From Aerococcus tenax (lineage in GTDB: Bacteria; Bacillota; Bacilli; Lactobacillales; Aerococcaceae), in contig NZ_CP127382.2 in assembly GCF_003286645.3 (NCBI RefSeq), positions 1,550,001 to 1,614,000 on the forward strand: 64,000 bases of DNA, written 5' to 3'. Numbering within the stretch: the stretch's first letter is position 1; the number at the start of each line of letters is the position of its first letter. The notes beneath the pieces were generated by a model. That model was not told the origin of the DNA, ran no database searches, and saw only the letters and a program-made list of their open reading frames with translations. Made by a program: the position numbers and the translations under genes. Of this stretch, positions 1 to 64,000 are shown piece after piece.

Positions 1-166
1 TAATAGGCCAGGCGGGACGGGTATTAATCAGAGCCCGCCACTTGTCATGCATGGAATAATCCCCATAGTCAGGCCTATCTTCAACCTTCCTTCTGAGATA
101 GTATTTATCACTTCGCTCGGCTTCTAGGTAATCAATCATTTGCCTTAGCAATTCTTCTGCTGTCAA
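1..166 (-). CDS. Macrodomain protein-ADP-ribose hydrolase, N-terminal 55 residues (partial)
   Basis: A reading frame starts at a TTG (164-166) behind a strong GGGGGAG ribosome site (171-177 on the plus strand as cctcccc-like sequence) and runs off the window edge. The translation contains EELLRQMIDYLEAE and ends KWRALINTRPAWPI. This pattern (a helical start, then an RALxNxRPxxPI block) is what I recall at the N terminus of the Zn-dependent macrodomain ADP-ribosyl hydrolases encoded beside GcvH-L and SirTM in streptococci and staphylococci. The macrodomain itself lies outside the window, so the call rests on about 20 residues plus context. It lies 70 bases downstream of the GcvH-L gene on the same strand and is probably co-transcribed with it. 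The remaining operon (sirtuin, lipoate ligase) would be expected beyond the left edge. Confidence 0.6.
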   Translation of the reverse strand, partial: MTAEELLRQMIDYLEAERSDKYYLRRKVEDRPDYGDYSMHDKWRALINTRPAWPI

Positions 167-236
167 GATACTCCCCCCAATAAAAAAATCCTATGCTAAA
201 GGTGTGACCTCTAGCACAGAATCATTCAATATCACC

Positions 237-569
237 CTAGGCTTCTTCTAAAGCGTCAAATTCAGCTGGGTCGACATCTTTTAAGCGAACAATCCAGTTT
301 TCTTCGCTTTTAGCAGAATTCAATAAGGAAGGTTGGTCAACCACTTCAGTATGGCGTTCAACCACGGTTCCCTTGAGCGGGGAGTGAATTTCCATCACGG
401 TTTTTGATGCTTCAATATTTAACAAGGCAGCATCTTTTTCAACTTGGTCTTCTTGGGCAAATTCAGCATAGCCCACTGTACCGATATCATCTTGTAGTTC
501 TGGAGTCATGGATACCGTATAAAGATCGCCATTTTGTTCTACAAATAAGTAATTTCCACGTTTTGTCAT
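237..569 (-). CDS. GcvH-like lipoyl carrier protein (GcvH-L type)
   Basis: The 110-residue protein is shorter than true glycine cleavage H protein (about 125-130 residues) but has its beta-barrel pattern. The lipoyl lysine is K56 in [10 protein letters not shown], followed by [10 protein letters not shown]. In GcvH-L proteins of staphylococci and streptococci the lipoylated carrier is ADP-ribosylated by SirTM, at an aspartate I recall as Asp27. Here residues 27 and 28 are both Asp (TPELQDDIG). No P, T or L protein of glycine cleavage is nearby, which fits a stress-response carrier better than glycine breakdown. The start follows GGAG by eight bases. A promoter and a hairpin lie just upstream, and the macrodomain gene follows. 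Confidence 0.85.
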
Positions 570-634
570 TCTTCATTCTCCTTTTGTTTAAATTTATGTT
601 GGAGCAAATCGCTGGCTCCAACTTATCCTTAACT

Positions 635-663
635 ATTCTAGCACAGAAGTGAGAGAGACCCAA
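635..663 (-). promoter_or_regulatory. Promoter of the GcvH-L/macrodomain operon, with leader hairpin at 599-621
   Basis: Read on the minus strand, TTGGGT (658-663) and TAGAAT (635-640) are separated by 17 bases, and a TG lies one base before the -10 (extended -10). Transcription should begin near 628. The early leader contains a perfect 7-bp inverted repeat, TTGGAGC and GCTCCAA (599-621), which could be an operator or an RNA hairpin. Confidence 0.55.
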
Positions 664-762
664 AAATTTAAATCTCTTTTAAGTGATTAAATAAATGATA
701 ATTTTCTTTGTAAATAATATCGTTTTTTATTATCCAAAAAATTAATTTTCCTTTTAAGGACC

Positions 763-791
763 AAAAAAAGACTGTGACAAAAGCCACAGTC
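763..791 (-). terminator. Rho-independent terminator of the MscS-like gene
   Basis: On the minus strand GACTGTGGC pairs with GTCACAGTC across a TTTT loop and is followed by seven T. It lies 22 bases beyond the stop codon at 814 and separates that gene from the GcvH-L operon. Confidence 0.85.
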
Positions 792-813
792 TCACTTTAT
801 TTATCGCTTACTT

Positions 814-2091
814 TTAGAATTGAGAGTGGTCACCATCTTGGTCCTTCTTGTCTGCTTCACCCTCATGTAATTTATGATCAAGGTGTTCTAATTGCTTCTT
901 AGCAAAGTCACGTCCACCTAAACCAAAGGCTAAGGCAAAGGCAACTGCAGCTCCACCAACAATGAACATGAAACCAGTATTAACAATGGTTTGGGCAAAT
1001 TGTAATTGGTCAAGAGCCATGAAGATAGCCAGAGCAATTAAACCATATTGAACAATATTAGCTAAAATATTGGATCCGGTTGATTCTTTGAGGAATTGGG
1101 ATAAGAGATTTCCACCAACAACCCCTAAGATCAGAATGATTACAGCAGATAATACTAATGGTAGGTAGGCAATAATTGCAGCACCAATAGTATTTAAGAC
1201 TTCTAATTGAAGGACATTTAGAGCCTCAACAAAGAAGAAGATGACAATGACTGCTTTGACGATATTGGCAACGATCGCTGATAATTTCACGTTGACATCG
1301 CCACTAGCATTAAGATACTTGGTATATTTATTGATATTAGCTGCTTCCAGTAAGTTTTCGATCAAGTCGCCAACTAACTTAGAAACTAGGCCACCCACAG
1401 CAATCAAGATCGCTGCTACCAAGATATTTGGAATAGCCGCTAACATCATATTTAAGACATTAATAATTGGACGGCTAATCGATTCAATACCTAAAACTTC
1501 TAAAGCAGCGGTTAATAGTGGGATGAAGAGTAAAACATAAACAATGGTTGCGCCAACTTTGGCTAATTTATTACCACTTGGTGCAGCGTCCACTTGGTCT
1601 TTAACCGTTTCACCAACAGCACCTTCAGATTTGTTAACCAGTTTATTCATCCAACCATCGATGTCAACCTTTTCGAGCAGGCCTTGTACCAAGTCGCGGA
1701 CAAATCCGCAGAGGTAGAAAGCCAATACCAAGATAAGTCCAGAACCAATAATATTTGGAATGAAAGCAAAGAACTTATCGAACATATTGGTGATTGGTTC
1801 AAGAACGCCACCGATATTTAAACCATTTAAAATCGCCGGTAAGAAGAATACAAAAACCAAGTAATAACCGACACTGGCTACTGTTTTAATAACACCCTTG
1901 GCATCTGATTCATTCTTGGCCACTCCCCATTTTTGGAAAGTGCGGTCAGCGTGAATGGCACGCAGGCCTTTGACAATCAATTTACGTACAATTACCGCAA
2001 TAATCCAGGCAATAAGGATTAAGAGAATAGTCCCTAGGATATTAGGAACTGCTGCGATAATTGGATCTAATAAAGTATGTAAGAAATCCAT
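814..2091 (-). CDS. MscS-related multi-helix membrane protein (conserved TM-helix repeats)
   Basis: The 425-residue protein is built of repeated units of the form (I/V)PNIL/I followed by a long hydrophobic helix (residues 8-35, about 85-130, 175-205, 210-260, 275-325, 340-390). This is the conserved TM-helix repeat found in CmpX-like relatives of small mechanosensitive channels. I see no MscS beta-domain, so channel activity is not assured. The C terminus is short, charged and cytoplasmic in character (HKLHEGEADKKDQDGDHSQF region). It lies between the GcvH-L operon and the luciferase-like gene on the same strand, 174 bases from the latter, and has its own terminator. A role in osmotic or envelope stress is inference from the family. 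Confidence 0.75.
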   Translation of the reverse strand: MDFLHTLLDPIIAAVPNILGTILLILIAWIIAVIVRKLIVKGLRAIHADRTFQKWGVAKNESDAKGVIKTVASVGYYLVFVFFLPAILNGLNIGGVLEPITNMFDKFFAFIPNIIGSGLILVLAFYLCGFVRDLVQGLLEKVDIDGWMNKLVNKSEGAVGETVKDQVDAAPSGNKLAKVGATIVYVLLFIPLLTAALEVLGIESISRPIINVLNMMLAAIPNILVAAILIAVGGLVSKLVGDLIENLLEAANINKYTKYLNASGDVNVKLSAIVANIVKAVIVIFFFVEALNVLQLEVLNTIGAAIIAYLPLVLSAVIILILGVVGGNLLSQFLKESTGSNILANIVQYGLIALAIFMALDQLQFAQTIVNTGFMFIVGGAAVAFALAFGLGGRDFAKKQLEHLDHKLHEGEADKKDQDGDHSQF

Positions 2092-2265
2092 TATAATCTC
2101 CTCCTAATACAAAATATTACTATTTTTATTACCTTAATTATATCAACCTTTAATAATATTTTAAAATAATATGAACTTTCCCTTTAAAATTTACACAAAG
2201 CGATAAATATTTTGTACTTAATAAAGATGTTTTATCATTATAAGAAAGTATTTTTGTTCCTAAGC

Positions 2266-3267
2266 CTACTTGATCCCCAAATAGTGAGCCAGAAGTTCAA
2301 GGGTCTGCATTCGCTTGTCAATTCCTGGAACTAGGGGCATAATCAGAGCTTCGTCGGCATCTAAGTAATTGATCCAGTCCTTCAGCTGGCTGGCTACTTG
2401 GCTGGCCTTGCCATGGAGCATCCGACTGCGGTTGCTCTTAATTTTTTCAGCCATCTGACTGGTGATTTCGGTTGCTTTGGCCGTTTTGATGGATGGCATC
2501 CGTTGGTAGTAAGAAAACTGATCTTGACCTAAAAGCCATAAATCCAGCGACCGGGTCAAGTCTTCCGCCTCATCTTCTTGGTCAGCAGTCGCTACAAAGG
2601 CTGAAAACATGGCCTTAGGTTCCTGTAATAATTGTGAGGCTTTAAAGTGCTTGCGGTAAGTGGCAATGGCTTGGCGTCCCACTTCTAGGGCATCTTCTCT
2701 GGCATAGGGGAAGATGCCATAGACATAGGCACAGCCAGCTTCAGCGGCCCACTTGGCCCGGCGAACACTAGTGGATAAGAGCCACATTGTCGGTAAGTCT
2801 TCCACTTGAGGATTGGCTAGAATCTTAGTTTGCCCATCCTCGCTTTGAGTGAGATAGTCATAGACTTGTCTTAAGTCTGCTTCGTAAGAAGGGATCTTGT
2901 CACCAGCCCGTTCCAGCGCCTTCCTGACGATTGGTGTCCCCATGTTATTACCTACGCCTAAGTCAATCCGCCCTGGGAAATAAGCCTCCATCACCTTAAA
3001 GTTTTCCACCACCTTATAGGGGCTGTAATGGGGCAACATGATGCCTCCCGACCCAATTCGAATACGTTGAGTGTGGTTGAGCAACTGCATCATAATGACT
3101 TCAGGACTTGAACTGGCAAAGGCAGGAACATTATGGTGTTCAGCCATCCAAAACCGCTGGTAACCCAAGGCTTCCGCCTTTTGAGCTAACTGAATCGTAT
3201 GGGCTAGGGCCTGGCTGGCTGTTTCGCCTTCATCAATCACTGCATAATCTAAAACACTTACTTTCAC
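2266..3267 (-). CDS. LLM-class flavin-dependent monooxygenase (luciferase-like)
   Basis: A 333-residue TIM-barrel enzyme of the bacterial-luciferase-like family. Visible family blocks are GYQRFWMAEHHNVPAFASSSP, IRIGSGGIMLPHYSP and PGRIDLGVGNN. The frame is open to an ATG at 3294, but AAGGAGGT lies inside that extension and is correctly spaced for the GTG at 3265-3267, so I start there (protein begins MKVSVLDYAV). Family members use reduced FMN and oxygen; the substrate cannot be read from sequence. It is divergent from the OYE gene at 3421. The same LLM plus OYE pair accompanies GcvH-L and the macrodomain gene in the extended SirTM operons of Staphylococcus and Streptococcus, so a linked function is plausible. 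Confidence 0.85.
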   Translation of the reverse strand: MKVSVLDYAVIDEGETASQALAHTIQLAQKAEALGYQRFWMAEHHNVPAFASSSPEVIMMQLLNHTQRIRIGSGGIMLPHYSPYKVVENFKVMEAYFPGRIDLGVGNNMGTPIVRKALERAGDKIPSYEADLRQVYDYLTQSEDGQTKILANPQVEDLPTMWLLSTSVRRAKWAAEAGCAYVYGIFPYAREDALEVGRQAIATYRKHFKASQLLQEPKAMFSAFVATADQEDEAEDLTRSLDLWLLGQDQFSYYQRMPSIKTAKATEITSQMAEKIKSNRSRMLHGKASQVASQLKDWINYLDADEALIMPLVPGIDKRMQTLELLAHYLGIK

Positions 3268-3362
3268 CCGATAGACCTCCTTTATTTCATTCACTTATAG
3301 TATAACACGGCATGGCTAAGAACATTCACTGGACCCTAGAGAGGATTCACACCTAGCTTGAC

Positions 3363-3391
3363 TTGGCATTTTAAGCTAAAAGCCATAGAAT
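3363..3391 (+). promoter_or_regulatory. Promoter of the first OYE gene
   Basis: TTGGCA (3363-3368) and TAGAAT (3386-3391) are 17 bases apart, 30 bases before the start codon at 3421. A TGTTATACT extended -10-like sequence for the divergent LLM gene lies near 3300 on the other strand. Confidence 0.5.
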
Positions 3392-3420
3392 ATAATTAAT
3401 AAAATCATTAGGAGGTTATT

Positions 3421-4644
3421 ATGAAGCAAGCAATGAACCCTAAATACCAAGCCTTATTCCAGCCACTGACCTTGCCCAATGGGATTGAATTGGCTAACCG
3501 CTTTTCTTTGAACCCCTTGACGACTAACTCGTCGACTCGGGAAGGCTTTGTAACCGATGAAGACATCAATTACGCCAAAAGACGTAGCCAGTCTGCCCCC
3601 TTACAGGTCACCACGGCAGCCTATATTGAAGACTATGCCCAATTGTTTGAATTTGGCCCCAGTGTCCGCGATGACCGTTTTATTGAGGGACTCAGTCAAC
3701 TGGCCAAGGCCATGAAAAGGGACGGCGCTAAGGCCATCCTCCAATTGACCCATGCTGGGCGTTTCGCTAAGGCTACCCTAAAAGACTACCATGTCGTCTA
3801 CGGACCTAGCTACATGCATCTCAAGAGTCCAGTCGAACATGACGTCTTAGCCATGAGTCAGCGTAAAATTGACCATGTCATCCAACAATATAAAGAAGCC
3901 ACCAGACGGGCCATTGAAGCCGGTTTTGATGGAGTAGAAATTTCTAACGCCCAACGGTTATTGCCCCAACAGTTCTTCTCTCCCTTCTCAAACCAAAGAG
4001 AGGACCATTACGGCCCCCAAAATCTAGAAAACCGGGCCCGCTTTGGGGTTGAGGCCACCCAAGCCATCCAAGAAGCGATTGATGAATCCGGGGTGAAGAA
4101 CTTTATCTTGGGCTTTCGTGGCACCCCAGAAGAAACCCGGGGCAATAAAGTTGGCTATAGCGTCGATGAATTTAATGATTATTTCGACCGTCTTCTTGAC
4201 GTTGCCGACATCCAATACTATGCCATTGCTAGCTGGGGCCACGACATTTACCTAGAAAAAGTTCGTAGCGATAAACACCAAGGCGAGTATGTCAACCAAG
4301 TGGTTAAAGACCATATCAATGGTCGGGTACCTGTCATTGCTACTGGAGGGATTAATTCTCCTGATAAGGCCCTAGCTGCCCTAGAACATGCGGATATGGT
4401 GGGACTATCTTCTGTATTTGTTACAGAACCTGACTTCGTGACTAAATTGGCCCAAGGGCAGGAAGATGCTATCGATATTAGTCTCCACCCTGAAGACTTA
4501 GCTGACCTCGCCATCCCCCAAGGAGCCTTTAAGGACTTAGTTGAATTTATGGACTATGGCGGCTCCCTACCGCAAGCAACCCGTCAAGACCTCCGCCAAT
4601 TAAACCAACAAGATACCACTTCTTACTTTAAGGATTATCAATAA
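3421..4644 (+). CDS. Divergent Old Yellow Enzyme-family NADH:flavin oxidoreductase (LLM-linked type)
   Basis: The 407-residue TIM-barrel FMN protein has the family blocks AILQLTHAGR (105-114), RRAIEAGFDGVEI (162-174) and QQFFSPFSNQR. The start follows AGGAGG by five bases. Unlike classical OYE, the ligand-binding His and Asn of the IHGAN motif are replaced: residues 174-178 read ISNAQ, giving Ser175 and Gln178. The WGGS segment is also changed to YGPQ. The fold and FMN binding are probably kept, but ordinary enone reduction is doubtful. It is divergent from the LLM gene, with which it is paired in SirTM-type operons elsewhere. A group II intron inserted five bases after the stop codon has moved its terminator 1.9 kb away. 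Confidence 0.85.
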   Translation: MKQAMNPKYQALFQPLTLPNGIELANRFSLNPLTTNSSTREGFVTDEDINYAKRRSQSAPLQVTTAAYIEDYAQLFEFGPSVRDDRFIEGLSQLAKAMKRDGAKAILQLTHAGRFAKATLKDYHVVYGPSYMHLKSPVEHDVLAMSQRKIDHVIQQYKEATRRAIEAGFDGVEISNAQRLLPQQFFSPFSNQREDHYGPQNLENRARFGVEATQAIQEAIDESGVKNFILGFRGTPEETRGNKVGYSVDEFNDYFDRLLDVADIQYYAIASWGHDIYLEKVRSDKHQGEYVNQVVKDHINGRVPVIATGGINSPDKALAALEHADMVGLSSVFVTEPDFVTKLAQGQEDAIDISLHPEDLADLAIPQGAFKDLVEFMDYGGSLPQATRQDLRQLNQQDTTSYFKDYQ

Positions 4645-4657
4645 AAGGATCGAGTAG

Positions 4658-4725
4658 GACTCTGTCCGTTAGTCGGACAGAGGACCTCTCACACCACCGT
4701 ACGTACGGTTCCGTATACGGCGGTT
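4658..4725 (-). ncRNA. Group II intron domains V and VI
   Basis: Domain V is at 4693-4724: ACCGCCGTA pairs with TACGGTGGT, then a CG bulge, then TACG pairs with CGTA around GAAC. Domain VI has the perfect stem CTCTGTCCG/CGGACAGAG around ACTAA, followed by the strand with the likely branch-point A. Both look undamaged. Confidence 0.85.
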
Positions 4726-6113
4726 CAATATCTTAAATAGGCAGACTCCGCCAGGAGGGTTAATGATTTTAATCCCCACTGACGGAGTCTTTTTGTTGTC
4801 AGAGCGTAGTGCACCTCCGGTGTCTTGGATAGACGCCAATACTTCTTGCGTGAGAAAGCAATACGCTTCGCGCTTTCACTATCCAATCCCAACCGCATGA
4901 GGCGTATAATCTTCGTTCGACAGTTTTTCCATCGCTTCAAAATGAGTTGCCTTAGGCGATGGTTTAACCATTGTTCTATCTCTTCAATATAGGTTTTAAT
5001 ATAGCCTACTCCAAAATAGTTGATCCAACCTTGTGTGACTTGGTTGATCTCTTTTACAATGGTTTTAAAGGTACCTGGTCGCTTTCGACTTGTCAGACGT
5101 TTTAACTTTGCTTTGAATTTCTTCTTCGCTTCATTCGTCGGACGAAAACGACAACCCTTTCGGGTAGGCTTGATAAGGCAACCCAAGAATTTTAAACGGG
5201 TTGGCGAACCCACTTGACTTTTCTCATGGTTAACGGTTAATCGAAGATCTTTTTCAATGTAAGTAGTAATACTTTTTAGCACACGTTCTCCTGCTCGCTT
5301 AGATTTGACGAAAATCGCAAAGTCATCTGCGTAACGTACAAAACGATGTCCACGACGTTCTAATTCTCTATCCAATTCATTTAAATAAACATTACATAGA
5401 AGCGGTGAAATAACACCCCCTTGAGGGGTACCCGTATGACTGTCAATAAATTGACCAGACATATCAATAACACCTGCACTCATAAAACGTCTAAGAATAC
5501 GTGATATCGCTGGATCTTTTACCATTTGTTCCAAGTAATGAATCATTTAATCTTGATTAAAATTATCGAAACAATTCTTTAGATCGCAATCAACCACAAC
5601 TTTATAGCCTGTTTCGTAATAGTCGACACATTGTTTCAGTGCACTATGTGCACTCTTGCCTTTACGAAAGCCATGACTATAAGGTGATAGTTGAGGATCT
5701 ATGATTGGTTCAATCACTTGTCGAATGGCTTGTTGAACAATGCGATCCCTGACCACAGGAATACCTAATCGACGAACTCCTCCATTGGCTTTGGGAATTT
5801 CTACCCGCTTGACCGGTTGAGGTTTATATGTTGCATTCATCAATTTCTGTTGTAAGGGTCTAAGATACTTTCTTACTTCAGCTTCCGCAGCTTCTGCGGA
5901 AACACCATCAATACCAGCTGCTCCTTTGTTCTTACGAACTAATTGAGCTGCTCGCATGAGGTTTTCTTCTCTGACAACGAGACTCATTAGAGACCCATCA
6001 TGTCTTTTCATATATTCAATAGCTCTACCACTAAGCACATCTACATACTTTTCAGGTTCCACCTTATTCCTCTGTAGGCTGCGTTGCTTCCGCAACTTTT
6101 CTGCTTTTCCCAT
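4725..6113 (-). pseudogene. ltrA: Group II intron reverse transcriptase/maturase with an in-frame TAA
   Basis: One continuous frame of 463 codons is interrupted by a single TAA at 5547-5549, between KNCFDNFNQD and MIHYLEQMVKD. Homologues usually have Lys there (NHDK), so AAA to TAA is a one-base change. Before the stop are the RT N-terminal blocks (residues 1-188). After it come TGTPQGGVISPLL, the catalytic YADDF, and the maturase domain (QGWINYFGVGYI). The ATG at 6113 is chosen because GGGAGG lies ten bases upstream, inside the longer frame from 6131. The two halves could be made separately, since an ATG follows the TAA at once, but I see no ribosome site for the second. The protein is probably inactive unless read through. 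Its stop codon abuts domain V. Confidence 0.85.
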
Positions 6114-6535
6114 AATTGAGCTACCTCCCATCTAAATAAACATGGATATTGTTCAGTCCTTCGTTTCCTCTGGAAACTACTATGACTTCGGCTGACTTCT
6201 CACAGTAAACCTTTTTCGACCGGCTTCTTATAAGGGGACTCCTGCGCCGTCTGTGAGATCTCCCTGGGTAAGAACGACAACTTTCTACTCATGTCACTGC
6301 TTCATCTACTGTCTCAGATTCGTGCAGTATTGGACTTCACTTTGTCTGGCAAGCTCATCCATCTTTTGACAGCCTTTCTTTATGAAGTTTCTGTACGTCA
6401 GTGCAAGTATTTGCCTCCAACTTCCTTCAGATTCCACCTCACGGTGGACACCCTTGTCATTGGCTAACAGTTCCTACTGCAAAGGCCTGTAGTGGACTTT
6501 CACCACCGAGTTGTCGCCCATGCCAGGCGCACCAA

Positions 6536-6577
6536 AGAAAAAGCAGACGCCCAGTTTTAAGAGCGTCTGCTTTTTTA
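6536..6577. terminator. Bidirectional terminator; 5' exon of the group II intron
   Basis: AGCAGACGC (6542-6550) pairs with GCGTCTGCT (6563-6571) and is flanked by A-rich sequence on the left and T6 on the right. It works for the deaminase gene on the minus strand and before the intron arrived would have served the OYE gene on the plus strand. The intron begins ten bases from the stem on the minus-strand 3' side. Confidence 0.9.
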
Positions 6578-6589
6578 GTCTGATCATCA

Positions 6590-7846
6590 TTAAATGTCTA
6601 AGCCAATTTCAAATTCACGTGGTTTCTTCTTGAAGAGGTATTCCCCGTTGCGAACCGAAGCCAGGCATTCTACCCGGTTACGGACCGCTTCAAATGGACT
6701 TGGTGCATCTAAGACGATGAAGTTGGCTGATTTATCAGCTGCTAGGCCATATTGGTCTTCGATGTGGAGGGTTTTAGCCCCATTATAGGTAATTAAATCC
6801 AAGACCCGTTCAAAGTCTTCGTCAGACATGATTTGAGCAGCATGGATCCCATTATCTAAGATATTCATCATATTCCCATTTCCTGCTGGGTACCAAGGGT
6901 CAACAATGGAGTCTTGACCAAAGGAAACATTAATATCATTGTGGAAGAATTCCGCTACCCGGGTCAAGCCACGACGTTTTGGATAGGAGTCTGACCGACC
7001 TTGTAGGTACATATTTTCCGTTGGTTGGGAGGTAAAGTTCATCTTCGATTGTTGGAAGAGTTGCATGAGACGGAAGAAATAAGCGTCATCTGCTGAACCT
7101 AGTGAACAGGTATGGCTAGCCGTTGTTCTAGGACCATAACCTTCTGTTAAGACCAAGGCATTAAGTAACTGAACGAAGCGGGACTCAGGGTCATCGGTTT
7201 CGTCACAGTGAACGTCAATCAACTTGTCATATTTCATGGCTAGTTCCACAATTTTGTGGATGGATTTTTCACCTAATTCTCGCGACCATTCAAAGTGAGG
7301 AATCCCACCTAAAACATCGGCCCCCATTTTCAAGGCTTCTTCCATCAATTCTAAACCTTGACCATTACCATCTTTATAGGCAAAGACCCCTTCTTGAGGG
7401 AAGGCAACCACTTGGATAGTGACCTTATCTTTTAATTCATCACGGACTTCCAACATGGCTTCGATATTTTTTAGTTCAGGATCGGTACAGTCCGTTTGGG
7501 CCCGAATATATTGAGTCCCATATGCCATCACGTCGCGAACCGCTTGGTACATCCGTTCCTTAGCTTCTTTTTTGCTTTGTCCTAGTTTAATGTGAGACCA
7601 GCGGGCAATTCCTTCATAGAGGGTCCCGGTCGCATTTTCAGAGTTATCGGCTTTGCCGGTGAAATAGTAGTCTAAGTGCAGGTGAGAATCGACATAAGGC
7701 GGGATAACTAACTTGCCCCCTAAGTCAATGACTTCATCTGCTTCACCTAAATCCTTACCAAAAGCAGTAAATTTACCATCTTCAACCATAAATTCATTGG
7801 CATCTGCTTGCTTATAAATTACTGCATTAGTAAATTTTTTCTTCAT
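6590..7846 (-). CDS. Cytosine-deaminase-like amidohydrolase (CodA family)
   Basis: The 418-residue metal-dependent hydrolase has the CodA landmarks in order: HLH metal ligands H55 and H57 (VDSHLHLD), H213 with E216 (HCDETDD), H245 (ASHTCS), the substrate-loop block LQGRSDSYPKRRGLTRV, and metal ligand D312 (SFGQDSIVDPWYP). E. coli CodA has FGHDDVFDPWYP here; the second Asp (D314 in E. coli), which contacts the base, is Ser313 in this protein. Deamination of cytosine or a related aminated ring is the most likely reaction, with altered specificity possible. The ATG follows GGAGG by seven bases. No permease is adjacent. It is convergent with the OYE gene across the shared terminator. Confidence 0.8.
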   Translation of the reverse strand: MKKKFTNAVIYKQADANEFMVEDGKFTAFGKDLGEADEVIDLGGKLVIPPYVDSHLHLDYYFTGKADNSENATGTLYEGIARWSHIKLGQSKKEAKERMYQAVRDVMAYGTQYIRAQTDCTDPELKNIEAMLEVRDELKDKVTIQVVAFPQEGVFAYKDGNGQGLELMEEALKMGADVLGGIPHFEWSRELGEKSIHKIVELAMKYDKLIDVHCDETDDPESRFVQLLNALVLTEGYGPRTTASHTCSLGSADDAYFFRLMQLFQQSKMNFTSQPTENMYLQGRSDSYPKRRGLTRVAEFFHNDINVSFGQDSIVDPWYPAGNGNMMNILDNGIHAAQIMSDEDFERVLDLITYNGAKTLHIEDQYGLAADKSANFIVLDAPSPFEAVRNRVECLASVRNGEYLFKKKPREFEIGLDI

Positions 7847-7951
7847 AGCATAACCTCCATTAATTTAATCGTTACACTTCCATCCTACTCTATTTTCACT
7901 TTTTTTAAAAGTTTATTATCACAAGCTGGCCTACACTGGTCCATCTATTGC

Positions 7952-8953
7952 TTAAACATCTTGCAGATCAATAATGGTCCGCCCCATATGTTTACCGGTC
8001 TTTAGGGCTTCAACTGTCTCTTCAATTTGATCTAAGCCCACACTATCATAAGTTAATCGATCAACCACCTTCCAGTCAGTGGCGAGTTTATTCCATAATT
8101 CCTGCCGGTAATGGATATCGAGTTCTTGGCTGTTAATTCCTAGCAAGTTGACCCCTCTAAGAATCAAAGGGAGAACAGTGGTCTCTAGCTGATTACCCCC
8201 GGCATTCCCACACAAGGTCATCGAGCCCCACTCACGAATAAAGGTCATGGCCTGAGCAGCAACCTGACCACCGACAGTATCTAAGACAAAGTCAAAGCGG
8301 CGCTTATTCAGAGGCTTATTTCCCCCTAAATCTGCTGGCCAAATCACCTGAGCAGCCCCTAATTTCTTAACCAATTCTTCTTGATAATCTTTTCTGATTA
8401 GAGCAGTCACATTTTTAAAGCCTAACCTATTCAGGATGGCTAGGGCGATACTGCCTACCCCACCACTAGCGCCGGTCACCAATATTTCAGGCTGCTGGTC
8501 TACTGTCATACCGTGCTTCAACAAACTATCCACCGAATAAGCGGCCGTCAGTCCAGCAGTACCATAAATCATGGCTTCTTTTTCACTCAATCCCTCCGGC
8601 AGAGTCACTAACCAATCATAGGGCACTTTGAGGTATTGGCTATAGCCGCCGTTATGGTTCACTCCCGCTTGCGAACAGGTATTAATCACTTTTTGCCCAA
8701 TTTCAGCCTCAGGATGACTGGACTCAACAATTTCCCCACTGGCATCGATCCCAGGAATGAGTGGATAGGAACGGATCACGCCTCCCTGGTGCTGAGTGGC
8801 TAGCATATCCTTATAATTCATCGATGAATAGGCCAGCTTGACAATCGTGTCGCCCTCATCTACCGGCTGGTCTCCCAATTGGTAATCTTCTAAAGCATAA
8901 GAGGTTTCGTCGCCATCACTACGCACAACAACAGCTTTAAAAGTCTCCTTCAT
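7952..8953 (-). CDS. NADPH quinone/acrylyl-CoA reductase family oxidoreductase (YhdH/AcuI/YhfP type)
   Basis: The 333-residue zinc-independent medium-chain reductase has the family blocks SSMNYKDMLA (about 43-52), PLIPGIDASGEI, GTAGLTAAYS and the nucleotide-binding loop TGASGGVGSIA. The YhdH/AcuI group reduces acryloyl-CoA or related enones with NADPH. The true substrate here is unknown. The start follows GGAGG. A degenerate cre-like sequence lies upstream at 9029-9042. It is 142 bases downstream of the hydroxyacid dehydrogenase gene, from which a terminator separates it. Confidence 0.85.
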   Translation of the reverse strand: MKETFKAVVVRSDGDETSYALEDYQLGDQPVDEGDTIVKLAYSSMNYKDMLATQHQGGVIRSYPLIPGIDASGEIVESSHPEAEIGQKVINTCSQAGVNHNGGYSQYLKVPYDWLVTLPEGLSEKEAMIYGTAGLTAAYSVDSLLKHGMTVDQQPEILVTGASGGVGSIALAILNRLGFKNVTALIRKDYQEELVKKLGAAQVIWPADLGGNKPLNKRRFDFVLDTVGGQVAAQAMTFIREWGSMTLCGNAGGNQLETTVLPLILRGVNLLGINSQELDIHYRQELWNKLATDWKVVDRLTYDSVGLDQIEETVEALKTGKHMGRTIIDLQDV

Positions 8954-9028
8954 CTTAATCCCTCCATATTCTTATCAACCGCTACAATTTTCTACTTGCA
9001 GTATGTCAAGAAGGTCATTAAAAATCAA

Positions 9029-9042
9029 GGGAAGCGCTTACT
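9029..9042 (-). promoter_or_regulatory. Possible cre site upstream of the YhdH/AcuI-type gene
   Basis: On the minus strand AGTAAGCGCTTCCC keeps the central AAGCGCTT of the CcpA site but misses the first and last consensus bases. A TTGATT/CATACT pair with 17-base spacing lies just downstream. Weak evidence. Confidence 0.35.
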
Positions 9043-9051
9043 TTTGGAGGC

Positions 9052-9089
9052 AAAAAAGAGAGGCAGAAACAAATGTCCTAGCCTCTTTC
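9052..9089 (-). terminator. Terminator of the 2-hydroxyacid dehydrogenase gene
   Basis: On the minus strand AGAGGC and GCCTCT form a stem around a loop containing GGACATTTGTT, followed by TTTTTT. A hairpin with nearly the same loop occurs at 62205-62235. Confidence 0.8.
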
Positions 9090-9095
9090 TCAATT

Positions 9096-10016
9096 CTAAT
9101 CTTCGACTTTAGATTTTTCTTTGATGGTGTCGGCAGAATTTTGTAATTTGGCAAGTTCTTCTTCAGTTAAGTCTAATTGACTTTGTTTAACAATCCCTGC
9201 TTTACCAACGATCGCTGGGTAGGAGAGATAGGTGCCATATTCTTCACGGTAGTTAGAAACAGGTAATTCTTCATGACTATCGGAAAGAACCGCATCGACT
9301 AAGCGATCAGCAGCTGCTGTAATCCCATAGTTGGTATATTTCTTACCTGAGAAGACCACGTAACCGCCATCACGGGTTTCTTGGTCGACATCTTCTAAAC
9401 TGAAATCGACTTTTTCTAATAGCTTGTAAATGCTTTGGCCCATGACTTTAACGGTCGACCAAGCCACAAATTGGGAGTCCCCGTGTTCCCCTAGACTGTA
9501 ACCTTGGACTGATTTAGGATGAACATCAAATAATTTACCCACAGCCCGTTGTAAACGTGCGGAGTCCAATAAAGTCCCGGTTCCGATAACCTTTTCCTTG
9601 GCTAGGCCGGTAACTTCTTGGTACAAGTTACAAATCGCGTCATTAGGGTTAGTAATGACCACTAAAACCCCAGAAAAGCCTGATTCTTTAATCGTTTGAC
9701 CAACTTTTTTCACTTGTTCACGGTTATGTTTTAACTCACCGAAGCGGTCAGGGTTGTCGCCACCAATTAAGCCAATGTTCCCTAAAGCAGAAACAATAAC
9801 TTCTGCTGATTTGAGGGCTGCTTGATCATTGACATTGATTTTGACGCTGTGGTTTAAGTTACTCATAGCATCTTCAAAGTCTAAGGCATCTGCCTTCACC
9901 TTTGCTTCATTGGTATCAAATAAAGTCAATTCATCAACATGGCCATTAAGGATTAATTGATGGGCAACAGTAGACCCAACATTTCCCATTCCAAAAACTG
10001 CTACATGACGTGACAT
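9096..10016 (-). CDS. L-2-hydroxyisocaproate dehydrogenase-like (LDH family)
   Basis: The 306-residue NAD-dependent enzyme belongs to the lactate/malate dehydrogenase superfamily. It has the Rossmann loop GMGNVG (9-14), Asp at the end of the second strand (LFDT), the NPNDAICN loop, and the catalytic His in LGEHGDSQFVAWS. The sequence VSALGNIGL and the GEHGDSQFVAWSTVKVMGQ block resemble L-HicDH of Lactobacillus more than true L-LDH. That enzyme reduces branched 2-oxo acids such as 2-oxoisocaproate. The start follows GGAG. It is transcribed alone, with a terminator after it. Confidence 0.85.
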   Translation of the reverse strand: MSRHVAVFGMGNVGSTVAHQLILNGHVDELTLFDTNEAKVKADALDFEDAMSNLNHSVKINVNDQAALKSAEVIVSALGNIGLIGGDNPDRFGELKHNREQVKKVGQTIKESGFSGVLVVITNPNDAICNLYQEVTGLAKEKVIGTGTLLDSARLQRAVGKLFDVHPKSVQGYSLGEHGDSQFVAWSTVKVMGQSIYKLLEKVDFSLEDVDQETRDGGYVVFSGKKYTNYGITAAADRLVDAVLSDSHEELPVSNYREEYGTYLSYPAIVGKAGIVKQSQLDLTEEELAKLQNSADTIKEKSKVED

Positions 10017-10177
10017 CCAATCACTCCTTTCATTTATTGTTACATACTATACCACACTTTTTGACTTTGAAGCGGTAAATTTTCAGAAAATTCTTTCTTT
10101 TTGGCCTTTTCTATTCTATGAATTAAAAACCAATCTAGTATATACTGGTAATTGACCATACAGGAAAGGAAGAGATC

Positions 10178-10882
10178 ATGCCTATCCCCATTATTTACGA
10201 AGATAACCACCTGCTCATTGTTGAGAAGCCAATCAATATGCCGGTCCAAGAAGATGCTAGTGGAGACCTAGACCTACTGTCAGCGCTCAAGGCATTTATT
10301 AAGGAAAGGGACCATAAACCAGGCAATGTCTACTTGGCCCTCCTCCACCGCCTGGACCGTCCAGTGGGTGGGGTGATGGTCTTTGGGAAGACCTCCAAGG
10401 CCGCTAGCCGCTTATCGGATGATTTTAGAAGGCATAGGGTCAAGCGCGACTACCTGGCTGTGGTTCAAGACCAAAATTTGACGCTAAAAAATCGAGAAAC
10501 CTGGACCGATTACCTCTATAAAAACCGTAAAAAGAACAAAGTCAGCGTGGTTAATAAGGCCGACAAGCGCGGTAAAAAGGCTGTCCTTGACTATCAATTA
10601 CTGAAACAAAGAAAGCAAGTTGCCCTGGTCAGAGTCCGCCTCCACACCGGACGGTCTCACCAAATTCGCGTGCAATTTCAAAGCCGCCAGCACCCACTCT
10701 GGGGTGACCAAAAATACGGTCAAAAATATAGTCACAAAGGCCAACAAATCGCACTCTGGGCCCAGCATTTAAGCCTCATCCACCCCACCAAAAAAGAAAT
10801 AATGACTTTTACCAGTACCCCGCCCCTCAGTAAAGAGCCCTGGAATATATTCAAAGACCAATTCACTACTGATGAAGACTGA
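10178..10882 (+). CDS. RluA-family RNA pseudouridine synthase (no S4 domain)
   Basis: The 234-residue protein starts directly with the catalytic fold (IIYEDNHLLIVEKP) and lacks an N-terminal S4 domain. The catalytic aspartate is D60 in HRLDRPVGGVMVFGKT. The later blocks VRLHTGRSHQIRVQF and PLWGDQKYG are typical of RluA/RluC/RluD relatives. The RNA target cannot be told from sequence; short S4-less forms modify rRNA or tRNA. The start follows AGGAAAGGA. No co-directional neighbour. Confidence 0.9.
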   Translation: MPIPIIYEDNHLLIVEKPINMPVQEDASGDLDLLSALKAFIKERDHKPGNVYLALLHRLDRPVGGVMVFGKTSKAASRLSDDFRRHRVKRDYLAVVQDQNLTLKNRETWTDYLYKNRKKNKVSVVNKADKRGKKAVLDYQLLKQRKQVALVRVRLHTGRSHQIRVQFQSRQHPLWGDQKYGQKYSHKGQQIALWAQHLSLIHPTKKEIMTFTSTPPLSKEPWNIFKDQFTTDED

Positions 10883-10895
10883 TATTTCATGACGT

Positions 10896-10926
10896 AAAAA
10901 AAGAGCACCCCAGCGATGGGGCGCTC
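10896..10926 (-). terminator. Terminator hairpin downstream of the structured-repeat region
   Basis: On the minus strand GAGCGCCCC pairs with GGGGTGCTC around ATCGCT and is followed by TTTTTTT. It ends transcripts coming from the nitroreductase gene and through the repeats. It lacks a T-run for plus-strand transcripts. Confidence 0.8.
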
Positions 10927-10929
10927 TCC

Positions 10930-11479
10930 TCGTGGTGTGACTGTCGCACTCTCAAAATGTGCTCCAAGCGCGAGGTGAGCTCCATTTCAGAAGTCCTTGC
11001 AAATCCTCTTCGAGGATTTACTGCGCACTTCTTCCAATTGCTATAGCTGTTCGAAGCAAAGCGAGTTACAGATATAGTATGCGTAGCTCTCTCCCCTCTT
11101 TTTGCGCTTGTCACACTCTCTTCCAAACCTGCTCCAGTCACAGGACGAACGTCCATTTCAAAAACTGCCAACGCTCAGACTAGCTGAGCTTGTGACAGTT
11201 TTCTCCAATGGTTTCGTCCTCTATTGTGACTGTCGCACTCTGTATAGTTGAGTTCGGAAGGGTGAGGGGATGTCCTTTCAGAAAAGTTGAACGACCAGCA
11301 AGCTGAGTTCGAACGCCAGCCTTGAAGTTGCTTCAGAAAATACCAACGCACAGACTTGCTGTGTTTATGGTATTTCCCTCCAGCAATTCAAGGCTTTGAC
11401 GTCGTTCTCACATCCTTATAACTGGCCTTATCAGCTTTTCTTCCAAGGAATCTCCCTCACTGATCCTTCCTCACATCCT
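10930..11479 (-). repeat. Cluster of long structured repeat units; no gene
   Basis: About 550 bases without a credible reading frame, made of several units of one family. Unit A: 10959-11120 (outer arms AAGCGC/GCGCTT). Unit B: 11131-11241 (outer arms GTCACA/TGTGAC, then GGACGAA/TTCGTCC, AAAACTG/CAGTTTT and inner GCTCAG/CTGAGC). A nested pair covers about 11251-11475. The arms differ in sequence between units but still pair, while the unpaired parts are kept. On the minus strand these are an opening AGAGTGYGAC, a purine internal loop of GGA(G/A) opposite TGAA, and a closing GGAGCA followed by GGTTT or CATTT. The 3' arm between TGAA and GGAGC is 20-21 bases in the clearest units. A further copy is at 62259-62380. 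Structured RNA or a MITE-like element are both possible. Confidence 0.75.
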
Positions 11480-12244
11480 TTATTCAATGGGTTGGACGTT
11501 AAAGCCTTGTTTGCCTAGGTCTTCGATTAGTTCTTCCCGCCGACTTTGCCGGAGGTTGGATTTTTTCACGACTTGTTCATAGAAGGAGTCGACCCGCCGG
11601 TTAGAGTCACGTAAATCATAGTAAGTGGTCATCTCTTGGTCATAGGTATCCATAATTTCCTTAGCATTGTCTGGATAATGGTAGGTGTCTTCAAAGATTC
11701 GCATTTCCTTAGGAATCCTAGGCTTCAATTGGGGTTCTTGGTTAGGATGACCAAAAGCCAATCCTAAAACAGGTGCCGTTAATTTGGGAAGCTGTAGAAT
11801 ATCAATCATGGCACCCATGTTATTTTGAATGCTCCCCAAAAACACTGCGCCCATATCTAAGGATTCTACAGCATTATTCACGTTTTGCGCCATCAAGACG
11901 GCATCACTATAACCTTGTAAGAAGCGTTCTAATTGGTGGGAAGAAGCCGTATCTGCGTCGTGTTCCTTTGCAATTTGGGTATTGCGATATAGGTCTACGA
12001 TAAAAATCCATAGTTCAGGAGCCCGGGCAACATAGTCATGGTTACATACTTCGGCAATTTGGGCTTTCTTATCAGGATCTTTTACCCGGATAACGCTGGC
12101 ATACTGCATCCCGGTTGAAGTTGCGGTATGGATCGCTACCTCTTCTAATTGCGTAATCACTTGGTCACTAATCTGGTCTTGGGTAAATTCACGAATAGTG
12201 CGGTGGTTCAATTGTTGTTCAATCAATGAGTTTTGCTTGTTCAT
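11480..12244 (-). CDS. NADPH-dependent nitroreductase/flavin reductase (NfsA/Frp-like)
   Basis: The 254-residue FMN enzyme starts QLNHRTIREF, the usual Arg-rich FMN phosphate site. It continues with ATSTGMQYASVIRV, GYSDAVLMAQNVNNAVESLDMGAVFLGSIQNN and LGLAFGHPNQEPQLKPRIP, typical of the NfsA/Frp branch. Such enzymes reduce nitro compounds, quinones or free flavin with NADPH. The ATG is preceded by AAGGAGG. The structured repeat cluster begins directly after the stop codon at 11480, so the mRNA 3' end would carry those hairpins up to the terminator at 10896. Confidence 0.9.
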   Translation of the reverse strand: MNKQNSLIEQQLNHRTIREFTQDQISDQVITQLEEVAIHTATSTGMQYASVIRVKDPDKKAQIAEVCNHDYVARAPELWIFIVDLYRNTQIAKEHDADTASSHQLERFLQGYSDAVLMAQNVNNAVESLDMGAVFLGSIQNNMGAMIDILQLPKLTAPVLGLAFGHPNQEPQLKPRIPKEMRIFEDTYHYPDNAKEIMDTYDQEMTTYYDLRDSNRRVDSFYEQVVKKSNLRQSRREELIEDLGKQGFNVQPIE

Positions 12245-12402
12245 CCAAAAACCTCCTTATATACTATATGGTAAAGTTTAGCAATTGGCTTAGGCCTTGT
12301 CCACTGAAGAAGTCTATCCGCTCACTAGTAAAAGCCGGCAAGCATTAGAAAATCGCAATAAATTTTGGAAACTTCTAAAATAATCATTAAGGAGGAATCA
12401 GC

Positions 12403-13002
12403 ATGTGCGGTCGTTATGAATTTAACCAGGAAGAAGCCTTACTCAAGCACTTCTACCAACGGGCCAATGATCCCGACATCCAAACTGGGACCCTCTACCC
12501 TGGCCAGGTTGTGCTCACCCTGAGCGCTAACCCAGACCAGTCAGTCCATGCGCGCGGCATGGAGTGGGGCTATGCAGGCTTTACTAAGGGGCAATTATTG
12601 ATCAATGCCCGCTCGGAAAGCATCACGGATAAGGCAACTTTTCAAGCCGATTTTCACTACCGTCGCTGTCTCTTCCCTATGTCCAGCTACTATGAGTGGA
12701 CCAAGGACAAAGAACGCTACCGTTTTTCCAGTAATGACATTCTCTATGTGGGTGGCTGTTATCAGATGCCTAAGTCGGTGTCTAGCCATCCCCGGGCCGT
12801 GCTCATGACCCAAGCAGCTAATCCGCTAGCCCAAGAAGTTCACCACCGCATGCCCTATTTTGTCCAAGCCAAGGACATCCGCTCTTGGCTCAATGACTAT
12901 GACTTTGCCCGCCACTATCAAAACTCTAATGCCCAACTCTTTATGGAAAAGGAAACCGATAATAAGAGCTTCCGCAACATGACTCTCAACCTTAAAGATT
13001 AA
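12403..13002 (+). CDS. SRAP-domain abasic-site protein (YedK/HMCES family)
   Basis: The 199-residue protein begins MCGRYEF, so after removal of Met the catalytic Cys2 becomes the N terminus, as needed to form the thiazolidine crosslink with abasic sites in single-stranded DNA. Other active-site residues are N68 (INARSES), E98 (SSYYEW) and H148 (VHHRMPYF). Length and layout match full bacterial family members. The start follows AAGGAGG. It is divergent from the nitroreductase gene and ends at a bidirectional terminator. Confidence 0.92.
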   Translation: MCGRYEFNQEEALLKHFYQRANDPDIQTGTLYPGQVVLTLSANPDQSVHARGMEWGYAGFTKGQLLINARSESITDKATFQADFHYRRCLFPMSSYYEWTKDKERYRFSSNDILYVGGCYQMPKSVSSHPRAVLMTQAANPLAQEVHHRMPYFVQAKDIRSWLNDYDFARHYQNSNAQLFMEKETDNKSFRNMTLNLKD

Positions 13003-13005
13003 TAA

Positions 13006-13066
13006 AAAAGAAAGGCTGCACAGCCCTTCGTTTTGATTCCTAACGAAACTGTGGCAGCCTTTTTTA
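13006..13066. terminator. Bidirectional terminator between SRAP and ornithine-cyclodeaminase-family genes
   Basis: AAAGGCTGC and GCAGCCTTTTTT form the outer stem, continued by ACAG/CTGT and CGTT/AACG. It has A-runs on one side and T-runs on the other and serves two convergent genes. Confidence 0.85.
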
Positions 13067-13077
13067 AATCGCTTATT

Positions 13078-14085
13078 TTAATAAGGGTTGAAGGAGAAGG
13101 TGGAACCGATATTTTCGGCTTCTGCTTCTTTGGCTAATTGACCAGCAATGGCAATGTCTAAGGCACCGATACCGATTGGTACACATATAGTGGTCCCCTT
13201 GCGTAGTCCTGGTAAGGTTAAACGACCTGAAGCTAATTGACCAATGGTTGCATCAATATCATCTTCATCAATAATTGACTTGGTCGCTGCATCTGCTAAA
13301 GCGCCACGGTGTAGGGCTTGGCCAATATGGTCGACAACAATATGGTCAGAATAGTTAATCAGGTGGTTACCAATTTCATGACCAGACCCAATTGGAATTA
13401 TGACCGTGTCGCCAGAAATGTCTTGGTAGTCAAGTAAGGCTTCTTGTGATTTGGTTGCTGTAATCACAATATCGGCGTCACAGGCTTCTTTGACATCAGT
13501 CACATAGTCAATATCACCATCCACTAAGTCTTCGTGTTCCGCGATAAATTCCTTAACGCCTTTGTCATGGTAGTGCCAGAGGTTAACATGTTTAATATTA
13601 AACCAGTCAGCAATGGCATGGAGTTGCATCGACGCTTGCATCCCGGTACCGAAGAGGGCTAAGTTAAGGTCAGACCCTTTCTCAAAGCCTAGGTACTTAA
13701 TAGCAACAGCCGTTTGCGCACCAGTTCTGAGGTTAGTAATTAAGGTCCCATCCATCACTGCTTTAAAGGTCCCTAATTGAGGGTCAATTAAGAGAATGAG
13801 CCCATTAATGTAAGGATAGCCGGCTTCTTTCCGTTTGCCATCAAAACCACCGACCCATTTTAGACCAGCAACATCTAAACCACCTATATAAGCAGGCATA
13901 GCATTCATATAGCCTTCATATTCAGGCCAATCACTGTTGTTTCCTAGATCTAAGGTGACCTTGGTGGGGTTCTTCACCCGACGTTCCCCTACCTCTTGGA
14001 AAGTTTTTTCGACAATTTCATTCACCTTGTCCATGGTCAACATTTTCTTAATGGTTTCTTGGTCCAATAATCGTGTTTCTGTCAT
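13078..14085 (-). CDS. Ornithine cyclodeaminase/mu-crystallin family protein
   Basis: The 335-residue NAD(P)-dependent enzyme has the family blocks MPAYIGGLDVAGLKWVGGF (with the substrate Lys), GTLITNLRTGAQTAVAIKYL and a Rossmann loop ALFGTGMQASMQ. Members act as ornithine cyclodeaminase, alanine dehydrogenase or ketimine reductase, and sequence alone does not choose among them. The coding sequence is full length. It is transcribed alone, convergent with the SRAP gene. Confidence 0.8.
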   Translation of the reverse strand: MTETRLLDQETIKKMLTMDKVNEIVEKTFQEVGERRVKNPTKVTLDLGNNSDWPEYEGYMNAMPAYIGGLDVAGLKWVGGFDGKRKEAGYPYINGLILLIDPQLGTFKAVMDGTLITNLRTGAQTAVAIKYLGFEKGSDLNLALFGTGMQASMQLHAIADWFNIKHVNLWHYHDKGVKEFIAEHEDLVDGDIDYVTDVKEACDADIVITATKSQEALLDYQDISGDTVIIPIGSGHEIGNHLINYSDHIVVDHIGQALHRGALADAATKSIIDEDDIDATIGQLASGRLTLPGLRKGTTICVPIGIGALDIAIAGQLAKEAEAENIGSTFSFNPY

Positions 14086-14147
14086 ATAACAACTTCCTTT
14101 CTATAACAATATCCACCTATATAGTAACAATAATTCAGAAAAAAGTT

Positions 14148-14188
14148 ATAAAAAAGCCCTTGGCCAATTTCAATGGCTAAGGGTTGAG
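14148..14188 (-). terminator. Terminator of the ABC transporter operon
   Basis: On the minus strand CCCTTAGCCATTG and its partner GGCCAAGGGC form a stem followed by TTTTTT, 27 bases beyond the ATPase stop codon at 14215. Confidence 0.8.
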
Positions 14189-14214
14189 ACAATTTTTGGG
14201 TTAAAACTGACCGA

Positions 14215-15183
14215 TTATTTTTCTTCTTCAGCCAGATAAATAAAGACCTCCGAGCGACTTAAGCAACCAAGGGTTTTCCCCTCATGGCTAATAAGCACCG
14301 CTTCCTCTTGAGACAGAACCTGATAGAGCTCAGTCAGCGAAGCTTGGCTATCAAGCTGGGGCATGTCTTTAGCCATTTCTCCAACCACTTCTCCTTTTAT
14401 CGCTGGCAAAGCCTGTAAGAGTGAAGCGACTGAAGTCGGCTCTTCTGCCACTAAACTCCCCTGTTTAAAAAAGTGGCGGACAAATTCATTGGCTGGCTTG
14501 GCTTTGATATTTTTAGGGCTATCAACCTGGACTAGGCGCCCGGCTTGCATGATGGCAATCCGGTCTCCCAAGCGCAAAGCCTCATCCATGTCATGAGTAA
14601 CAAAGACAATGGTGGTTTGGATTTTGTGGTGGAGGTCCAGTAAAAGTTCCTGGAGGGACTCCCTAGAAAGTGGGTCTAAGGCGGAAAAAGGCTCATCCAT
14701 CAGAATTAAAGGCGGTTTAGCAGCAATGGCCCGACAGATCCCCACCCGCTGCTGTTCACCCCCAGAGAGCTCGTGGGGATAACGTTGACTATATTTTTCC
14801 GGATCTAAGCCAACCTGGTCGAGGAGCTCTCTAGTTCGGGCTTGTCGTTCCTGTTTAGCCATGCCGATCATTTCCGGGATAGTTTCGATATTCTCTTCAA
14901 CAGTCATGGTGGGAAAGAGAGCAATATCTTGCAGGACATAGCCCATCTGCCAGCGCATTTTATTCAAGTTATAGGAACGGATATCTTGCCCCTTAAAGTA
15001 AACCCTTCCCGCTTCGGGGCGGACTAAACCATTAATCATTTTTAGGCTGGTGGTTTTACCACTCCCCGAGGGCCCCACCAGAACAAAGAATTCCCCGCTA
15101 GAAATTTGTAGGTCTAAGTGATCGACCACTAACTTATCTTGGTAGAACTTGCTCACGGAATCAAAATGGATAAAATCTTCCAT
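14215..15183 (-). CDS. OpuC/EgtU-type ABC transporter ATPase
   Basis: The 322-residue ATPase has Walker A GPSGSGKTT (37-45), a Q-loop in MGYVLQDIALFPTM, the signature LSGGEQQRVG, Walker B LILMDEPFSALDP and the switch His in FVTHDMDEAL. The C terminus is a short extra domain of about 70 residues after EFVRHFFKQG, where relatives carry CBS domains. It shares TAATG with the permease gene upstream (one-base overlap), so translation is coupled. It energizes uptake of a compatible solute or a related zwitterion. Confidence 0.88.
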   Translation of the reverse strand: MEDFIHFDSVSKFYQDKLVVDHLDLQISSGEFFVLVGPSGSGKTTSLKMINGLVRPEAGRVYFKGQDIRSYNLNKMRWQMGYVLQDIALFPTMTVEENIETIPEMIGMAKQERQARTRELLDQVGLDPEKYSQRYPHELSGGEQQRVGICRAIAAKPPLILMDEPFSALDPLSRESLQELLLDLHHKIQTTIVFVTHDMDEALRLGDRIAIMQAGRLVQVDSPKNIKAKPANEFVRHFFKQGSLVAEEPTSVASLLQALPAIKGEVVGEMAKDMPQLDSQASLTELYQVLSQEEAVLISHEGKTLGCLSRSEVFIYLAEEEK

Positions 15184-16724
15184 TATTGGCCACCTCCAAT
15201 CAAGCCTTTGTCAAGTAAGAACTGATGAGCAACGTCTTTGGCTGACTGGCCTTTTTGACTGACCTGGTAGTTCATTTGAATCATTTCTTCCTCCGTAATC
15301 ATACCGGCTAAGCGGTTCAGGGCTGCTACCACTTGGGGATGGTCCTGGGCATAGTCGAGTCTTAACATCGGTGCTCCCTGGTAGTGGGGAAAGAGACCTA
15401 AGTCATCTTCTAGAGCTACCAGGTCGTAGGCTTTGATTTCACTATCGGTTGAATAACCATCCACCAGGTCGACCTCCCCCTGGGCAATGGCCTGGTAGCG
15501 TAGAGCCGGTTCCATACTGGAGACTTGGCCAAAGTGCAATTGGTAAAGGGATTGGATGCCTTGGTAGCCGTCTTCACGGTCGATAAATTCTAAGGTAAAG
15601 CCCGCACTTAACTTATCCGCATAGGGTTTTAAATCAGAAATTTTCTTAATCCCCATGGCTTCCGCTTGGTCACGGCGCATCAGAATCGCATAGGTATTTT
15701 CATAGGCCATAGGGTCTAATAAGGTAAGTTGGTATTCTTTCTCCAAACCTTGTTTAGCCAAGTCATAGGTTTCTCCCTTAGAAAGCTGTCCTGGATGACT
15801 AGATGGCTGATTTTCCAAGAGACTGCCAAGAATAGTTCCGGAAAACTCCGGATAGATATCCACCTCTTGGTGGGAAAGCGCTTCAAAGAGAAAGCTGGTC
15901 TTGCCAAAATTGGGCTTCAATGCTACTTGAAACTGATCATCTTCAGCTTGAATGAGCTCTTGGTACATGTTGATCAAGATATCCGGCTCACTGCCTAATT
16001 TCCCAGCAATCACCACTTTTTGATCAGGGGCTTGAACATTTTGGTAAAGATTCGCCCCTCCAATCACAAGAAACAGTCCCAAGAGACTAGTTACCACCAC
16101 CAGAGGACTCTTATTCTGCAAAAACTTTATTAAGGTGGAAAAAATCAAAGCTAAGAGGGCTGAAGCGATCGCCCCCACTAAGGTTAAGAGCGGCTGGTTA
16201 CGGTCAATTCCCAAGAGGATGAAAGTCCCAAGCCCTCCACCACCGATCAAAGCAGCAAGGGTAGCCGTTCCAATAATTAAAACCAGGGCTTGGCGGATCC
16301 CAGACACAATGACAGGCAATGCGATCGGTATTTCCACCTTTAATAAGCGACGCAGGGGGGACATACCAAAGGCCACCGCCGCCTCTTCGATAGAAGCATC
16401 AATCTCTGTGAGCCCCACATAGGTATTTTGAAAAATAGGCAGGAGAGCATAGACGACTAAGGCGATTAAGGCTGGCACCGTTCCAATCCCAACTAAGGGA
16501 ATTAAAAGCCCCAAAAGCGCTAATGAAGGAATGGTTTGTAAGACACTGGTGACCTGCAACGCTCCCTCAGCGATCCGGGGCTGGGACCGGAGTCCAATCG
16601 CTAAAGGAATCCCGATGATAAGGGCAATTAATAAGGCGGTTAGCGACAGGGTCAAGTGTTCCCAGGTCGCCGCTATCAGATCACTGCCACGTTCTTGAAA
16701 AATATTTCCTAATTCTGCAATCAT
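15183..16724 (-). CDS. ABC permease fused to a substrate-binding domain (OpuCB/OpuCC or EgtU-like)
   Basis: The 513-residue fusion has an N-terminal permease of about 210 residues with five or six helices and the EAA-loop pattern EEAAVAFGMSPLRRLLKVEIPIA. A membrane anchor (about 210-230) follows, then an extracellular OpuAC-type binding domain (KLGSEPDILINMYQELI, KPNFGKTSFLFEALSHQEVDIYPEFSGTIL, VDLVDGYSTDSEI). Such fusions carry glycine betaine, choline or carnitine (OpuC) or ergothioneine (EgtU of pneumococcus). The binding pocket cannot be assigned by eye. With the ATPase it forms a complete two-gene importer. Confidence 0.87.
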   Translation of the reverse strand: MIAELGNIFQERGSDLIAATWEHLTLSLTALLIALIIGIPLAIGLRSQPRIAEGALQVTSVLQTIPSLALLGLLIPLVGIGTVPALIALVVYALLPIFQNTYVGLTEIDASIEEAAVAFGMSPLRRLLKVEIPIALPVIVSGIRQALVLIIGTATLAALIGGGGLGTFILLGIDRNQPLLTLVGAIASALLALIFSTLIKFLQNKSPLVVVTSLLGLFLVIGGANLYQNVQAPDQKVVIAGKLGSEPDILINMYQELIQAEDDQFQVALKPNFGKTSFLFEALSHQEVDIYPEFSGTILGSLLENQPSSHPGQLSKGETYDLAKQGLEKEYQLTLLDPMAYENTYAILMRRDQAEAMGIKKISDLKPYADKLSAGFTLEFIDREDGYQGIQSLYQLHFGQVSSMEPALRYQAIAQGEVDLVDGYSTDSEIKAYDLVALEDDLGLFPHYQGAPMLRLDYAQDHPQVVAALNRLAGMITEEEMIQMNYQVSQKGQSAKDVAHQFLLDKGLIGGGQ

Positions 16725-16926
16725 TTGTCCATCCTCTTACTATGCTTAGTTGTCACTATTTACTGGCTGATTTTTCTCCTGGCTAGATGAGTATTAAAGC
16801 TCTCATTAGCTTAAATTAAAGGGAAGTAAATAGCAATTTTAAAGCATGGCTACCCACCCTCGTTATATAACTGTTCAGTCATCAAAGACACCTTAAAAAG
16901 GCATAGCTAAAGGCGATTAAAGTGGG

Positions 16927-16964
16927 TGTAAGCGCTGACAAAAACAGGCCACTTGTGCTATTCT
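16927..16964 (+). promoter_or_regulatory. Catabolite-repressed promoter with a cre site
   Basis: TGTAAGCGCTGACA (16927-16940) matches the CcpA consensus TGWNANCGNTNNCW at every fixed position. Its last six bases, CTGACA, are also a -35, with TATTCT (16959-16964) as -10 after 18 bases. CcpA binding here would block RNA polymerase, so the flavoprotein gene at 17007 should be repressed on good sugars. Confidence 0.75.
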
Positions 16965-17006
16965 TAAGGTGTCAAGAAATACCAAATAGAAAGAAGGAAT
17001 AGCAGC

Positions 17007-18878
17007 ATGAGTGAATTTAAAGAAGTAACTTTTAAACCAGGCACCTATCATGTGCGTGCCAATGGGCATAACGGCTCTCTCCCCATGACAGTCGAGCTAT
17101 CTGAGCACCGGATCGAAAAAATCGAGGTCGATTCTAGCGGGGAAACCAAGGGGATCGCTAGCCCGGTCTTTACTGAAGTGCCCCAAGACATCATTACTGG
17201 GCAAACCTTAAATGTAGATACCGTCTCTGGTGCTACTGTGTCTAGCCACGGCATTATCGATGGGGTTGCCGACGCGGTTAAAGAAGCCGGTGCCGATCCA
17301 GAAGTCTTACGCCAACGTCCTAAGCCTGAAAAAGAAACCGCCCAAGATGAAAGCTTGGAAACGGATATCGTAGTCGTTGGTGGTGGTGGTGCTGGTCTAT
17401 CCGCAGCTGCTGCTAGTTTACAAAGCGGTAAAAAGGTTATCCTATTAGAAAAATTCCCAGTGATCGGTGGGAATACCGTCCGTACTGGTGGCCCCATGAA
17501 TGCAGCTGACCCTGAATGGCAAAATAAGTTTGAAGCACTTCCTGGTGAAGACCACACCCTCGAAGAAATCTACAATGTCGATGAAAGCGAAATCGACCAA
17601 GAATACTTAGAAGACTTCCGCGAATTAAGAAAACAAATTAAGGCTTACTTAGAGGAAGTTGATGGTAAGGACGAATACCTCTTCGACTCCACCCTCTTTC
17701 ACCGGATCCAAACCTACCTTGGCGGTAAACGGACTGACCTCAAGGGCAATCAAGTCTACGGGAATTATGACTTAGTCAAAACCCTTACCGATAATGTACT
17801 AGATTCCGTGCATTGGTTAGAAGATATCGGGGTTGAATTTAACTACGAAAGTGTTGCTATGCCAGTTGGGGCCATGTGGCGTCGTGGTCACCAACCAACC
17901 AGTGACAACGGCTATGCCTATGTCAAGAACCTCGAAAAATTCATCTTAGACAATGGCGGCCAAATCATCACTGATGCCCGCGTTAACGAATTAATCGTCG
18001 AAGACGACCGCGTCGTTGGAGTGAAAGCAGACCACCAAGGCGCTAGCTTAACCGTTAGAGCCAAAGCTGTTGTTTTAGGTTCTGGTGGTTTCGGGGCAAA
18101 CACTAAGATGCTCCAAGAATACAACACCTACTGGGAACGGATTGACGATGACATTAAAACCTCTAACTCCCCTGCCATCACTGGTGACGGGATTCAATTA
18201 GGGGAACAGGTCCACGCTGACTTAGTCGACATGGGCATGATCCAAATGCTCCCAACCTGTGACCCAGAAACTGGAGCCCTCTTCACCGGTCTACAAGTTC
18301 CACCAGCTAACTTCCTCATGGTCAACCAAGAAGGCAAACGTTTCGTTAATGAATTTGGTACCCGGGATGAAATTTCCAAGGCTGCCATCGCTAACGGCAG
18401 TCTCTTCTACTTAATTGCTGACGATGAAATTAAGAAAACGGCCTATAATACCAGCCAAGAAAAAATCGACCAACAAGTGGAAGATGGCACCCTCTTCCGG
18501 GCGGATACCATTGGCGAACTAGCAGAACAAATTGGGGTTGACCCTAGTGTGCTAGAAGAAACCGTAGCGACCTATAATTCTTATGTGGACCAAGGGGAAG
18601 ACCCTGATTTCCATAAGAACGCCTTCGATCTAAAGGTTGAAGTGGCTCCATTCTATGCGACCCCACGTAAACCTGCTGTCCATCACACCATGGGGGGCTT
18701 AAAGATCGATACCGATGCCCATGTCATTAACCAAGATGGTGAAATCATCAAAGGATTATACGCTGCTGGTGAAGTAGCTGGTGGTGTCCATGCCGGTAAC
18801 CGTTTAGGTGGTAACGCCTTAGCTGACATCTTTACCTATGGCCGAATTGCCGGTAAGAACGCTAGTCAAGAAGCTTAG
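17007..18878 (+). CDS. FMN-binding/FAD-dependent reductase (fumarate or urocanate reductase-like)
   Basis: The 623-residue protein has two parts. Residues 5-95 are an FMN-binding domain with DTVSGAT (71-77), the motif in which ApbE attaches FMN covalently to Thr (T77 here). From about 119 comes the flavocytochrome c/fumarate reductase domain: [14 protein letters not shown] for [16 protein letters not shown] with the active-site Arg, HHTMGGLKI with the His, and [17 protein letters not shown]. There is no signal peptide, so it acts in the cytoplasm. Fumarate, urocanate or a similar enoate may serve as electron sink. No ApbE gene is in the window. The promoter carries a cre site. Confidence 0.85.
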
Positions 18879-18902
18879 TAAAATACCTCCTAAGTCTCAA
18901 AA

Positions 18903-18932
18903 AGCTGAGTACAAAAGTGCTCAGCTTTTTCT
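18903..18932 (+). terminator. Terminator of the flavoprotein gene
   Basis: AAAGCTGAGTAC and GTGCTCAGCTTTTT form a stem-loop with T5, 25 bases after the stop codon. Confidence 0.85.
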
Positions 18933-19052
18933 ATTGCAATGACCTAAACAGCGAATTTCTTCAAGTCATGGTAAAGTATAGTTATTACTAGCAAAAATTT
19001 CTCTCAAACTCGAAGAAATGCTTGCTGAATTCCACTAAGAAAGGTGACCCTT

Positions 19053-19715
19053 ATGTTATCTGACCAAAATGCCTATTATCTCCTCCAAGAGATGATTAAG
19101 TTCTATCCTCATGTGACCACTGAATTAAACTATGAGACCAATTTTCAATTGCTAATTGCTGTCATTCTCAGCGCCCAAACTACTGACCAAGGCGTTAATA
19201 AGGTCACTGCCAAATTATTCAGGGACTACCCCACTGCCGAGAAAATGGCCGCGGCCGACCCTAAAGACTTGGAACCCTACATCCAACCTATTGGTCTCTA
19301 TAAAAACAAGGCCAAATACATCCAAAAAGCGGCCCAACAAATTATTGAAGACTTCGACGGTCAGGTACCCAATACCCGTAAAGATATCGAAAGCATCACT
19401 GGCGTCGGTCGTAAAACAGCCAATGTAGTTCTCAGCATCGCCTATGACGTCCCCGCCTTTGCGGTCGATACCCATGTTCAAAGAGTCTGCAAGCACCACC
19501 GCATCGTGGACCAAGACGCTAGCGTAAAAGAGGTTGAAAAACGAGTGACTGATTTATTGGACGAATCACAATGGCGGCAAGCCCACCAAGCCTTGGTCCG
19601 CTTCGGACGTTATATCTGTACCGCTAGAAACCCCCAATGTTTTGCCTATGAGCAATTATTCCAGCTTCCTGATCCTAGCGAAGAAGACCTATTACCTAAA
19701 GAAGGCGAAAAATAA
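19053..19715 (+). CDS. nth: Endonuclease III-like DNA glycosylase lacking two Fe-S cysteines
   Basis: The 220-residue protein has the helix-hairpin-helix GVGRKTANVVLS with catalytic K121 and the second catalytic residue D139 (VDTHVQRVC). The start is the ATG at 19053, six bases after AAGAAAGGTGA; an in-frame GTG at 19044 lies inside that ribosome site. The [4Fe-4S] pattern of E. coli Nth is Cx6Cx2Cx5C. Here C189 and C196 are kept, but the third and fourth positions are Tyr199 and Leu205, so the cluster is probably absent. The enzyme would excise oxidized pyrimidines. A strong terminator follows. Confidence 0.88.
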   Translation: MLSDQNAYYLLQEMIKFYPHVTTELNYETNFQLLIAVILSAQTTDQGVNKVTAKLFRDYPTAEKMAAADPKDLEPYIQPIGLYKNKAKYIQKAAQQIIEDFDGQVPNTRKDIESITGVGRKTANVVLSIAYDVPAFAVDTHVQRVCKHHRIVDQDASVKEVEKRVTDLLDESQWRQAHQALVRFGRYICTARNPQCFAYEQLFQLPDPSEEDLLPKEGEK

Positions 19716-19726
19716 GACCAAATTGA

Positions 19727-19766
19727 AAAGCGAGCAGGTCCAACAAAGGGTCTACTCGCTTTCTTG
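19727..19766 (+). terminator. Terminator of nth
   Basis: AAAGCGAGCAGGTCC pairs with GGGTCTACTCGCTTTC, followed by TTG. It is 12 bases after the stop codon. Confidence 0.75.
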
Positions 19767-19850
19767 TACCACCAAAGAAGTCAGTACTTTAAAAAATTTG
19801 ATAGTCACTTTTTATGGTTTCTAGTCTCATTAGAGGCCAATCGACTGCTA

Positions 19851-20786
19851 TTACAGATAGAAATCTTGCTGACCTTGCCAGACCCGGACCGGATATTGAT
19901 CAATCATTAAACTTTCCCCGTCGACTTGGCTAATCATTGGTCTGTTAATCTCTACTTCAACCACTTTTCCGCTTAGATGAGTCATATAAGGAGAGGACTC
20001 TTGCTGGTGACTGATAAAAATACGGTAGAGGAGGTCTAAAATCCCCTGAGCTTTAATATCATGAATAACAATGACAGACACTTTGCGGTCCGAGAATTTT
20101 TCCAAGGGGTAGAGATGAATGCCCCCGCCAAAGTAAGGGTTATTCATAAAGACTACCAAGGCGCAGCGGTCAAAATGATAGGGCTGGCCATCGATTTTCA
20201 ATTGACAATTAAAAAGTGATAGCCGGGGTAAGCTTTGAAAGAGACCTACTAGGTAACGTAATTTATTGCCCCAAGGCTTGTCAAAGATCCCCTTACTTTC
20301 TTTGAGTTTGATGGCTTGTTCAATGACCACTCCGTCAAAACCCAACCCTAAACTATTGACCAAGGACCGTCTTCGCCCGTGTTGGCCCAATTGATAGTGG
20401 TAGATGGGAAGGGTTTTAGGAGATCTTTCTTCCACTAAAGGAGCTAGATAGTCAGACAAGTTGCTTTTATCCTGCTGGAAATAACGTGAAAAATCATTAC
20501 CCGAGCCCGCAGGTAAATAGGTCAAGGGAATGTCGACTTGTTGAGCTTGGAGGACGGCTACCAGTTCATGGAGGGTCCCATCGCCACCAATCACCAAGAG
20601 GCGGCTCTCTTTTTGAAAATTATCCAGGAGCTCTGGCACTAAGTCAAAGATATGGCCCGGATAAGCAGTAGTATGCACCCGATAGCCCTGCTGGTGGTCA
20701 TCAAGATAAGCTTGGACCTGGTCTAGTACTTCCCTTCCTCGGCCTAATCCAGCCTCTTCATGGCAAATAATCTCAATCACAGTCAT
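19851..20786 (-). CDS. Diacylglycerol kinase-family lipid kinase (YegS/BmrU/DgkB type)
   Basis: The 311-residue soluble kinase has the nucleotide loop IGGDGTLHEL (66-75) and the second conserved block PAGSGNDFSRYF. Both are typical of DAGK-catalytic-domain proteins, and the C-terminal beta-sandwich ends VDGESLMIDQYPVRVW. Members phosphorylate diacylglycerol or related lipids at the membrane surface. It starts at ATG 20786 and lies just downstream of the second OYE gene on the same strand (84-base gap), with no terminator visible between them, so co-transcription is possible. Confidence 0.87.
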   Translation of the reverse strand: MTVIEIICHEEAGLGRGREVLDQVQAYLDDHQQGYRVHTTAYPGHIFDLVPELLDNFQKESRLLVIGGDGTLHELVAVLQAQQVDIPLTYLPAGSGNDFSRYFQQDKSNLSDYLAPLVEERSPKTLPIYHYQLGQHGRRRSLVNSLGLGFDGVVIEQAIKLKESKGIFDKPWGNKLRYLVGLFQSLPRLSLFNCQLKIDGQPYHFDRCALVVFMNNPYFGGGIHLYPLEKFSDRKVSVIVIHDIKAQGILDLLYRIFISHQQESSPYMTHLSGKVVEVEINRPMISQVDGESLMIDQYPVRVWQGQQDFYL

Positions 20787-20870
20787 GTCCCCTTTTTTTG
20801 CTAATGAGTCCTTGGCCTGCTTGTTATGGTCCTTCTCTCTTAGTTTTTGACAGCTTACTAAGGCTGACTA

Positions 20871-22061
20871 TTAATAGCCTTCGCGGTAATAGTCGTCTCC
20901 CTTATAGATATCATGCAGATGGTAGATCGACTCACGACCTGGCATTTTCAGTGGCATTTGTGGGTCTGAGAAGAGAGTAATCAAAGCGGGTGGTAGTTTT
21001 GAAATTTTCACTTGTTCTGGCGAAATGGCAGTAACGATTTCATCACCGCGACCTTCTAAAATCTTCTTCCCAAATTGTGGATCAATCAAAGTCCCCCGGC
21101 CGACTGCTGCTAGATCAGCATAGTTCAGGGCATCTTGGGCCTTTTCTTCATCAGTAATCCCACCAACAACAATCAGCTTGACTTCATCTGGCAAGACTTG
21201 GCGGTAAAATTGGGAATAGGTCTTGTCTTGACCGGCAGGTTTGCCCTTATAGTTTAAGTTAGAAACATGGATATAGTCAAAGTCATAATCCTTACCTAAG
21301 TCTTCCACTAGGCGGGTTGAATCTTCGTAGGTGTAGCCCACATTATCGCCGTGAATTTCTTCCGGACTAATCCGGTAACCGATAATAAAGTCAGCCGGAG
21401 CCTCTTTTTTAACCACTTCAAAGACCGCATCATTAACTTCACGAATAAAGCGCGTCCGGTTTTCATAGGAACCGCCCCACTTATCGGTCCGTTGGTTGGA
21501 CCATTTGGAGAAGAATTGTTGGTGGAGGTAGTGGTTAGCCCCATGGATCTCTACTCCATCAAAACCGGCTTTAATGGCGCGTCGGGTAGCTTCTCCAAAA
21601 GCCTTAATGGTCGCTTCAATTTCTTCTTCAGTGATTTCTTGGACTGGATAGTCTAAGAAAGAAAAGTCAATGGCACTCGGTGCTAAGGCGCGGCCACCGT
21701 GGCGGGCTGGAAAATTGGATTCCCGGCCGGAGTGGTTCAATTGAATAACGGCCTTGTTACCTTTTGCTTTTAAACTTTTGGCAATTTTACTTAAGCCTTC
21801 GATGTGATCATCACTTTGGATCCCTAACTGCTCCTTGTTGGCTGCCCAGGTATGGGAGGGACCACCATCCTTAATCACATAGCAATATTCGACAATCACC
21901 AATCCAGCTGATTCTGAACGCGCTGCGTAATAATCTAGGGTGTCTTGACTGACAAAACCTTGGCTCAATCCACTATTAGTTAACATTGGCGGTTGGACAA
22001 TCCGGCCCTTTAATTGAGCCCCATGCCGCAAAGTAACGGTATCAGTTAATTTTTTAGTCAT
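20871..22061 (-). CDS. Old Yellow Enzyme-family NADH-dependent flavin oxidoreductase (canonical)
   Basis: The 396-residue FMN enzyme keeps the classical residues missing from the other OYE homologue in this window: H173 and N176 in VEIHGANHYLHQQFF. Other blocks are AVIQLNHSGR, NQRTDKWGGSYENR, and the phosphate-binding end IVVGGITDEEKA...VGRGTLIDPQF. It should reduce activated double bonds with NAD(P)H. Divergent from the MFS gene, with a 6-4-6 palindrome in the shared upstream region. Confidence 0.9.
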   Translation of the reverse strand: MTKKLTDTVTLRHGAQLKGRIVQPPMLTNSGLSQGFVSQDTLDYYAARSESAGLVIVEYCYVIKDGGPSHTWAANKEQLGIQSDDHIEGLSKIAKSLKAKGNKAVIQLNHSGRESNFPARHGGRALAPSAIDFSFLDYPVQEITEEEIEATIKAFGEATRRAIKAGFDGVEIHGANHYLHQQFFSKWSNQRTDKWGGSYENRTRFIREVNDAVFEVVKKEAPADFIIGYRISPEEIHGDNVGYTYEDSTRLVEDLGKDYDFDYIHVSNLNYKGKPAGQDKTYSQFYRQVLPDEVKLIVVGGITDEEKAQDALNYADLAAVGRGTLIDPQFGKKILEGRGDEIVTAISPEQVKISKLPPALITLFSDPQMPLKMPGRESIYHLHDIYKGDDYYREGY

Positions 22062-22206
22062 AATAAGTATCCTTTCGCTAGCAAGCCAGTCTCTCTTATA
22101 TTAATGCTTATTGAGCCCAAAAAGAAATGGCCTGTTTTGTTTTTTCCTTTGGACATTATTTTAGCAAAATTCGCTAAAATTTCCAGAAAATGATGAATTT
22201 TACTTC

Positions 22207-22222
22207 TGTTCAATCGTGAACA
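22207..22222. promoter_or_regulatory. Candidate operator between the OYE and MFS genes
   Basis: TGTTCA-ATCG-TGAACA is a perfect inverted repeat. It sits in the 315-base gap between two divergent genes. The same gap holds two direct copies of AAATTCGCTA (about 22169 and 22240) and an extended -10 TGATATGAT (22322-22330) for the MFS gene. No regulator gene is adjacent. Confidence 0.45.
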
Positions 22223-22376
22223 TTGATTAACTAGGCAAAAAATTCGCTATTTTTAGTCCCTTTTCTTGAGTGAAATTCTCAATTCTTTTGGCTTAAATTT
22301 TCTTTTATCTCCCTGCTTTCGTGATATGATAGCAATGGTTGTATAAAATTTTATTAATAAAAGAAAGGACTGTTTT

Positions 22377-23516
22377 ATGAGTACTAAGCAACTTCCTTGG
22401 AAAAACTTATTGATACTTTCCTTTATCGCTTGTATTGCGATGATTTCAGAATTACTGCCTTCAGGATTCTTGCAAGAAATGGCCAGTGCTTTTAACGTGC
22501 CTTTAGGACGGATGAGTCTCTTTATTGGGACCTATGCCATTATGTCGGCCGCAGTCGGTATTCCCATTACCCGGGCCTTTTCCCAGGTCAACCGGAAAAC
22601 CTACTTGCTATGGGTCTGTGGCTTCTTCGCTGTCAGCAATTTATGCATTGCTTTTGCTCCTAACTTTCTGATCGCCTTTTTGGCACGGATTATCGCTGGA
22701 GCCGCTGCGGGAGCGCTCTGGGCTATGTTAGGGTCTTACCCTATTGGCTTTTTACCCTTGCACTTAGCAGGACGCGGAACTGCCATTGTCCTGGCGGGAG
22801 TAACTTTTGGATTGAGTGTCGGCCTACCGATAGCGACACTCTTTGCTAAGGCCTTTGGTTGGCGGATGGGATTTGTTTTAATTACGCTTTTATTTATTGC
22901 CTCCGCTCTCCTTGGTCTGAAACTCTTCCCTCCAGTAGAAGGTGAAGAATACAATGCCGATAACAATTACGGTAAACTCTTAAAGAACAAGGGGATTCTG
23001 ATCGCCAGTTTGGCAACGATTCTGATCGTGATGGCCCAATATGTTTCCTACATCTTTATCCAACTGATTGCCCAAACAGCCGGTATTGCCGTGGCCTCTG
23101 CCCAAGCGGCCTTTGGGGTTGGCGCCCTTCTATCGATCGGCATTGTCGCCCGCTTTATTGACCGCTATCTCTTCAAGTTAACCCTAGCCATTTCGGCCCT
23201 AACCGCCATCGCCATTTTTATTTTAGTGGTTAACCTCCCTAGTCCCTTGATTAACTATCTGGCTTTTGCCCTCTGGGGATTAGGCTTTGCACCGATGACG
23301 ACTCTCCTGCAAACCGCAACGACCAAACAAGTTGACCATGGCAAGGCCTTAGCCAATTCCGTCAGCGCGACTTCCTACGATTTAGCCATCATGCTGTCTA
23401 GTTTACTGGGTAGCTTAACTATCGCTTCGCTCGGGCTCGATGGGACCCTTTGGATTTCCATTGGCTTTGCCTTAGCTGTCTTCTTTTTGGTTTTCTTTAA
23501 CCATAAATATTTGTAA
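22377..23516 (+). CDS. MFS transporter (DHA1 drug/sugar-efflux type), C terminus altered by IS66
   Basis: The 379-residue protein has about 12 hydrophobic helices, with the DHA1 layout: a first helix carrying E25 in ISELLPSGFL, and GAAAGALWAMLGSYPIGFLP in helix 5. The family includes AraJ- and PbuE-like exporters of sugars, nucleosides or drugs, and the substrate is unknown. The last codon and stop (TTG TAA) come from the tip of IS66. Joining the flanks at the target duplication restores CAT AAA TAT TTT ACT TAA, so the native end was Phe-Thr instead of Leu. The change is at the extreme C terminus and is probably tolerated. Confidence 0.87.
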   Translation: MSTKQLPWKNLLILSFIACIAMISELLPSGFLQEMASAFNVPLGRMSLFIGTYAIMSAAVGIPITRAFSQVNRKTYLLWVCGFFAVSNLCIAFAPNFLIAFLARIIAGAAAGALWAMLGSYPIGFLPLHLAGRGTAIVLAGVTFGLSVGLPIATLFAKAFGWRMGFVLITLLFIASALLGLKLFPPVEGEEYNADNNYGKLLKNKGILIASLATILIVMAQYVSYIFIQLIAQTAGIAVASAQAAFGVGALLSIGIVARFIDRYLFKLTLAISALTAIAIFILVVNLPSPLINYLAFALWGLGFAPMTTLLQTATTKQVDHGKALANSVSATSYDLAIMLSSLLGSLTIASLGLDGTLWISIGFALAVFFLVFFNHKYL

Positions 23517-23608
23517 GCGTCAAATAGGAGAATAGAATTCAAAAAATCTTGATAAGCTAGCGAAGAGTTCTTAAGTACTCTGTATGCTAAACTTATCAAG
23601 ATTTTTTG

Positions 23609-25246
23609 TTATTTAAGTAATTCTCTTTTTAATTTTTTTCGACAGATCGCTTGGATAGCGGGATGCCAGGGAAGATAATCTTCAAGCACTTTTTCACTTA
23701 GATGCTTTTCATTCGGCATGGCACTTAATAAGAAAGTGAGATATTTTTCAGGATCAAGGCCGTTGGCCTTAGCAGTTTCAATGATCGATAGAATAATTCC
23801 AGAATACTGAGCACCTTTAAAAGAGGTAGAAAATAACCAATTTTTTCTACCTATTACGAGTGCTTTTATGCCACGCTCTGCCCGGTTATTGCTCATTTCA
23901 ACCGCACCATTTTCCAAAAATGCTTTAAAATAAGCTTCATATTTTAAGGCATAGGCGATGGCTGTTACTAATTTTCCTCCAGCAGTAGATGATTCCTCAC
24001 GAAGGCGTTCGAAAAAGTGGTCAATTTTCACTTTTAAAATTTTCTGGCGTTTATCTAAACGTTCGGTTATCGATAAATCTTGCCATTTCTTTTCTAAAGT
24101 GAAAAATTGGTCACATTGTTTTACTGCCCATGAGCTGAGGAATTGACCTTGATATTTTTTAGGTGGTAAGGCATCATAAAACTTTCGTCTTAAATGCGCC
24201 CAACAGCCAGCAATAGTCACTCTATTTATTTTTGGATAGACATGCCACATATCGCAATGAATCACACCCTCATATTCAGCCATTCCCTTGGGAAGGTCAT
24301 TAAAGCCTCGCCCAGGAGAATGGTGGTAGAGATAGATTTGTTGCTGAGTTTCTCGAGAAGAGCACGTTAACCAGTAATAGGTCTTTTCTTTCTCATGCTC
24401 AATGACCTTATAACTCGTTTCATCCATATGGATGACTGGCTGTTTGATTAGCTTTCCAGAAAGCAGTCGATAAAGAGGCTCAAAGTAATATTCTGCTGCT
24501 TTTTCATGCCAATTAATGAGCGTTTGACGAGAGAGCGGTAAGCCCATCTTTTCCCATTCACCTTCCTGGCGGTAAGCAGGAATTTTCAGCTCATATTTTT
24601 GTTGAAGTGAGTGAGAGACAAGACCTGCGGTCGCATAGCTCCCATTAAAGACAGGTTTTGGAACATCCGCACTGATCACCATTTCTTTCCCCGCTTTTTC
24701 TGAACAATTCGTACATTTATAGCTATGCTGAATAACATTCTCACAACGAATTTCCGCAGGAACGTAGCGTAACTGTTGGCGAATCTTCTTTTGGCCAATT
24801 TCTGCCATTTCTTGTTGACATCCAGAGCAATTGCGATCTTCACCTTCTAAGGTGTAATGAAGATCATAATCAGGAAAATTGTCAAGAATTACTTGTTTAC
24901 GACCTTTTGGTCGTTTTTTGCGACGATAACTAATCGTTTCAAAAGTTTCATCCTCTTTTTCACTGATCAAATCACTAGCATCGACTTCGAAAAGACTTAG
25001 CTGATTATTATCCACTAAGTTTTCTTTCGAACGACCATAGAGCTTTTTCTTCAAATAGTGAATCAATTCATCTTGATGAGCAATCGTTACTTCTTTATTT
25101 TTTAGTAGTTTATTCTGATGATTTAATTCATTCTGTTTATTGTCGATGGATGACTGCTGACTGTCGATGACACGTTTTTGATGATTGATCATTTTCTTCA
25201 ATACTTTAATTTCCTCAAGTAATTGCTGTTCTCTATTTGAAGCCAT
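23609..25246 (-). CDS. tnpC: IS66-family transposase (TnpC, DDE type)
   Basis: The 545-residue protein begins MASNREQQ. I choose the ATG at 25246 because AAGGAGG lies six bases upstream, although the frame is open to 25375. Domains in order: an N-terminal coiled coil (about 5-65), a linker, a Cys4 zinc finger (CSGCQQEM and KCTNCSEK), and the IS66 catalytic region with Asp in IHMDETSYK, Asp in IHCDMWHVY and Glu in SNNRAERGIK, then the C-terminal IS66 tail (SIIETAKANGLDPEKYL). It appears intact. It is preceded by tnpB with a 56-base gap. Confidence 0.93.
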   Translation of the reverse strand: MASNREQQLLEEIKVLKKMINHQKRVIDSQQSSIDNKQNELNHQNKLLKNKEVTIAHQDELIHYLKKKLYGRSKENLVDNNQLSLFEVDASDLISEKEDETFETISYRRKKRPKGRKQVILDNFPDYDLHYTLEGEDRNCSGCQQEMAEIGQKKIRQQLRYVPAEIRCENVIQHSYKCTNCSEKAGKEMVISADVPKPVFNGSYATAGLVSHSLQQKYELKIPAYRQEGEWEKMGLPLSRQTLINWHEKAAEYYFEPLYRLLSGKLIKQPVIHMDETSYKVIEHEKEKTYYWLTCSSRETQQQIYLYHHSPGRGFNDLPKGMAEYEGVIHCDMWHVYPKINRVTIAGCWAHLRRKFYDALPPKKYQGQFLSSWAVKQCDQFFTLEKKWQDLSITERLDKRQKILKVKIDHFFERLREESSTAGGKLVTAIAYALKYEAYFKAFLENGAVEMSNNRAERGIKALVIGRKNWLFSTSFKGAQYSGIILSIIETAKANGLDPEKYLTFLLSAMPNEKHLSEKVLEDYLPWHPAIQAICRKKLKRELLK

Positions 25247-25302
25247 AGTCATCCTCCTTACTGTTTTTCCTATTTTACCAATTGTTTTGGAAAATGAAAA
25301 TT

Positions 25303-25653
25303 TCAATAAAACTTTTTCTTTTGTGTTTTTCTTACAGAACTTTCGATAGAAAAACCATCGAGTAACCATTGCCACTGTTGCTTTGAAATCTGTTTCAATT
25401 CTCTATGAGTCTTAGGCCATTGCATTTTACCATCTTCAAATCGTTTGTAGAATAGCCAAAAGCCACTGCCATCCCAATAGAGTGCTTTAAAACGATCATT
25501 GCGGGTTCCACAAAATAAAAATAATGACTGACTGAACGGATCCATTTTAAATTCTTCCTGAACAATAGTTGTTAGCGAATCAATTCCTTTCCTTAAATCA
25601 GTTTTGCCGTAGGCAATGTAAATATGATGAAGGTCATCCATATTAATAATCAT
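25303..25653 (-). CDS. tnpB: IS66 accessory protein TnpB
   Basis: The 116-residue protein has the IS66 Orf2 pattern: YGKTDLRKGIDSL, LFLFCGTRNDRFKALYWDGSGFWLFYKRFEDGKMQWP. It is needed together with TnpC for IS66 transposition, in an unknown role. The ATG at 25653 follows GGAGG. The usual upstream tnpA gene is absent: only 77 bases remain to the right end of the element. Confidence 0.92.
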   Translation of the reverse strand: MIINMDDLHHIYIAYGKTDLRKGIDSLTTIVQEEFKMDPFSQSLFLFCGTRNDRFKALYWDGSGFWLFYKRFEDGKMQWPKTHRELKQISKQQWQWLLDGFSIESSVRKTQKKKFY

Positions 25654-25777
25654 ATAAAAACCCTCCTAACTATTAGAAGTATAGTTTGGAGGGCTTACAT
25701 TTTATAGCCGTGTTTCTATTTGACGCTTACAAATATTTTACTTAATGCTAGCGATTCATTCCTATAGATAACTATTC

Positions 25778-25820
25778 CTTATGGTGTTGGGTGAAGCCTT
25801 CTGCTCCTCAACACCTTTTT
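25778..25820 (+). terminator. Original terminator of the MFS gene
   Basis: GGTGTTG and CTCAACACC form a stem followed by TTTTTATT. It now lies beyond the IS66 insertion. Confidence 0.75.
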
Positions 25821-25827
25821 ATTACCA

Positions 25828-25888
25828 AATTAAAAACCGATCTCCCCTAACTAGTAAGTAATCTAGCTAGGAGAAATCGGTTTTCTTT
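25828..25888. terminator. Two-way terminator 3' of the surface protein gene
   Basis: AAAAACCGAT and ATCGGTTTTC are the outer arms, with CTCC...GGAG and CTAG pairs inside. A-run on one side and T-run on the other allow use in both directions. Confidence 0.75.
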
Positions 25889-25949
25889 TAAGCTTTTTTC
25901 ACATCAAGTGCTTGGTTGGTAAGAATTATCTAGTGATGGTTAAAAGCTT

Positions 25950-28900
25950 TTATTTGTTTTTCCGTTTGCTTGGAAGGGCTAGGATTGCTCCTGCGGCAAC
26001 TAACAAGAGTTCCAAGGCTACTGGTGCTGCCACCACACCGGTCTTAGGTAGGCTGGCGTTGGCATTTTCAGTTTGAGCGGCTTTTTCAGTTTGAGTTTCT
26101 TTCTCTTCCACTCGGTTAAGCTTTGGACTTGCTGTAGCAGCGGTTTGAGTGTCTTCCTTAGCACTGGTTTCAGTAGATTGATCGGTCTTTGCTTGTTGAC
26201 TGTGATCAGTTACTGTTGGTTGGCTTGGTTGTTGAATGTGATCACTTTCTTGACTTGGGTGATCCTTGTCTTCTACCTTAGGAGCTGAAGGATGACTAGG
26301 TTCAGGACTTGGACTAGCTGGTTCAGGACTTGAAGGACAAGGTAGCGGTGAAGTTGGAATTTCTTCCACAAGCACTTCTCCTAGTTTTGAAACCTTCTTA
26401 TCCTTGCCTTGAGCAGTCGCAGTAATCTTATCCTTGGCTTTCAGTGTAACTCCATCAGGAACTGGAACAAGGAAATTGCCGTCTTTATCAGCAGTTACTT
26501 CAACCGGCTTATCTAGACCTGGAATCGTCACAATAACCTTAGCGAAGGCTTCCGTCTTACCACTGATTTGCTTGTCCCCTTCCTTCACTTTATCGAAGAC
26601 TGGTGGCAAGGTGGTTTCACGTTCAGCAAAGACTTTATCTTTTTCGATGAGATCTGTGGTGCCATCTGGATAGGTAAAGACCGCATTACCGTCTTTATCG
26701 ATGGTAATCACCGTATCTTTAGGTAGATCTTTATTAAAGTCTTTCAACGATTTGACTGCTTGGTCTTGTTCTTCTTTAGTGATCTTATTCAAGTCATCCA
26801 CCAAGGTAATCACTGGTTTAGGTGTGTATTTTTGACTTTGATCGCTGACAGTGACTTTGGCTTCCACCGTGTCTGTGGTCCCGTCTGGGTAAGTGACCTT
26901 CACTGGAACGGTAATCACATCGCCATCTTTGGCACCTTCTGGTACCTTAACGGTTAGGCTACCGTCTTTGTTGACGGTCACACCTTGAGGCGCGTCCTTA
27001 CCGAGTTCGTACTTCGTACCTTCAGGAACCGTGGTTGGGTTATTACCTTTGTCTGTGAAGTTTGGTTTTTCTACCGGAACTTCTTGACCTGGAGTACCTG
27101 TCTTGTCGTCATACTTAGGTTCGACTTTTTGACTTTGGTCCTTCACAGTAACCTTGGCTTCAACAGTATCTTTGGTCCCATCTGGATAAGTTACTTTCAC
27201 AGGAACCGTAATCACATCACCATCTTTGGCACCTTCTGGTACCTTAACGGTTAGGCTACCGTCTTTGTTGACGGTCACACCTTGTGGAGCGTCTTTACCA
27301 AGTTCGTACTTGGTGCCTTCTGGAGCCTTAGTTGACTTCCCATCTTTGTCGGTGAAGTTTGGTTGTTTCACTGGCACTTCTTGACCTGGAATACCTGTCT
27401 CATCCTTGTATTTAGGTTGAACTTTTTGACTTTGGTCAACAACCGTCACTTTAGCTTCCACAGTGTCTGTAGTTCTGTCTGGGTAAGTGACCTTCACTGG
27501 AACGGTAATCACGTCGCCGTCTTTAGCGCCTTCTGGAACCTTAACGGTTAGGCTACCATCTTTGTTGACGGTCACACCTTGTGGAGCGTCTTTACCAAGT
27601 TCGTACTTCGTACCTTCAGGAACCGTGGTTGGGTTATTATCTTTGTCTGTGAAGTTTGGTTTTTCTACCTTAGCTTCTTTACCTGGAGTCCCCGGTGTAT
27701 CCTCGTACTTAGGTTTGAATTCTTCTTTTTGTTGTTTAACGACTTGGGCGGTGAATTCCTTATCCTCTGTAATTTCTTTACCGACTTGGTCATATTTATC
27801 GTAAGCCCAGGTTGTGGTTTCATCAGCAGAAGGTTTATGATAGTTGACCTTATATTTTTCATCAGGAGAAACTTTTGGCAGAGCAACTTTTTGCTCTTTA
27901 CCATTCTTGTCCTTGCCAACTAAGTTCGCGCCATCTTCAGAAATTTTGACGCCCGCTTTTGGATTGACGAAGTAAACCTTATCAGCATCCGCTTGGTCTA
28001 ATTTCCCGCCTTCAACATCTTTAAAGGTTACCTTTACATAACCGTCAGGCTTGCCTTGTCCGGAATCAGCCGGAATGATTTCGTCAAGTTTTCTATAAAC
28101 AAGTTCTAGGGTGGCATTCTTTTGTGGGTTAAAGCTTTGATTTTGACCGTTAACTTGTGGTCTTTCAAAGACGTAACCAACAAATTTAGGAGCAGAAAAG
28201 TCCTTTTGCCCGGCGTATTCGATTACCCGACTATCGCGTTTGCCTTCAATCTCACTTGGATACTTGTCTTCAGCTTCTGCTCTAAACTTAGGATCAATAT
28301 CCTTGCCATCACTAGTTACATATCTCACGTTGGCGTAACTTGGGCGTTGAACATGGATGAGATAAGGAATAGGAGTTGGCTTATCTTCGCCTGGTAGGGT
28401 CACATTGATCGTACCCTCGACATCCTTTTCTTCAGCATCAGCTGGTGCCTTGTAGGTAATTTCACCGGTCTTTGGATCCACGGTTAAACCAGTTGGATTG
28501 CTTACGCCATCTCCACTTGGCAATTCAAATTTTGTGCCTTCAGGGAATTTGTAGTTAGGGTCATCCTTCTTACTTGGTGTGATCGCTGAGGTCACTGTAT
28601 TCCCCGCTTGAACGGTCTTTTCTGGATAGCTAGCAGTTACCAAAGGCGCTGATTCCGTGAATTTGACTGTCGTCTTGCCGTCTTTTTCTTTAGAGTTTGG
28701 ATCTTTAATACGGATAGAAATATTGCCTGATTGGTCAACCGTAATGTCATCATCAGATAGGCCAAGCGCTTTGTTGCGTTCTTTTATCTTAGCTTTGATG
28801 GACGCGATTTCATTTGGGTTTAAGTTAGCAGGATCTTTTACCAGGGTTTCCTTGATCTTCTCAGAGTAATAGATAGCGGTTGCTACGAATTCATTAGAAA

Positions 28901-30752
28901 TATTCTCTTCATTGAAGCGATCACTATCCTTATGCTTATCGGCAATGGCTCTCCCGGTAAAGTTTTGGATCCCAATTTGGTGTTTTAATCCTGAAGCATC
29001 GAACTCTTCGGTGATTCTAGCCTTAACAGCGGCCCGTACTTGCGCATCTGTGGTTCCTTTTGGATCGTCTGGAGAGTTGAGTGCATTTAACTTTTTATAG
29101 TCAACTCCTGCTGCGTTCTCAAGTTCTTCAGGAGTAATCTTTTCTGTGTCTAAATTCTTAATGATTGTGCCATTTTTAGTCCGTAAGACACGAACCCTAA
29201 AAATATTAGTGAAGGATTGGAAGTAATCTTGAGGTTTGTCGGCGTGACTACCAATACCATATTTCCCCCAAACCTCATATTTACCATCTTTTTTACGAGG
29301 TTCATTATTCGATTTATTGTAAGTTCCCGAAAGAACCAAGAACTTATTTCCATCCTTGTCTTTTTGAATGGCATACTTGAATTTAGATGGGTATCCCTTA
29401 TTACCAATACCAGTCCCATTAGCACCCCAAAGGTCTTTATATTCCTTGTCATTTCTTACTGGAACCTTAATAGGATTGGTCAGTGGATAGGCTTCATTCA
29501 CACCTTCTTTGTGGAAGACTAAGATATCCTTCACAAAACCAAAGTTAGAAATAAAATAATCCCGCGGAATGACCGTAGAGAAGTCACCCTCAGTAATTGT
29601 TAGATTTCCCTTGTCATCTACAGAGTAATTGGGATCTTTTAAGCCTAAGTTCGTATTGACTGCCTTAAAGTCATTAATAATTTTATTCTTTTCTGCTTCA
29701 GTTAAGGTGTAGTTGTTTGGATCAGCGACATTCAATTTCCCTGCATTATGGGAAGAGTGGCTGGAACGCACATGATCATCTTTTTTATAATAGTCTTTCT
29801 TATCAGGCTTAGAATGTGGCGTTTCAAATTTAGTTAAGTCTTTTTCCCATGAAGTATAGGATGGTCTGAAATAAAGGGCTTTTACCTTGATGGTCTTGCT
29901 TACATTTCCTTGTTTCAAGGTAACTATAACGTCACCACTATTTTCAACCCGAGCTGGACCTCCTGTCCTAGCAAGAGCTTGATCAAAGGAAGCCTTGTCG
30001 ACGGTATAGGTAACGTCATCTCCCAATCCCTTATCTCTAAGCGCTTCTTTGACAAAGTCTGCGATTTCTGCTTGAGTTGTCACATTTTTTCCTTCGTTAA
30101 AGTAATCATGTGAGAAGATACCCGCATATTCTGGTAATTGTACCTTATCTAATGAGGTATAGGTAACGGCAGAATCCCCCTCATAGTTCACCGCCCGAAC
30201 TTCAGAATTTTCGGAAGCTGCATCCAGTTTGGGGGCAGGTTTTTCTTCTCCCTTTTCAGGTTGAGCAACTTCGTTTGCAGGTTTTTCAGCCTGTGGAGAA
30301 GCTGCCTTCTCTACGTTACTTACTTTATTATCTTTTTCATCAGATACTGGTTGAACTTCAGCTGTAGGCTCAACTTTAGCAGGTTTTGACGCTTCTGGTT
30401 GAGCCGGAGCTACTTGACCAGTTTGGGCTGGTTTTACCGCTTCTGGCTGAACTTCAGCTGGCTTGCTGCTTGCTTGAGTATTGGAAGCAGGCGTTTCAGC
30501 ATGAACAGCTTCAGGTTGTACTGGACTATTTTTATTTTCTTTTGCATTCTCATCGACAACAGTAGCAGAACTTGGTAGCGTGTCAGCAGCTTGGAGTTCA
30601 GCGGCTTGGACAATAGCCCCTTGCCCTAGAAAACTCAATCCTACCGAAACAGCTACTGAAAATACACCTATTTTAAGATTCTTGATAGCATAGTGATAGT
30701 TCCGTTGACTACGCTTACGTATCTGCTCATGTTGATTATTTTTACTTAACAT
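25950..30752 (-). CDS. LPXTG-anchored surface protein with Rib/alpha-like repeats
   Basis: The 1600-residue cell-wall protein has a YSIRK-type signal peptide (YAIKNLKIGVFSVAVS, cleavage near 51 after IVQAA), and a Pro/Ala/Glu-rich spacer (about 55-185). A large unclassified N-terminal region (about 190-650) follows, then Ig-like segments, and a MucBP-like segment (about 800-890). Three Rib/YPDG-type repeats of about 98 residues come next, then another Ig-like domain (VFDKVKEGDKQISGKTEAFA), a Ser/Pro-rich stalk and LPKTG at 1568-1572 with a hydrophobic helix and KRKNK tail. I start at the second ATG (30752) because AGAGGA is six bases before it. A single Cys (PTSPLPCPSS) in the stalk is unusual. 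Sortase A should anchor it. Likely an adhesin, by family. Confidence 0.93.
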   Translation of the reverse strand: MLSKNNQHEQIRKRSQRNYHYAIKNLKIGVFSVAVSVGLSFLGQGAIVQAAELQAADTLPSSATVVDENAKENKNSPVQPEAVHAETPASNTQASSKPAEVQPEAVKPAQTGQVAPAQPEASKPAKVEPTAEVQPVSDEKDNKVSNVEKAASPQAEKPANEVAQPEKGEEKPAPKLDAASENSEVRAVNYEGDSAVTYTSLDKVQLPEYAGIFSHDYFNEGKNVTTQAEIADFVKEALRDKGLGDDVTYTVDKASFDQALARTGGPARVENSGDVIVTLKQGNVSKTIKVKALYFRPSYTSWEKDLTKFETPHSKPDKKDYYKKDDHVRSSHSSHNAGKLNVADPNNYTLTEAEKNKIINDFKAVNTNLGLKDPNYSVDDKGNLTITEGDFSTVIPRDYFISNFGFVKDILVFHKEGVNEAYPLTNPIKVPVRNDKEYKDLWGANGTGIGNKGYPSKFKYAIQKDKDGNKFLVLSGTYNKSNNEPRKKDGKYEVWGKYGIGSHADKPQDYFQSFTNIFRVRVLRTKNGTIIKNLDTEKITPEELENAAGVDYKKLNALNSPDDPKGTTDAQVRAAVKARITEEFDASGLKHQIGIQNFTGRAIADKHKDSDRFNEENISNEFVATAIYYSEKIKETLVKDPANLNPNEIASIKAKIKERNKALGLSDDDITVDQSGNISIRIKDPNSKEKDGKTTVKFTESAPLVTASYPEKTVQAGNTVTSAITPSKKDDPNYKFPEGTKFELPSGDGVSNPTGLTVDPKTGEITYKAPADAEEKDVEGTINVTLPGEDKPTPIPYLIHVQRPSYANVRYVTSDGKDIDPKFRAEAEDKYPSEIEGKRDSRVIEYAGQKDFSAPKFVGYVFERPQVNGQNQSFNPQKNATLELVYRKLDEIIPADSGQGKPDGYVKVTFKDVEGGKLDQADADKVYFVNPKAGVKISEDGANLVGKDKNGKEQKVALPKVSPDEKYKVNYHKPSADETTTWAYDKYDQVGKEITEDKEFTAQVVKQQKEEFKPKYEDTPGTPGKEAKVEKPNFTDKDNNPTTVPEGTKYELGKDAPQGVTVNKDGSLTVKVPEGAKDGDVITVPVKVTYPDRTTDTVEAKVTVVDQSQKVQPKYKDETGIPGQEVPVKQPNFTDKDGKSTKAPEGTKYELGKDAPQGVTVNKDGSLTVKVPEGAKDGDVITVPVKVTYPDGTKDTVEAKVTVKDQSQKVEPKYDDKTGTPGQEVPVEKPNFTDKGNNPTTVPEGTKYELGKDAPQGVTVNKDGSLTVKVPEGAKDGDVITVPVKVTYPDGTTDTVEAKVTVSDQSQKYTPKPVITLVDDLNKITKEEQDQAVKSLKDFNKDLPKDTVITIDKDGNAVFTYPDGTTDLIEKDKVFAERETTLPPVFDKVKEGDKQISGKTEAFAKVIVTIPGLDKPVEVTADKDGNFLVPVPDGVTLKAKDKITATAQGKDKKVSKLGEVLVEEIPTSPLPCPSSPEPASPSPEPSHPSAPKVEDKDHPSQESDHIQQPSQPTVTDHSQQAKTDQSTETSAKEDTQTAATASPKLNRVEEKETQTEKAAQTENANASLPKTGVVAAPVALELLLVAAGAILALPSKRKNK
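26826..27720 (-). repeat. Three tandem repeats of about 295 bp within the surface protein gene
   Basis: Each unit encodes PKY-D-TG-PG, then KPNFTDK, PEGTKYELGKDAPQGVTV, NKDGSLTVKVPEGAKDGDVI and TYPDGTTDTVEAKVTV. The stretch from PEGTKYELGKD to VPVKVTYPD is identical in all three at the protein level and nearly so in DNA. The first unit has YPDR instead of YPDG. Units this similar are prone to expansion and contraction by recombination. Confidence 0.9.
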
Positions 30753-30783
30753 AAACATTCCTCTTTTTAATAAATAATATTTT

Positions 30784-30808
30784 CTAACATGTTAGCGCTA
30801 TTATTATA
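30784..30808 (-). promoter_or_regulatory. Putative surface-protein promoter with palindrome at the start site
   Basis: On the minus strand TATAAT (30803-30808) is followed at the expected start of transcription by the perfect 12-bp palindrome CTAACATGTTAG (30784-30795). TTAGCGCTA overlaps both and resembles a weak cre core. I see no good -35. The rest of the 338 bases from 30753 to 31090 is very AT-rich. Confidence 0.4.
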
Positions 30809-30961
30809 AAGGATTTTTAGCATATATTCTATAATAATTTTTCTTTTTAATAATTATAATAAAATATATGTAAATAAACAAAATTGTTTTTCTTTAAATC
30901 TTATTTTAAAACTTTATAAGGAAATTTTTAGTAAGTAGTCATTCTTGCGATGAAACAAAGA

Positions 30962-31010
30962 AAAACCGCTCTTCCTAGCCAATATTTACTAGCTAGAAAA
31001 GAGCGGATGT
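30962..31010 (-). terminator. Terminator-like hairpin upstream of the surface protein gene
   Basis: On the minus strand CCGCTCTTTTCTAGC and GCTAGGAAGAGCGG form a long stem followed by TTTTTC. It would insulate the surface protein gene from transcription coming from the ribosomal operon. Confidence 0.7.
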
Positions 31011-31090
31011 TATGAAAAAGTTTCGAAAATTTCCTACAAATAAAACAGTAGATTATATATAAACGATCGATACGTATCTATAACTTATAA

Positions 31091-31330
31091 ATAGTTTCTA
31101 ATAAAATAATATTTATTTTTAACGATGCTGTTTCAGAAGATAATATTTCTTCTCTAGTTTCCTTAAAATCAACCGTATCACGTCTATTTTCAATGCTCTG
31201 CTTACTGGGCATGAGTCTACTCCTCAATCGATTTCCAACCAGTTTAATTGTCTCCATGAGCTTTCTGATCTCAATCCTACTTCTTTTAAGCTTCTATTAT
31301 TGGAACAGATTAAGTACTATGACCAAATAA
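31091..31330 (+). pseudogene. Remnant C terminus of an MFS-type transporter
   Basis: A frame of 79 codons with no start signal, open from a TAA at 31088-31090, encodes FNDAVSEDNISSLVSLKST, then two hydrophobic helices (MLCLLGMSLLLNRF and SLIVSMSFLISILLLLSFYYW) and ends MTK. The pattern (a loop with S-L-SLKS followed by the last two helices) is that of the C-terminal end of an MFS exporter. The upstream part of the gene is missing, so this is a decayed fragment. It lies in the accessory zone beside rpsI. Confidence 0.55.
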
Positions 31331-31397
31331 AAACTGAAAAAGTCTCTCAACCAGTTAAAAATGTTGAGAGGCCTCTTATGAAGTAATTCTTTACCTC

Positions 31398-31525
31398 CAA
31401 AACTAATGGTGTGAATTTGGTGTGAAAAGTGGTGTGAATTTTGAAAAAAAGGTAAGAAAAAACACCCCATGGTGTGAACCAAGAGGTGTTGTAAATGCTG
31501 TAATGACGCCAATTCTAACGTTTTG
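31398..31525 (+). other. GGTGTGAA repeats next to rpsI; possible relic of an integration event
   Basis: GGTGTGAA occurs at about 31407, 31418 and 31430, and again near 31470. A plus-strand frame from 31404 reads CEFGVKSGVNFEKK, then NTPWCEPRGVVNA, and ends inside the 3' end of rpsI (stop near 31524). Such tails resemble the last codons of tyrosine integrases at rpsI attachment sites, but no other integrase part is left. Treat as a hypothesis. Confidence 0.3.
31455..31491 (-). terminator. Terminator of the rplM-rpsI operon
   Basis: On the minus strand AACACCTCTTGG and its partner CCATGGGGTGTT form a stem followed by TTTTTTC, 24 bases after the rpsI stop codon. A second hairpin, CTCTCAAC/GTTGAGAG with T5, lies at 31339-31376. 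Confidence 0.8.
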
Positions 31526-31907
31526 AGAATTGAGGTGCCTTACGCGCTTTCTTAAGACCTGGTTTACGACGTTCCTTCATACGTGGGTCACGTGATAATA
31601 AACCAGCTTCTTTTAATGGTTTACGGAAGTCAGGATCTACTTCCAATAATGCACGGGCAATACCGTGACGAGCTGCACCAGATTGGCCAGCAAAACCGCC
31701 ACCTTGAACGTTAATATGGATATCATATTGACCTTCAGTTTGTGTTACGGCTAATGGTTGTTTAACGATTACGAATAAGGATGCGTATGGTAAGTATTCT
31801 TCCATCGCTTTACCGTTAAAGAAGATATTACCAGTACCAGGTACTAAGCGTACGCGGGCAGTAGAATCCTTACGGCGTCCTGTTGCTTGATAACTTGCTT
31901 GTGCCAC
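31515..31907 (-). CDS. rpsI: 30S ribosomal protein S9
   Basis: The 130-residue protein has the S9 pattern: [19 protein letters not shown] at the start, [20 protein letters not shown] in the middle and the invariant basic tail [11 protein letters not shown] that reaches the ribosomal P site. It follows rplM by 13 bases, the normal two-gene operon. The 3' end of rpsI is a known attachment site for integrative elements in streptococci. Confidence 0.98.
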
Positions 31908-31920
31908 TGCTGTTCCCTCC

Positions 31921-32364
31921 TTAAATTAATTCTGTAATATCGATGGTTTCTGGTTGTTGCGCTTGATGTTTATGGTCGCTACCACTGTATACATGTAAGT
32001 GGGTAAATTGTTTACGGCCTAAACGATTCTTAGGTAACATACCACGAACTGCGGTTTCAATTAAACGTTCAGGCTTTTCTGCACGTAATTTACCAGCAGT
32101 GGTTTCTTTAATCCCACCTGGGTAACCAGTGTGGTGGTAGTATTTCTTATCTTGGGCTTTATTACCAGTTAATTTTACCTTGTCAGCGTTGATGATAATC
32201 ACGTGATCACCAGTATCAACATTAGGGGTAAAAGTTGGTTTATTTTTACCACGTAACATATTTGTTGCTACAGCTGCTAAACGACCTAATGCAATATCAG
32301 TCGCGTCAAGAACAACCCAGTTACGTTCAACTTCGCTAGCTTTTGCCATATAAGTTTGACGCAT
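31921..32364 (-). CDS. rplM: 50S ribosomal protein L13
   Basis: The 147-residue protein begins [20 protein letters not shown] and contains [18 protein letters not shown], the [18 protein letters not shown] core and [11 protein letters not shown]. The ATG follows GGAGG. It is the first gene of the rplM-rpsI operon, with a clear promoter and a leader of about 80 bases. Confidence 0.98.
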
Positions 32365-32478
32365 GTTTATTTCCTCCGTTTACTTTACGATTGTTGCGTA
32401 TCACAATTGGTTTCCGGGGCCGATCGTGGGGCAAACAATACCGTCTAATATCATAGCTATAATTTCAACTAAAGTCAA
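32365..32478 (-). promoter_or_regulatory. rplM promoter and leader
   Basis: On the minus strand TTGACT (32473-32478) and TATGAT (32450-32455) are exactly 17 bases apart. The transcript should start near 32443. The leader contains a hairpin ATTGT/ACAAT and purine-rich GGGGCCGGAAACC-like sequence, and may be an autoregulatory L13 leader as in other firmicutes, which is inference. Confidence 0.7.
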
Positions 32479-32503
32479 GTCTTTTTTATTTTTTAGCCCC
32501 TAC

Positions 32504-32665
32504 TTAGCCCAAAAAATAATAGGCCGACAAGACCACCATGGCCGCCACTAGGAGAAAACCAATCAAAACGAAAAGGAGGTAGAAGCCTCGCCCTTCCCGC
32601 TTGTAAAAATAGTAAGACGACCCAATTAAACCGAGGGCCACTAGAAAACCTAAAAAGATCAGCAT
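32504..32665 (-). CDS. Small two-helix membrane protein, 53 residues
   Basis: A short gene with a good ribosome site (AAGGAG, seven bases before the ATG at 32665). The product begins MLIFLGFLVALGLIGSSYYF, then YKREGRGF, then a second helix LLFVLIGFLLVAAMVVLSAY and ends FLG. Two helices with a short basic loop suggest a hairpin in the cytoplasmic membrane. It lies between rplM and the beta-lactamase-fold gene on the same strand, 56 bases from the latter, and may be co-transcribed with it. I do not recognise a family. Confidence 0.65.
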   Translation of the reverse strand: MLIFLGFLVALGLIGSSYYFYKREGRGFYLLFVLIGFLLVAAMVVLSAYYFLG

Positions 32666-32721
32666 TGCTCCGCTCCTTATCCTTCATTTTCCATCTGTCT
32701 ACAGCGTCTCTCCTTGAAACT

Positions 32722-33681
32722 TTACTCCCCATACAAGTACTGGCTAAAGACCTCAGCTAATTGCTTAAACCAGTCCGTTTTCTCACTGTCACTGGCTAAC
32801 CAATCGGACGTCATCACGGCCAGGTAATAGCTTTTTCCCTTGGCGTCTTTATAAATTCCACTCTCATTGTAGATGCCGGTGAGTAAGCCGTACTTGTTCC
32901 AATAGTTATCCTCACCAGCCAGGGCCTCGTCAAAGGGGATTGGCTCCTGGGACTGCTGCAATTGCTCGAGCAAGAAGGCTGTATGTTCGCTATTCAATAG
33001 CTTGCCCTGCTCCAGTTCCTGGTAAAAACGGGCCAGATCTTCAGGAGTAATATGTAAGGAATAGTCCCCAGAGGTTTCAACACGAAAAGTCTGAAAACCC
33101 CAGTCATGCATAATTTGGTTAAAACGATCATAATCGACAATATCGCGTCCCAGGGTAATGGCGCGGTCATTGTCCGACCACTGGATAGTAGGGATAATAA
33201 GCTGTTTAATCCGCTCTTCCTGACTAGCACTAATTTCCCCTTCTTCCAGGAAGTAAAGGGCAGCAGCGGCTAGAAGGGGTTTATAGGTAGAGGCGGTAAT
33301 AAAGTCGGCTTGATCGTTAATACCGGCGATTTTCTTGCCTTCTTGGTTAAAAACCGCTATCCCGACCTGGGCGTCTGTTAACTGGCTAACTAAGTTTTGC
33401 AAGGCACTTTCCAAGGCCTTGGATTGACTAGCCCCACTTTCCTTATCCAGCCAGGCCAGGTATTGGTCAGCCATCTGGTCGATCTGCTGCTTCTCCCCTG
33501 CTGCCTGCTGGCGGATAATTGAGACCGCCAGACTGAGGTTAAGTACAAATAAAAGCATTGTAATGACTGCCAATACTTGTTTGGTGGCCTTTAACTTATC
33601 TAAACGAATGGCCCGCACCAGTAAATAAGCAAAGCCTCCTAGGATGATCAAGCCTATGAGCAAGAAACTTATCTTTACCAT
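32722..33681 (-). CDS. Membrane-anchored serine hydrolase of the class A beta-lactamase/PBP fold
   Basis: The 319-residue protein starts at the ATG at 33681, ten bases after GGAGG; a GTG four codons earlier overlaps the ribosome site. Two N-terminal helices (about 3-25 and 35-55) anchor it. The extracellular domain has the three active-site motifs: S131-T-Y-K134 (SxxK), S169-D-N (SDN) and K263-Y-G (a KTG variant). The conserved Glu of the beta-lactamase omega loop is not obvious, so it may be a D,D-peptidase-like or cell-wall enzyme and not a resistance enzyme. It sits between truA and rplM, a place normally without such genes. Confidence 0.8.
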   Translation of the reverse strand: MVKISFLLIGLIILGGFAYLLVRAIRLDKLKATKQVLAVITMLLFVLNLSLAVSIIRQQAAGEKQQIDQMADQYLAWLDKESGASQSKALESALQNLVSQLTDAQVGIAVFNQEGKKIAGINDQADFITASTYKPLLAAAALYFLEEGEISASQEERIKQLIIPTIQWSDNDRAITLGRDIVDYDRFNQIMHDWGFQTFRVETSGDYSLHITPEDLARFYQELEQGKLLNSEHTAFLLEQLQQSQEPIPFDEALAGEDNYWNKYGLLTGIYNESGIYKDAKGKSYYLAVMTSDWLASDSEKTDWFKQLAEVFSQYLYGE

Positions 33682-33757
33682 CTTTCCCTCCACAATTTTT
33701 GTATTTATTTATCGATCATAAGATCACTCAATTTAACCACTTCGATGAAAACTCTAA

Positions 33758-33949
33758 CTAAAATAAGCCGGCCAAGATGAGTAATATGGGTATTGTAACG
33801 AATAAAGTCAATAAGCAGCCACAGCCTTGCAGACCAGCCCCACAGCCTTGTAAGGCATCGCCAAACTCTTCCAGTTCTTCGCCCTTTAACTTTTCTTCAA
33901 CAATAATCTCATTACCATCTTCATCATATAACTTGCGGTATCTTGGCAT
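33758..33949 (-). CDS. Small Cys/Gly-rich single-helix membrane protein, 63 residues
   Basis: The protein begins MPRYRKLYDEDGNEIIVEEK and has an acidic middle. A Cys/Gly segment ALQGCGAGLQGCGC follows directly, then one hydrophobic helix (LLTLFVTIPILLILAGLF) that ends the protein. A ribosome site AGAGGA precedes the ATG. The repeated LQGCG with three Cys next to the membrane could bind metal, take an acyl group or form disulfides; none of this can be shown here. Similar tiny proteins occur in other firmicutes, without known function. Confidence 0.65.
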   Translation of the reverse strand: MPRYRKLYDEDGNEIIVEEKLKGEELEEFGDALQGCGAGLQGCGCLLTLFVTIPILLILAGLF

Positions 33950-34048
33950 GGAATCCTCTTCCTATAATAAAGGTAATTTTACAATATTTTTACAAATAAT
34001 AAGTACTATCATCATAGCAAAAATGCCAGTAAAGGCCTAGTTTTTTCC

Positions 34049-34852
34049 CTAATAAAAGCCGTTCGCCTCTGACTTAGCAATGCGTTCCGCTCGACTGGGA
34101 TAGTCCACATGGTGCAAGTAGAGACCATGTGCCTTGGCAGTAGGTCCCGCGGCGTTCCGGTCTTGAATGCTTAACAAGTCACTGAGATTCTCCACCGGAC
34201 GGAGACCATCGCCAATCTGCAAGCAAGTCCCCACAATAATCCGCACCATATTGTAGAGAAAACCATTGCCCTCAAAATAAAAAGTCAAAGCCTGTCCATC
34301 CTCAGATGCCTGACATTCCGCCCGGTAAATCTCCCGGTCAAAGACGGTTTTATCCGTTTTAGTGGAGCAGAAACTCTTAAAGTTATGCGTCCCTATTAAG
34401 GCCGGCAAGGCGGCTTGAATCCGAGAAACATCAGTACGATAGGGATGGTGGAGGACGTAGTGGCGGTCAAAAGGTGAAACAAAGGGGGCCAAGGAGACCT
34501 TATATAAGTAAGCCTTTCTCAAGGCATGGTAGCGAGCGTGGAAGTGTTTTTCCACTGGTTCAACCGTCTTCACACAAATGGCATCATCCAAGATGCTATT
34601 CAATGCCCGTAATAAGCCCTCGGTTTCGATTTCTGAAGGATAGTCAAAGTGAACCACTTGCCCCAGGGCATGGACGCCAGAATCGGTACGACCGGACCCA
34701 TAAACCGGAATCTCTTGACCCTTCGTCATTAATTTCAGGGCCTTTTCCAGGGCCGCTTGGATACTGGGACCATTGGGTTGGACTTGAAATCCCACATAGG
34801 GAGTACCATCATAAGCAATCGTCGCTTTATAGCGTTGTGGCATAATTATCAA
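34049..34852 (-). CDS. truA: tRNA pseudouridine synthase A
   Basis: The 267-residue enzyme makes pseudouridine at positions 38-40 of tRNA anticodon arms. Visible motifs are YKATIAYDGTPYVGFQ near the start, the catalytic Asp in GSGRTDSGVHALGQV, and LYNMVRIIVGT in the C-terminal half. The start is uncertain: TTG at 34852 is eight bases after AAGGAG, and an ATG lies three codons further in. It is the last gene after ecfT (93-base gap), its usual place in firmicutes. Confidence 0.95.
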   Translation of the reverse strand: MIIMPQRYKATIAYDGTPYVGFQVQPNGPSIQAALEKALKLMTKGQEIPVYGSGRTDSGVHALGQVVHFDYPSEIETEGLLRALNSILDDAICVKTVEPVEKHFHARYHALRKAYLYKVSLAPFVSPFDRHYVLHHPYRTDVSRIQAALPALIGTHNFKSFCSTKTDKTVFDREIYRAECQASEDGQALTFYFEGNGFLYNMVRIIVGTCLQIGDGLRPVENLSDLLSIQDRNAAGPTAKAHGLYLHHVDYPSRAERIAKSEANGFY

Positions 34853-34945
34853 ACGCCTCTCTCCTTATATAATCATAAATAAATAGGAAAAGCCGGCCAT
34901 CACTGCCAGCTTTTCGCTCTTGTCATTCTTTCCTTGCCTTGGCCA

Positions 34946-35740
34946 TTAGGACCTAAAGATTAATATTGCTAGGCAAACGCAAGCCACTAGGCCAATAGCC
35001 ACAGTATCGCGTTGGTGCCAGTGGAGTAAACGGTATTTGGTCCGCCCTTCGCCCCCTTGGTAACCACGCGCTTCCATCGCAATGGATAAGTCATAGGCGC
35101 GGTCAAAAGCCGAGACAAAGAGAGGCACCAGGATCGGAATAATGGCCTTGATCCGGCTCATTAAGGACCCCTCGCTAAAGTCAACCCCACGAGCCCATTG
35201 AGCGTCCATAATCTTGTCCGTCTCTTCTAATAAGGTTGGTACAAAGCGTAATGCAATGGACAGCATTAAGGCAATTTCGTGGACTGGTAGAATATTCTTT
35301 AAGGGCTTCATCAAACTTTCCAAGCCATCGGTAATATCCAGGGGTTTGGTGGTTAAGGTAAGAATGGTAGAAATGAAAATAATGTAAACGAAACGTAAAA
35401 AGATAAATAAGGCGTTCCATAAGCCTTCATCAGTGATGGCTAAAAAGCCCCATTGCCAGTAAACTTCCCCTGTCCGGGTAAAGAATAACTGCAAGGCCAC
35501 CGTAATTAGGATCAATAGGATCATGGGCTTTAACCCTTTGAGAAAAATTTTCAAAGAAATTCCGGTCAGCCAGACAAAGGCCACCACTAAGAGGCCTAAG
35601 ATCCCATAAGTCAGGCCATTATTGGCGAAGAAGATAAAGATTAGTAAGATGAACATGATGATCAATTTGGCCCGTGGATCCATTCGGTGGACCAGGGAAT
35701 CACCGTTCAAATAACGTCCCATAATAAATTTATTCTTCAT
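34946..35740 (-). CDS. ecfT: Energy-coupling factor transporter transmembrane protein EcfT
   Basis: The 264-residue protein has about five helices (MDPRAKLIIMFILLIFIFFA start) and the two cytoplasmic coupling helices with Ala-Arg-Gly signatures (QWARGVDF and AMEARGYQ) that contact the two ATPases. It pairs with exchangeable vitamin-binding S components encoded elsewhere. It overlaps ecfA2 by 11 bases, so the genes are translationally coupled. Confidence 0.96.
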   Translation of the reverse strand: MKNKFIMGRYLNGDSLVHRMDPRAKLIIMFILLIFIFFANNGLTYGILGLLVVAFVWLTGISLKIFLKGLKPMILLILITVALQLFFTRTGEVYWQWGFLAITDEGLWNALFIFLRFVYIIFISTILTLTTKPLDITDGLESLMKPLKNILPVHEIALMLSIALRFVPTLLEETDKIMDAQWARGVDFSEGSLMSRIKAIIPILVPLFVSAFDRAYDLSIAMEARGYQGGEGRTKYRLLHWHQRDTVAIGLVACVCLAILIFRS

Positions 35741-36608
35741 CTTGAACCTCCCCTAGTTCAAAATAGTTAAGAATACTATCCGCGAGTTGGTCAACGGTTA
35801 GCGGATTGTCCTGGAGTTGAATTCCAGCTTGGTCAGCTAAAACCGCCTTAAATTCTAAACTATCAGGTAGTGACAGGCTATGGTCTCTGAGCCAGTCAGC
35901 ATCAGAAAAGATTTCTTCTGTGGGCCCTTGACGGACCACCGTTCCTCGGTTCATCACGACAATATGATTGGCATATTGGGCAGCATCATTCATTTGATGG
36001 GTCACTAGAACCACCGTTAACTGGCGTTCCTTATAGAGTCGATAGAACATAGCCATCATATCCCGGTGACCTTTTGGGTCCAAACCAGCTGTGGGTTCGT
36101 CCAAGACTAAGACCTGGGGCTCCATGGCAAGGATCCCAGCAATGGCTACCCGGCGCATTTGTCCACCTGATAAGTCGAAGGGCGATTGGTCATATAATTC
36201 ACTTGGCAAACCAACCAGGTCCAGGGCTTCAATGGCTTTTTGACGGGCTTCTTCCTCACTGGCTCCGTAGTTTAAGGGGCCAAACATGACATCTTTGAGG
36301 ACGGTTTCTTCAAAAAGTTGCGACTCAGGAAACTGAAAGACAATCCCTACTTGGCTACGAATACGGCGTAGGATTTCTCCTTTAGAGTTCTTGGTCACTT
36401 GGTCTGGACCAATTTGAACGGTTCCTTGGGTAGGCTTTAAGAGGCCGTTAAGGTGTTTGATGGCGGTTGACTTCCCACTACCGGTATGTCCAATAAAGGC
36501 GGTAAAACTTTGGTCGGGAATGGTTAAATTGACATCATGCAAAGACAAGGTTTCAAAGGGAGTACCTGCCCCATAAGCATAACTTACGCCTTGGAATTCA
36601 ATTTGCAT
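35730..36608 (-). CDS. ecfA2: Energy-coupling factor transporter ATPase EcfA2
   Basis: The 292-residue ATPase has Walker A GHTGSGKST, Q-loop VGIVFQFPESQLFEETV, signature LSGGQMRRVAIAG, Walker B VLVLDEPTAGLDP and switch His in LVTHQMND. FQFPE(S/Y)QLF is the distinguishing block of EcfA2. It forms a heterodimer with EcfA1 and couples ATP use to EcfT. It overlaps ecfA1 by 25 bases. Confidence 0.96.
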   Translation of the reverse strand: MQIEFQGVSYAYGAGTPFETLSLHDVNLTIPDQSFTAFIGHTGSGKSTAIKHLNGLLKPTQGTVQIGPDQVTKNSKGEILRRIRSQVGIVFQFPESQLFEETVLKDVMFGPLNYGASEEEARQKAIEALDLVGLPSELYDQSPFDLSGGQMRRVAIAGILAMEPQVLVLDEPTAGLDPKGHRDMMAMFYRLYKERQLTVVLVTHQMNDAAQYANHIVVMNRGTVVRQGPTEEIFSDADWLRDHSLSLPDSLEFKAVLADQAGIQLQDNPLTVDQLADSILNYFELGEVQDEE

Positions 36609-37423
36609 AACCAGTCCACCAACCCTTCTTCAGTATAATAATCTTTTTCAAAGGAAAAACCACCTTGGGCTAGGGCATTTTTTAATTGCACACTAAAGGG
36701 CACGCCTAGTCCCATATCGATCAACTTATCCCCATAAGAAAATATTTCTGCCGGTTTGCCCTCATTAACGATTTCTCCCTGACGAAAAACCAAAATCCGG
36801 TCGGCACTGGCCGCTTCACTTAAGTCATGGGTTATAGATAGGACGGTGAGCTGGCTCTTTTCCTTCAGACGGCGGATAACTTCCATCACTTCTTCGCGCC
36901 CTTCTGGATCCAACATGGAGGTAGCTTCATCCAAGATAATCACCCGGGGCTGAAGAGCAATAATGCCTGCAATGGCTACCCGTTGTTTTTGCCCTCCTGA
37001 TAAGTTGCTGGGCTCATATTGCCGATAAGCCGACATGCCGACCTCTTCTAGGGCCCAATTGACCCGCTCGACCATTTCATCGTGTGGCACCGCAGCATTC
37101 TCTAAGCCAAAAGCCACATCGTCTTCAACCGTGGCTCCAACGAATTGGTTGTCAGGATTTTGAAAAACCAGGCCGATATTTTGCCGGATCGTCCAGACAT
37201 TGGCTTCATTAAGTGCTAAACCCGCCACGGTAATCTGGCCGGATTCCGCTTCTAATAACCCATCAATTAGTTTGGCCATGGTAGATTTTCCTGAGCCATT
37301 ATGACCGATAATGGCTACCCATTCTTGGTCAAAGATATCAAAAGAAACCTGTTTGATGGTTTGTTTGTCTTCTTCTTTATCGTAGCGAAAGCTAACATCT
37401 TTGACAGAGATGATCGACTCCAA
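36584..37423 (-). CDS. ecfA1: Energy-coupling factor transporter ATPase EcfA1
   Basis: The 279-residue ATPase has Walker A GHNGSGKST, the EcfA1-type Q-loop VFQNPDNQFVGATVEDDVAFGLEN, signature LSGGQKQRVAIAG, Walker B VIILDEATSMLDP and switch His in SITHDLSEA. The start is TTG at 37423, five bases after GGGGAG. It is the first gene of ecfA1-ecfA2-ecfT(-truA) and directly follows an FMN riboswitch and its terminator, so expression of the whole module should fall when FMN is plentiful. Confidence 0.96.
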   Translation of the reverse strand: MESIISVKDVSFRYDKEEDKQTIKQVSFDIFDQEWVAIIGHNGSGKSTMAKLIDGLLEAESGQITVAGLALNEANVWTIRQNIGLVFQNPDNQFVGATVEDDVAFGLENAAVPHDEMVERVNWALEEVGMSAYRQYEPSNLSGGQKQRVAIAGIIALQPRVIILDEATSMLDPEGREEVMEVIRRLKEKSQLTVLSITHDLSEAASADRILVFRQGEIVNEGKPAEIFSYGDKLIDMGLGVPFSVQLKNALAQGGFSFEKDYYTEEGLVDWLCKLNSKA

Positions 37424-37440
37424 GTTTTCTCCCCATTTCT

Positions 37441-37615
37441 AAAATAAAACCCTCCGTTCTAATTAACGGAGGGGCTATAGTTATCGTATTCACTCTTCTC
37501 CTATCAGACTTTACTGTCGGTACTAGAATTACACTAGTTCATTCCTATCAATCCCTTGATAGCTTGCGGACTTTTACCGCCGGTCGGGAAACGCTCCCTG
37601 CCCCGAAGATATCTG
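37441..37615 (-). promoter_or_regulatory. FMN riboswitch with terminator, controlling ecfA1-ecfA2-ecfT
   Basis: On the minus strand the conserved RFN pieces occur in order: CTTCGGGGCAGGG (37596-37608), TCCCGACCGGCGGT, AGTCCGCAAGC, a variable stem ATCAAGGGATTGAT, CTAGTGTAATTCTAG, ACCGACAGTAAAGTCTG and AGGAGAAGAG (to about 37492). The flanks ATCTTC and GAAGAG pair as P1. After about 20 bases comes a terminator, CCCTCCGTT/AACGGAGGG with TTTTATTTT (37441-37473), then the ecfA1 ribosome site. FMN binding should favour termination. Confidence 0.93.
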
Positions 37616-37628
37616 TAAATCTTTTATT

Positions 37629-37657
37629 AGTGTAACGGAACCAGTGCTATATTTCAA
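37629..37657 (-). promoter_or_regulatory. Promoter of the FMN-riboswitch/ecf operon
   Basis: On the minus strand TTGAAA (37652-37657) and TACACT (37629-37634) are 17 bases apart, placing the start of transcription just before the aptamer. It lies within 40 bases of the oatA stop codon. Confidence 0.6.
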
Positions 37658-37665
37658 CTGATTTA

Positions 37666-39549
37666 TCACTTATTATCTTCAATTAGTGCCCGTCCCACAT
37701 AGTCTGTCCAAGCCTTGACCCCCGCTTTTGAGAAGTGGATGCCATCTTGACTGAGCCAATCGGCTTGGGCATTTTGATCATAGTAAGTGGACCAGTCAAT
37801 TAATTGACAGTCCTTTCGACTATCAGCGGTTGCCTTCAAGGCCTCGTTGACTTGTTGACGCCAAGGCCGGTTGACATGGGTATTGACCAGGTAAATCTTC
37901 TTACCTTCAAAGCGTTTCAGTAATTGGTTAATTTGTTGGGAAGTAAAGCCACCATTGGCGCCTAAGTCTACCACCACTTTATCCTGGATCTCATTCTCAG
38001 CGCTAAAGCTATCGATTAGTTCACCAGCTTGGTAGACTTGAAGTCCCACCTTGGCACAAATATTAGACCGTGGGAAGAGGGCCGTAATCCCCTTAGAGAC
38101 ATCGATGGTTAAGGAGTCTCCTAAGAAGGTAAAACTGAGACCGTTAGCCTGGTAGAGGACCTCATTAGAGAAGTCACTTACGATGGCTTGTTGGTCTTGG
38201 CTGAGCGATTGCCGGTATTTTTCAATATCTTCATCACTATCACTAGCAATGGTATGCTTTTCCCGGTTAGCTTGTTCGATCGCTTCACGGGCCTCTCGGG
38301 CTTCAGCCTCAGACTTGAGCACCACTTCGCCCTTGGGTGCCGTCACTAAGGCAAAAAGCGCCAGGGCTAGAACCAGGGTAAATCCCCAAAAGAGGACTTT
38401 TTGGTACCAGGGGGTCTCCTTAGACCGGACTTGACGAAAACCAGTAATTAAACGGAGCGGCTCCCCTTTAGGGCGCAAATAAATCGGTATTGTCACTAAG
38501 CGCTGGTTAACCAAGGCATCTAGGAGAAGGCCAATCACAAAGATAGCTAAGACCTGTAACCAAGGTTGCATGGTAAACCAGTTCTGTTGGCTGGCATGGG
38601 CAGTAAAGACAATATAGATGGGATAGTAGGTCAGATAGACGAAATAATTCTTCCGTCCGATAAAGGCCAAGGGCTTAAAGCGAAGAATCTTACCAATAAA
38701 GGATTGGTCTTGGACAATAGCTAAAACAAATAAGACTACCAATAGGTCAAAGACCAACATACCCCCGTAGTAAGTCCATATGGAAGAATCCGTCAAGAAC
38801 TTCATCAAGACTGCTAATATACCAGCAGTCACTAGGGCAATTAAGTCTGGCGTCCAAGACGTCTTAAGTAGCCGATATGAGAAGCCTATAATTTCTTCCC
38901 CCATTAAGAAAGCGATACTCCCTAATAAAAAGGAAAATAAGCGGCTATCGGTCCCATAATAGGCCCGGCTGGGGTCTTGACCCGGAGTAAAGAGAAAAGC
39001 CATCCAGGCCACTGAAATCAAGGCTAAAACAATCAAGAAATAAGTAAAATGCTGCTTAGACATACGCCGCCGCAGTAAGCCATAGATGAAATAAAAGACC
39101 ACAAGCGACTGTAGGTAGACCCCTAAGTACCAGAGATGGGTTAAAAGCGAGGGGTGGAGAAATTCAGCAAAATAGGAAGACCCGATGGCAATCTGATACC
39201 AGTTATTGACAAAGGCCAAGCTGGAAAAGACCACTGGGCGAATATTGGTTAACAGCTCAGCTTGAAAAAGGAGTAGGAGCGCTAGCAAGAGAATAATAAA
39301 AAAGACCAAGGGCCAAAACATCTTCCCTAAGCGCCTGAAAAACTGCCAGCCCAGTCTGAAGGACTTGCCCTCCCTTAAGCGCCGTTCTAACTGACTGGTC
39401 ACCAAATAACCCGATAGGATTAAGAATATATCCACCGCTAAAAAGCCACCCGGCAAGGAATTGGTGAAGAAATGATAGCAAATGATGGCAAGCATGGCAA
39501 AGAGCCTCAGAGTATCTAGCTGAGGTAAATATAGCCGTTCTTGGCGCAT
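37666..39549 (-). CDS. oatA: Peptidoglycan O-acetyltransferase OatA-like (acyltransferase 3 + SGNH)
   Basis: The 627-residue protein has an N-terminal acyltransferase-3 membrane domain with about ten helices (LPQLDTLRLFAMLAIICYHF, with its conserved His, and GGFLAVDIFLILSGYLVT). An eleventh helix and charged linker (about 385-470) follow, then an extracellular SGNH esterase-like domain: GDS at 477-479, GANG at about 530 and D602xxH605. This is the layout of OatA, which O-acetylates muramic acid and gives lysozyme resistance. It lies between rplQ and ecfA1, which are usually adjacent. Confidence 0.9.
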   Translation of the reverse strand: MRQERLYLPQLDTLRLFAMLAIICYHFFTNSLPGGFLAVDIFLILSGYLVTSQLERRLREGKSFRLGWQFFRRLGKMFWPLVFFIILLLALLLLFQAELLTNIRPVVFSSLAFVNNWYQIAIGSSYFAEFLHPSLLTHLWYLGVYLQSLVVFYFIYGLLRRRMSKQHFTYFLIVLALISVAWMAFLFTPGQDPSRAYYGTDSRLFSFLLGSIAFLMGEEIIGFSYRLLKTSWTPDLIALVTAGILAVLMKFLTDSSIWTYYGGMLVFDLLVVLFVLAIVQDQSFIGKILRFKPLAFIGRKNYFVYLTYYPIYIVFTAHASQQNWFTMQPWLQVLAIFVIGLLLDALVNQRLVTIPIYLRPKGEPLRLITGFRQVRSKETPWYQKVLFWGFTLVLALALFALVTAPKGEVVLKSEAEAREAREAIEQANREKHTIASDSDEDIEKYRQSLSQDQQAIVSDFSNEVLYQANGLSFTFLGDSLTIDVSKGITALFPRSNICAKVGLQVYQAGELIDSFSAENEIQDKVVVDLGANGGFTSQQINQLLKRFEGKKIYLVNTHVNRPWRQQVNEALKATADSRKDCQLIDWSTYYDQNAQADWLSQDGIHFSKAGVKAWTDYVGRALIEDNK

Positions 39550-39615
39550 GGGGAAACCTCTTCTCTATGAATGTTCATTAACATTATTATTATAACAAAT
39601 ATTCTCTATCGAAAA

Positions 39616-39703
39616 CTAAAAAAGCGCAAAAAAAAAGACATATAAAATGTCTCAATAAAAAACAAACTTTTTCACCCCTAGACTTCTGCCTAGGGATGAA
39701 AGA
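39616..39703 (-). terminator. Terminators at the end of the rplQ operon
   Basis: On the minus strand two hairpins follow the rplQ stop at 39759: CCCTAG/CTAGGG (39676-39700) and GACAT/ATGTC followed by nine T (39623-39648). They should end the long S10/spc/alpha transcript before oatA. Confidence 0.7.
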
Positions 39704-39758
39704 GCTAGACTCGGAAAGAGACAAAGGCCTCTCTCCATCATCATAACACTCAAAAGTT

Positions 39759-40139
39759 TTATACTAATTCGATAATCGCCATTGGAGCGTTGTCGCCACG
39801 ACGTGGTTCAGTTTTTAAAATTCGAGTATAACCACCTTGACGGTCAGCGTAACGTTCACCTAAGTCATTGAATAACTTTTGAAGAACGGTTTCAATAACG
39901 ATTTTTTCGTCTTCAACACGAACATCGCTCACTTCATTACGTAAGTAACTTGCTGCGCGACGACGAGAAGCCAGGTCGCCTTTTTTACCTAAAGTGATCA
40001 TTTTTTCAGCAGTTTTACGAATTTCTTTAGCGCGAGTTTCAGTCGTGGTAATGCGTTCGTTGATTAATAAGTCAGTAGTTAAATCACGTAATAAGGCTTT
40101 ACGTTGGGAGCTACTACGACCTAATTTACGGTAACTCAT
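39759..40139 (-). CDS. rplQ: 50S ribosomal protein L17
   Basis: The 126-residue protein begins [20 protein letters not shown] and has [24 protein letters not shown], both diagnostic of L17. It is the last gene of the large ribosomal cluster, 27 bases after rpoA. Confidence 0.98.
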
Positions 40140-40166
40140 TCTTAGTATTCCTCCTTCTTAAAGATA

Positions 40167-41111
40167 TTAGTCATCATCTTTTAAAGATAAGTCTAATGCG
40201 TCGAGTTTGCCTTTGACTTCGTCTAATGATTTACGTCCCAGGTTACGGACCTTCATCATTTCTGCTTCAGTCTTTTGAGTTAATTCTTCAACGGTGTTAA
40301 TCCCTGCCCGTTTCAAGCAGTTATAGGACCGTACCGATAAGTCTAATTCCTCAATGGTCATTTCGAGCATTTTTTCTTTTTGTGTTTCTTCTTTCTCAAC
40401 CATGATTTCAGCTTCTTGAGCTTCATCAGTTAGGCTAACAAAGATTGCAAGATGTTCCGTTAAGACTTTAGCCGCTAAGCTTAAAGCTTCCTTAGGGGCA
40501 ATCGTTCCATCCGTCCAAATATCGAAAGTCAATTTATCGTACTCATTGACTTCACCAATCCGGGTATTTTCTACTTGGTAGTTAACCTTCTTGATTGGTG
40601 TATAGATTGAATCGACCGGAATGACACCAATAGGCATGTCGTCCGTTTTGTTGTTTTCTGCACGGACAAAGCCACGTCCATTCTTAACATGCATCAGCAT
40701 ATGGATCTTGGCACCTTCAGCCAAAGAACAAATATGTAGATCTGGATTCAACACATCGAAGTCCGCATCAGCAGTAATATCTGCCGCAGTCACTTCAGCT
40801 GGTCCAGTGATATCAAGTTCAATGTCCTTTTCGTCGACATCGTATAATTTAAGCGCAAGTTGCTTAATATTAAGAACAATTTGGGTAACGTCTTCACGTA
40901 CTCCTGGAATAGTTGAAAATTCATGTAAAACGTTTTCAATCTTTATCGATGTTACAGCTGTCCCTGGTAATGAGGATAAAAGTACACGACGAAGGGAATT
41001 ACCTAAAGTCGTCCCATAACCTCTCTCTAGTGGTTCGACAGCGAATTTACCAAACTTATTATCTTCGCTGGTTTCAATGGTTTCGATATTTGGCTTTTCA
41101 ATTTCGATCAT
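40167..41111 (-). CDS. rpoA: DNA-directed RNA polymerase alpha subunit
   Basis: The 314-residue protein has the N-terminal assembly domain ([28 protein letters not shown]) and, after a short linker near 230, the C-terminal DNA-contacting domain ([22 protein letters not shown]...[12 protein letters not shown]). It has normal length. It lies 76 bases after rpsK and 27 before rplQ. Confidence 0.99.
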
Positions 41112-41187
41112 CTAGTAGTTTACCCCTTTCAAAACGTGAAAACTTGCACCTTTAAGTAAGTCCAAATGCATCAATCGTTTTAAAACA

Positions 41188-41583
41188 TTAAACACGACGA
41201 CGTTTTGGAGGACGACAACCATTATGAGGAATAGGTGTTACATCACGAATTGCAGTAACTTCTAATCCTGCAGCTTGAAGTGCACGAATAGCAGATTCAC
41301 GACCAGAGCCAGGACCTTTTACCGATACTTCTACGGTTTTCATCCCATGATCCATTGCTGTTTTAGCAGCTGTTTCTGAAGCTAATTGTGCAGCATATGG
41401 TGTTGATTTACGGGAACCTTTAAAGCCAAGAGCCCCTGCAGAAGACCAAGAAATCGCATTTCCTTGTTCATCAGTAATCATCACAATAGTATTGTTGAAT
41501 GTTGAGTGAATATGTGCGACGCCTGACTCAACATGTTTCTTGACACGACGTTTACGTGATCCTTGACGTTTTGCTTTTGCCAT
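41188..41583 (-). CDS. rpsK: 30S ribosomal protein S11
   Basis: The 131-residue protein contains [50 protein letters not shown] and the C-terminal [18 protein letters not shown], all typical of S11. It is 31 bases after rpsM. Confidence 0.98.
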
Positions 41584-41614
41584 CTGTATGCTAACCTCCT
41601 TTATTTTAAATTAA

Positions 41615-41980
41615 TTATTTCTTCTTAGCGATTGCTAAGCCACGTTTACCTTTACGGGTACGTGCATTGTTTTTAGTGTTTTGTCCACGAACTGGTAAGC
41701 CACGACGGTGACGCATACCACGGTATGAACCAATTTCTTGTAAACGTTTGATATCCATATTGATATCGCGGCGTAAGTCACCTTCAACTTTGATCTTGTC
41801 CACTTCTTTACGTAGGCGGTCAAGTTCATCGTTAGTGAGGTCACGAACGCGAGTATCTTCGGAAACATCACAAGCTTCACAAATCTTTTCAGCAGTGGCT
41901 TTACCGATACCAAAAATGTAGGTTAATGAGATAACAACGCGTTTATCTCTAGGAATATCTACTCCTGCAATACGTGCCAT
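41615..41980 (-). CDS. rpsM: 30S ribosomal protein S13
   Basis: The 121-residue protein begins [22 protein letters not shown] and has the helix-two-turn-helix [11 protein letters not shown]. It ends with the basic tail [19 protein letters not shown], which contacts the P-site tRNA. It is 25 bases after rpmJ. Confidence 0.98.
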
Positions 41981-42005
41981 TTATCTGGTCCCTCCTATCT
42001 ATTAA

Positions 42006-42119
42006 TTAACCTTGACGTTGTTTATGTTTAGGGTTCGCACAAATAACCATCACACGGCCACTACGGCGAATTACCTTGCATTTTTCACAAATAGGTTTTA
42101 CTGATGCTCTAACTTTCAC
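42006..42119 (-). CDS. rpmJ: 50S ribosomal protein L36
   Basis: The product is 37 residues, starting at GTG (42117-42119) seven bases after AAGGAGG. It reads [20 protein letters not shown] and ends [11 protein letters not shown]. Three Cys and one His form the zinc ribbon of the C+ type L36. It is too short for many gene finders but is certain by sequence and by position between infA and rpsM. Confidence 0.97.
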
Positions 42120-42142
42120 TCTTTTACCTCCTTATACCACCA

Positions 42143-42361
42143 TTACTTGAATCGGTAGGTAATACGTCCTTTACTTAAGTCATAAGGAGACATTTCTACC
42201 TTTACACGGTCGCCAGGTAAAATACGGATATAATTAACACGCATTTTTCCTGAAATATGCGCTAAAACTTCAAAGCCGTTTTCGAGCTCGACTTTGAACA
42301 TTGCATTTGGTAACGATTCAGTAACAGTACCTTCAACTTCAATCATATCTTCTTTAGCCAC
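42143..42361 (-). CDS. infA: Translation initiation factor IF-1
   Basis: The 72-residue S1-fold factor reads [20 protein letters not shown] from a GTG start (42359-42361), with GGAGG six bases upstream. An in-frame ATG eight codons earlier overlaps the ribosome site and is rejected. It contains [22 protein letters not shown] and ends GRITYRFK. No map gene lies between adk and infA, unlike in Bacillus. Confidence 0.98.
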
Positions 42362-42460
42362 AATATATCCTCCCAGTCTATCCAAGTAATAGCTTCAAAC
42401 AGTAGGTGTATCTTTCGACTAACTCGAATATTTTACCACAACAAAGAATAGTTATCAAGT

Positions 42461-43114
42461 CTAATCTTCGATAACTTCAGAAATGCGGTTAAAGACATTT
42501 TCAATGCCAATGTCGCCAGGAACCTTATAGAGTTTGCCCTTAGCTTCATAAAATTCAACCAAAGGCTTGGTTTGTTCGAGGTTCACCTGGATACGATTTT
42601 CGACAACTTCAGCTTTGTCATCCTCACGTTGGTAGAAGTCATGACTACCACAACGGTCACAGGTGTTTTCTTCTTTTGGTGGGTTAGAGTTAACATTGTA
42701 GGTTGCCCCACACGAACGACAAATGATTCTGCCGGTTAAACGTTGTTTTAACACCTCAGGATCAACATCAATGTAAATGACTGCATCGATGGGTTGATCG
42801 ATACTTGCCGTAATCTCTTCCAAAGCCTCAGCTTGGTTGATGGTTCTTGGGAAACCATCTAACATATAACCTTCATCGTCTTTGACTTGAGCTAAGCGGT
42901 CTTTGACAATGCCGTTGGTTACTTCATCAGGTACTAAAGACCCAGAATCCATGTAGGACTTGGCCTTCTTCCCTAATTCCGTACCGTCAGCCATAGCTTG
43001 GCGGAACATATCACCAGTAGAAATATGAGGAATTTTATAAGCTGCTTCAATACGTTCAGCTTGGGTTCCCTTACCTGCACCAGGTAGACCCATTAAAATA
43101 ATATTTCTTTTCAT
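42461..43114 (-). CDS. adk: Adenylate kinase (zinc-type lid)
   Basis: The 217-residue enzyme interconverts ATP+AMP and 2 ADP. It has the P-loop [10 protein letters not shown] (8-17), [11 protein letters not shown], and a long lid with two CxxC pairs (CRSC and CDRC) that hold structural zinc, as in Gram-positive adenylate kinases. It is 20 bases after secY. The 99-base gap to infA could hold a minor promoter, but I see none that is clear. Confidence 0.98.
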
Positions 43115-43134
43115 CTTTTTGCACTCCCAATTTC

Positions 43135-44433
43135 CTATTCACGAATGAATCCAATATAACGATGTTTGATTAAACGTCCTTCAATTTGTTTATAGGTATC
43201 TAATGCGACTCCGACAACGATCAACAAGCTAGTCCCACTTAAGGCAACTCTTTGTGACATATCTAAGACATAAGAAATCACTAAAGGCGCGGTAGCAATG
43301 GCCATTAAGAACAGAGCACCAAAGAAACTTAAACGATTGAGAACTGTTGAAATAAACTGTTCAGTCGCTAAACCAGGACGAACACTAGGAATATAGGCGC
43401 CTGATTTTTGGAAGTTCTCAGCCACACGTTCCGGATTAATTTGAATATGGGCATAGAAGAAGGTGAACAGAATAATCGTCACCGCATATAGGGCAATCCC
43501 TAAAGGATCTTGTAATGAAAAGATCCGTGAGACGAGTTTAAACCATTCAGCCTCTCCATGAGAAGCTCTAAAGAAATTCAAGATCGTTTGCGGAACCATG
43601 ATTAAGGAACTAGCAAAGATCACTGGGATAACACCAGCTGAATTGATTTTTAATGGTAGGTGGGCACGTTGGTTAGCGCTATTGGCCCGTTTAGAATAAC
43701 GCACCGGAATCCGGCGTTCTGCCTGGTTGATAAAGACCACAAAGGTAATAATTAGGATCATTATCAGGGTAAAGGCTAGTGCCAATAAGCCATTTTGAAC
43801 CAAGGCGTTGCCTTCTGCCTTGAGAAGTTTGGAACTTACAAAAGCGACAATTTCTGTAGGGACACGGGATACGATCCCTGCAAAAATAATCAATGATGTT
43901 CCGTTACCTACCCCATATTGGGTGATTTGCTCCCCGATCCAAGTAACAAACATGGATCCAGCGGTCATTATCAAGGCAATGAATAAGTAAGTTGTCGTGC
44001 TTGGGTTTTGAATTAAACCGAATTGGGCTAATGAGTTAAACCCTAATGACAATGCTAATGATTGAAAGAAAGCGATCGCTACTGCAAAGTAACGCGTCCA
44101 TTTATTTAACTTCCGACGCCCTACCTCCCCTTGCTTGGACCACTCAGTGAATGATGGGACAATTTCCATCTGCAAGAGCTGGATAACAATCGAAGCAGTA
44201 ATGTAGGGTGAAACACCTAAGGAGAAGATGGAGTAACTCGCTAAGGCTCCACCACCAAAGGTATTTAACAAGCCGAATAGGCCCGAATTTGCTAAAGTTG
44301 ATACCGCTCCAGCATTAACAAAGGGAACGGTAATATGTGAGCCGATTCTAAAGACAATCAACATCCATAGAGTAAAGAAGATTCGACCTCTAATATTTTT
44401 GTCCTTGAAGGCTTGTTTCAAGGTGCTAAACAT
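43135..44433 (-). CDS. secY: Preprotein translocase subunit SecY
   Basis: The 432-residue channel protein has ten helices. It contains [29 protein letters not shown] (plug and helix 2 region) and the cytoplasmic loop [10 protein letters not shown] start at the ATG at 44433, which shares TAATG with the rplO stop, with GAGGTGATC just before it; a start five codons upstream would lie inside the ribosome site. Confidence 0.98.
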
Positions 44434-44873
44434 TAGATCACCTCGCAAACTCCCCCAGCGGCTTCAATAGCTTCTTTTGCAGACGCTGAGAATTTAGCAG
44501 CTTTTACTGTTAACTTACGTTCTAAGTTACCTTGTCCTAAAATTTTAACGCCAGCTTTTTCCTTCTTGATTAAACCTGCTTCAGCTAATTCATTGGCTGA
44601 AACTTCTGAGCCGTCTTCAAAAACATTTAAGTCTTCAATATTAACAATCGCATATTCCTTACGGTTAATGTTGGTGAAACCACGTTTAGGGATACGACGG
44701 TAAAGTGGAGTTTGTCCACCTTCGAAGCCTAGACGAGTACGTCCACCGGAACGTGCTAATTGTCCTTTTTGACCACGGGTAGAGGTTTTACCCCAACCTG
44801 ACCCTGATCCACGACCTACACGTTTGCGTGAATGACGAGATCCTTTTGCGGGTTGTAATTCATGTAATGCCAT
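44433..44873 (-). CDS. rplO: 50S ribosomal protein L15
   Basis: The 146-residue protein has the Gly/Arg-rich start [23 protein letters not shown] and [18 protein letters not shown]. It ends at a stop that overlaps the secY start by one base, suggesting coupled translation. Confidence 0.98.
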
Positions 44874-44896
44874 CTAGTCTGCACCTCCTTTAGAAA

Positions 44897-45079
44897 TTAT
44901 TTTACGTCTTCAATAGAGACTAGGTGGGCTACTTTATTAATCATACCATTAATTGCTTCATCGCGTGTCTTTACAACACTGTAGCCAACATGTTTTAAAC
45001 CTAGTGCTTTAACGGTTCTAATTTGATCTTCTTTGCGACCAATTAAACTTTTCTTTAAAGTAATTTTTACTTCTGACAT
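44897..45079 (-). CDS. rpmD: 50S ribosomal protein L30
   Basis: The 60-residue protein begins MSEVKITLKKSLIGRKEDQIRTVKALGLK, the L30 signature, and ends in VAHLVSIEDVK. It is 11 bases after rpsE. Confidence 0.97.
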   Translation of the reverse strand: MSEVKITLKKSLIGRKEDQIRTVKALGLKHVGYSVVKTRDEAINGMINKVAHLVSIEDVK

Positions 45080-45090
45080 GGTTTGTCCCC

Positions 45091-45597
45091 CTAACCTAAT
45101 AGTTCTTGTACGGATTTACCACGTAATTGAGCAACTTCTTTAGGGTCTTTTAATTCAGCAAGACCTTGGATAGTTGCTTGAACCATATTAATTGGTGTAT
45201 TGGATCCGAGAGATTTTGAAGTAATATCAGCAATACCGGCTAATTCAACAACGGCACGGATTGGACCACCAGCGGCAACCCCAGAACCGACTTTAGCAGG
45301 TTTAAGCATAACACGACCACCATTGAATTTACCAATGACTTCATGTGGAATAGTTGTACCAGCAAGTGGAACCGCGATCATGTTTTTCTTACCATTTTCA
45401 ATCGCTTTATTAATTGCTGCTGGCACTTCAGAAGCTTTACCTGTACCAAAACCAACGTGACCTTCACCGTCACCAACAACCACTAGGGCTGCAAAGCGCA
45501 TACGGCGACCACCTTTAACAACTTTGGTTACTCGATTAATAGCAACAACGCGATCTTCAATCTTTTTGTCATCAATTTGAACGAAATCTTTTGCCAT
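45091..45597 (-). CDS. rpsE: 30S ribosomal protein S5
   Basis: The 168-residue protein has the double-stranded-RNA-binding-like N-terminal half ([30 protein letters not shown]) and the C-terminal half with [20 protein letters not shown] sequence. It is 20 bases after rplR. Confidence 0.98.
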
Positions 45598-45617
45598 GTT
45601 TAGGTATCCTCCTTTGC

Positions 45618-45983
45618 TTAGAATTCTAATCCATTTTCACGAGCGGCTTCTGCTAAAGCTTTAACACGGCCGTGATATTGGTAACCCCCACGGTCAAAGA
45701 CAACTGCAGTCACTCCTGCTTCTTTACCGCGTTCAGCAATGGCTTGGCCAACTGCTTGGGCATTTTCAGTTTTGCTTCCTTTGTTTAATTCTGAATTGGC
45801 ATCAGAGGCACTTGCAAGCGTAACACCCGCTACGTCATCAATTAATTGAGCGTAGATGTGTTTATTTGAGCGGTAAACGCTCAAGCGTGGGCACTCTGCT
45901 GTTCCAGAAAGATTACGACGAATACGTGCATGACGTTTTTGACGTAATGCATTTTTATCTGGTTTGCTAATCAATTTTGTCAC
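45618..45983 (-). CDS. rplR: 50S ribosomal protein L18
   Basis: The 121-residue 5S rRNA-binding protein contains [40 protein letters not shown] sequence and [21 protein letters not shown] at the end. It is 42 bases after rplF. Confidence 0.98.
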
Positions 45984-46025
45984 CTCTTAATTGTTATTTT
46001 TATGAGATAAAGCACTGTAAGCTTA

Positions 46026-46565
46026 TTACTTACCTGTTTTACCTTCTTTACGGATAATGTGTTCGCCAGCGTATTTAATCCCTTTACCCTTGTAAGGTTC
46101 TGGTTTACGTACTTGACGGATTTTAGCAGCTAATTCGCCAACTTTATCTTTGTCAACACCATTAATCTTGATTTCAGTATTGCTTGGGACTTCAAAGTCA
46201 ATACCTTCTGGTGCTTCAAATTCTACTGGATGGGATAATCCCACTTGTAAGACAAGTTTTTTACCTTGTAATTGAGCACGGTAACCAACCCCGGATAGTT
46301 CCAATTGTTTAGAGAAACCTTCGTGGGTCCCTAATACCATGTTATAGAATAATGAACGAGACGTTCCATGCATAGAACGGGCTTCTTTTGATTGGTTAAC
46401 TGGTTCAAAAGTATATTCATTTTCTTCGTTTTGAGCGATTTTAATCAATGGATTGAATTCGCGTGTTAATTCACCTTTAGGGCCTTTAACAGTAACAGTA
46501 GAACCGTCAACAGATACGGTTACGTCACTTGGTACGGCAACTGGTTTATAACCAATACGACTCAT
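46026..46565 (-). CDS. rplF: 50S ribosomal protein L6
   Basis: The 179-residue protein begins [19 protein letters not shown] and has the two L6 repeats, with [10 protein letters not shown] and the C-terminal [16 protein letters not shown]. It is 34 bases after rpsH. Confidence 0.98.
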
Positions 46566-46599
46566 CTAGGCTGCACCTCTTTCTATAATGATTTCTCTC

Positions 46600-46998
46600 T
46601 TACCATACGTAGGCAAGAATTTCGCCACCAATGTTCTTTTGGCGTGCTTCTTTGTCAGTAACAACACCTTCAGATGTTGAGACAATGGCAATCCCTAAAC
46701 CGTTCAACACTTTAGGAATTTCATCACTTTTTGCGTAAACACGTAATCCTGGTTTAGAAATACGGCGTAAGTTTGTGATGATACGTTGGTTATCGGCACC
46801 GTATTTCATGAATACGCGGATAATCCCTTGTTTGTCGTCTTCTAAGACTTCATAGCCTTTGATATAGCCTTGTTCTTCTAAGATTTTAGCAATTGCTTCT
46901 TTCATTTTTGAAGCTGGAACTTCAACTGTTTCATGACGCACTAAGTTAGCGTTACGAATACGAGTTAGGAAGTCCGCAATTGGATCTGTCATGACCAT
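46600..46998 (-). CDS. rpsH: 30S ribosomal protein S8
   Basis: The 132-residue protein has [29 protein letters not shown] at the start and [27 protein letters not shown] at the end. It has two possible ATGs three codons apart; the first (46998) is at the better distance from GGAGG. S8 is the usual translational repressor of the spc operon. Confidence 0.98.
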
Positions 46999-47027
46999 CT
47001 AAGTACACCCTCCTTTATATTACTTGA

Positions 47028-47213
47028 TTACCAACTAGCCTTCTTGACCCCTGGAAGTTGTCCTTTATGGGCAAGTTCACGAAGACAAATACGGCATAAT
47101 TTAAACTTACGGTAAACAGAGTGGGGTCTGCCACAGCGTTCACAACGTGTGTAAGCCTGTGTTGAATACTTAGGTTTACGTTTATTCTTTTCGATCATTG
47201 CTTTTTTAGCCAA
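47028..47213 (-). CDS. rpsZ: 30S ribosomal protein S14 type Z (zinc form)
   Basis: The 61-residue protein has two CxxC pairs, [20 protein letters not shown], that hold zinc, and ends [11 protein letters not shown]. This is the short, zinc-containing S14 normally found in the firmicute spc operon. No zinc-free paralogue is in the window. Confidence 0.98.
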
Positions 47214-47231
47214 ACCGTTCGCCTCCTTGTA

Positions 47232-47774
47232 CTATTTTTGGAATGGCATTCCTAATTGTGCCAATAATTCTCTTGATTCTTCATCAGATTCTGCGGTAGT
47301 TACGATAACAACGTCTAAACCACGAACTTTATCAACTTCATCAAAGTCGATTTCTGGGAAGATTAATTGTTCACGAATACCTAAGGTATAGTTACCACGT
47401 CCATCAAAGGAACGTTTGCTAATTCCGCGGAAGTCACGAACACGAGGAAGTGAAACATTAATTAACTTGTCTAAGAAGTCATACATACGTTCACCACGTA
47501 AGGTAACTTTGGTACCAATAGGCATACCTTCACGTAAGCGGAAACCAGCGATTGATTTCTTCGCTTTGGTGATAATTGGTTTTTGACCAGAGATCTTGGT
47601 TAATTCTTCAACTGCATTTTCAAGATTTTTTGAGTTGGAGACTGCGTCGCCGACACCCATATTTAAAACAATCTTGTCAACTTTTGGCACTTGCATTGGA
47701 GAAGTATAGTTAAACTTTTCAATTAAAGCGTTCTTTACTTCGTTATTGTATTTTTCTTTTAAATGATTAGCCAT
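47232..47774 (-). CDS. rplE: 50S ribosomal protein L5
   Basis: The 180-residue 5S rRNA-binding protein contains [38 protein letters not shown] and [25 protein letters not shown]. It is 25 bases after rplX. Confidence 0.98.
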
Positions 47775-47799
47775 AATCTGTTAGTTCCTCCTTCCTTGA

Positions 47800-48108
47800 T
47801 TAATCTAAGGCTTTGCCAGATTTTTTAGCCACACGAACACGCTTGCCGTCACGTTCTTCAATGGCAACGCGGGTCTTTTCGTTGGTTTCTGGATCAATTA
47901 ATTGGACATTTGATACATGAATTGCAGCTTCTTCTTCGATGATGCCGCCTTGTGGATTTGCTTGGGATGGACGTTGGTGTTTCTTCACTAAGTTTGCGCC
48001 TTCAACGAGTACGCGGTCTTTCTTAGGGAAAGTTTTTAAAACTGTTCCTTGAACGCCTTTGTCTTTACCAGCAATAATTTCTACTTTATCACCTGTTTTA
48101 ATACGCAT
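47800..48108 (-). CDS. rplX: 50S ribosomal protein L24
   Basis: The 102-residue protein has the KOW motif in [22 protein letters not shown] and the [20 protein letters not shown] segment. It is 27 bases after rplN. Confidence 0.98.
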
Positions 48109-48135
48109 CTTTTGGACACCTCTCTTTCAATATGA

Positions 48136-48504
48136 TTAAAGTACTTCTGGAGCGAGTGAAATAATACGCATATAGTTGTTTTCACGTAATTCACGAGCTA
48201 CTGGTCCAAAGATACGAGTTCCACGTGGTGTTTTGTCATCACGAATAATTACACAGGCATTTTCATCGAATTTGATGTATGAACCATCAGCACGACGTGT
48301 TCCACTCTTGGAGCGAACAATAACAGCTTTTACCACATCACCTTTTTTAACAACGCCACCGGGTGTAGCTTGTTTTACTGTACATACAATAACGTCACCG
48401 ATGTTAGCTGTTTTACGACCTGAACCACCTAAAACGCTGACACATAGGACTTCACGAGCTCCTGAGTTATCAGCAACTTTCAAGCGACTTTCTGTTTGAA
48501 TCAT
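48136..48504 (-). CDS. rplN: 50S ribosomal protein L14
   Basis: The 122-residue protein begins [22 protein letters not shown] and contains [17 protein letters not shown] and [20 protein letters not shown], typical of L14. It is 27 bases after rpsQ. Confidence 0.98.
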
Positions 48505-48531
48505 CTTCTAGTATCCTCCTTCCAGTTAGCG

Positions 48532-48798
48532 TTAAATAATAACTGATTTTTCAACAATTTCAACTAGACGGAAATATTTATCCTTAGATAGTGGACGGGT
48601 TTCCATAATTTTAACGGTGTCGCCTACTTTTGCTGAATTCTTTTCATCATGTACTTTATATTTCTTGGAATACGAAATACGTTTTTTGTATGTTGGATGG
48701 AATTTAAATGTGTCTACTTGGACAACGATCGTCTTATCCATTTTGTCGGAAACAACGCGTCCTTGTAGAACTTTACGGTGATTACGTTTTTCTGCCAT
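48532..48798 (-). CDS. rpsQ: 30S ribosomal protein S17
   Basis: The 88-residue OB-fold protein contains [20 protein letters not shown] and [26 protein letters not shown]. It is 32 bases after rpmC. Confidence 0.98.
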
Positions 48799-48830
48799 TT
48801 CTTTAATATCCTCCTTTACTGATTAACGTT

Positions 48831-49025
48831 TTACGCGAGTTCTTGTTGACGCAATGCTGTTTTAATACGAGCAATTTGTTTACGAACTTGTTTAATACGC
48901 GCAGTATTTTCTAATTGACCGGTTGCCAATTGGAATCGTAAATTGAATAACTCTTGTTTGTATTCTTGTTCCTTTGCGTTTAATTCAGCCACGGAAAGAT
49001 CTTTTAATTCAGAAAATTTATTCAT
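48831..49025 (-). CDS. rpmC: 50S ribosomal protein L29
   Basis: The 64-residue helical hairpin protein reads [20 protein letters not shown] and contains [20 protein letters not shown]. The ATG at 49025 lies inside the end of rplP, overlapping it by eight bases, with AGGTGG upstream. A GTG four codons earlier has no better signal. Confidence 0.97.
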
Positions 49026-49446
49026 TCGATTCACCACCTACATCACGTTTGACAATCTTACAACGAATTGGTAATTTGTGGGCGGCAAGACGTAGCGCTT
49101 CACGAGCAACTTCTTCAGGCACCCCTGCAATTTCAAATAAAATTTTTCCGCGTTTAACAGGAGCTACCCAGCCTTCTGGAGCACCTTTACCGGAACCCAT
49201 ACGAACACCAATGGCTTTGGCGGAGTATGGTTTGTGAGGGAAGATTTTAATCCATACTTTCCCTCCACGTTTCATATAACGTGTCATCGCGATACGGGCT
49301 GCTTCGATTTGGCGGTTGGTGATCCATTTAGAATCTAATGCTTGTAAGCCATATTCACCATAGGCGATTTCTTTACCGCCTTTAGCTTCTCCACGCATTT
49401 TTCCGCGGAACTCACGTCTATGTTTAACACGTTTAGGTACTAACAC
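49018..49446 (-). CDS. rplP: 50S ribosomal protein L16
   Basis: The 142-residue protein begins [19 protein letters not shown] and has [45 protein letters not shown] and [15 protein letters not shown]. It is two bases after rpsC and overlaps rpmC. Confidence 0.98.
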
Positions 49447-49448
49447 GA

Positions 49449-50099
49449 TTATTCCTCCTCTTGATTATTAGTTGTTGGAAGAACTTCTCCACGGCAAATC
49501 CAAACTTTAACACCAATTTTACCATAGGTGGTGTCTGCTTCTACCCAGGCATAATCAATGTCAGCACGTAGGGTATGTAGTGGAACAGTTCCTTCGTCTA
49601 ATGCTTCGGTACGAGCCATATCAGCACCGTTTAAACGGCCAGATACTTGGACTTTGATACCTTGAGCGCCTGCTTTCATGGTGCGTTGAATGGCTTGTTT
49701 CATTGCACGACGGAAAGCGATACGGTTTTCTAATTGTTGAGCGATGTTTTCGCCGACTAATTCTGCACTTAAGTCAGGTTGTTTAACTTCGATAACGTTG
49801 ATGTGTACGCGTTTACCGGTTAATTGGTTAAGGTCTTTACGGAGTTTTTCTACTTCAGAACCGCCTTTACCGATAACCATACCTGGTTTAGCAGTATGCA
49901 CATTGATGTTTACCTTGTTAGCTGCACGTTCAATTTCAACTTGTGAGATTGAAGCATCTTTTAGCGCGTCTTCAATATAATCACGGACAGCTAAGTCTTC
50001 ATGTAACGTGTTGGCATAATCTTTTTCTTCAAACCAGCGTGCATCCCAGTCTTTAATGACCCCGATACGTAAACCGGTTGGATTAATTTTTTGACCCAC
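49449..50099 (-). CDS. rpsC: 30S ribosomal protein S3
   Basis: The 216-residue protein begins [20 protein letters not shown]. It has the KH domain [18 protein letters not shown] and the C-terminal [12 protein letters not shown]...[27 protein letters not shown]. It is three bases after rplV and two before rplP. Confidence 0.98.
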
Positions 50100-50102
50100 T
50101 AA

Positions 50103-50459
50103 TTACTCCTCCTCTGCTTCTTTTACCACAACGGTAATGTGGCTGGTGCGTTTATTGATACGTGAAGCTGCGCCTTTAGCACGTGGACGGAACCGTTTCA
50201 TGGTTGGCCCTTCGTTCACATAGGCTTCACTGACATATAATTTAGTTACATCTAAGTCTGAATTGTGTTCTGCGTTAGCAACAGCTGACATTAACACCTT
50301 TTCAATCACAGGACTAGCTGCACGAGGGGTGTTTTTTAGAATAGCGATTGCTTCGCCAACGCTCTTGTTGCGAATTAAGTCAATTACTAAGCGCGCTTTA
50401 CGGGCTGGAATTCGAACTGTTTTCGCAGTAGCTTTTGCAGATAAAACTTGTTCTGCCAT
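50103..50459 (-). CDS. rplV: 50S ribosomal protein L22
   Basis: The 118-residue protein has the conserved core [23 protein letters not shown]. The exit-tunnel loop with [19 protein letters not shown] follows, ending in [13 protein letters not shown]. It is 22 bases after rpsS. Confidence 0.98.
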
Positions 50460-50481
50460 TATTTATTTTCCTCCTCTCGCA

Positions 50482-50760
50482 TTAACGACGTGTCTTCTTG
50501 TCGTCTGCAGCATGACCATGGTAAGTACGGGTAGGAACAAATTCACCTAATTTGTGTCCAACCATGTCTTCTTGAATATAAACTGGAACATGTTTACGTC
50601 CATCGTGAACAGCAATCGTTAAACCAATGAAGTTAGGAAAGATTGTTGAACGACGGGACCATGTTTTGATTACTTGTTTTTTATCGTTGTCTTGTTGTTC
50701 TTGAACCTTTTTCATTAAGTGTTCGTCACAAAAAGGTCCTTTTTTAATACTACGGCTCAT
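50482..50760 (-). CDS. rpsS: 30S ribosomal protein S19
   Basis: The 92-residue protein begins [19 protein letters not shown] and has [32 protein letters not shown] and [15 protein letters not shown]. It is 34 bases after rplB. Confidence 0.98.
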
Positions 50761-50794
50761 TTACTCTGGCTCCTTTCGTCAAGATCTAGTTAGT

Positions 50795-51631
50795 TTAACG
50801 TTTCTTGCTACGGTGACGTACAATTAATTTATTGCTACGTGCGTTCTTATCACGAGTCTTAATACCACGAGCTGGTTTACCCCATGGGGTCATTTGAACC
50901 TTACGTCCGATTGGTGCACGGCCTTCACCACCACCGTGTGGGTGATCGTTAGGGTTCATTACGGAACCACGAACAGTTGGGCGTTTACCTAACCAGCGAC
51001 TACGTCCAGCTTTACCGCTGTTAATCAATTCGTGTTGTTCATTACCAACAGAACCGACTGTAGCCCGGCATGTCCCTAAGATAAAACGTACTTCACCAGA
51101 GTTTAATTTTACGAGGACATATTTGTCTTCTTTACCTAAAACTTGAGCACTGGTACCAGCGGCACGAACTAATTGGCCACCCTTGCCAGGTTTGGTTTCG
51201 ATGTTGTGGATCACAGTACCAACTGGGATATTCTTAAGAGGTAAAGCGTTACCTACTTTGATATCAGCGTCAGCACCAGATTGGATCCGGGTACCTACTT
51301 GTAAGCCTTTAGGTGCGATGATGTAGGTTTTAACCCCGTCAGTATAATGGATTAATGCGATGTTAGCGGAACGGTTTGGATCGTATTCGATAGCCTTAAC
51401 CACGCCTTCAACGTTATCTTTGTTACGTTTGAAATCGATTAAACGGTAAGCTTGTTTGTGTCCACCCCCATGGTGACGAACAGTGATACGACCTTGGTTG
51501 TTACGTCCAGCTCTTCTGGATTGTTTAGCTAATAAGCTTTTTTCAGGTGTTTTCTTGGTGATTTCGGAAAAATCGGAACCTGACATATTACGACGTCCGT
51601 TAGTTGTCGCTTTATAAACTTTAATCGCCAC
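50795..51631 (-). CDS. rplB: 50S ribosomal protein L2
   Basis: The 278-residue protein has [39 protein letters not shown] and the C-terminal [18 protein letters not shown], which contains the conserved His near the peptidyl-transferase centre. It is 11 bases after rplW. Confidence 0.99.
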
Positions 51632-51642
51632 GTTAATTCCTC

Positions 51643-51945
51643 CTATTCTTCAGAATCTTCATCAGTTGTTGGGAAGATTTCAATTGATTGACCTTCGGCA
51701 ACTTCGACAATGGCTTTGCGACGTTTGCGGGTATAACCTGCATAACGTCCCATACGTTTTAACTTGCCACGTACATTAAGGATGTTTACTTTAACAACTT
51801 TTACTTGGAAAAGTTCTTCAACAGCTTGTCTCACTTGAGTTTTGTTAGCGTCTGTAGCTACTTCAAAAGTGTACTTGTTGTCATCCATAGCTTCCATTGA
51901 AGCTTCAGTAATGATTGGGCGTAGAATAATATCTTGAGCACTCAT
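51643..51945 (-). CDS. rplW: 50S ribosomal protein L23
   Basis: The 100-residue protein has [25 protein letters not shown] and the flexible loop [23 protein letters not shown]. Its start overlaps the rplD stop by one base (TAATG). Confidence 0.98.
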
Positions 51946-52568
51946 TATGCAAGTACCTCCTCTACGTTAGAAAGAGCTGATTGAGTCATAAGCACTTTCA
52001 CATGGTTTTCTAAGTCGTAAACGTTCACGTTATCTTCATCAACTACGGTAACGTTGTTTAAGTTACGTGCAGATAAGTGGGCGTTCGTGTTGTCTTTATC
52101 TACAACCACTAAGACTTTTTCGTTAACATTTAAGTTTTCGAGAATGTTTTTAAATTCTTTGGTCTTTGGTGCATCTAGGCTAAGAGCGTCAACAACCACT
52201 AAGTTGTCTTGGCTCACTTTACGTGATAATGCAGAACGTAAAGCTAAGCGACGTACCTTACGAGGTAACTTGTAGCTGTATGAACGTGGGGTAGGACCGA
52301 ATGCGCGTCCACCACCAACCCATTGAGGAGCTCGGATAGAACCTTGACGAGCACGACCGGTTCCTTTTTGACGCCATGGTTTACGTCCACCACCACTAAC
52401 AGCGGAACGGTTTTTCACTGCGTGTGTTCCTTGGCGACGGGAAGCGCGTTGCATCAAAATAACATCAAAGATTGCGGTTTCGTTTGGTTCAATAGCGAAG
52501 ATGTCGTCTTTTACTTCGATTTCGCCGTTTTGTGAACCATCTTGTTTATATAAGTTGATTTTAGCCAT
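51945..52568 (-). CDS. rplD: 50S ribosomal protein L4
   Basis: The 207-residue protein has the exit-tunnel loop [34 protein letters not shown] followed by the globular domain. In enteric bacteria L4 represses the S10 operon. Whether it does so here through the 53.6-kb leader is unknown. Confidence 0.98.
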
Positions 52569-52590
52569 TATTTTCTTCCTCCTTCCTCAA

Positions 52591-53226
52591 TTATTCAGCT
52601 GATTTAGCAGCTGTCTTGATTTCAACGAGTGATTTCTTGGCACCTGGAACATTACCTTTCACTAAGATAACATTCTTATCTGCCATCACTTTAACGATTT
52701 CTAAGTTTTGAATGGTTACAGTGTTGCCACCCATTTGTCCTGGTAAGTTTTTACCCTTGAAGACTTTGGAAGCATCTGAAGCCATACCCATTGATCCAGC
52801 AGCACGGTGGTAGTGAGAACCGTGAGACATAGGACCACGTTGTTGACCATGACGTTTGATCGCGCCTTGGAAACCTTTACCTTTAGAGGTTCCAGTTACA
52901 TCAACGATGTCGCCTTCTTGGAAAATATCCACCTTTACTTCGCTACCTACTTCGTATTCTCCTAGCTCAACATCTTTGAATTCGCGAATGAAGCGCTTAG
53001 GAGTAGTTTCTGCTTTTGCTACATGACCTTGTTCAGGTTTATTGGCAAGAACTTCACGTTTGTCGTCGAAACCTAATTGAACAGCTTCGTAACCATCGTT
53101 TTCCAAAGTTTTCACTTGTAAAACAACATTAGCTTGAGCTTCGATAACAGTAACTGGTACTAATTCGCCAGATTCAGTGAAGAACTGAGTCATACCTACT
53201 TTTTTACCTAAGATTCCTTTAGTCAT
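52591..53226 (-). CDS. rplC: 50S ribosomal protein L3
   Basis: The 211-residue protein begins [16 protein letters not shown] and has the central extension [16 protein letters not shown]...[17 protein letters not shown] that reaches the peptidyl-transferase centre. It is 45 bases after rpsJ. Confidence 0.98.
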
Positions 53227-53271
53227 GATTACACCTCCATAAAATTATTTTTTTAAAATTGGTTAACTAAA

Positions 53272-53580
53272 TTAAAGTTTGATTTCGATGTCCACACCAC
53301 TTGGTAAGTCGAGTTTCATTAAAGCGTCGACTGTCTTAGGTGTTGGGTTAACAATATCCACTAGGCGTTTGTGTGTACGCATTTCGAATTGTTCCCGTGA
53401 GTCTTTGTACTTGTGAGTTGCACGGATCACGGTGAAGATTGAGCGTTCAGTTGGTAGTGGGATTGGCCCTGCTACTTGTGCTCCTGTACGTTTAGCGGTA
53501 TCTACAATTTTTTGTGCGGATTGATCTAACGCACGATGTTCATAAGCCTTTAAGCGGATACGAATTTTTTGTTTTGCCAT
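53272..53580 (-). CDS. rpsJ: 30S ribosomal protein S10
   Basis: The 102-residue protein has [22 protein letters not shown] and [36 protein letters not shown]. It is the first gene of the S10/spc/alpha cluster and follows GAGGAGG. S10 also works as NusE in antitermination. Confidence 0.98.
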
Positions 53581-53773
53581 TATATTTCCTCCTCGTCATA
53601 ATTCTACGATTGACTAGCTCCATATGAAAGACCGGCTCCACCCTCTTGGCAAAGCTCCCGGGTGTGTCGCAACCTCATACTTCAAAGCTTGGGCTGTTTT
53701 GACTCCAGGGCATAGTAACCCCTGGAATTTACAGCACTCTTACAATTATACAGACATGTTGATGTGATATCAA
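53581..53773 (-). promoter_or_regulatory. S10 operon promoter and structured leader
   Basis: On the minus strand TTGATA (53768-53773) and TATAAT (53745-53750) are 17 bases apart. The leader of about 160 bases folds: GCTGT/ACAGC encloses TTCCAGGG/CCCTGGA, and GCTCC...GGAGC-type pairs follow near CACCCGGGAGCTTTGCC. There is no terminator before rpsJ, so control, if any, is translational or antiterminational. Confidence 0.7.
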
Positions 53774-53924
53774 GGGTTTTCGCTTACTTTTTTAAAAAAA
53801 TCGCCAAAAACTTTCTTTAGCCCCTTCTTGTTTCCAAACCTTCCCCTAATAGCTATAAGCATGAGCTAAATTGTCTAAGTGACACTGTATTGGTTCGACG
53901 CCTTCCACTTAGATAGACAAAAAG

Positions 53925-53966
53925 AAACCGAGACTTTCTATCTGCTAAGACTCGGTTTCTCTTCTA
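53925..53966 (-). terminator. Terminator of the L,D-transpeptidase gene
   Basis: On the minus strand AGAAACCGAGTCTTAG and CTCGGTTTCTTTTT form a long stem with T5. Apart from this hairpin, the rest of the 430-base gap between rpsJ and the transpeptidase gene holds the S10 promoter and leader, and nothing else recognisable. Confidence 0.85.
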
Positions 53967-54010
53967 TTATATATATGTTCATTTTCAATGCTATCAAATG
54001 CCCTGCTTCT

Positions 54011-55426
54011 TTAATGAAGGGATTCTTCATTAAAGATAACAACTGGCATGCCCACATAGGATTTAGCAAAGATGGTTGGCATGACATTGATTGAGGTATT
54101 GACACAACCGTAGGACCCTGCCATGTTGCGGTAGAGTTGCCCCCCAAAGGCTGGTTGCCACTTAGCGTCATGGATACCTTCCGCATGGTAGTCAAAGGCC
54201 ATCCAATAATCCACTGGTTGCTCGTAAGGAATCCCAGTGATTGGTGAATTGGCTCTTAAGATACTTGGTGACTCCATATTCCAAATTTCATTGGCACCCG
54301 GAATCGTCGGTGACTTGTCTTGTCCAGTAATTACATCGGTTTCCAGACTCAATTGTCCATTTTCATAGAGAAATAGTTTTTGGTTAGGGATATCTACTTC
54401 AATATAAGTATCCCCAAAGAAATTATCTACCTTATAGCCTTGACCGGCAATACTTGGTTCAAAACTCTTATCCTCACCAGCTAAGACCGCTTGGGCCACT
54501 TCTTCTACCGCCCGGTCACGGTCAATATACCAGCCATAAATTCCAGGGAAAATGGTCACTGTCCCTGACATGGTGGACTTAAATTCGTGTGGGTTTAATA
54601 AGCCAGACACTTTTTGGTTGAGCTCTTGTAAGTAAGCTGAAATCTTAGACCGGTCCACATCAATCGAAGAGTCCGCTTGAACAATCAGCCAACTTTGAAT
54701 GGTGGCGGGATCAATCGGATAGTCTTTATCTTCGATATTAAGGGCTAGCTTCATAGAAGAAATCTTATTGAATTGCTCCATTTGCTTTTGTATTTCGGGG
54801 TCATCGGACTTCACTTGAGGCTCTAAGTAAGCATCCTCCAACTTCACCTGATCTTGCCCTTGGTCGATGGCTGATTGAATCAATTGGCCTAATTTTTCCT
54901 TTGAAACTTGGTTCCCATTGCTTTCTTTTTTGATGCTTAATTGGTTATTGGCCTGGTCCACTACCACTTGGGCATTAGTGGGAGCTTGGCGCTCAGCATT
55001 ATTAATCGCTAAGTCATTAACCAACCCCTTAAGAGCAGCTTCATTATTCTTACTTTCTTCAACTGCTAAGACACCATGGTCTTGGTTAAACCAAGCTAAA
55101 GGCCAAGTCCAAGCATTTTGTTGAGCTAAGACCTGTTCTAAGGAAGAATTGATATTAAATTGAATCCCAACATCTTGGGGTTTGACTTCCTTAATTACTT
55201 GATCTTTTTCCGTGACCTTAACCCCTAAGTTGGATAACTTGTCCTTGAGGCGACTTTCTGCCTCTTCCGGGCTTTGATGGCTAATATCTGTTGCAGCCAT
55301 CACCGTTTCTGGCAAGAAGTGTCCTTGATAATAGTAGCTCCCTCCTAAATAGACCAGTGCTAAAACACTGATCACCGTTACCAGAGCAATTAAAAAGCCC
55401 TTTTTTCCATTATGCTTACTAGCCAT
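54011..55426 (-). CDS. L,D-transpeptidase (YkuD) with peptidoglycan-binding-type repeats
   Basis: The 471-residue protein starts at ATG 55426, seven bases after GGGGAGG; an earlier in-frame ATG has no signal. One helix near the N terminus (GFLIALVTVISVLALVYLGG, about 9-30) anchors it outside the cell. Two PG_binding_4-like domains cover about 50-300. The C-terminal YkuD domain has IEVDIPNQKLFLYENG, the conserved His in EGIHDAKW and the catalytic Cys (about 441) in GSYGCVNTSI. It should form 3-3 crosslinks or attach proteins to peptidoglycan. It is single, between tuf and rpsJ. Confidence 0.92.
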   Translation of the reverse strand: MASKHNGKKGFLIALVTVISVLALVYLGGSYYYQGHFLPETVMAATDISHQSPEEAESRLKDKLSNLGVKVTEKDQVIKEVKPQDVGIQFNINSSLEQVLAQQNAWTWPLAWFNQDHGVLAVEESKNNEAALKGLVNDLAINNAERQAPTNAQVVVDQANNQLSIKKESNGNQVSKEKLGQLIQSAIDQGQDQVKLEDAYLEPQVKSDDPEIQKQMEQFNKISSMKLALNIEDKDYPIDPATIQSWLIVQADSSIDVDRSKISAYLQELNQKVSGLLNPHEFKSTMSGTVTIFPGIYGWYIDRDRAVEEVAQAVLAGEDKSFEPSIAGQGYKVDNFFGDTYIEVDIPNQKLFLYENGQLSLETDVITGQDKSPTIPGANEIWNMESPSILRANSPITGIPYEQPVDYWMAFDYHAEGIHDAKWQPAFGGQLYRNMAGSYGCVNTSINVMPTIFAKSYVGMPVVIFNEESLH

Positions 55427-55556
55427 ATCATTTCCTCCCCGACAAGTTGTTTTCATTTTTTCGCTAACAATTTGTCTTAATTTAGTAAATAACTATTAAT
55501 AAAATACCGACAAATACCTGTTTTGTAAACCATTTAGTTCTAAAATTATTTTTAAA

Positions 55557-55588
55557 ATAAAAAAAGAGCTCGGATGAGCTCTTTTTCT
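55557..55588 (-). terminator. Terminator of tuf
   Basis: On the minus strand AAAAAGAGCTCATCCGAGCTCTTTTTTTATT is a short strong stem (GAGCTC/GAGCTC) with T7, 18 bases after the tuf stop codon. Confidence 0.9.
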
Positions 55589-55604
55589 TGGCATGTTCTA
55601 AAAA

Positions 55605-56789
55605 TTAAAGAATTTCAGAAACAACACCGGCACCAACAGTGTGGCCACCTTCACGGATTGAGAAGTTAGTACCTTCTTCAATAGCGATTGGGTGAATTAA
55701 TTTAACTTCCATAGTAACGTTGTCACCAGGCATTACCATTGGTGTGTCTTCTGGTAAGATAACTTCACCGGTAATGTCAGTTGTACGGAAGTAGAATTGT
55801 GGACGGTAGTTGTTCATGAATGGGGTGTGACGTCCACCTTCTTCTTTAGTTAAAACATAAACTTCAGCTTTGAATTCGGTATGTGGAGTAATGGTACCTG
55901 GTTCAGCTAAAACTTGACCACGTTCGATGTTTTCACGGGTAATACCACGTAATAAGGCACCAACGTTGTCACCTGCTTCAGCGTAGTCAAGTGTTTTACG
56001 GAACATTTCAAGACCGGTAACAGTTGTTTTTTCAGGTTTGTCAGCTAAACCAACGATTTCAACTTCTTTACCAACTTCGATCTTACCACGTTCAACACGA
56101 CCAGTAGCAACGGTACCACGACCGGTAATTGAGAATACGTCTTCAACTGGCATCATGAATGGTTTGTCAGTGTCACGTTCTGGAGTTGGGATGTATTCGT
56201 CAACAGCTTCCATTAAGTCTAAGATCGCTTGTTCAGCATCTGCGTCGCCTTCAAGAGCTTTTAATGCAGAACCTTTAATTACAGGAACGTCATCTCCTGG
56301 GAAACCATATTCACTTAATAAGTCACGAACTTCAAGTTCAACTAATTCAAGTAATTCTTCGTCGTCAACCATATCACATTTGTTTAAGAATACAACGAAG
56401 TAAGGAACCCCAACTTGACGAGCAAGTAAGATGTGTTCACGAGTTTGAGCCATAGGACCATCAGTTGCGGCAACAACTAAGATCGCACCGTCCATTTGAG
56501 CAGCACCGGTGATCATGTTCTTAACGTAGTCCGCGTGGCCTGGGCAGTCAACGTGAGCGTAGTGACGGTTAGCTGTTTCGTATTCGATGTGAGAAGTGTT
56601 AATAGTAATCCCACGTTCTTGTTCTTCAGGTGCGTTATCGATCGCAGCGTAGTCTTTAGCTTCACCGAAACCATTTTTAGCTAAAACAGTAGCGATAGCT
56701 GCTGATAAAGTGGTTTTACCGTGGTCAACGTGACCTAAAGTACCGATATTTACGTGTGGTTTACTACGATCAAAATGTTCTTTTGCCAT
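55605..56789 (-). CDS. tuf: Elongation factor Tu
   Basis: The 394-residue GTPase has GHVDHGKTT (P-loop), [26 protein letters not shown] (switch II) and NKCDMVDD (guanine specificity), followed by domains 2 and 3 ending [10 protein letters not shown]. It delivers aminoacyl-tRNA to the ribosome. It is 136 bases after fusA and has its own promoter in the gap. Confidence 0.99.
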
Positions 56790-56855
56790 TGTATAATTTT
56801 CCTCCTAAAAGTTAACACTAAATTTCTATCTTATGTATATAGATTCAGTAGTTTA

Positions 56856-56885
56856 ATTATATGAGATAGGCCTTGATAAAGTCAA
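56856..56885 (-). promoter_or_regulatory. tuf promoter
   Basis: On the minus strand TTGACT (56880-56885) and TATAAT (56856-56861) are 18 bases apart in the fusA-tuf gap. This gives extra tuf transcription independent of the str operon. Confidence 0.7.
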
Positions 56886-56925
56886 GGACTCTACCTCATC
56901 TTTCCTTGATTTTTAAGCCTTTAGA

Positions 56926-59019
56926 CTAATCTTCAGAACCTTTACCATATTTGGCAATGATTTCTTCACTGACAGATTTTGGAACCGGTTCATAGTGGTC
57001 AAAGGTCATGGTAAATGTCCCACGTCCTTGGGTTGCTGAACGTAAGGTTGTTGCATACCCAAACATTTCAGATAGTGGCACAAATGAGTGTAAGGTTAAA
57101 GCGTTCCCGCGTGGTTCTTGTCCTTCGATACGGCCACGACGTGCGGAAACATGTCCCATAACATCGCCTAAGTAGTCTTCAGGAACAACAATATCAACCT
57201 TCATCACAGGCTCAAGGATTACTGCGCCAGCATCTTTAGCTGCATTACGTAATGCAAGAGAAGCGGCAACCTTGAAGGCTGCTTCACTGGAGTCGACATC
57301 GTGGTAAGAACCATCATAAAGTTTAGCCTTCACGTCAACTAATGGGAAGCCTGCTAGGACACCATTTTCCATAGCGTCTTTCAAACCAGCTTCAACTGAA
57401 GGGATGTATTCACGAGGAACAACCCCACCAACGATAGCGTCTTCGAATTCGAAACCGGCACCTTCTTCGTTAGGGGTAAATTCGATCCATACGTCCCCGT
57501 ATTGCCCTTTACCACCAGATTGACGAACAAACTTACCTTGGGCTTGTGTTTGTTTGGTGAAGGTTTCACGGTAAGACACTTGAGGAGCACCAACAGTTGC
57601 TTCAACGTTGAATTCACGTTTCAAACGGTCAACGATAATGTCTAAGTGCAACTCACCCATACCGGCAATGATGGTTTGACCAGTTTCATGGTCGGTACTT
57701 GCACGGAAGGTTGGGTCTTCTTCAGCTAATTTACCCAAAGCAATTTGCATCTTGTCTTGGTCAGCCTTGGTGTTTGGTTCGATAGCCACTTCGATAACAG
57801 GTTCTGGGAATTCCATTCTTTCCAAAATAATTGGGTTCTTGGTATCACAGAGGGTGTCACCAGTTGTGGTGTTCTTCAAACCAACCGCAGCAGCGATGTC
57901 ACCAGAGAAGACTTCTTCAACTTCTGAACGAGAGTTAGCGTGCATCAATAAGATACGTCCGACACGTTCACGGGTGTCAGAAGTAGCATTCAGCACGTAA
58001 GAACCAGCTTCAAGAGTTCCTGAGTAAACGCGGAAGAAGGTTAAACGACCAACATAAGGGTCTGTCATCACCTTGAAGGCTAAAGCTGAGAATGGTGAGT
58101 CATCGTTTGCACGAACTTCAAAGGTTTCATCTGGATTGTTTGCGCGTTCTGCTTCAATTGGAGGAACGTCAGTAGGTGCAGGTAAGTAGTCAATAACTGC
58201 ATCTAGCATTAATTGAACCCCTTTGTTCTTGAAGGCAGATCCACATAATACTGGGAAGAATTCCAAGTTCAAGGTTGCTTTACGGATAGCAGCTTTTAAT
58301 TGTTCTTCAGTGATTTCTTCACCTTCTAGGTAAGCAATCATTAAGTCTTCGTCAGTATCTGCAACTGCTTCAACAAGGTCAGTACGCCATTTTTCAGCAA
58401 GTTCTTGATATTCTTCTGGAATATCTTCTTCATCAATCACTTGACCCATTTCGTCTTCATAAATTTCAGCTTTCATCTTAACTAAGTCAATGATTCCAGT
58501 GAAATTATCTTCAGCACCAATAGGTAATTGGATTGCGTGAGCATTTGCTCCTAAGCGGTCTTTGATGGTGTCAACAGCATATAAGAAGTCAGCACCGATC
58601 TTGTCCATCTTGTTAGCAAATACGATACGTGGAACATGGTAGGTATCAGCTTGACGCCAAACAGTTTCTGTTTGAGGTTCTACCCCGGATTGAGCGTCAA
58701 GAACGGTTACGGCACCATCAAGAACACGTAAGGAACGTTCAACTTCAACTGTGAAATCCACGTGCCCTGGGGTGTCGATAATGTTTACTCGATAACCCTT
58801 CCATTGTGCAGTTGTTGCTGCAGAAGTAATCGTAATCCCACGTTCTTGTTCTTGTTCCATCCAGTCCATTTGGGAAGCCCCTTCGTGGGTTTCACCAATT
58901 TTGTGGATTTTACCGGTATAGTACAAGATACGTTCAGTCGTGGTTGTCTTACCGGCATCGATGTGGGCCATAATTCCGATGTTTCTTGTTTTTTCAAGAG
59001 GGAATTCTCTTTTAGCCAT
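56926..59019 (-). CDS. fusA: Elongation factor G
   Basis: The 697-residue translocase has the GTPase motifs [36 protein letters not shown] and NKMDKIGAD, then domains II-V ending KYGKGSED. Length and order are normal. It is 102 bases after rpsG in the str operon. Confidence 0.99.
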
Positions 59020-59121
59020 CTTTGAATAACTCTCCTTTACTTTAAAATAGAATAAAAACTTGTCCTCACTTATAATACCTGCCGTACTAGGAAATTTCCA
59101 CTAATAAAGCAGGAAAATTTA

Positions 59122-59592
59122 TTACCAGCGGAAGTGAGCGAAAGCTTTGTTGGCTTCAGCCATACGGTGGGTTTCTTCACGTTTTCTAACGGCAGCACCG
59201 GTGTTGTTAGCAGCGTCCATGATTTCACGCGCTAAACGAACGTTCATGGTTCCTTCACCACGGTTACGAGCTGCTTGAACGAGCCAACGAAGAGCTAAAG
59301 TTTGACGGCGTTCTGGGCGAACTTCCATAGGCACTTGGTAGTTAGCACCCCCAACACGACGCGCTTTAACTTCTAAAACTGGAGAAATGTTTTCAAGCGC
59401 TTCTTGGTAAACTTCCATAGCGTCATTTCCAGTTTCTTCTTTAATAATATCAAAAGCATTGTATAAGATGGTTGCTGCTTTACCACGTTTACCGTCAACC
59501 ATGATTTGGCTGATTAGGCGAGTAACCATTTTTGAATTGTAAATTGGGTCTGGCAATACATCACGTTTTGCAACATGTCCTTTACGAGGCAT
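59122..59592 (-). CDS. rpsG: 30S ribosomal protein S7
   Basis: The 156-residue protein begins [20 protein letters not shown] and contains [26 protein letters not shown] and [10 protein letters not shown] at the end. It is 26 bases after rpsL. Confidence 0.98.
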
Positions 59593-59618
59593 CCAATGCC
59601 CTCCTTTCTGATTTAATC

Positions 59619-60032
59619 TTAGTCTCTAGGTTTTTTGGTTCCGTATTTAGAACGACTTTGACGGCGGTTTTCAACACCAGCGGTATCTAAAGCGCCACGA
59701 ACGATGTGGTAACGAACCCCTGGTAAGTCCTTAACACGACCACCACGAATAAGTACGACACTGTGTTCTTGAAGGTTGTGCCCAATTCCTGGAATATAAG
59801 CAGTCACTTCAACCATGTTGGATAAACGTACACGAGCGTATTTACGTAAGGCTGAGTTAGGTTTCTTAGGTGTCATCGTCCCTACACGAGTACATACTCC
59901 ACGCTTCTGAGGAGAGTTGGTACGGGTAGGTTGTTTTTTCATTGAGTTATAACCTCTGTTCAAAGCAGGTGAATTTGATTTTGCCTTGCTAGATTTACGA
60001 GGTTTACGTAATAATTGGTTAATAGTAGGCAT
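59619..60032 (-). CDS. rpsL: 30S ribosomal protein S12
   Basis: The 137-residue protein has [19 protein letters not shown] and [17 protein letters not shown]. The lysines at which streptomycin-resistance changes arise (in TPKKPNS and GRVKDLPG) are the wild-type residues. It is the first gene of rpsL-rpsG-fusA, then tuf. Confidence 0.98.
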
Positions 60033-60254
60033 TTACTATTATTCCTCCTTCCAATTCTTCTGTTTTCATTTTAAAGCCACACATCCTGGTGTGTCATCTA
60101 CTACAAAAAAGAAATAATCGACACCTAGTGAATCGATTATTGGTGATTTATGTTGTGCCATGATGTATCAGTCAGCACGACTGTATTTTGTTTACAGGAA
60201 TCTGTATACAAAAAGCACCTTAAATACTCTACCACCCTTTGGATTTAATGTCAA
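60033..60254 (-). promoter_or_regulatory. str operon promoter and long leader
   Basis: On the minus strand TTGACA (60249-60254) and TAGAGT (60226-60231) are 17 bases apart. The leader of about 190 bases contains a long hairpin, AATAATCGA/TCGATTATT around TTCACTAGGTG, and another of CACACATCC/GGTGTGT type near 60070. There is no gene in it. Autoregulation by S7 or S12 is possible but not shown. Confidence 0.6.
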
Positions 60255-60325
60255 CAAATTTATTTAAAAATTCCTCTTTTAGATCACTACAGATAGAAAT
60301 AAGAGAAAATAAGTAGCTAAAACAA

Positions 60326-60353
60326 AAAGAAAGCCGGAAATCCGGCTTTCCCT
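60326..60353. terminator. Terminator of the conserved membrane protein gene
   Basis: GAAAGCCGGA and TCCGGCTTTC form a perfect stem around AA; on the minus strand TTTTTG follows. It lies 20 bases after the stop codon at 60373. Confidence 0.85.
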
Positions 60354-60372
60354 TCATTCTTGAGCTAATCAA

Positions 60373-62064
60373 CTAATCGACGACTTCCATTTTCTCTACC
60401 TGGCCGCCCTCTTTGACTTGGAGTTTAACCGCCGTATCGGGCACCAGGAAGGGAAGTTCTTCATTAAGTTGAATGGGGACTTGGTAGATACTGCCATCGA
60501 TCTTCAAGTAATAGACCGAGTTGCCCTCTTTGACTACGGCAGCGATTTGGTCTAAGTTGCCTTCAATGCTTTTAAGGTCTTCCATTTGACTGACCTCTTC
60601 AAAATGGGCCCCACTAGCCTTGGCATACTCTTCAATCAAAGCGGGCACTGACTGAGCGATGATCACATTTTGATAGTTATTGACATCAATTAAGGCATAC
60701 TGCTTAATCAACCCAGCCTGGTCCTTTAGAGACAAGATATACATGGGATTGCCCTTTAAATTGATTAAGAGTGGGAAAGTCGCTTGGTAGCCTTTTTCTT
60801 GGACAGAGCCTTCCGAGGACTTCATGGCTGATATTTCTTCCGCCGCGGTCAAGGGGTAGAAACTGGTCTCCTTGGTCCGCATATTGACCAAGACAAAACC
60901 GATATTTGAGGCATCTTGGGCTACCGAAGTGACCCCAGTATAAAGGAAGATGTCATCGTTCATGGGCAGGTAATTATAGCCTGCTGTGGGCTTGGTCACA
61001 CCCGTCTTAGCAAATAAGGCATTCCAAAAGCCGCCCCGGTATTTCCCGTTCATCTGCAGTTGGTGGAGGATAATGTCGGAAGAATAGACCCGGTCGATCC
61101 AGCCAGGCACTTGGTCCAATTGATAGTGCTGGGTCTCCCCACTTACCGCATCCAATAAGACCACTCCTGTAGGTTCAGGCTCCTTGAATATAAAATGCTT
61201 ACCATAAGTGGTCGCCACATAGTAGGGGTGGCCTTGGTCGTCGACCTCAAAGGATGGTTGGTTAAAAATGGCAAAGGGATAGCGTAGGCGCAAGACCCGT
61301 TTAGCATTGCGGAAGAAGAGATCATCATTGGTGTACTTCATGGTGTTTTCTAAGTCCACTAGTTTAGTGTCTCCTGAGACCATATCGACTTGGATATAGT
61401 TAGGAATCCCCTGTCTAAAATTATTCAACCACTTGAAAAAACCAGCATATTCCAAGGGGGAGACCCGGTAGGGATGACCTTGAATATTAATCTGCGTATA
61501 GTCAGGAGCGGCCTCAAACTGAGAAACCAATTCAGAAAGTTCCCCTAGGCGCCGGTTACCTAATAAGGCCGCCGTATCGCGGTCAATTAAGGGAATTTGG
61601 CTCACATTGGTTTCTGGAAAATCTTCCTTAAAATCTTTCTTGTCCAGTTCGATCATATGAGCATAGCGGTCAGCCATAAACAAGGGACTATAAATCACCT
61701 GGATAGCTAAATAAGCTAGTAGTACAGCCCCCACTCCAGCAAAAAGGATCCGATATTTACGCTTGGGACGCTCTTTTTGAGTGAAAGCAGACCGCAAACG
61801 CTGGCCAAGATTAGCTTGCCGAGCCTTCTGGCGGTGAGTTCGTTTTAGCTCACTATCATAGATCGCTTCAGCAATAAAGAAAAGTAAGGCCCCCAGGCCA
61901 AGAAAGGCCCAAAAAGCCATGGAGGCATAGTTCAAAGGCGGTAGATAAAAATAATAGTAGCCTAATAAGATTAATAAGCCCCCAGCATGTAAGCCCAAGC
62001 GCAATCTTTTCAGCTGACTGTTTTTCTTTTGGTCTTCTTTTTCTGAATGGGTGACGTCTTTCAT
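60373..62064 (-). CDS. Conserved membrane protein of unknown function
   Basis: The 563-residue protein has two close N-terminal helices (about 23-45 and 48-68), a basic cytoplasmic loop (70-105, rich in Lys/Arg), and a third helix (about 106-126). A long extracellular part of about 430 residues follows with repeated beta-strand-like segments such as VDMVSGDTKLVDLENT, VDDQGHPYYVATTYG and VVLLDAVSGETQHYQL. This VSG-T alternation resembles a propeller or repeated sheet domain. Similar proteins occur across Lactobacillales without known function. It is transcribed alone behind lysS, with a terminator on each side. Confidence 0.75.
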   Translation of the reverse strand: MKDVTHSEKEDQKKNSQLKRLRLGLHAGGLLILLGYYYFYLPPLNYASMAFWAFLGLGALLFFIAEAIYDSELKRTHRQKARQANLGQRLRSAFTQKERPKRKYRILFAGVGAVLLAYLAIQVIYSPLFMADRYAHMIELDKKDFKEDFPETNVSQIPLIDRDTAALLGNRRLGELSELVSQFEAAPDYTQINIQGHPYRVSPLEYAGFFKWLNNFRQGIPNYIQVDMVSGDTKLVDLENTMKYTNDDLFFRNAKRVLRLRYPFAIFNQPSFEVDDQGHPYYVATTYGKHFIFKEPEPTGVVLLDAVSGETQHYQLDQVPGWIDRVYSSDIILHQLQMNGKYRGGFWNALFAKTGVTKPTAGYNYLPMNDDIFLYTGVTSVAQDASNIGFVLVNMRTKETSFYPLTAAEEISAMKSSEGSVQEKGYQATFPLLINLKGNPMYILSLKDQAGLIKQYALIDVNNYQNVIIAQSVPALIEEYAKASGAHFEEVSQMEDLKSIEGNLDQIAAVVKEGNSVYYLKIDGSIYQVPIQLNEELPFLVPDTAVKLQVKEGGQVEKMEVVD

Positions 62065-62149
62065 AAGCTTTCCTCCTCAAGTGACTTGTCTGCAGGCGTC
62101 AGTTCATCGTTATGTATCTATAAGTATGTTTGACTTAATTATATCAATA

Positions 62150-62192
62150 AAAAGGCTGCTTCATCTTCCTTCTAGTGAAAATCAAGCAGCCG
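62150..62192 (-). terminator. Terminator downstream of lysS and its structured 3' region
   Basis: On the minus strand GGCTGCTTGATTTTCA and AAGCAGCC form a stem followed by TTTTTATT. Confidence 0.8.
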
Positions 62193-62204
62193 CATAGTTA
62201 TGTC

Positions 62205-62235
62205 AGAGGTTGGAACAAAAGTCCTGACCTCTTTT
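62205..62235 (+). repeat. Terminator-like hairpin with a loop shared with 9052-9089
   Basis: AGAGGTTGGAAC and GTCCTGACCTCT pair around AAAA, with TTTT on the plus-strand side. Its minus-strand core AGAGGTCAGGAC then TTTTGTTCC resembles AGAGGCTAGGAC then ATTTGTTTC at 9060-9085. Confidence 0.5.
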
Positions 62236-62258
62236 AAAAATACGAACCCTCTAATCGA

Positions 62259-62380
62259 AACCTGCTCCGGGTGCAAGGCAAGCGTCCACTTCACTAAAGG
62301 GTGAAAGAAGTCTCTTTGAGACTTCTTTCACCCTTTAGCTCCAGTGGTCTTGCCTTTTGACGCACCCGTCGCACTCTTTT
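62259..62380 (-). repeat. Isolated copy of the structured repeat family, 3' of lysS
   Basis: A near-complete hairpin of about 120 bases: GGGTGC/GCACCC, GGCAAG/CTTGCC and CCACT/AGTGG outside, then a perfect 21-bp stem (62295-62315 with 62319-62339) around TTT. The flanks AAACCTGCTCC (62259-62269) and GTCGCACTCT match the unit at 11131-11241 exactly or nearly so, although the stems differ. The 320-base gap between lysS and the membrane protein gene holds only this, the small hairpin and a terminator. Confidence 0.8.
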
Positions 62381-62385
62381 GTTTT

Positions 62386-63909
<1,524 letters not shown>

Positions 63910-64000
63910 TTATTTCATTCTATTAAAAACAGCCCTTCAGGCATGCTTTTTTGGTCTTCCCTCTTATTCTATACTATTTAACGGTTTTTAGCAGCTTCTC

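Follow-up and report, generated by a model that had tools for sequence, protein, structure and literature searches.

A predicted FMN riboswitch upstream of the shared ECF energizing module in Aerococcus and other Bacillota

A survey of 1133 genomes collected 842 FMN riboswitches, and the targets outside riboflavin biosynthesis given in its Table 1 include neither ecfA nor ecfT (parts of PMC4418817). A second survey sorts FMN riboswitches into two categories, riboflavin biosynthesis and riboflavin transporters (parts of PMC3766115). On the transport side, S components compete for one ECF motor (parts of PMC7755397). The literature that we searched, with most subscription papers and RegPrecise outside its scope, yielded no report of an FMN switch before the ECF motor, nor any explanation of what determines motor levels in the cell. 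The shared ECF energizing module located downstream of rplQ is termed 'group II'. Here, we describe a module of this kind with an FMN riboswitch in its leader.

The window is the whole stretch of DNA that was analysed, 64,000 nucleotides from Aerococcus tenax. On its minus strand, the locus reads rpoA, rplQ, L17DE element, acyltransferase gene, promoter-like site, aptamer, terminator, ecfA1, ecfA2, ecfT, truA. The ribosomal genes around ecf, including rplQ, and rpoA were named by reading unless a profile is cited. The individual features, in window coordinates, are as follows:

37666..39549, minus strand, upstream acyltransferase gene, oatA-like (PF01757, 71.3 bits, cut-off 31)
37629..37657, minus strand, promoter-like site TTGAAA-17-TACACT (consensus scan, 9 of 12 matches)
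37489..37614, minus strand, FMN riboswitch aptamer, RFN element (RF00050, 90.1 bits, E 2.7e-19)
37600..37604, minus strand, GGGGC of J1/2, candidate antiterminator strand (duplex with the terminator 5' arm, -12.1 kcal/mol)
37471..37475, minus strand, GCCCC, where the terminator 5' arm begins, candidate pairing partner for J1/2 (duplex analysis)
37450..37473, minus strand, intrinsic terminator hairpin with a 9-bp stem and a 6-nt loop (scan and folding, z -4.65)
37440..37449, minus strand, terminator U-tract (sequence and scan)
36584..37423, minus strand, ecfA1 with a TTG start (TIGR04520, 394.9 bits, cut-off 315)
35730..36608, minus strand, ecfA2 (TIGR04521, 387.6 bits, cut-off 330)
34946..35740, minus strand, ecfT (PF02361, 180.7 bits, cut-off 25)
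34049..34852, minus strand, truA, the next gene downstream, possibly on the same transcript (TIGR00071, 201.7 bits)

EcfA1, EcfA2 and EcfT are encoded together, each exceeding the cut-off of its profile (TIGR04520, TIGR04521 and PF02361, respectively), in line with the gene names assigned by the sequence-only reading; against TIGR02454, ecfT scored 95.7 bits, below the cut-off of 111.8. No S gene lies between ecfA1 and truA in the window. The operon is the rplQ-linked shared energizing module and not a ribU operon. A displaced ribU leader was ruled out as an explanation of the aptamer, whose neighbours in the window are the acyltransferase gene and ecfA1. In G001, the nearest genome compared (42% of sampled 31-letter words in common with the window), the ribU switch is found about 0.8 Mb away from the ecf switch. 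Two known cis elements of ribosomal protein genes are present in the window, the L13 leader at 32384-32442 and the L17 downstream element at 39673-39752. Farther away lie pieces of group II intron RNA (RF02001, RF01998 and RF00029; 4649-6448) around two minus-strand ORFs of 273 and 194 aa, a transposase of the IS66 family (23609-25375), and a 1602-aa ORF (25950-30758) that, by reading, resembles a surface protein anchored to the cell wall, with many repeats and an LPKTG-type motif at its C-terminus. Pfam also recovered the five flavin enzymes that had been listed for the window (Oxidored_FMN twice, Bac_luciferase, Nitroreductase, and FMN_bind with FAD_binding_2), which do not test the regulatory claim.

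The RF00050 model was matched over its full length (positions 1-138 of 138) at 37614-37489 of the minus strand, and the score of 90.1 bits compares with a gathering score of 66.2. The E-value, computed for both strands of the whole window, rules out a chance match. Helices P2-P6 of the six-way junction are present, and P1 is short, with five standard pairs and three non-standard ones among the eight of the model. Folded alone, the 126-nt aptamer was not unusually stable (z -1.63; 12 of 200 shuffles equally good), and its identity is thus based on the family match and on conservation rather than on folding stability. A consensus fold of 14 aptamers from ecf leaders recovered P2, P3, P5 and P6, and four of the 21 base pairs in this alignment were doubly changed with pairing kept.

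We compared the leader with that of G001. The aptamer (126/126), the spacer between aptamer and terminator (15/15) and the segment from the U-tract to the start codon (26/26) were identical, and the three differences in the terminator all fell inside its six-base loop. The flanking genes have diverged, with identities of 91.8% for the acyltransferase gene, 94.8% for ecfA1, 91.8% for ecfA2 and 92.2% for ecfT. An identical leader amid diverged genes would fit a working switch and not a relic.

The terminator stem consists of nine perfect pairs and is followed by the tail TTTTATTTTA. Its folding energy is -16.0 kcal/mol (z -4.65), and none of 200 shuffles folded equally well. The sequence-only reading had placed a complete RFN aptamer and an intrinsic terminator directly before the shared ECF module; the full-length family match, the hairpin and the gene profiles all bear this out. 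Its entry does not mention that every element is on the minus strand. The 18 bases that it gave between terminator and ecfA1 are counted from 37441; from the U-tract end at 37440 to the ecfA1 start at 37423 there are 16. For the separate promoter that it named, a TTGAAA-17-TACACT site is present, but the 2.4 kb scanned contained five sites of this quality where 3.6 would be expected, which is chance level and makes the site weak evidence. Readthrough from the oatA-like gene, proposed as a refutation, does not refute the switch because the readthrough transcript would carry aptamer and terminator, so that the same switch would apply.

Each of the 13 leaders examined (the window, nine genomes of the genus, the named locus L140, and the genomes G463 and G528) has a hairpin and a U-tract separating the aptamer from ecfA1. 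In this comparison, hairpin energies were -15.0 kcal/mol in the window, -11.5 to -18.0 kcal/mol in the other leaders of the genus and -15.4 kcal/mol in G528; the terminators of L140 (-4.4 kcal/mol) and G463 (-3.9 kcal/mol) are weak. Candidate antiterminators draw on strands of P1, J1/2 or J6/1. They are GGGGC with GCCCC in the window, G001 and G006, UGGAAGA with UCUUCCA in G004, G008, G012 and G015, GGAUGGG with CCCAUC(C) in G009 and G013, and the P1 5' strand in L140. In the window, a fraction of 0.106 of shuffled arms paired equally well, so the duplex is suggestive only. The same test with the better strand gave 0.270 for G001, 0.088 for G006, 0.084 for G004, 0.086 for G008, 0.038 for G015, 0.078 for G012, 0.046 for G013, 0.018 for G009, 0.344 for G010 and 0.012 for L140; most single leaders thus showed no clear excess over shuffled arms. 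In the solved riboswitch, the switching sequence lies in residues 6-11, J1/2 included (parts of PMC7573352), which fits the J1/2 proposal. The ecf leaders are consistent with antiterminator pairing.

The layout of aptamer, candidate antiterminator and terminator points to an FMN-OFF switch, and an FMN-OFF transcription attenuator that co-regulates the motor with RibU is the most likely mechanism. At low FMN, part of the aptamer (GGGGC of J1/2 in the window) would pair with the terminator 5' arm, RNA polymerase would read through, and the motor would be made. At high FMN, the ligand would hold P1 and the junction, the terminator would form, and motor levels would fall. Since ribU of G001 has its own FMN switch, the riboflavin S component and the motor would rise and fall together. 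Solitary S components that take up folate, thiamine and other vitamins could draw on the rplQ-linked motor too, and flavin status would set their motor capacity as well. Control of the shared motor by the switch is well supported by architecture and conservation; throttling of other vitamins by FMN is plausible.

The sequence-only reading had stated that FMN riboswitches normally precede ribU or riboflavin synthesis genes. Among 83 FMN matches in 60 relatives, 55 precede ribU and 19 ribD, i.e., 74 of 83 agree with this statement, and nine precede ecfA1 (clustering assigned 54, 17 and 9, respectively, and three singletons were placed by reading). A second unusual target, argF in G019, was ruled out because the switch there precedes ribD. 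The nine ecfA1-linked matches all fall within Aerococcus, each of whose 15 genomes has one ecfA1 at E up to 1e-80, and occur in G001, G004, G006, G008, G009, G010, G012, G013 and G015. In the other six (G002, G003, G005, G007, G011 and G014), nhmmer, and cmscan up to E 5, revealed no aptamer in the ecfA1 leader, even degenerate. In these six (L213-L218), ecfA1 is nevertheless preceded by a hairpin and U-tract (-10.5 to -19.6 kcal/mol), and the leaders gave no Rfam family; the hairpins are possibly another, unrecognised attenuator.

The arrangement recurs outside the genus. An aptamer just upstream was found by nhmmer and confirmed by cmscan in 3 of 80 named ecfA1 loci, namely L085 and L092 from Aerococcus (L085 and G009, which share the same FMN matches, are taken as one genome) and L140 from an Erysipelotrichaceae MAG. 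L092 comes from A. agrisoli and falls with G010 in the ecfA1 tree; together with the match between G009 and L085, this placed the 15 genomes in Aerococcus. The nhmmer profile recovered the aptamer in 84 of 84 earlier loci, but was built from the aptamers in those loci. In the family of L140, 72 of 77 genomes have ecfA1 and two carry the aptamer directly upstream (G398 and G463); in a sample of 109 Bacillota genomes, ecfA1 was present in 78 (E up to 1e-65) and the aptamer preceded it in G001 and G528. For these two samples, the RNA searches were run with stricter filters that lose weak matches, and the overlap with ecfA1 was established by reading the listed places. The gene orders are rpsM-rpsK-rpoA-rplQ-FMN-ecfA1-A2-T-truA in G463 and rpoA-rplQ-FMN-ecfA1-A2-T-truA-rplM-rpsI in G528. 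Thus, the housekeeping module itself bears the switch outside Aerococcus. In G398, two further FMN switches (L221 and L225) stand, by reading, in front of two distinct RibU-like membrane proteins. A survey of relatives had been proposed as a check on conservation. The arrangement proved to be conserved in part of the genus: it is present in nine of 15 genomes, with six of the 15 lacking the aptamer, and recurs in Erysipelotrichaceae and in G528.

The ecfA1 tree, whose 24 rows comprise 12 that have the switch and 12 that do not, requires four changes of the FMN label. In the best aptamer tree (54 rows, 118 columns), the ecf aptamers of Aerococcus are split, and the clade of the window stands beside a ribU aptamer of G030, a member of another genus; a single ecf clade for Aerococcus was not rejected (p-AU 0.413). 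Separate gains of the ecf switch across lineages are the simple reading, but the aptamer tree does not have the resolution needed for proof.

Junction J6/1 bears on whether the aptamer of the window works, and on which ligand it would bind. It reads AUAGGA in the window, G001 and G006, one base short of the consensus GAUGGGA. We take the absent base to correspond to G97 or G98 in the numbering of a reference aptamer; on this mapping, one of the two is absent in all three aptamers, and the remaining flavin contacts appear present. The residues checked were A48, A85, A99, G10, G11, G62, G84 and G98 (names from parts of PMC7573352, PMC7824784 and PMC10809319). The A85-G98 pair lines the flavin, and A99 forms a hydrogen bond with it (parts of PMC7824784 and PMC10809319). 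The shortened J6/1 and the short P1 could mark a decayed or ligand-deaf copy whose terminator sets a fixed expression level, and the terminator-like hairpins retained by the six aptamer-less genomes make a constitutive attenuator conceivable. We consider such decay unlikely: none of the 126 bases has changed relative to G001, against a divergence of 5-8% in nearby genes; in the remaining seven genomes of the genus with an ecf aptamer, the usual junction is kept (four of the seven were also aligned); and the short J6/1 (GAUAG) also occurs in a ribU aptamer of G030. In G001, the ribU aptamer is likewise altered at this site, and with these two ribU aptamers as precedents the aptamer of the window is likely functional. 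Less probable still is a shift to another flavin-like ligand. The window, G001 and G006 do have non-consensus bases at and beside J6/1, and rare FMN-riboswitch variants of C. difficile with a changed pocket bind lumichrome or lumiflavin, yet the known variant precedes an efflux gene and acts as an ON switch (parts of PMC11477304), and other members of the genus have ordinary junctions before the same gene as in the window. Overall, the switch is very likely genuine and working, and the aptamer would be expected to bind FMN.

How far the consequences reach beyond riboflavin depends on the S components and on riboflavin demand. G001 has eight PF12822 matches at E up to 0.01, five of them over the cut-off; FolT, ThiT, ThiW and an NF010182 protein passed NCBIfam cut-offs, and RibU, with no NCBIfam name over a cut-off, was identified because it belongs to the large ribU cluster, whose members have FMN leaders. 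Rfam placed an FMN switch before ribU, a THF switch before folT and TPP switches before thiT and thiW; the other four S loci had no Rfam match. The genes folT, thiT and thiW stand alone in the loci read, and hence probably depend on the shared motor. Several S components in G001 support the earlier statement that EcfA1-A2-T serve many of them, but G001 has three EcfT genes in all, so that not every S component need depend on the rplQ-linked motor. At L210 (G001:C1:91500-95000), the NF010182 S component is followed by an ATPase ORF, with an EcfT near by at 95318, apparently a dedicated ECF module. A single family search for ribH found the gene in seven of 18 genomes (G002, G003, G004, G008, G010, G012 and G015); it was not found in G001, G006, G009 (85% complete), G013, G398, G463 and G528, which have the switch, or in G005, G007, G011 and G014, which are without it. 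Five of the nine switch-bearing Aerococcus genomes therefore have ribH, and the motor switch occurs both with and without riboflavin synthesis.

It comes close to an even chance that the motor is simply matched to RibU demand, and that partial termination or other motors spare the remaining vitamins in practice. The FMN switch on ribU and the additional EcfT genes in G001 would suit such plain co-regulation, as would G002 and G003, in which the sole FMN match precedes ribD and neither ribU nor ecfA1 has a switch. With ribH missing in four of the nine switch-bearing Aerococcus genomes and in G398, G463 and G528, riboflavin import may dominate demand; five switch-bearing genomes of the genus do have ribH, however, and the solitary folT, thiT and thiW of G001, with their own THF and TPP switches, probably need the shared motor. 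A role in flavin trafficking overall, with the ATPases also powering flavin export for extracellular flavoproteins, seems improbable. Flavinylation in Listeria requires ECF ATPases, and S and T subunits of the EetB/FmnA type export flavin there (parts of PMC9973259); the window, too, encodes an FMN_bind and FAD_binding_2 protein (17007-18878). Against this, the NF010182 S protein of G001 has its own ATPase ORF directly after it and an EcfT in the vicinity. Our main reading, to which we assign a probability of roughly 80%, is that a genuine transcription-termination FMN riboswitch controls ecfA1-ecfA2-ecfT and co-regulates the motor with RibU, and that motor capacity for other vitamins would follow.

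We put forward a broader proposal more tentatively, at somewhat less than even odds. FMN might act as a general governor of B-vitamin import, with the shared motor under the riboswitch of one vitamin and the S components under their own, an arrangement that Aerococcus and at least two further lineages of Bacillota would have reached independently; flavin excess would lower, and starvation raise, the uptake capacity for folate, thiamine and other vitamins. A flavin switch on the motor and, in the same genome, TPP and THF switches on individual S components would form a two-level circuit, and its recurrence in separate lineages is more suggestive of a selected logic than of an accident. If this holds, riboflavin would have cross-vitamin effects. 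Roseoflavin acts on FMN switches (parts of PMC11477304) and could then, in bacteria with this arrangement, reduce the import of several vitamins simultaneously.

Among described systems, the lumichrome and lumiflavin variants of C. difficile resemble the aptamer of the window in being FMN-type with a pocket region off consensus, but, compared by description only, they differ in gene context and expected direction, the change here being a one-base shortening of J6/1 (parts of PMC11477304). With the FMN riboswitches of ribU/ypaA and ribD (RF00050), the switch shares the aptamer class, the leader position and a terminator-type expression platform; the operon that it precedes is the shared motor ecfA1-A2-T, in contrast to a riboflavin-specific S component or biosynthesis genes. 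The locus also has the properties of the shared (group II) ECF module, with EcfA1, EcfA2 and EcfT in order, truA at the end and ribosomal protein genes alongside, but it is distinguished by a ligand-sensing leader; among the 80 named ecfA1 loci, an upstream aptamer was found in three.
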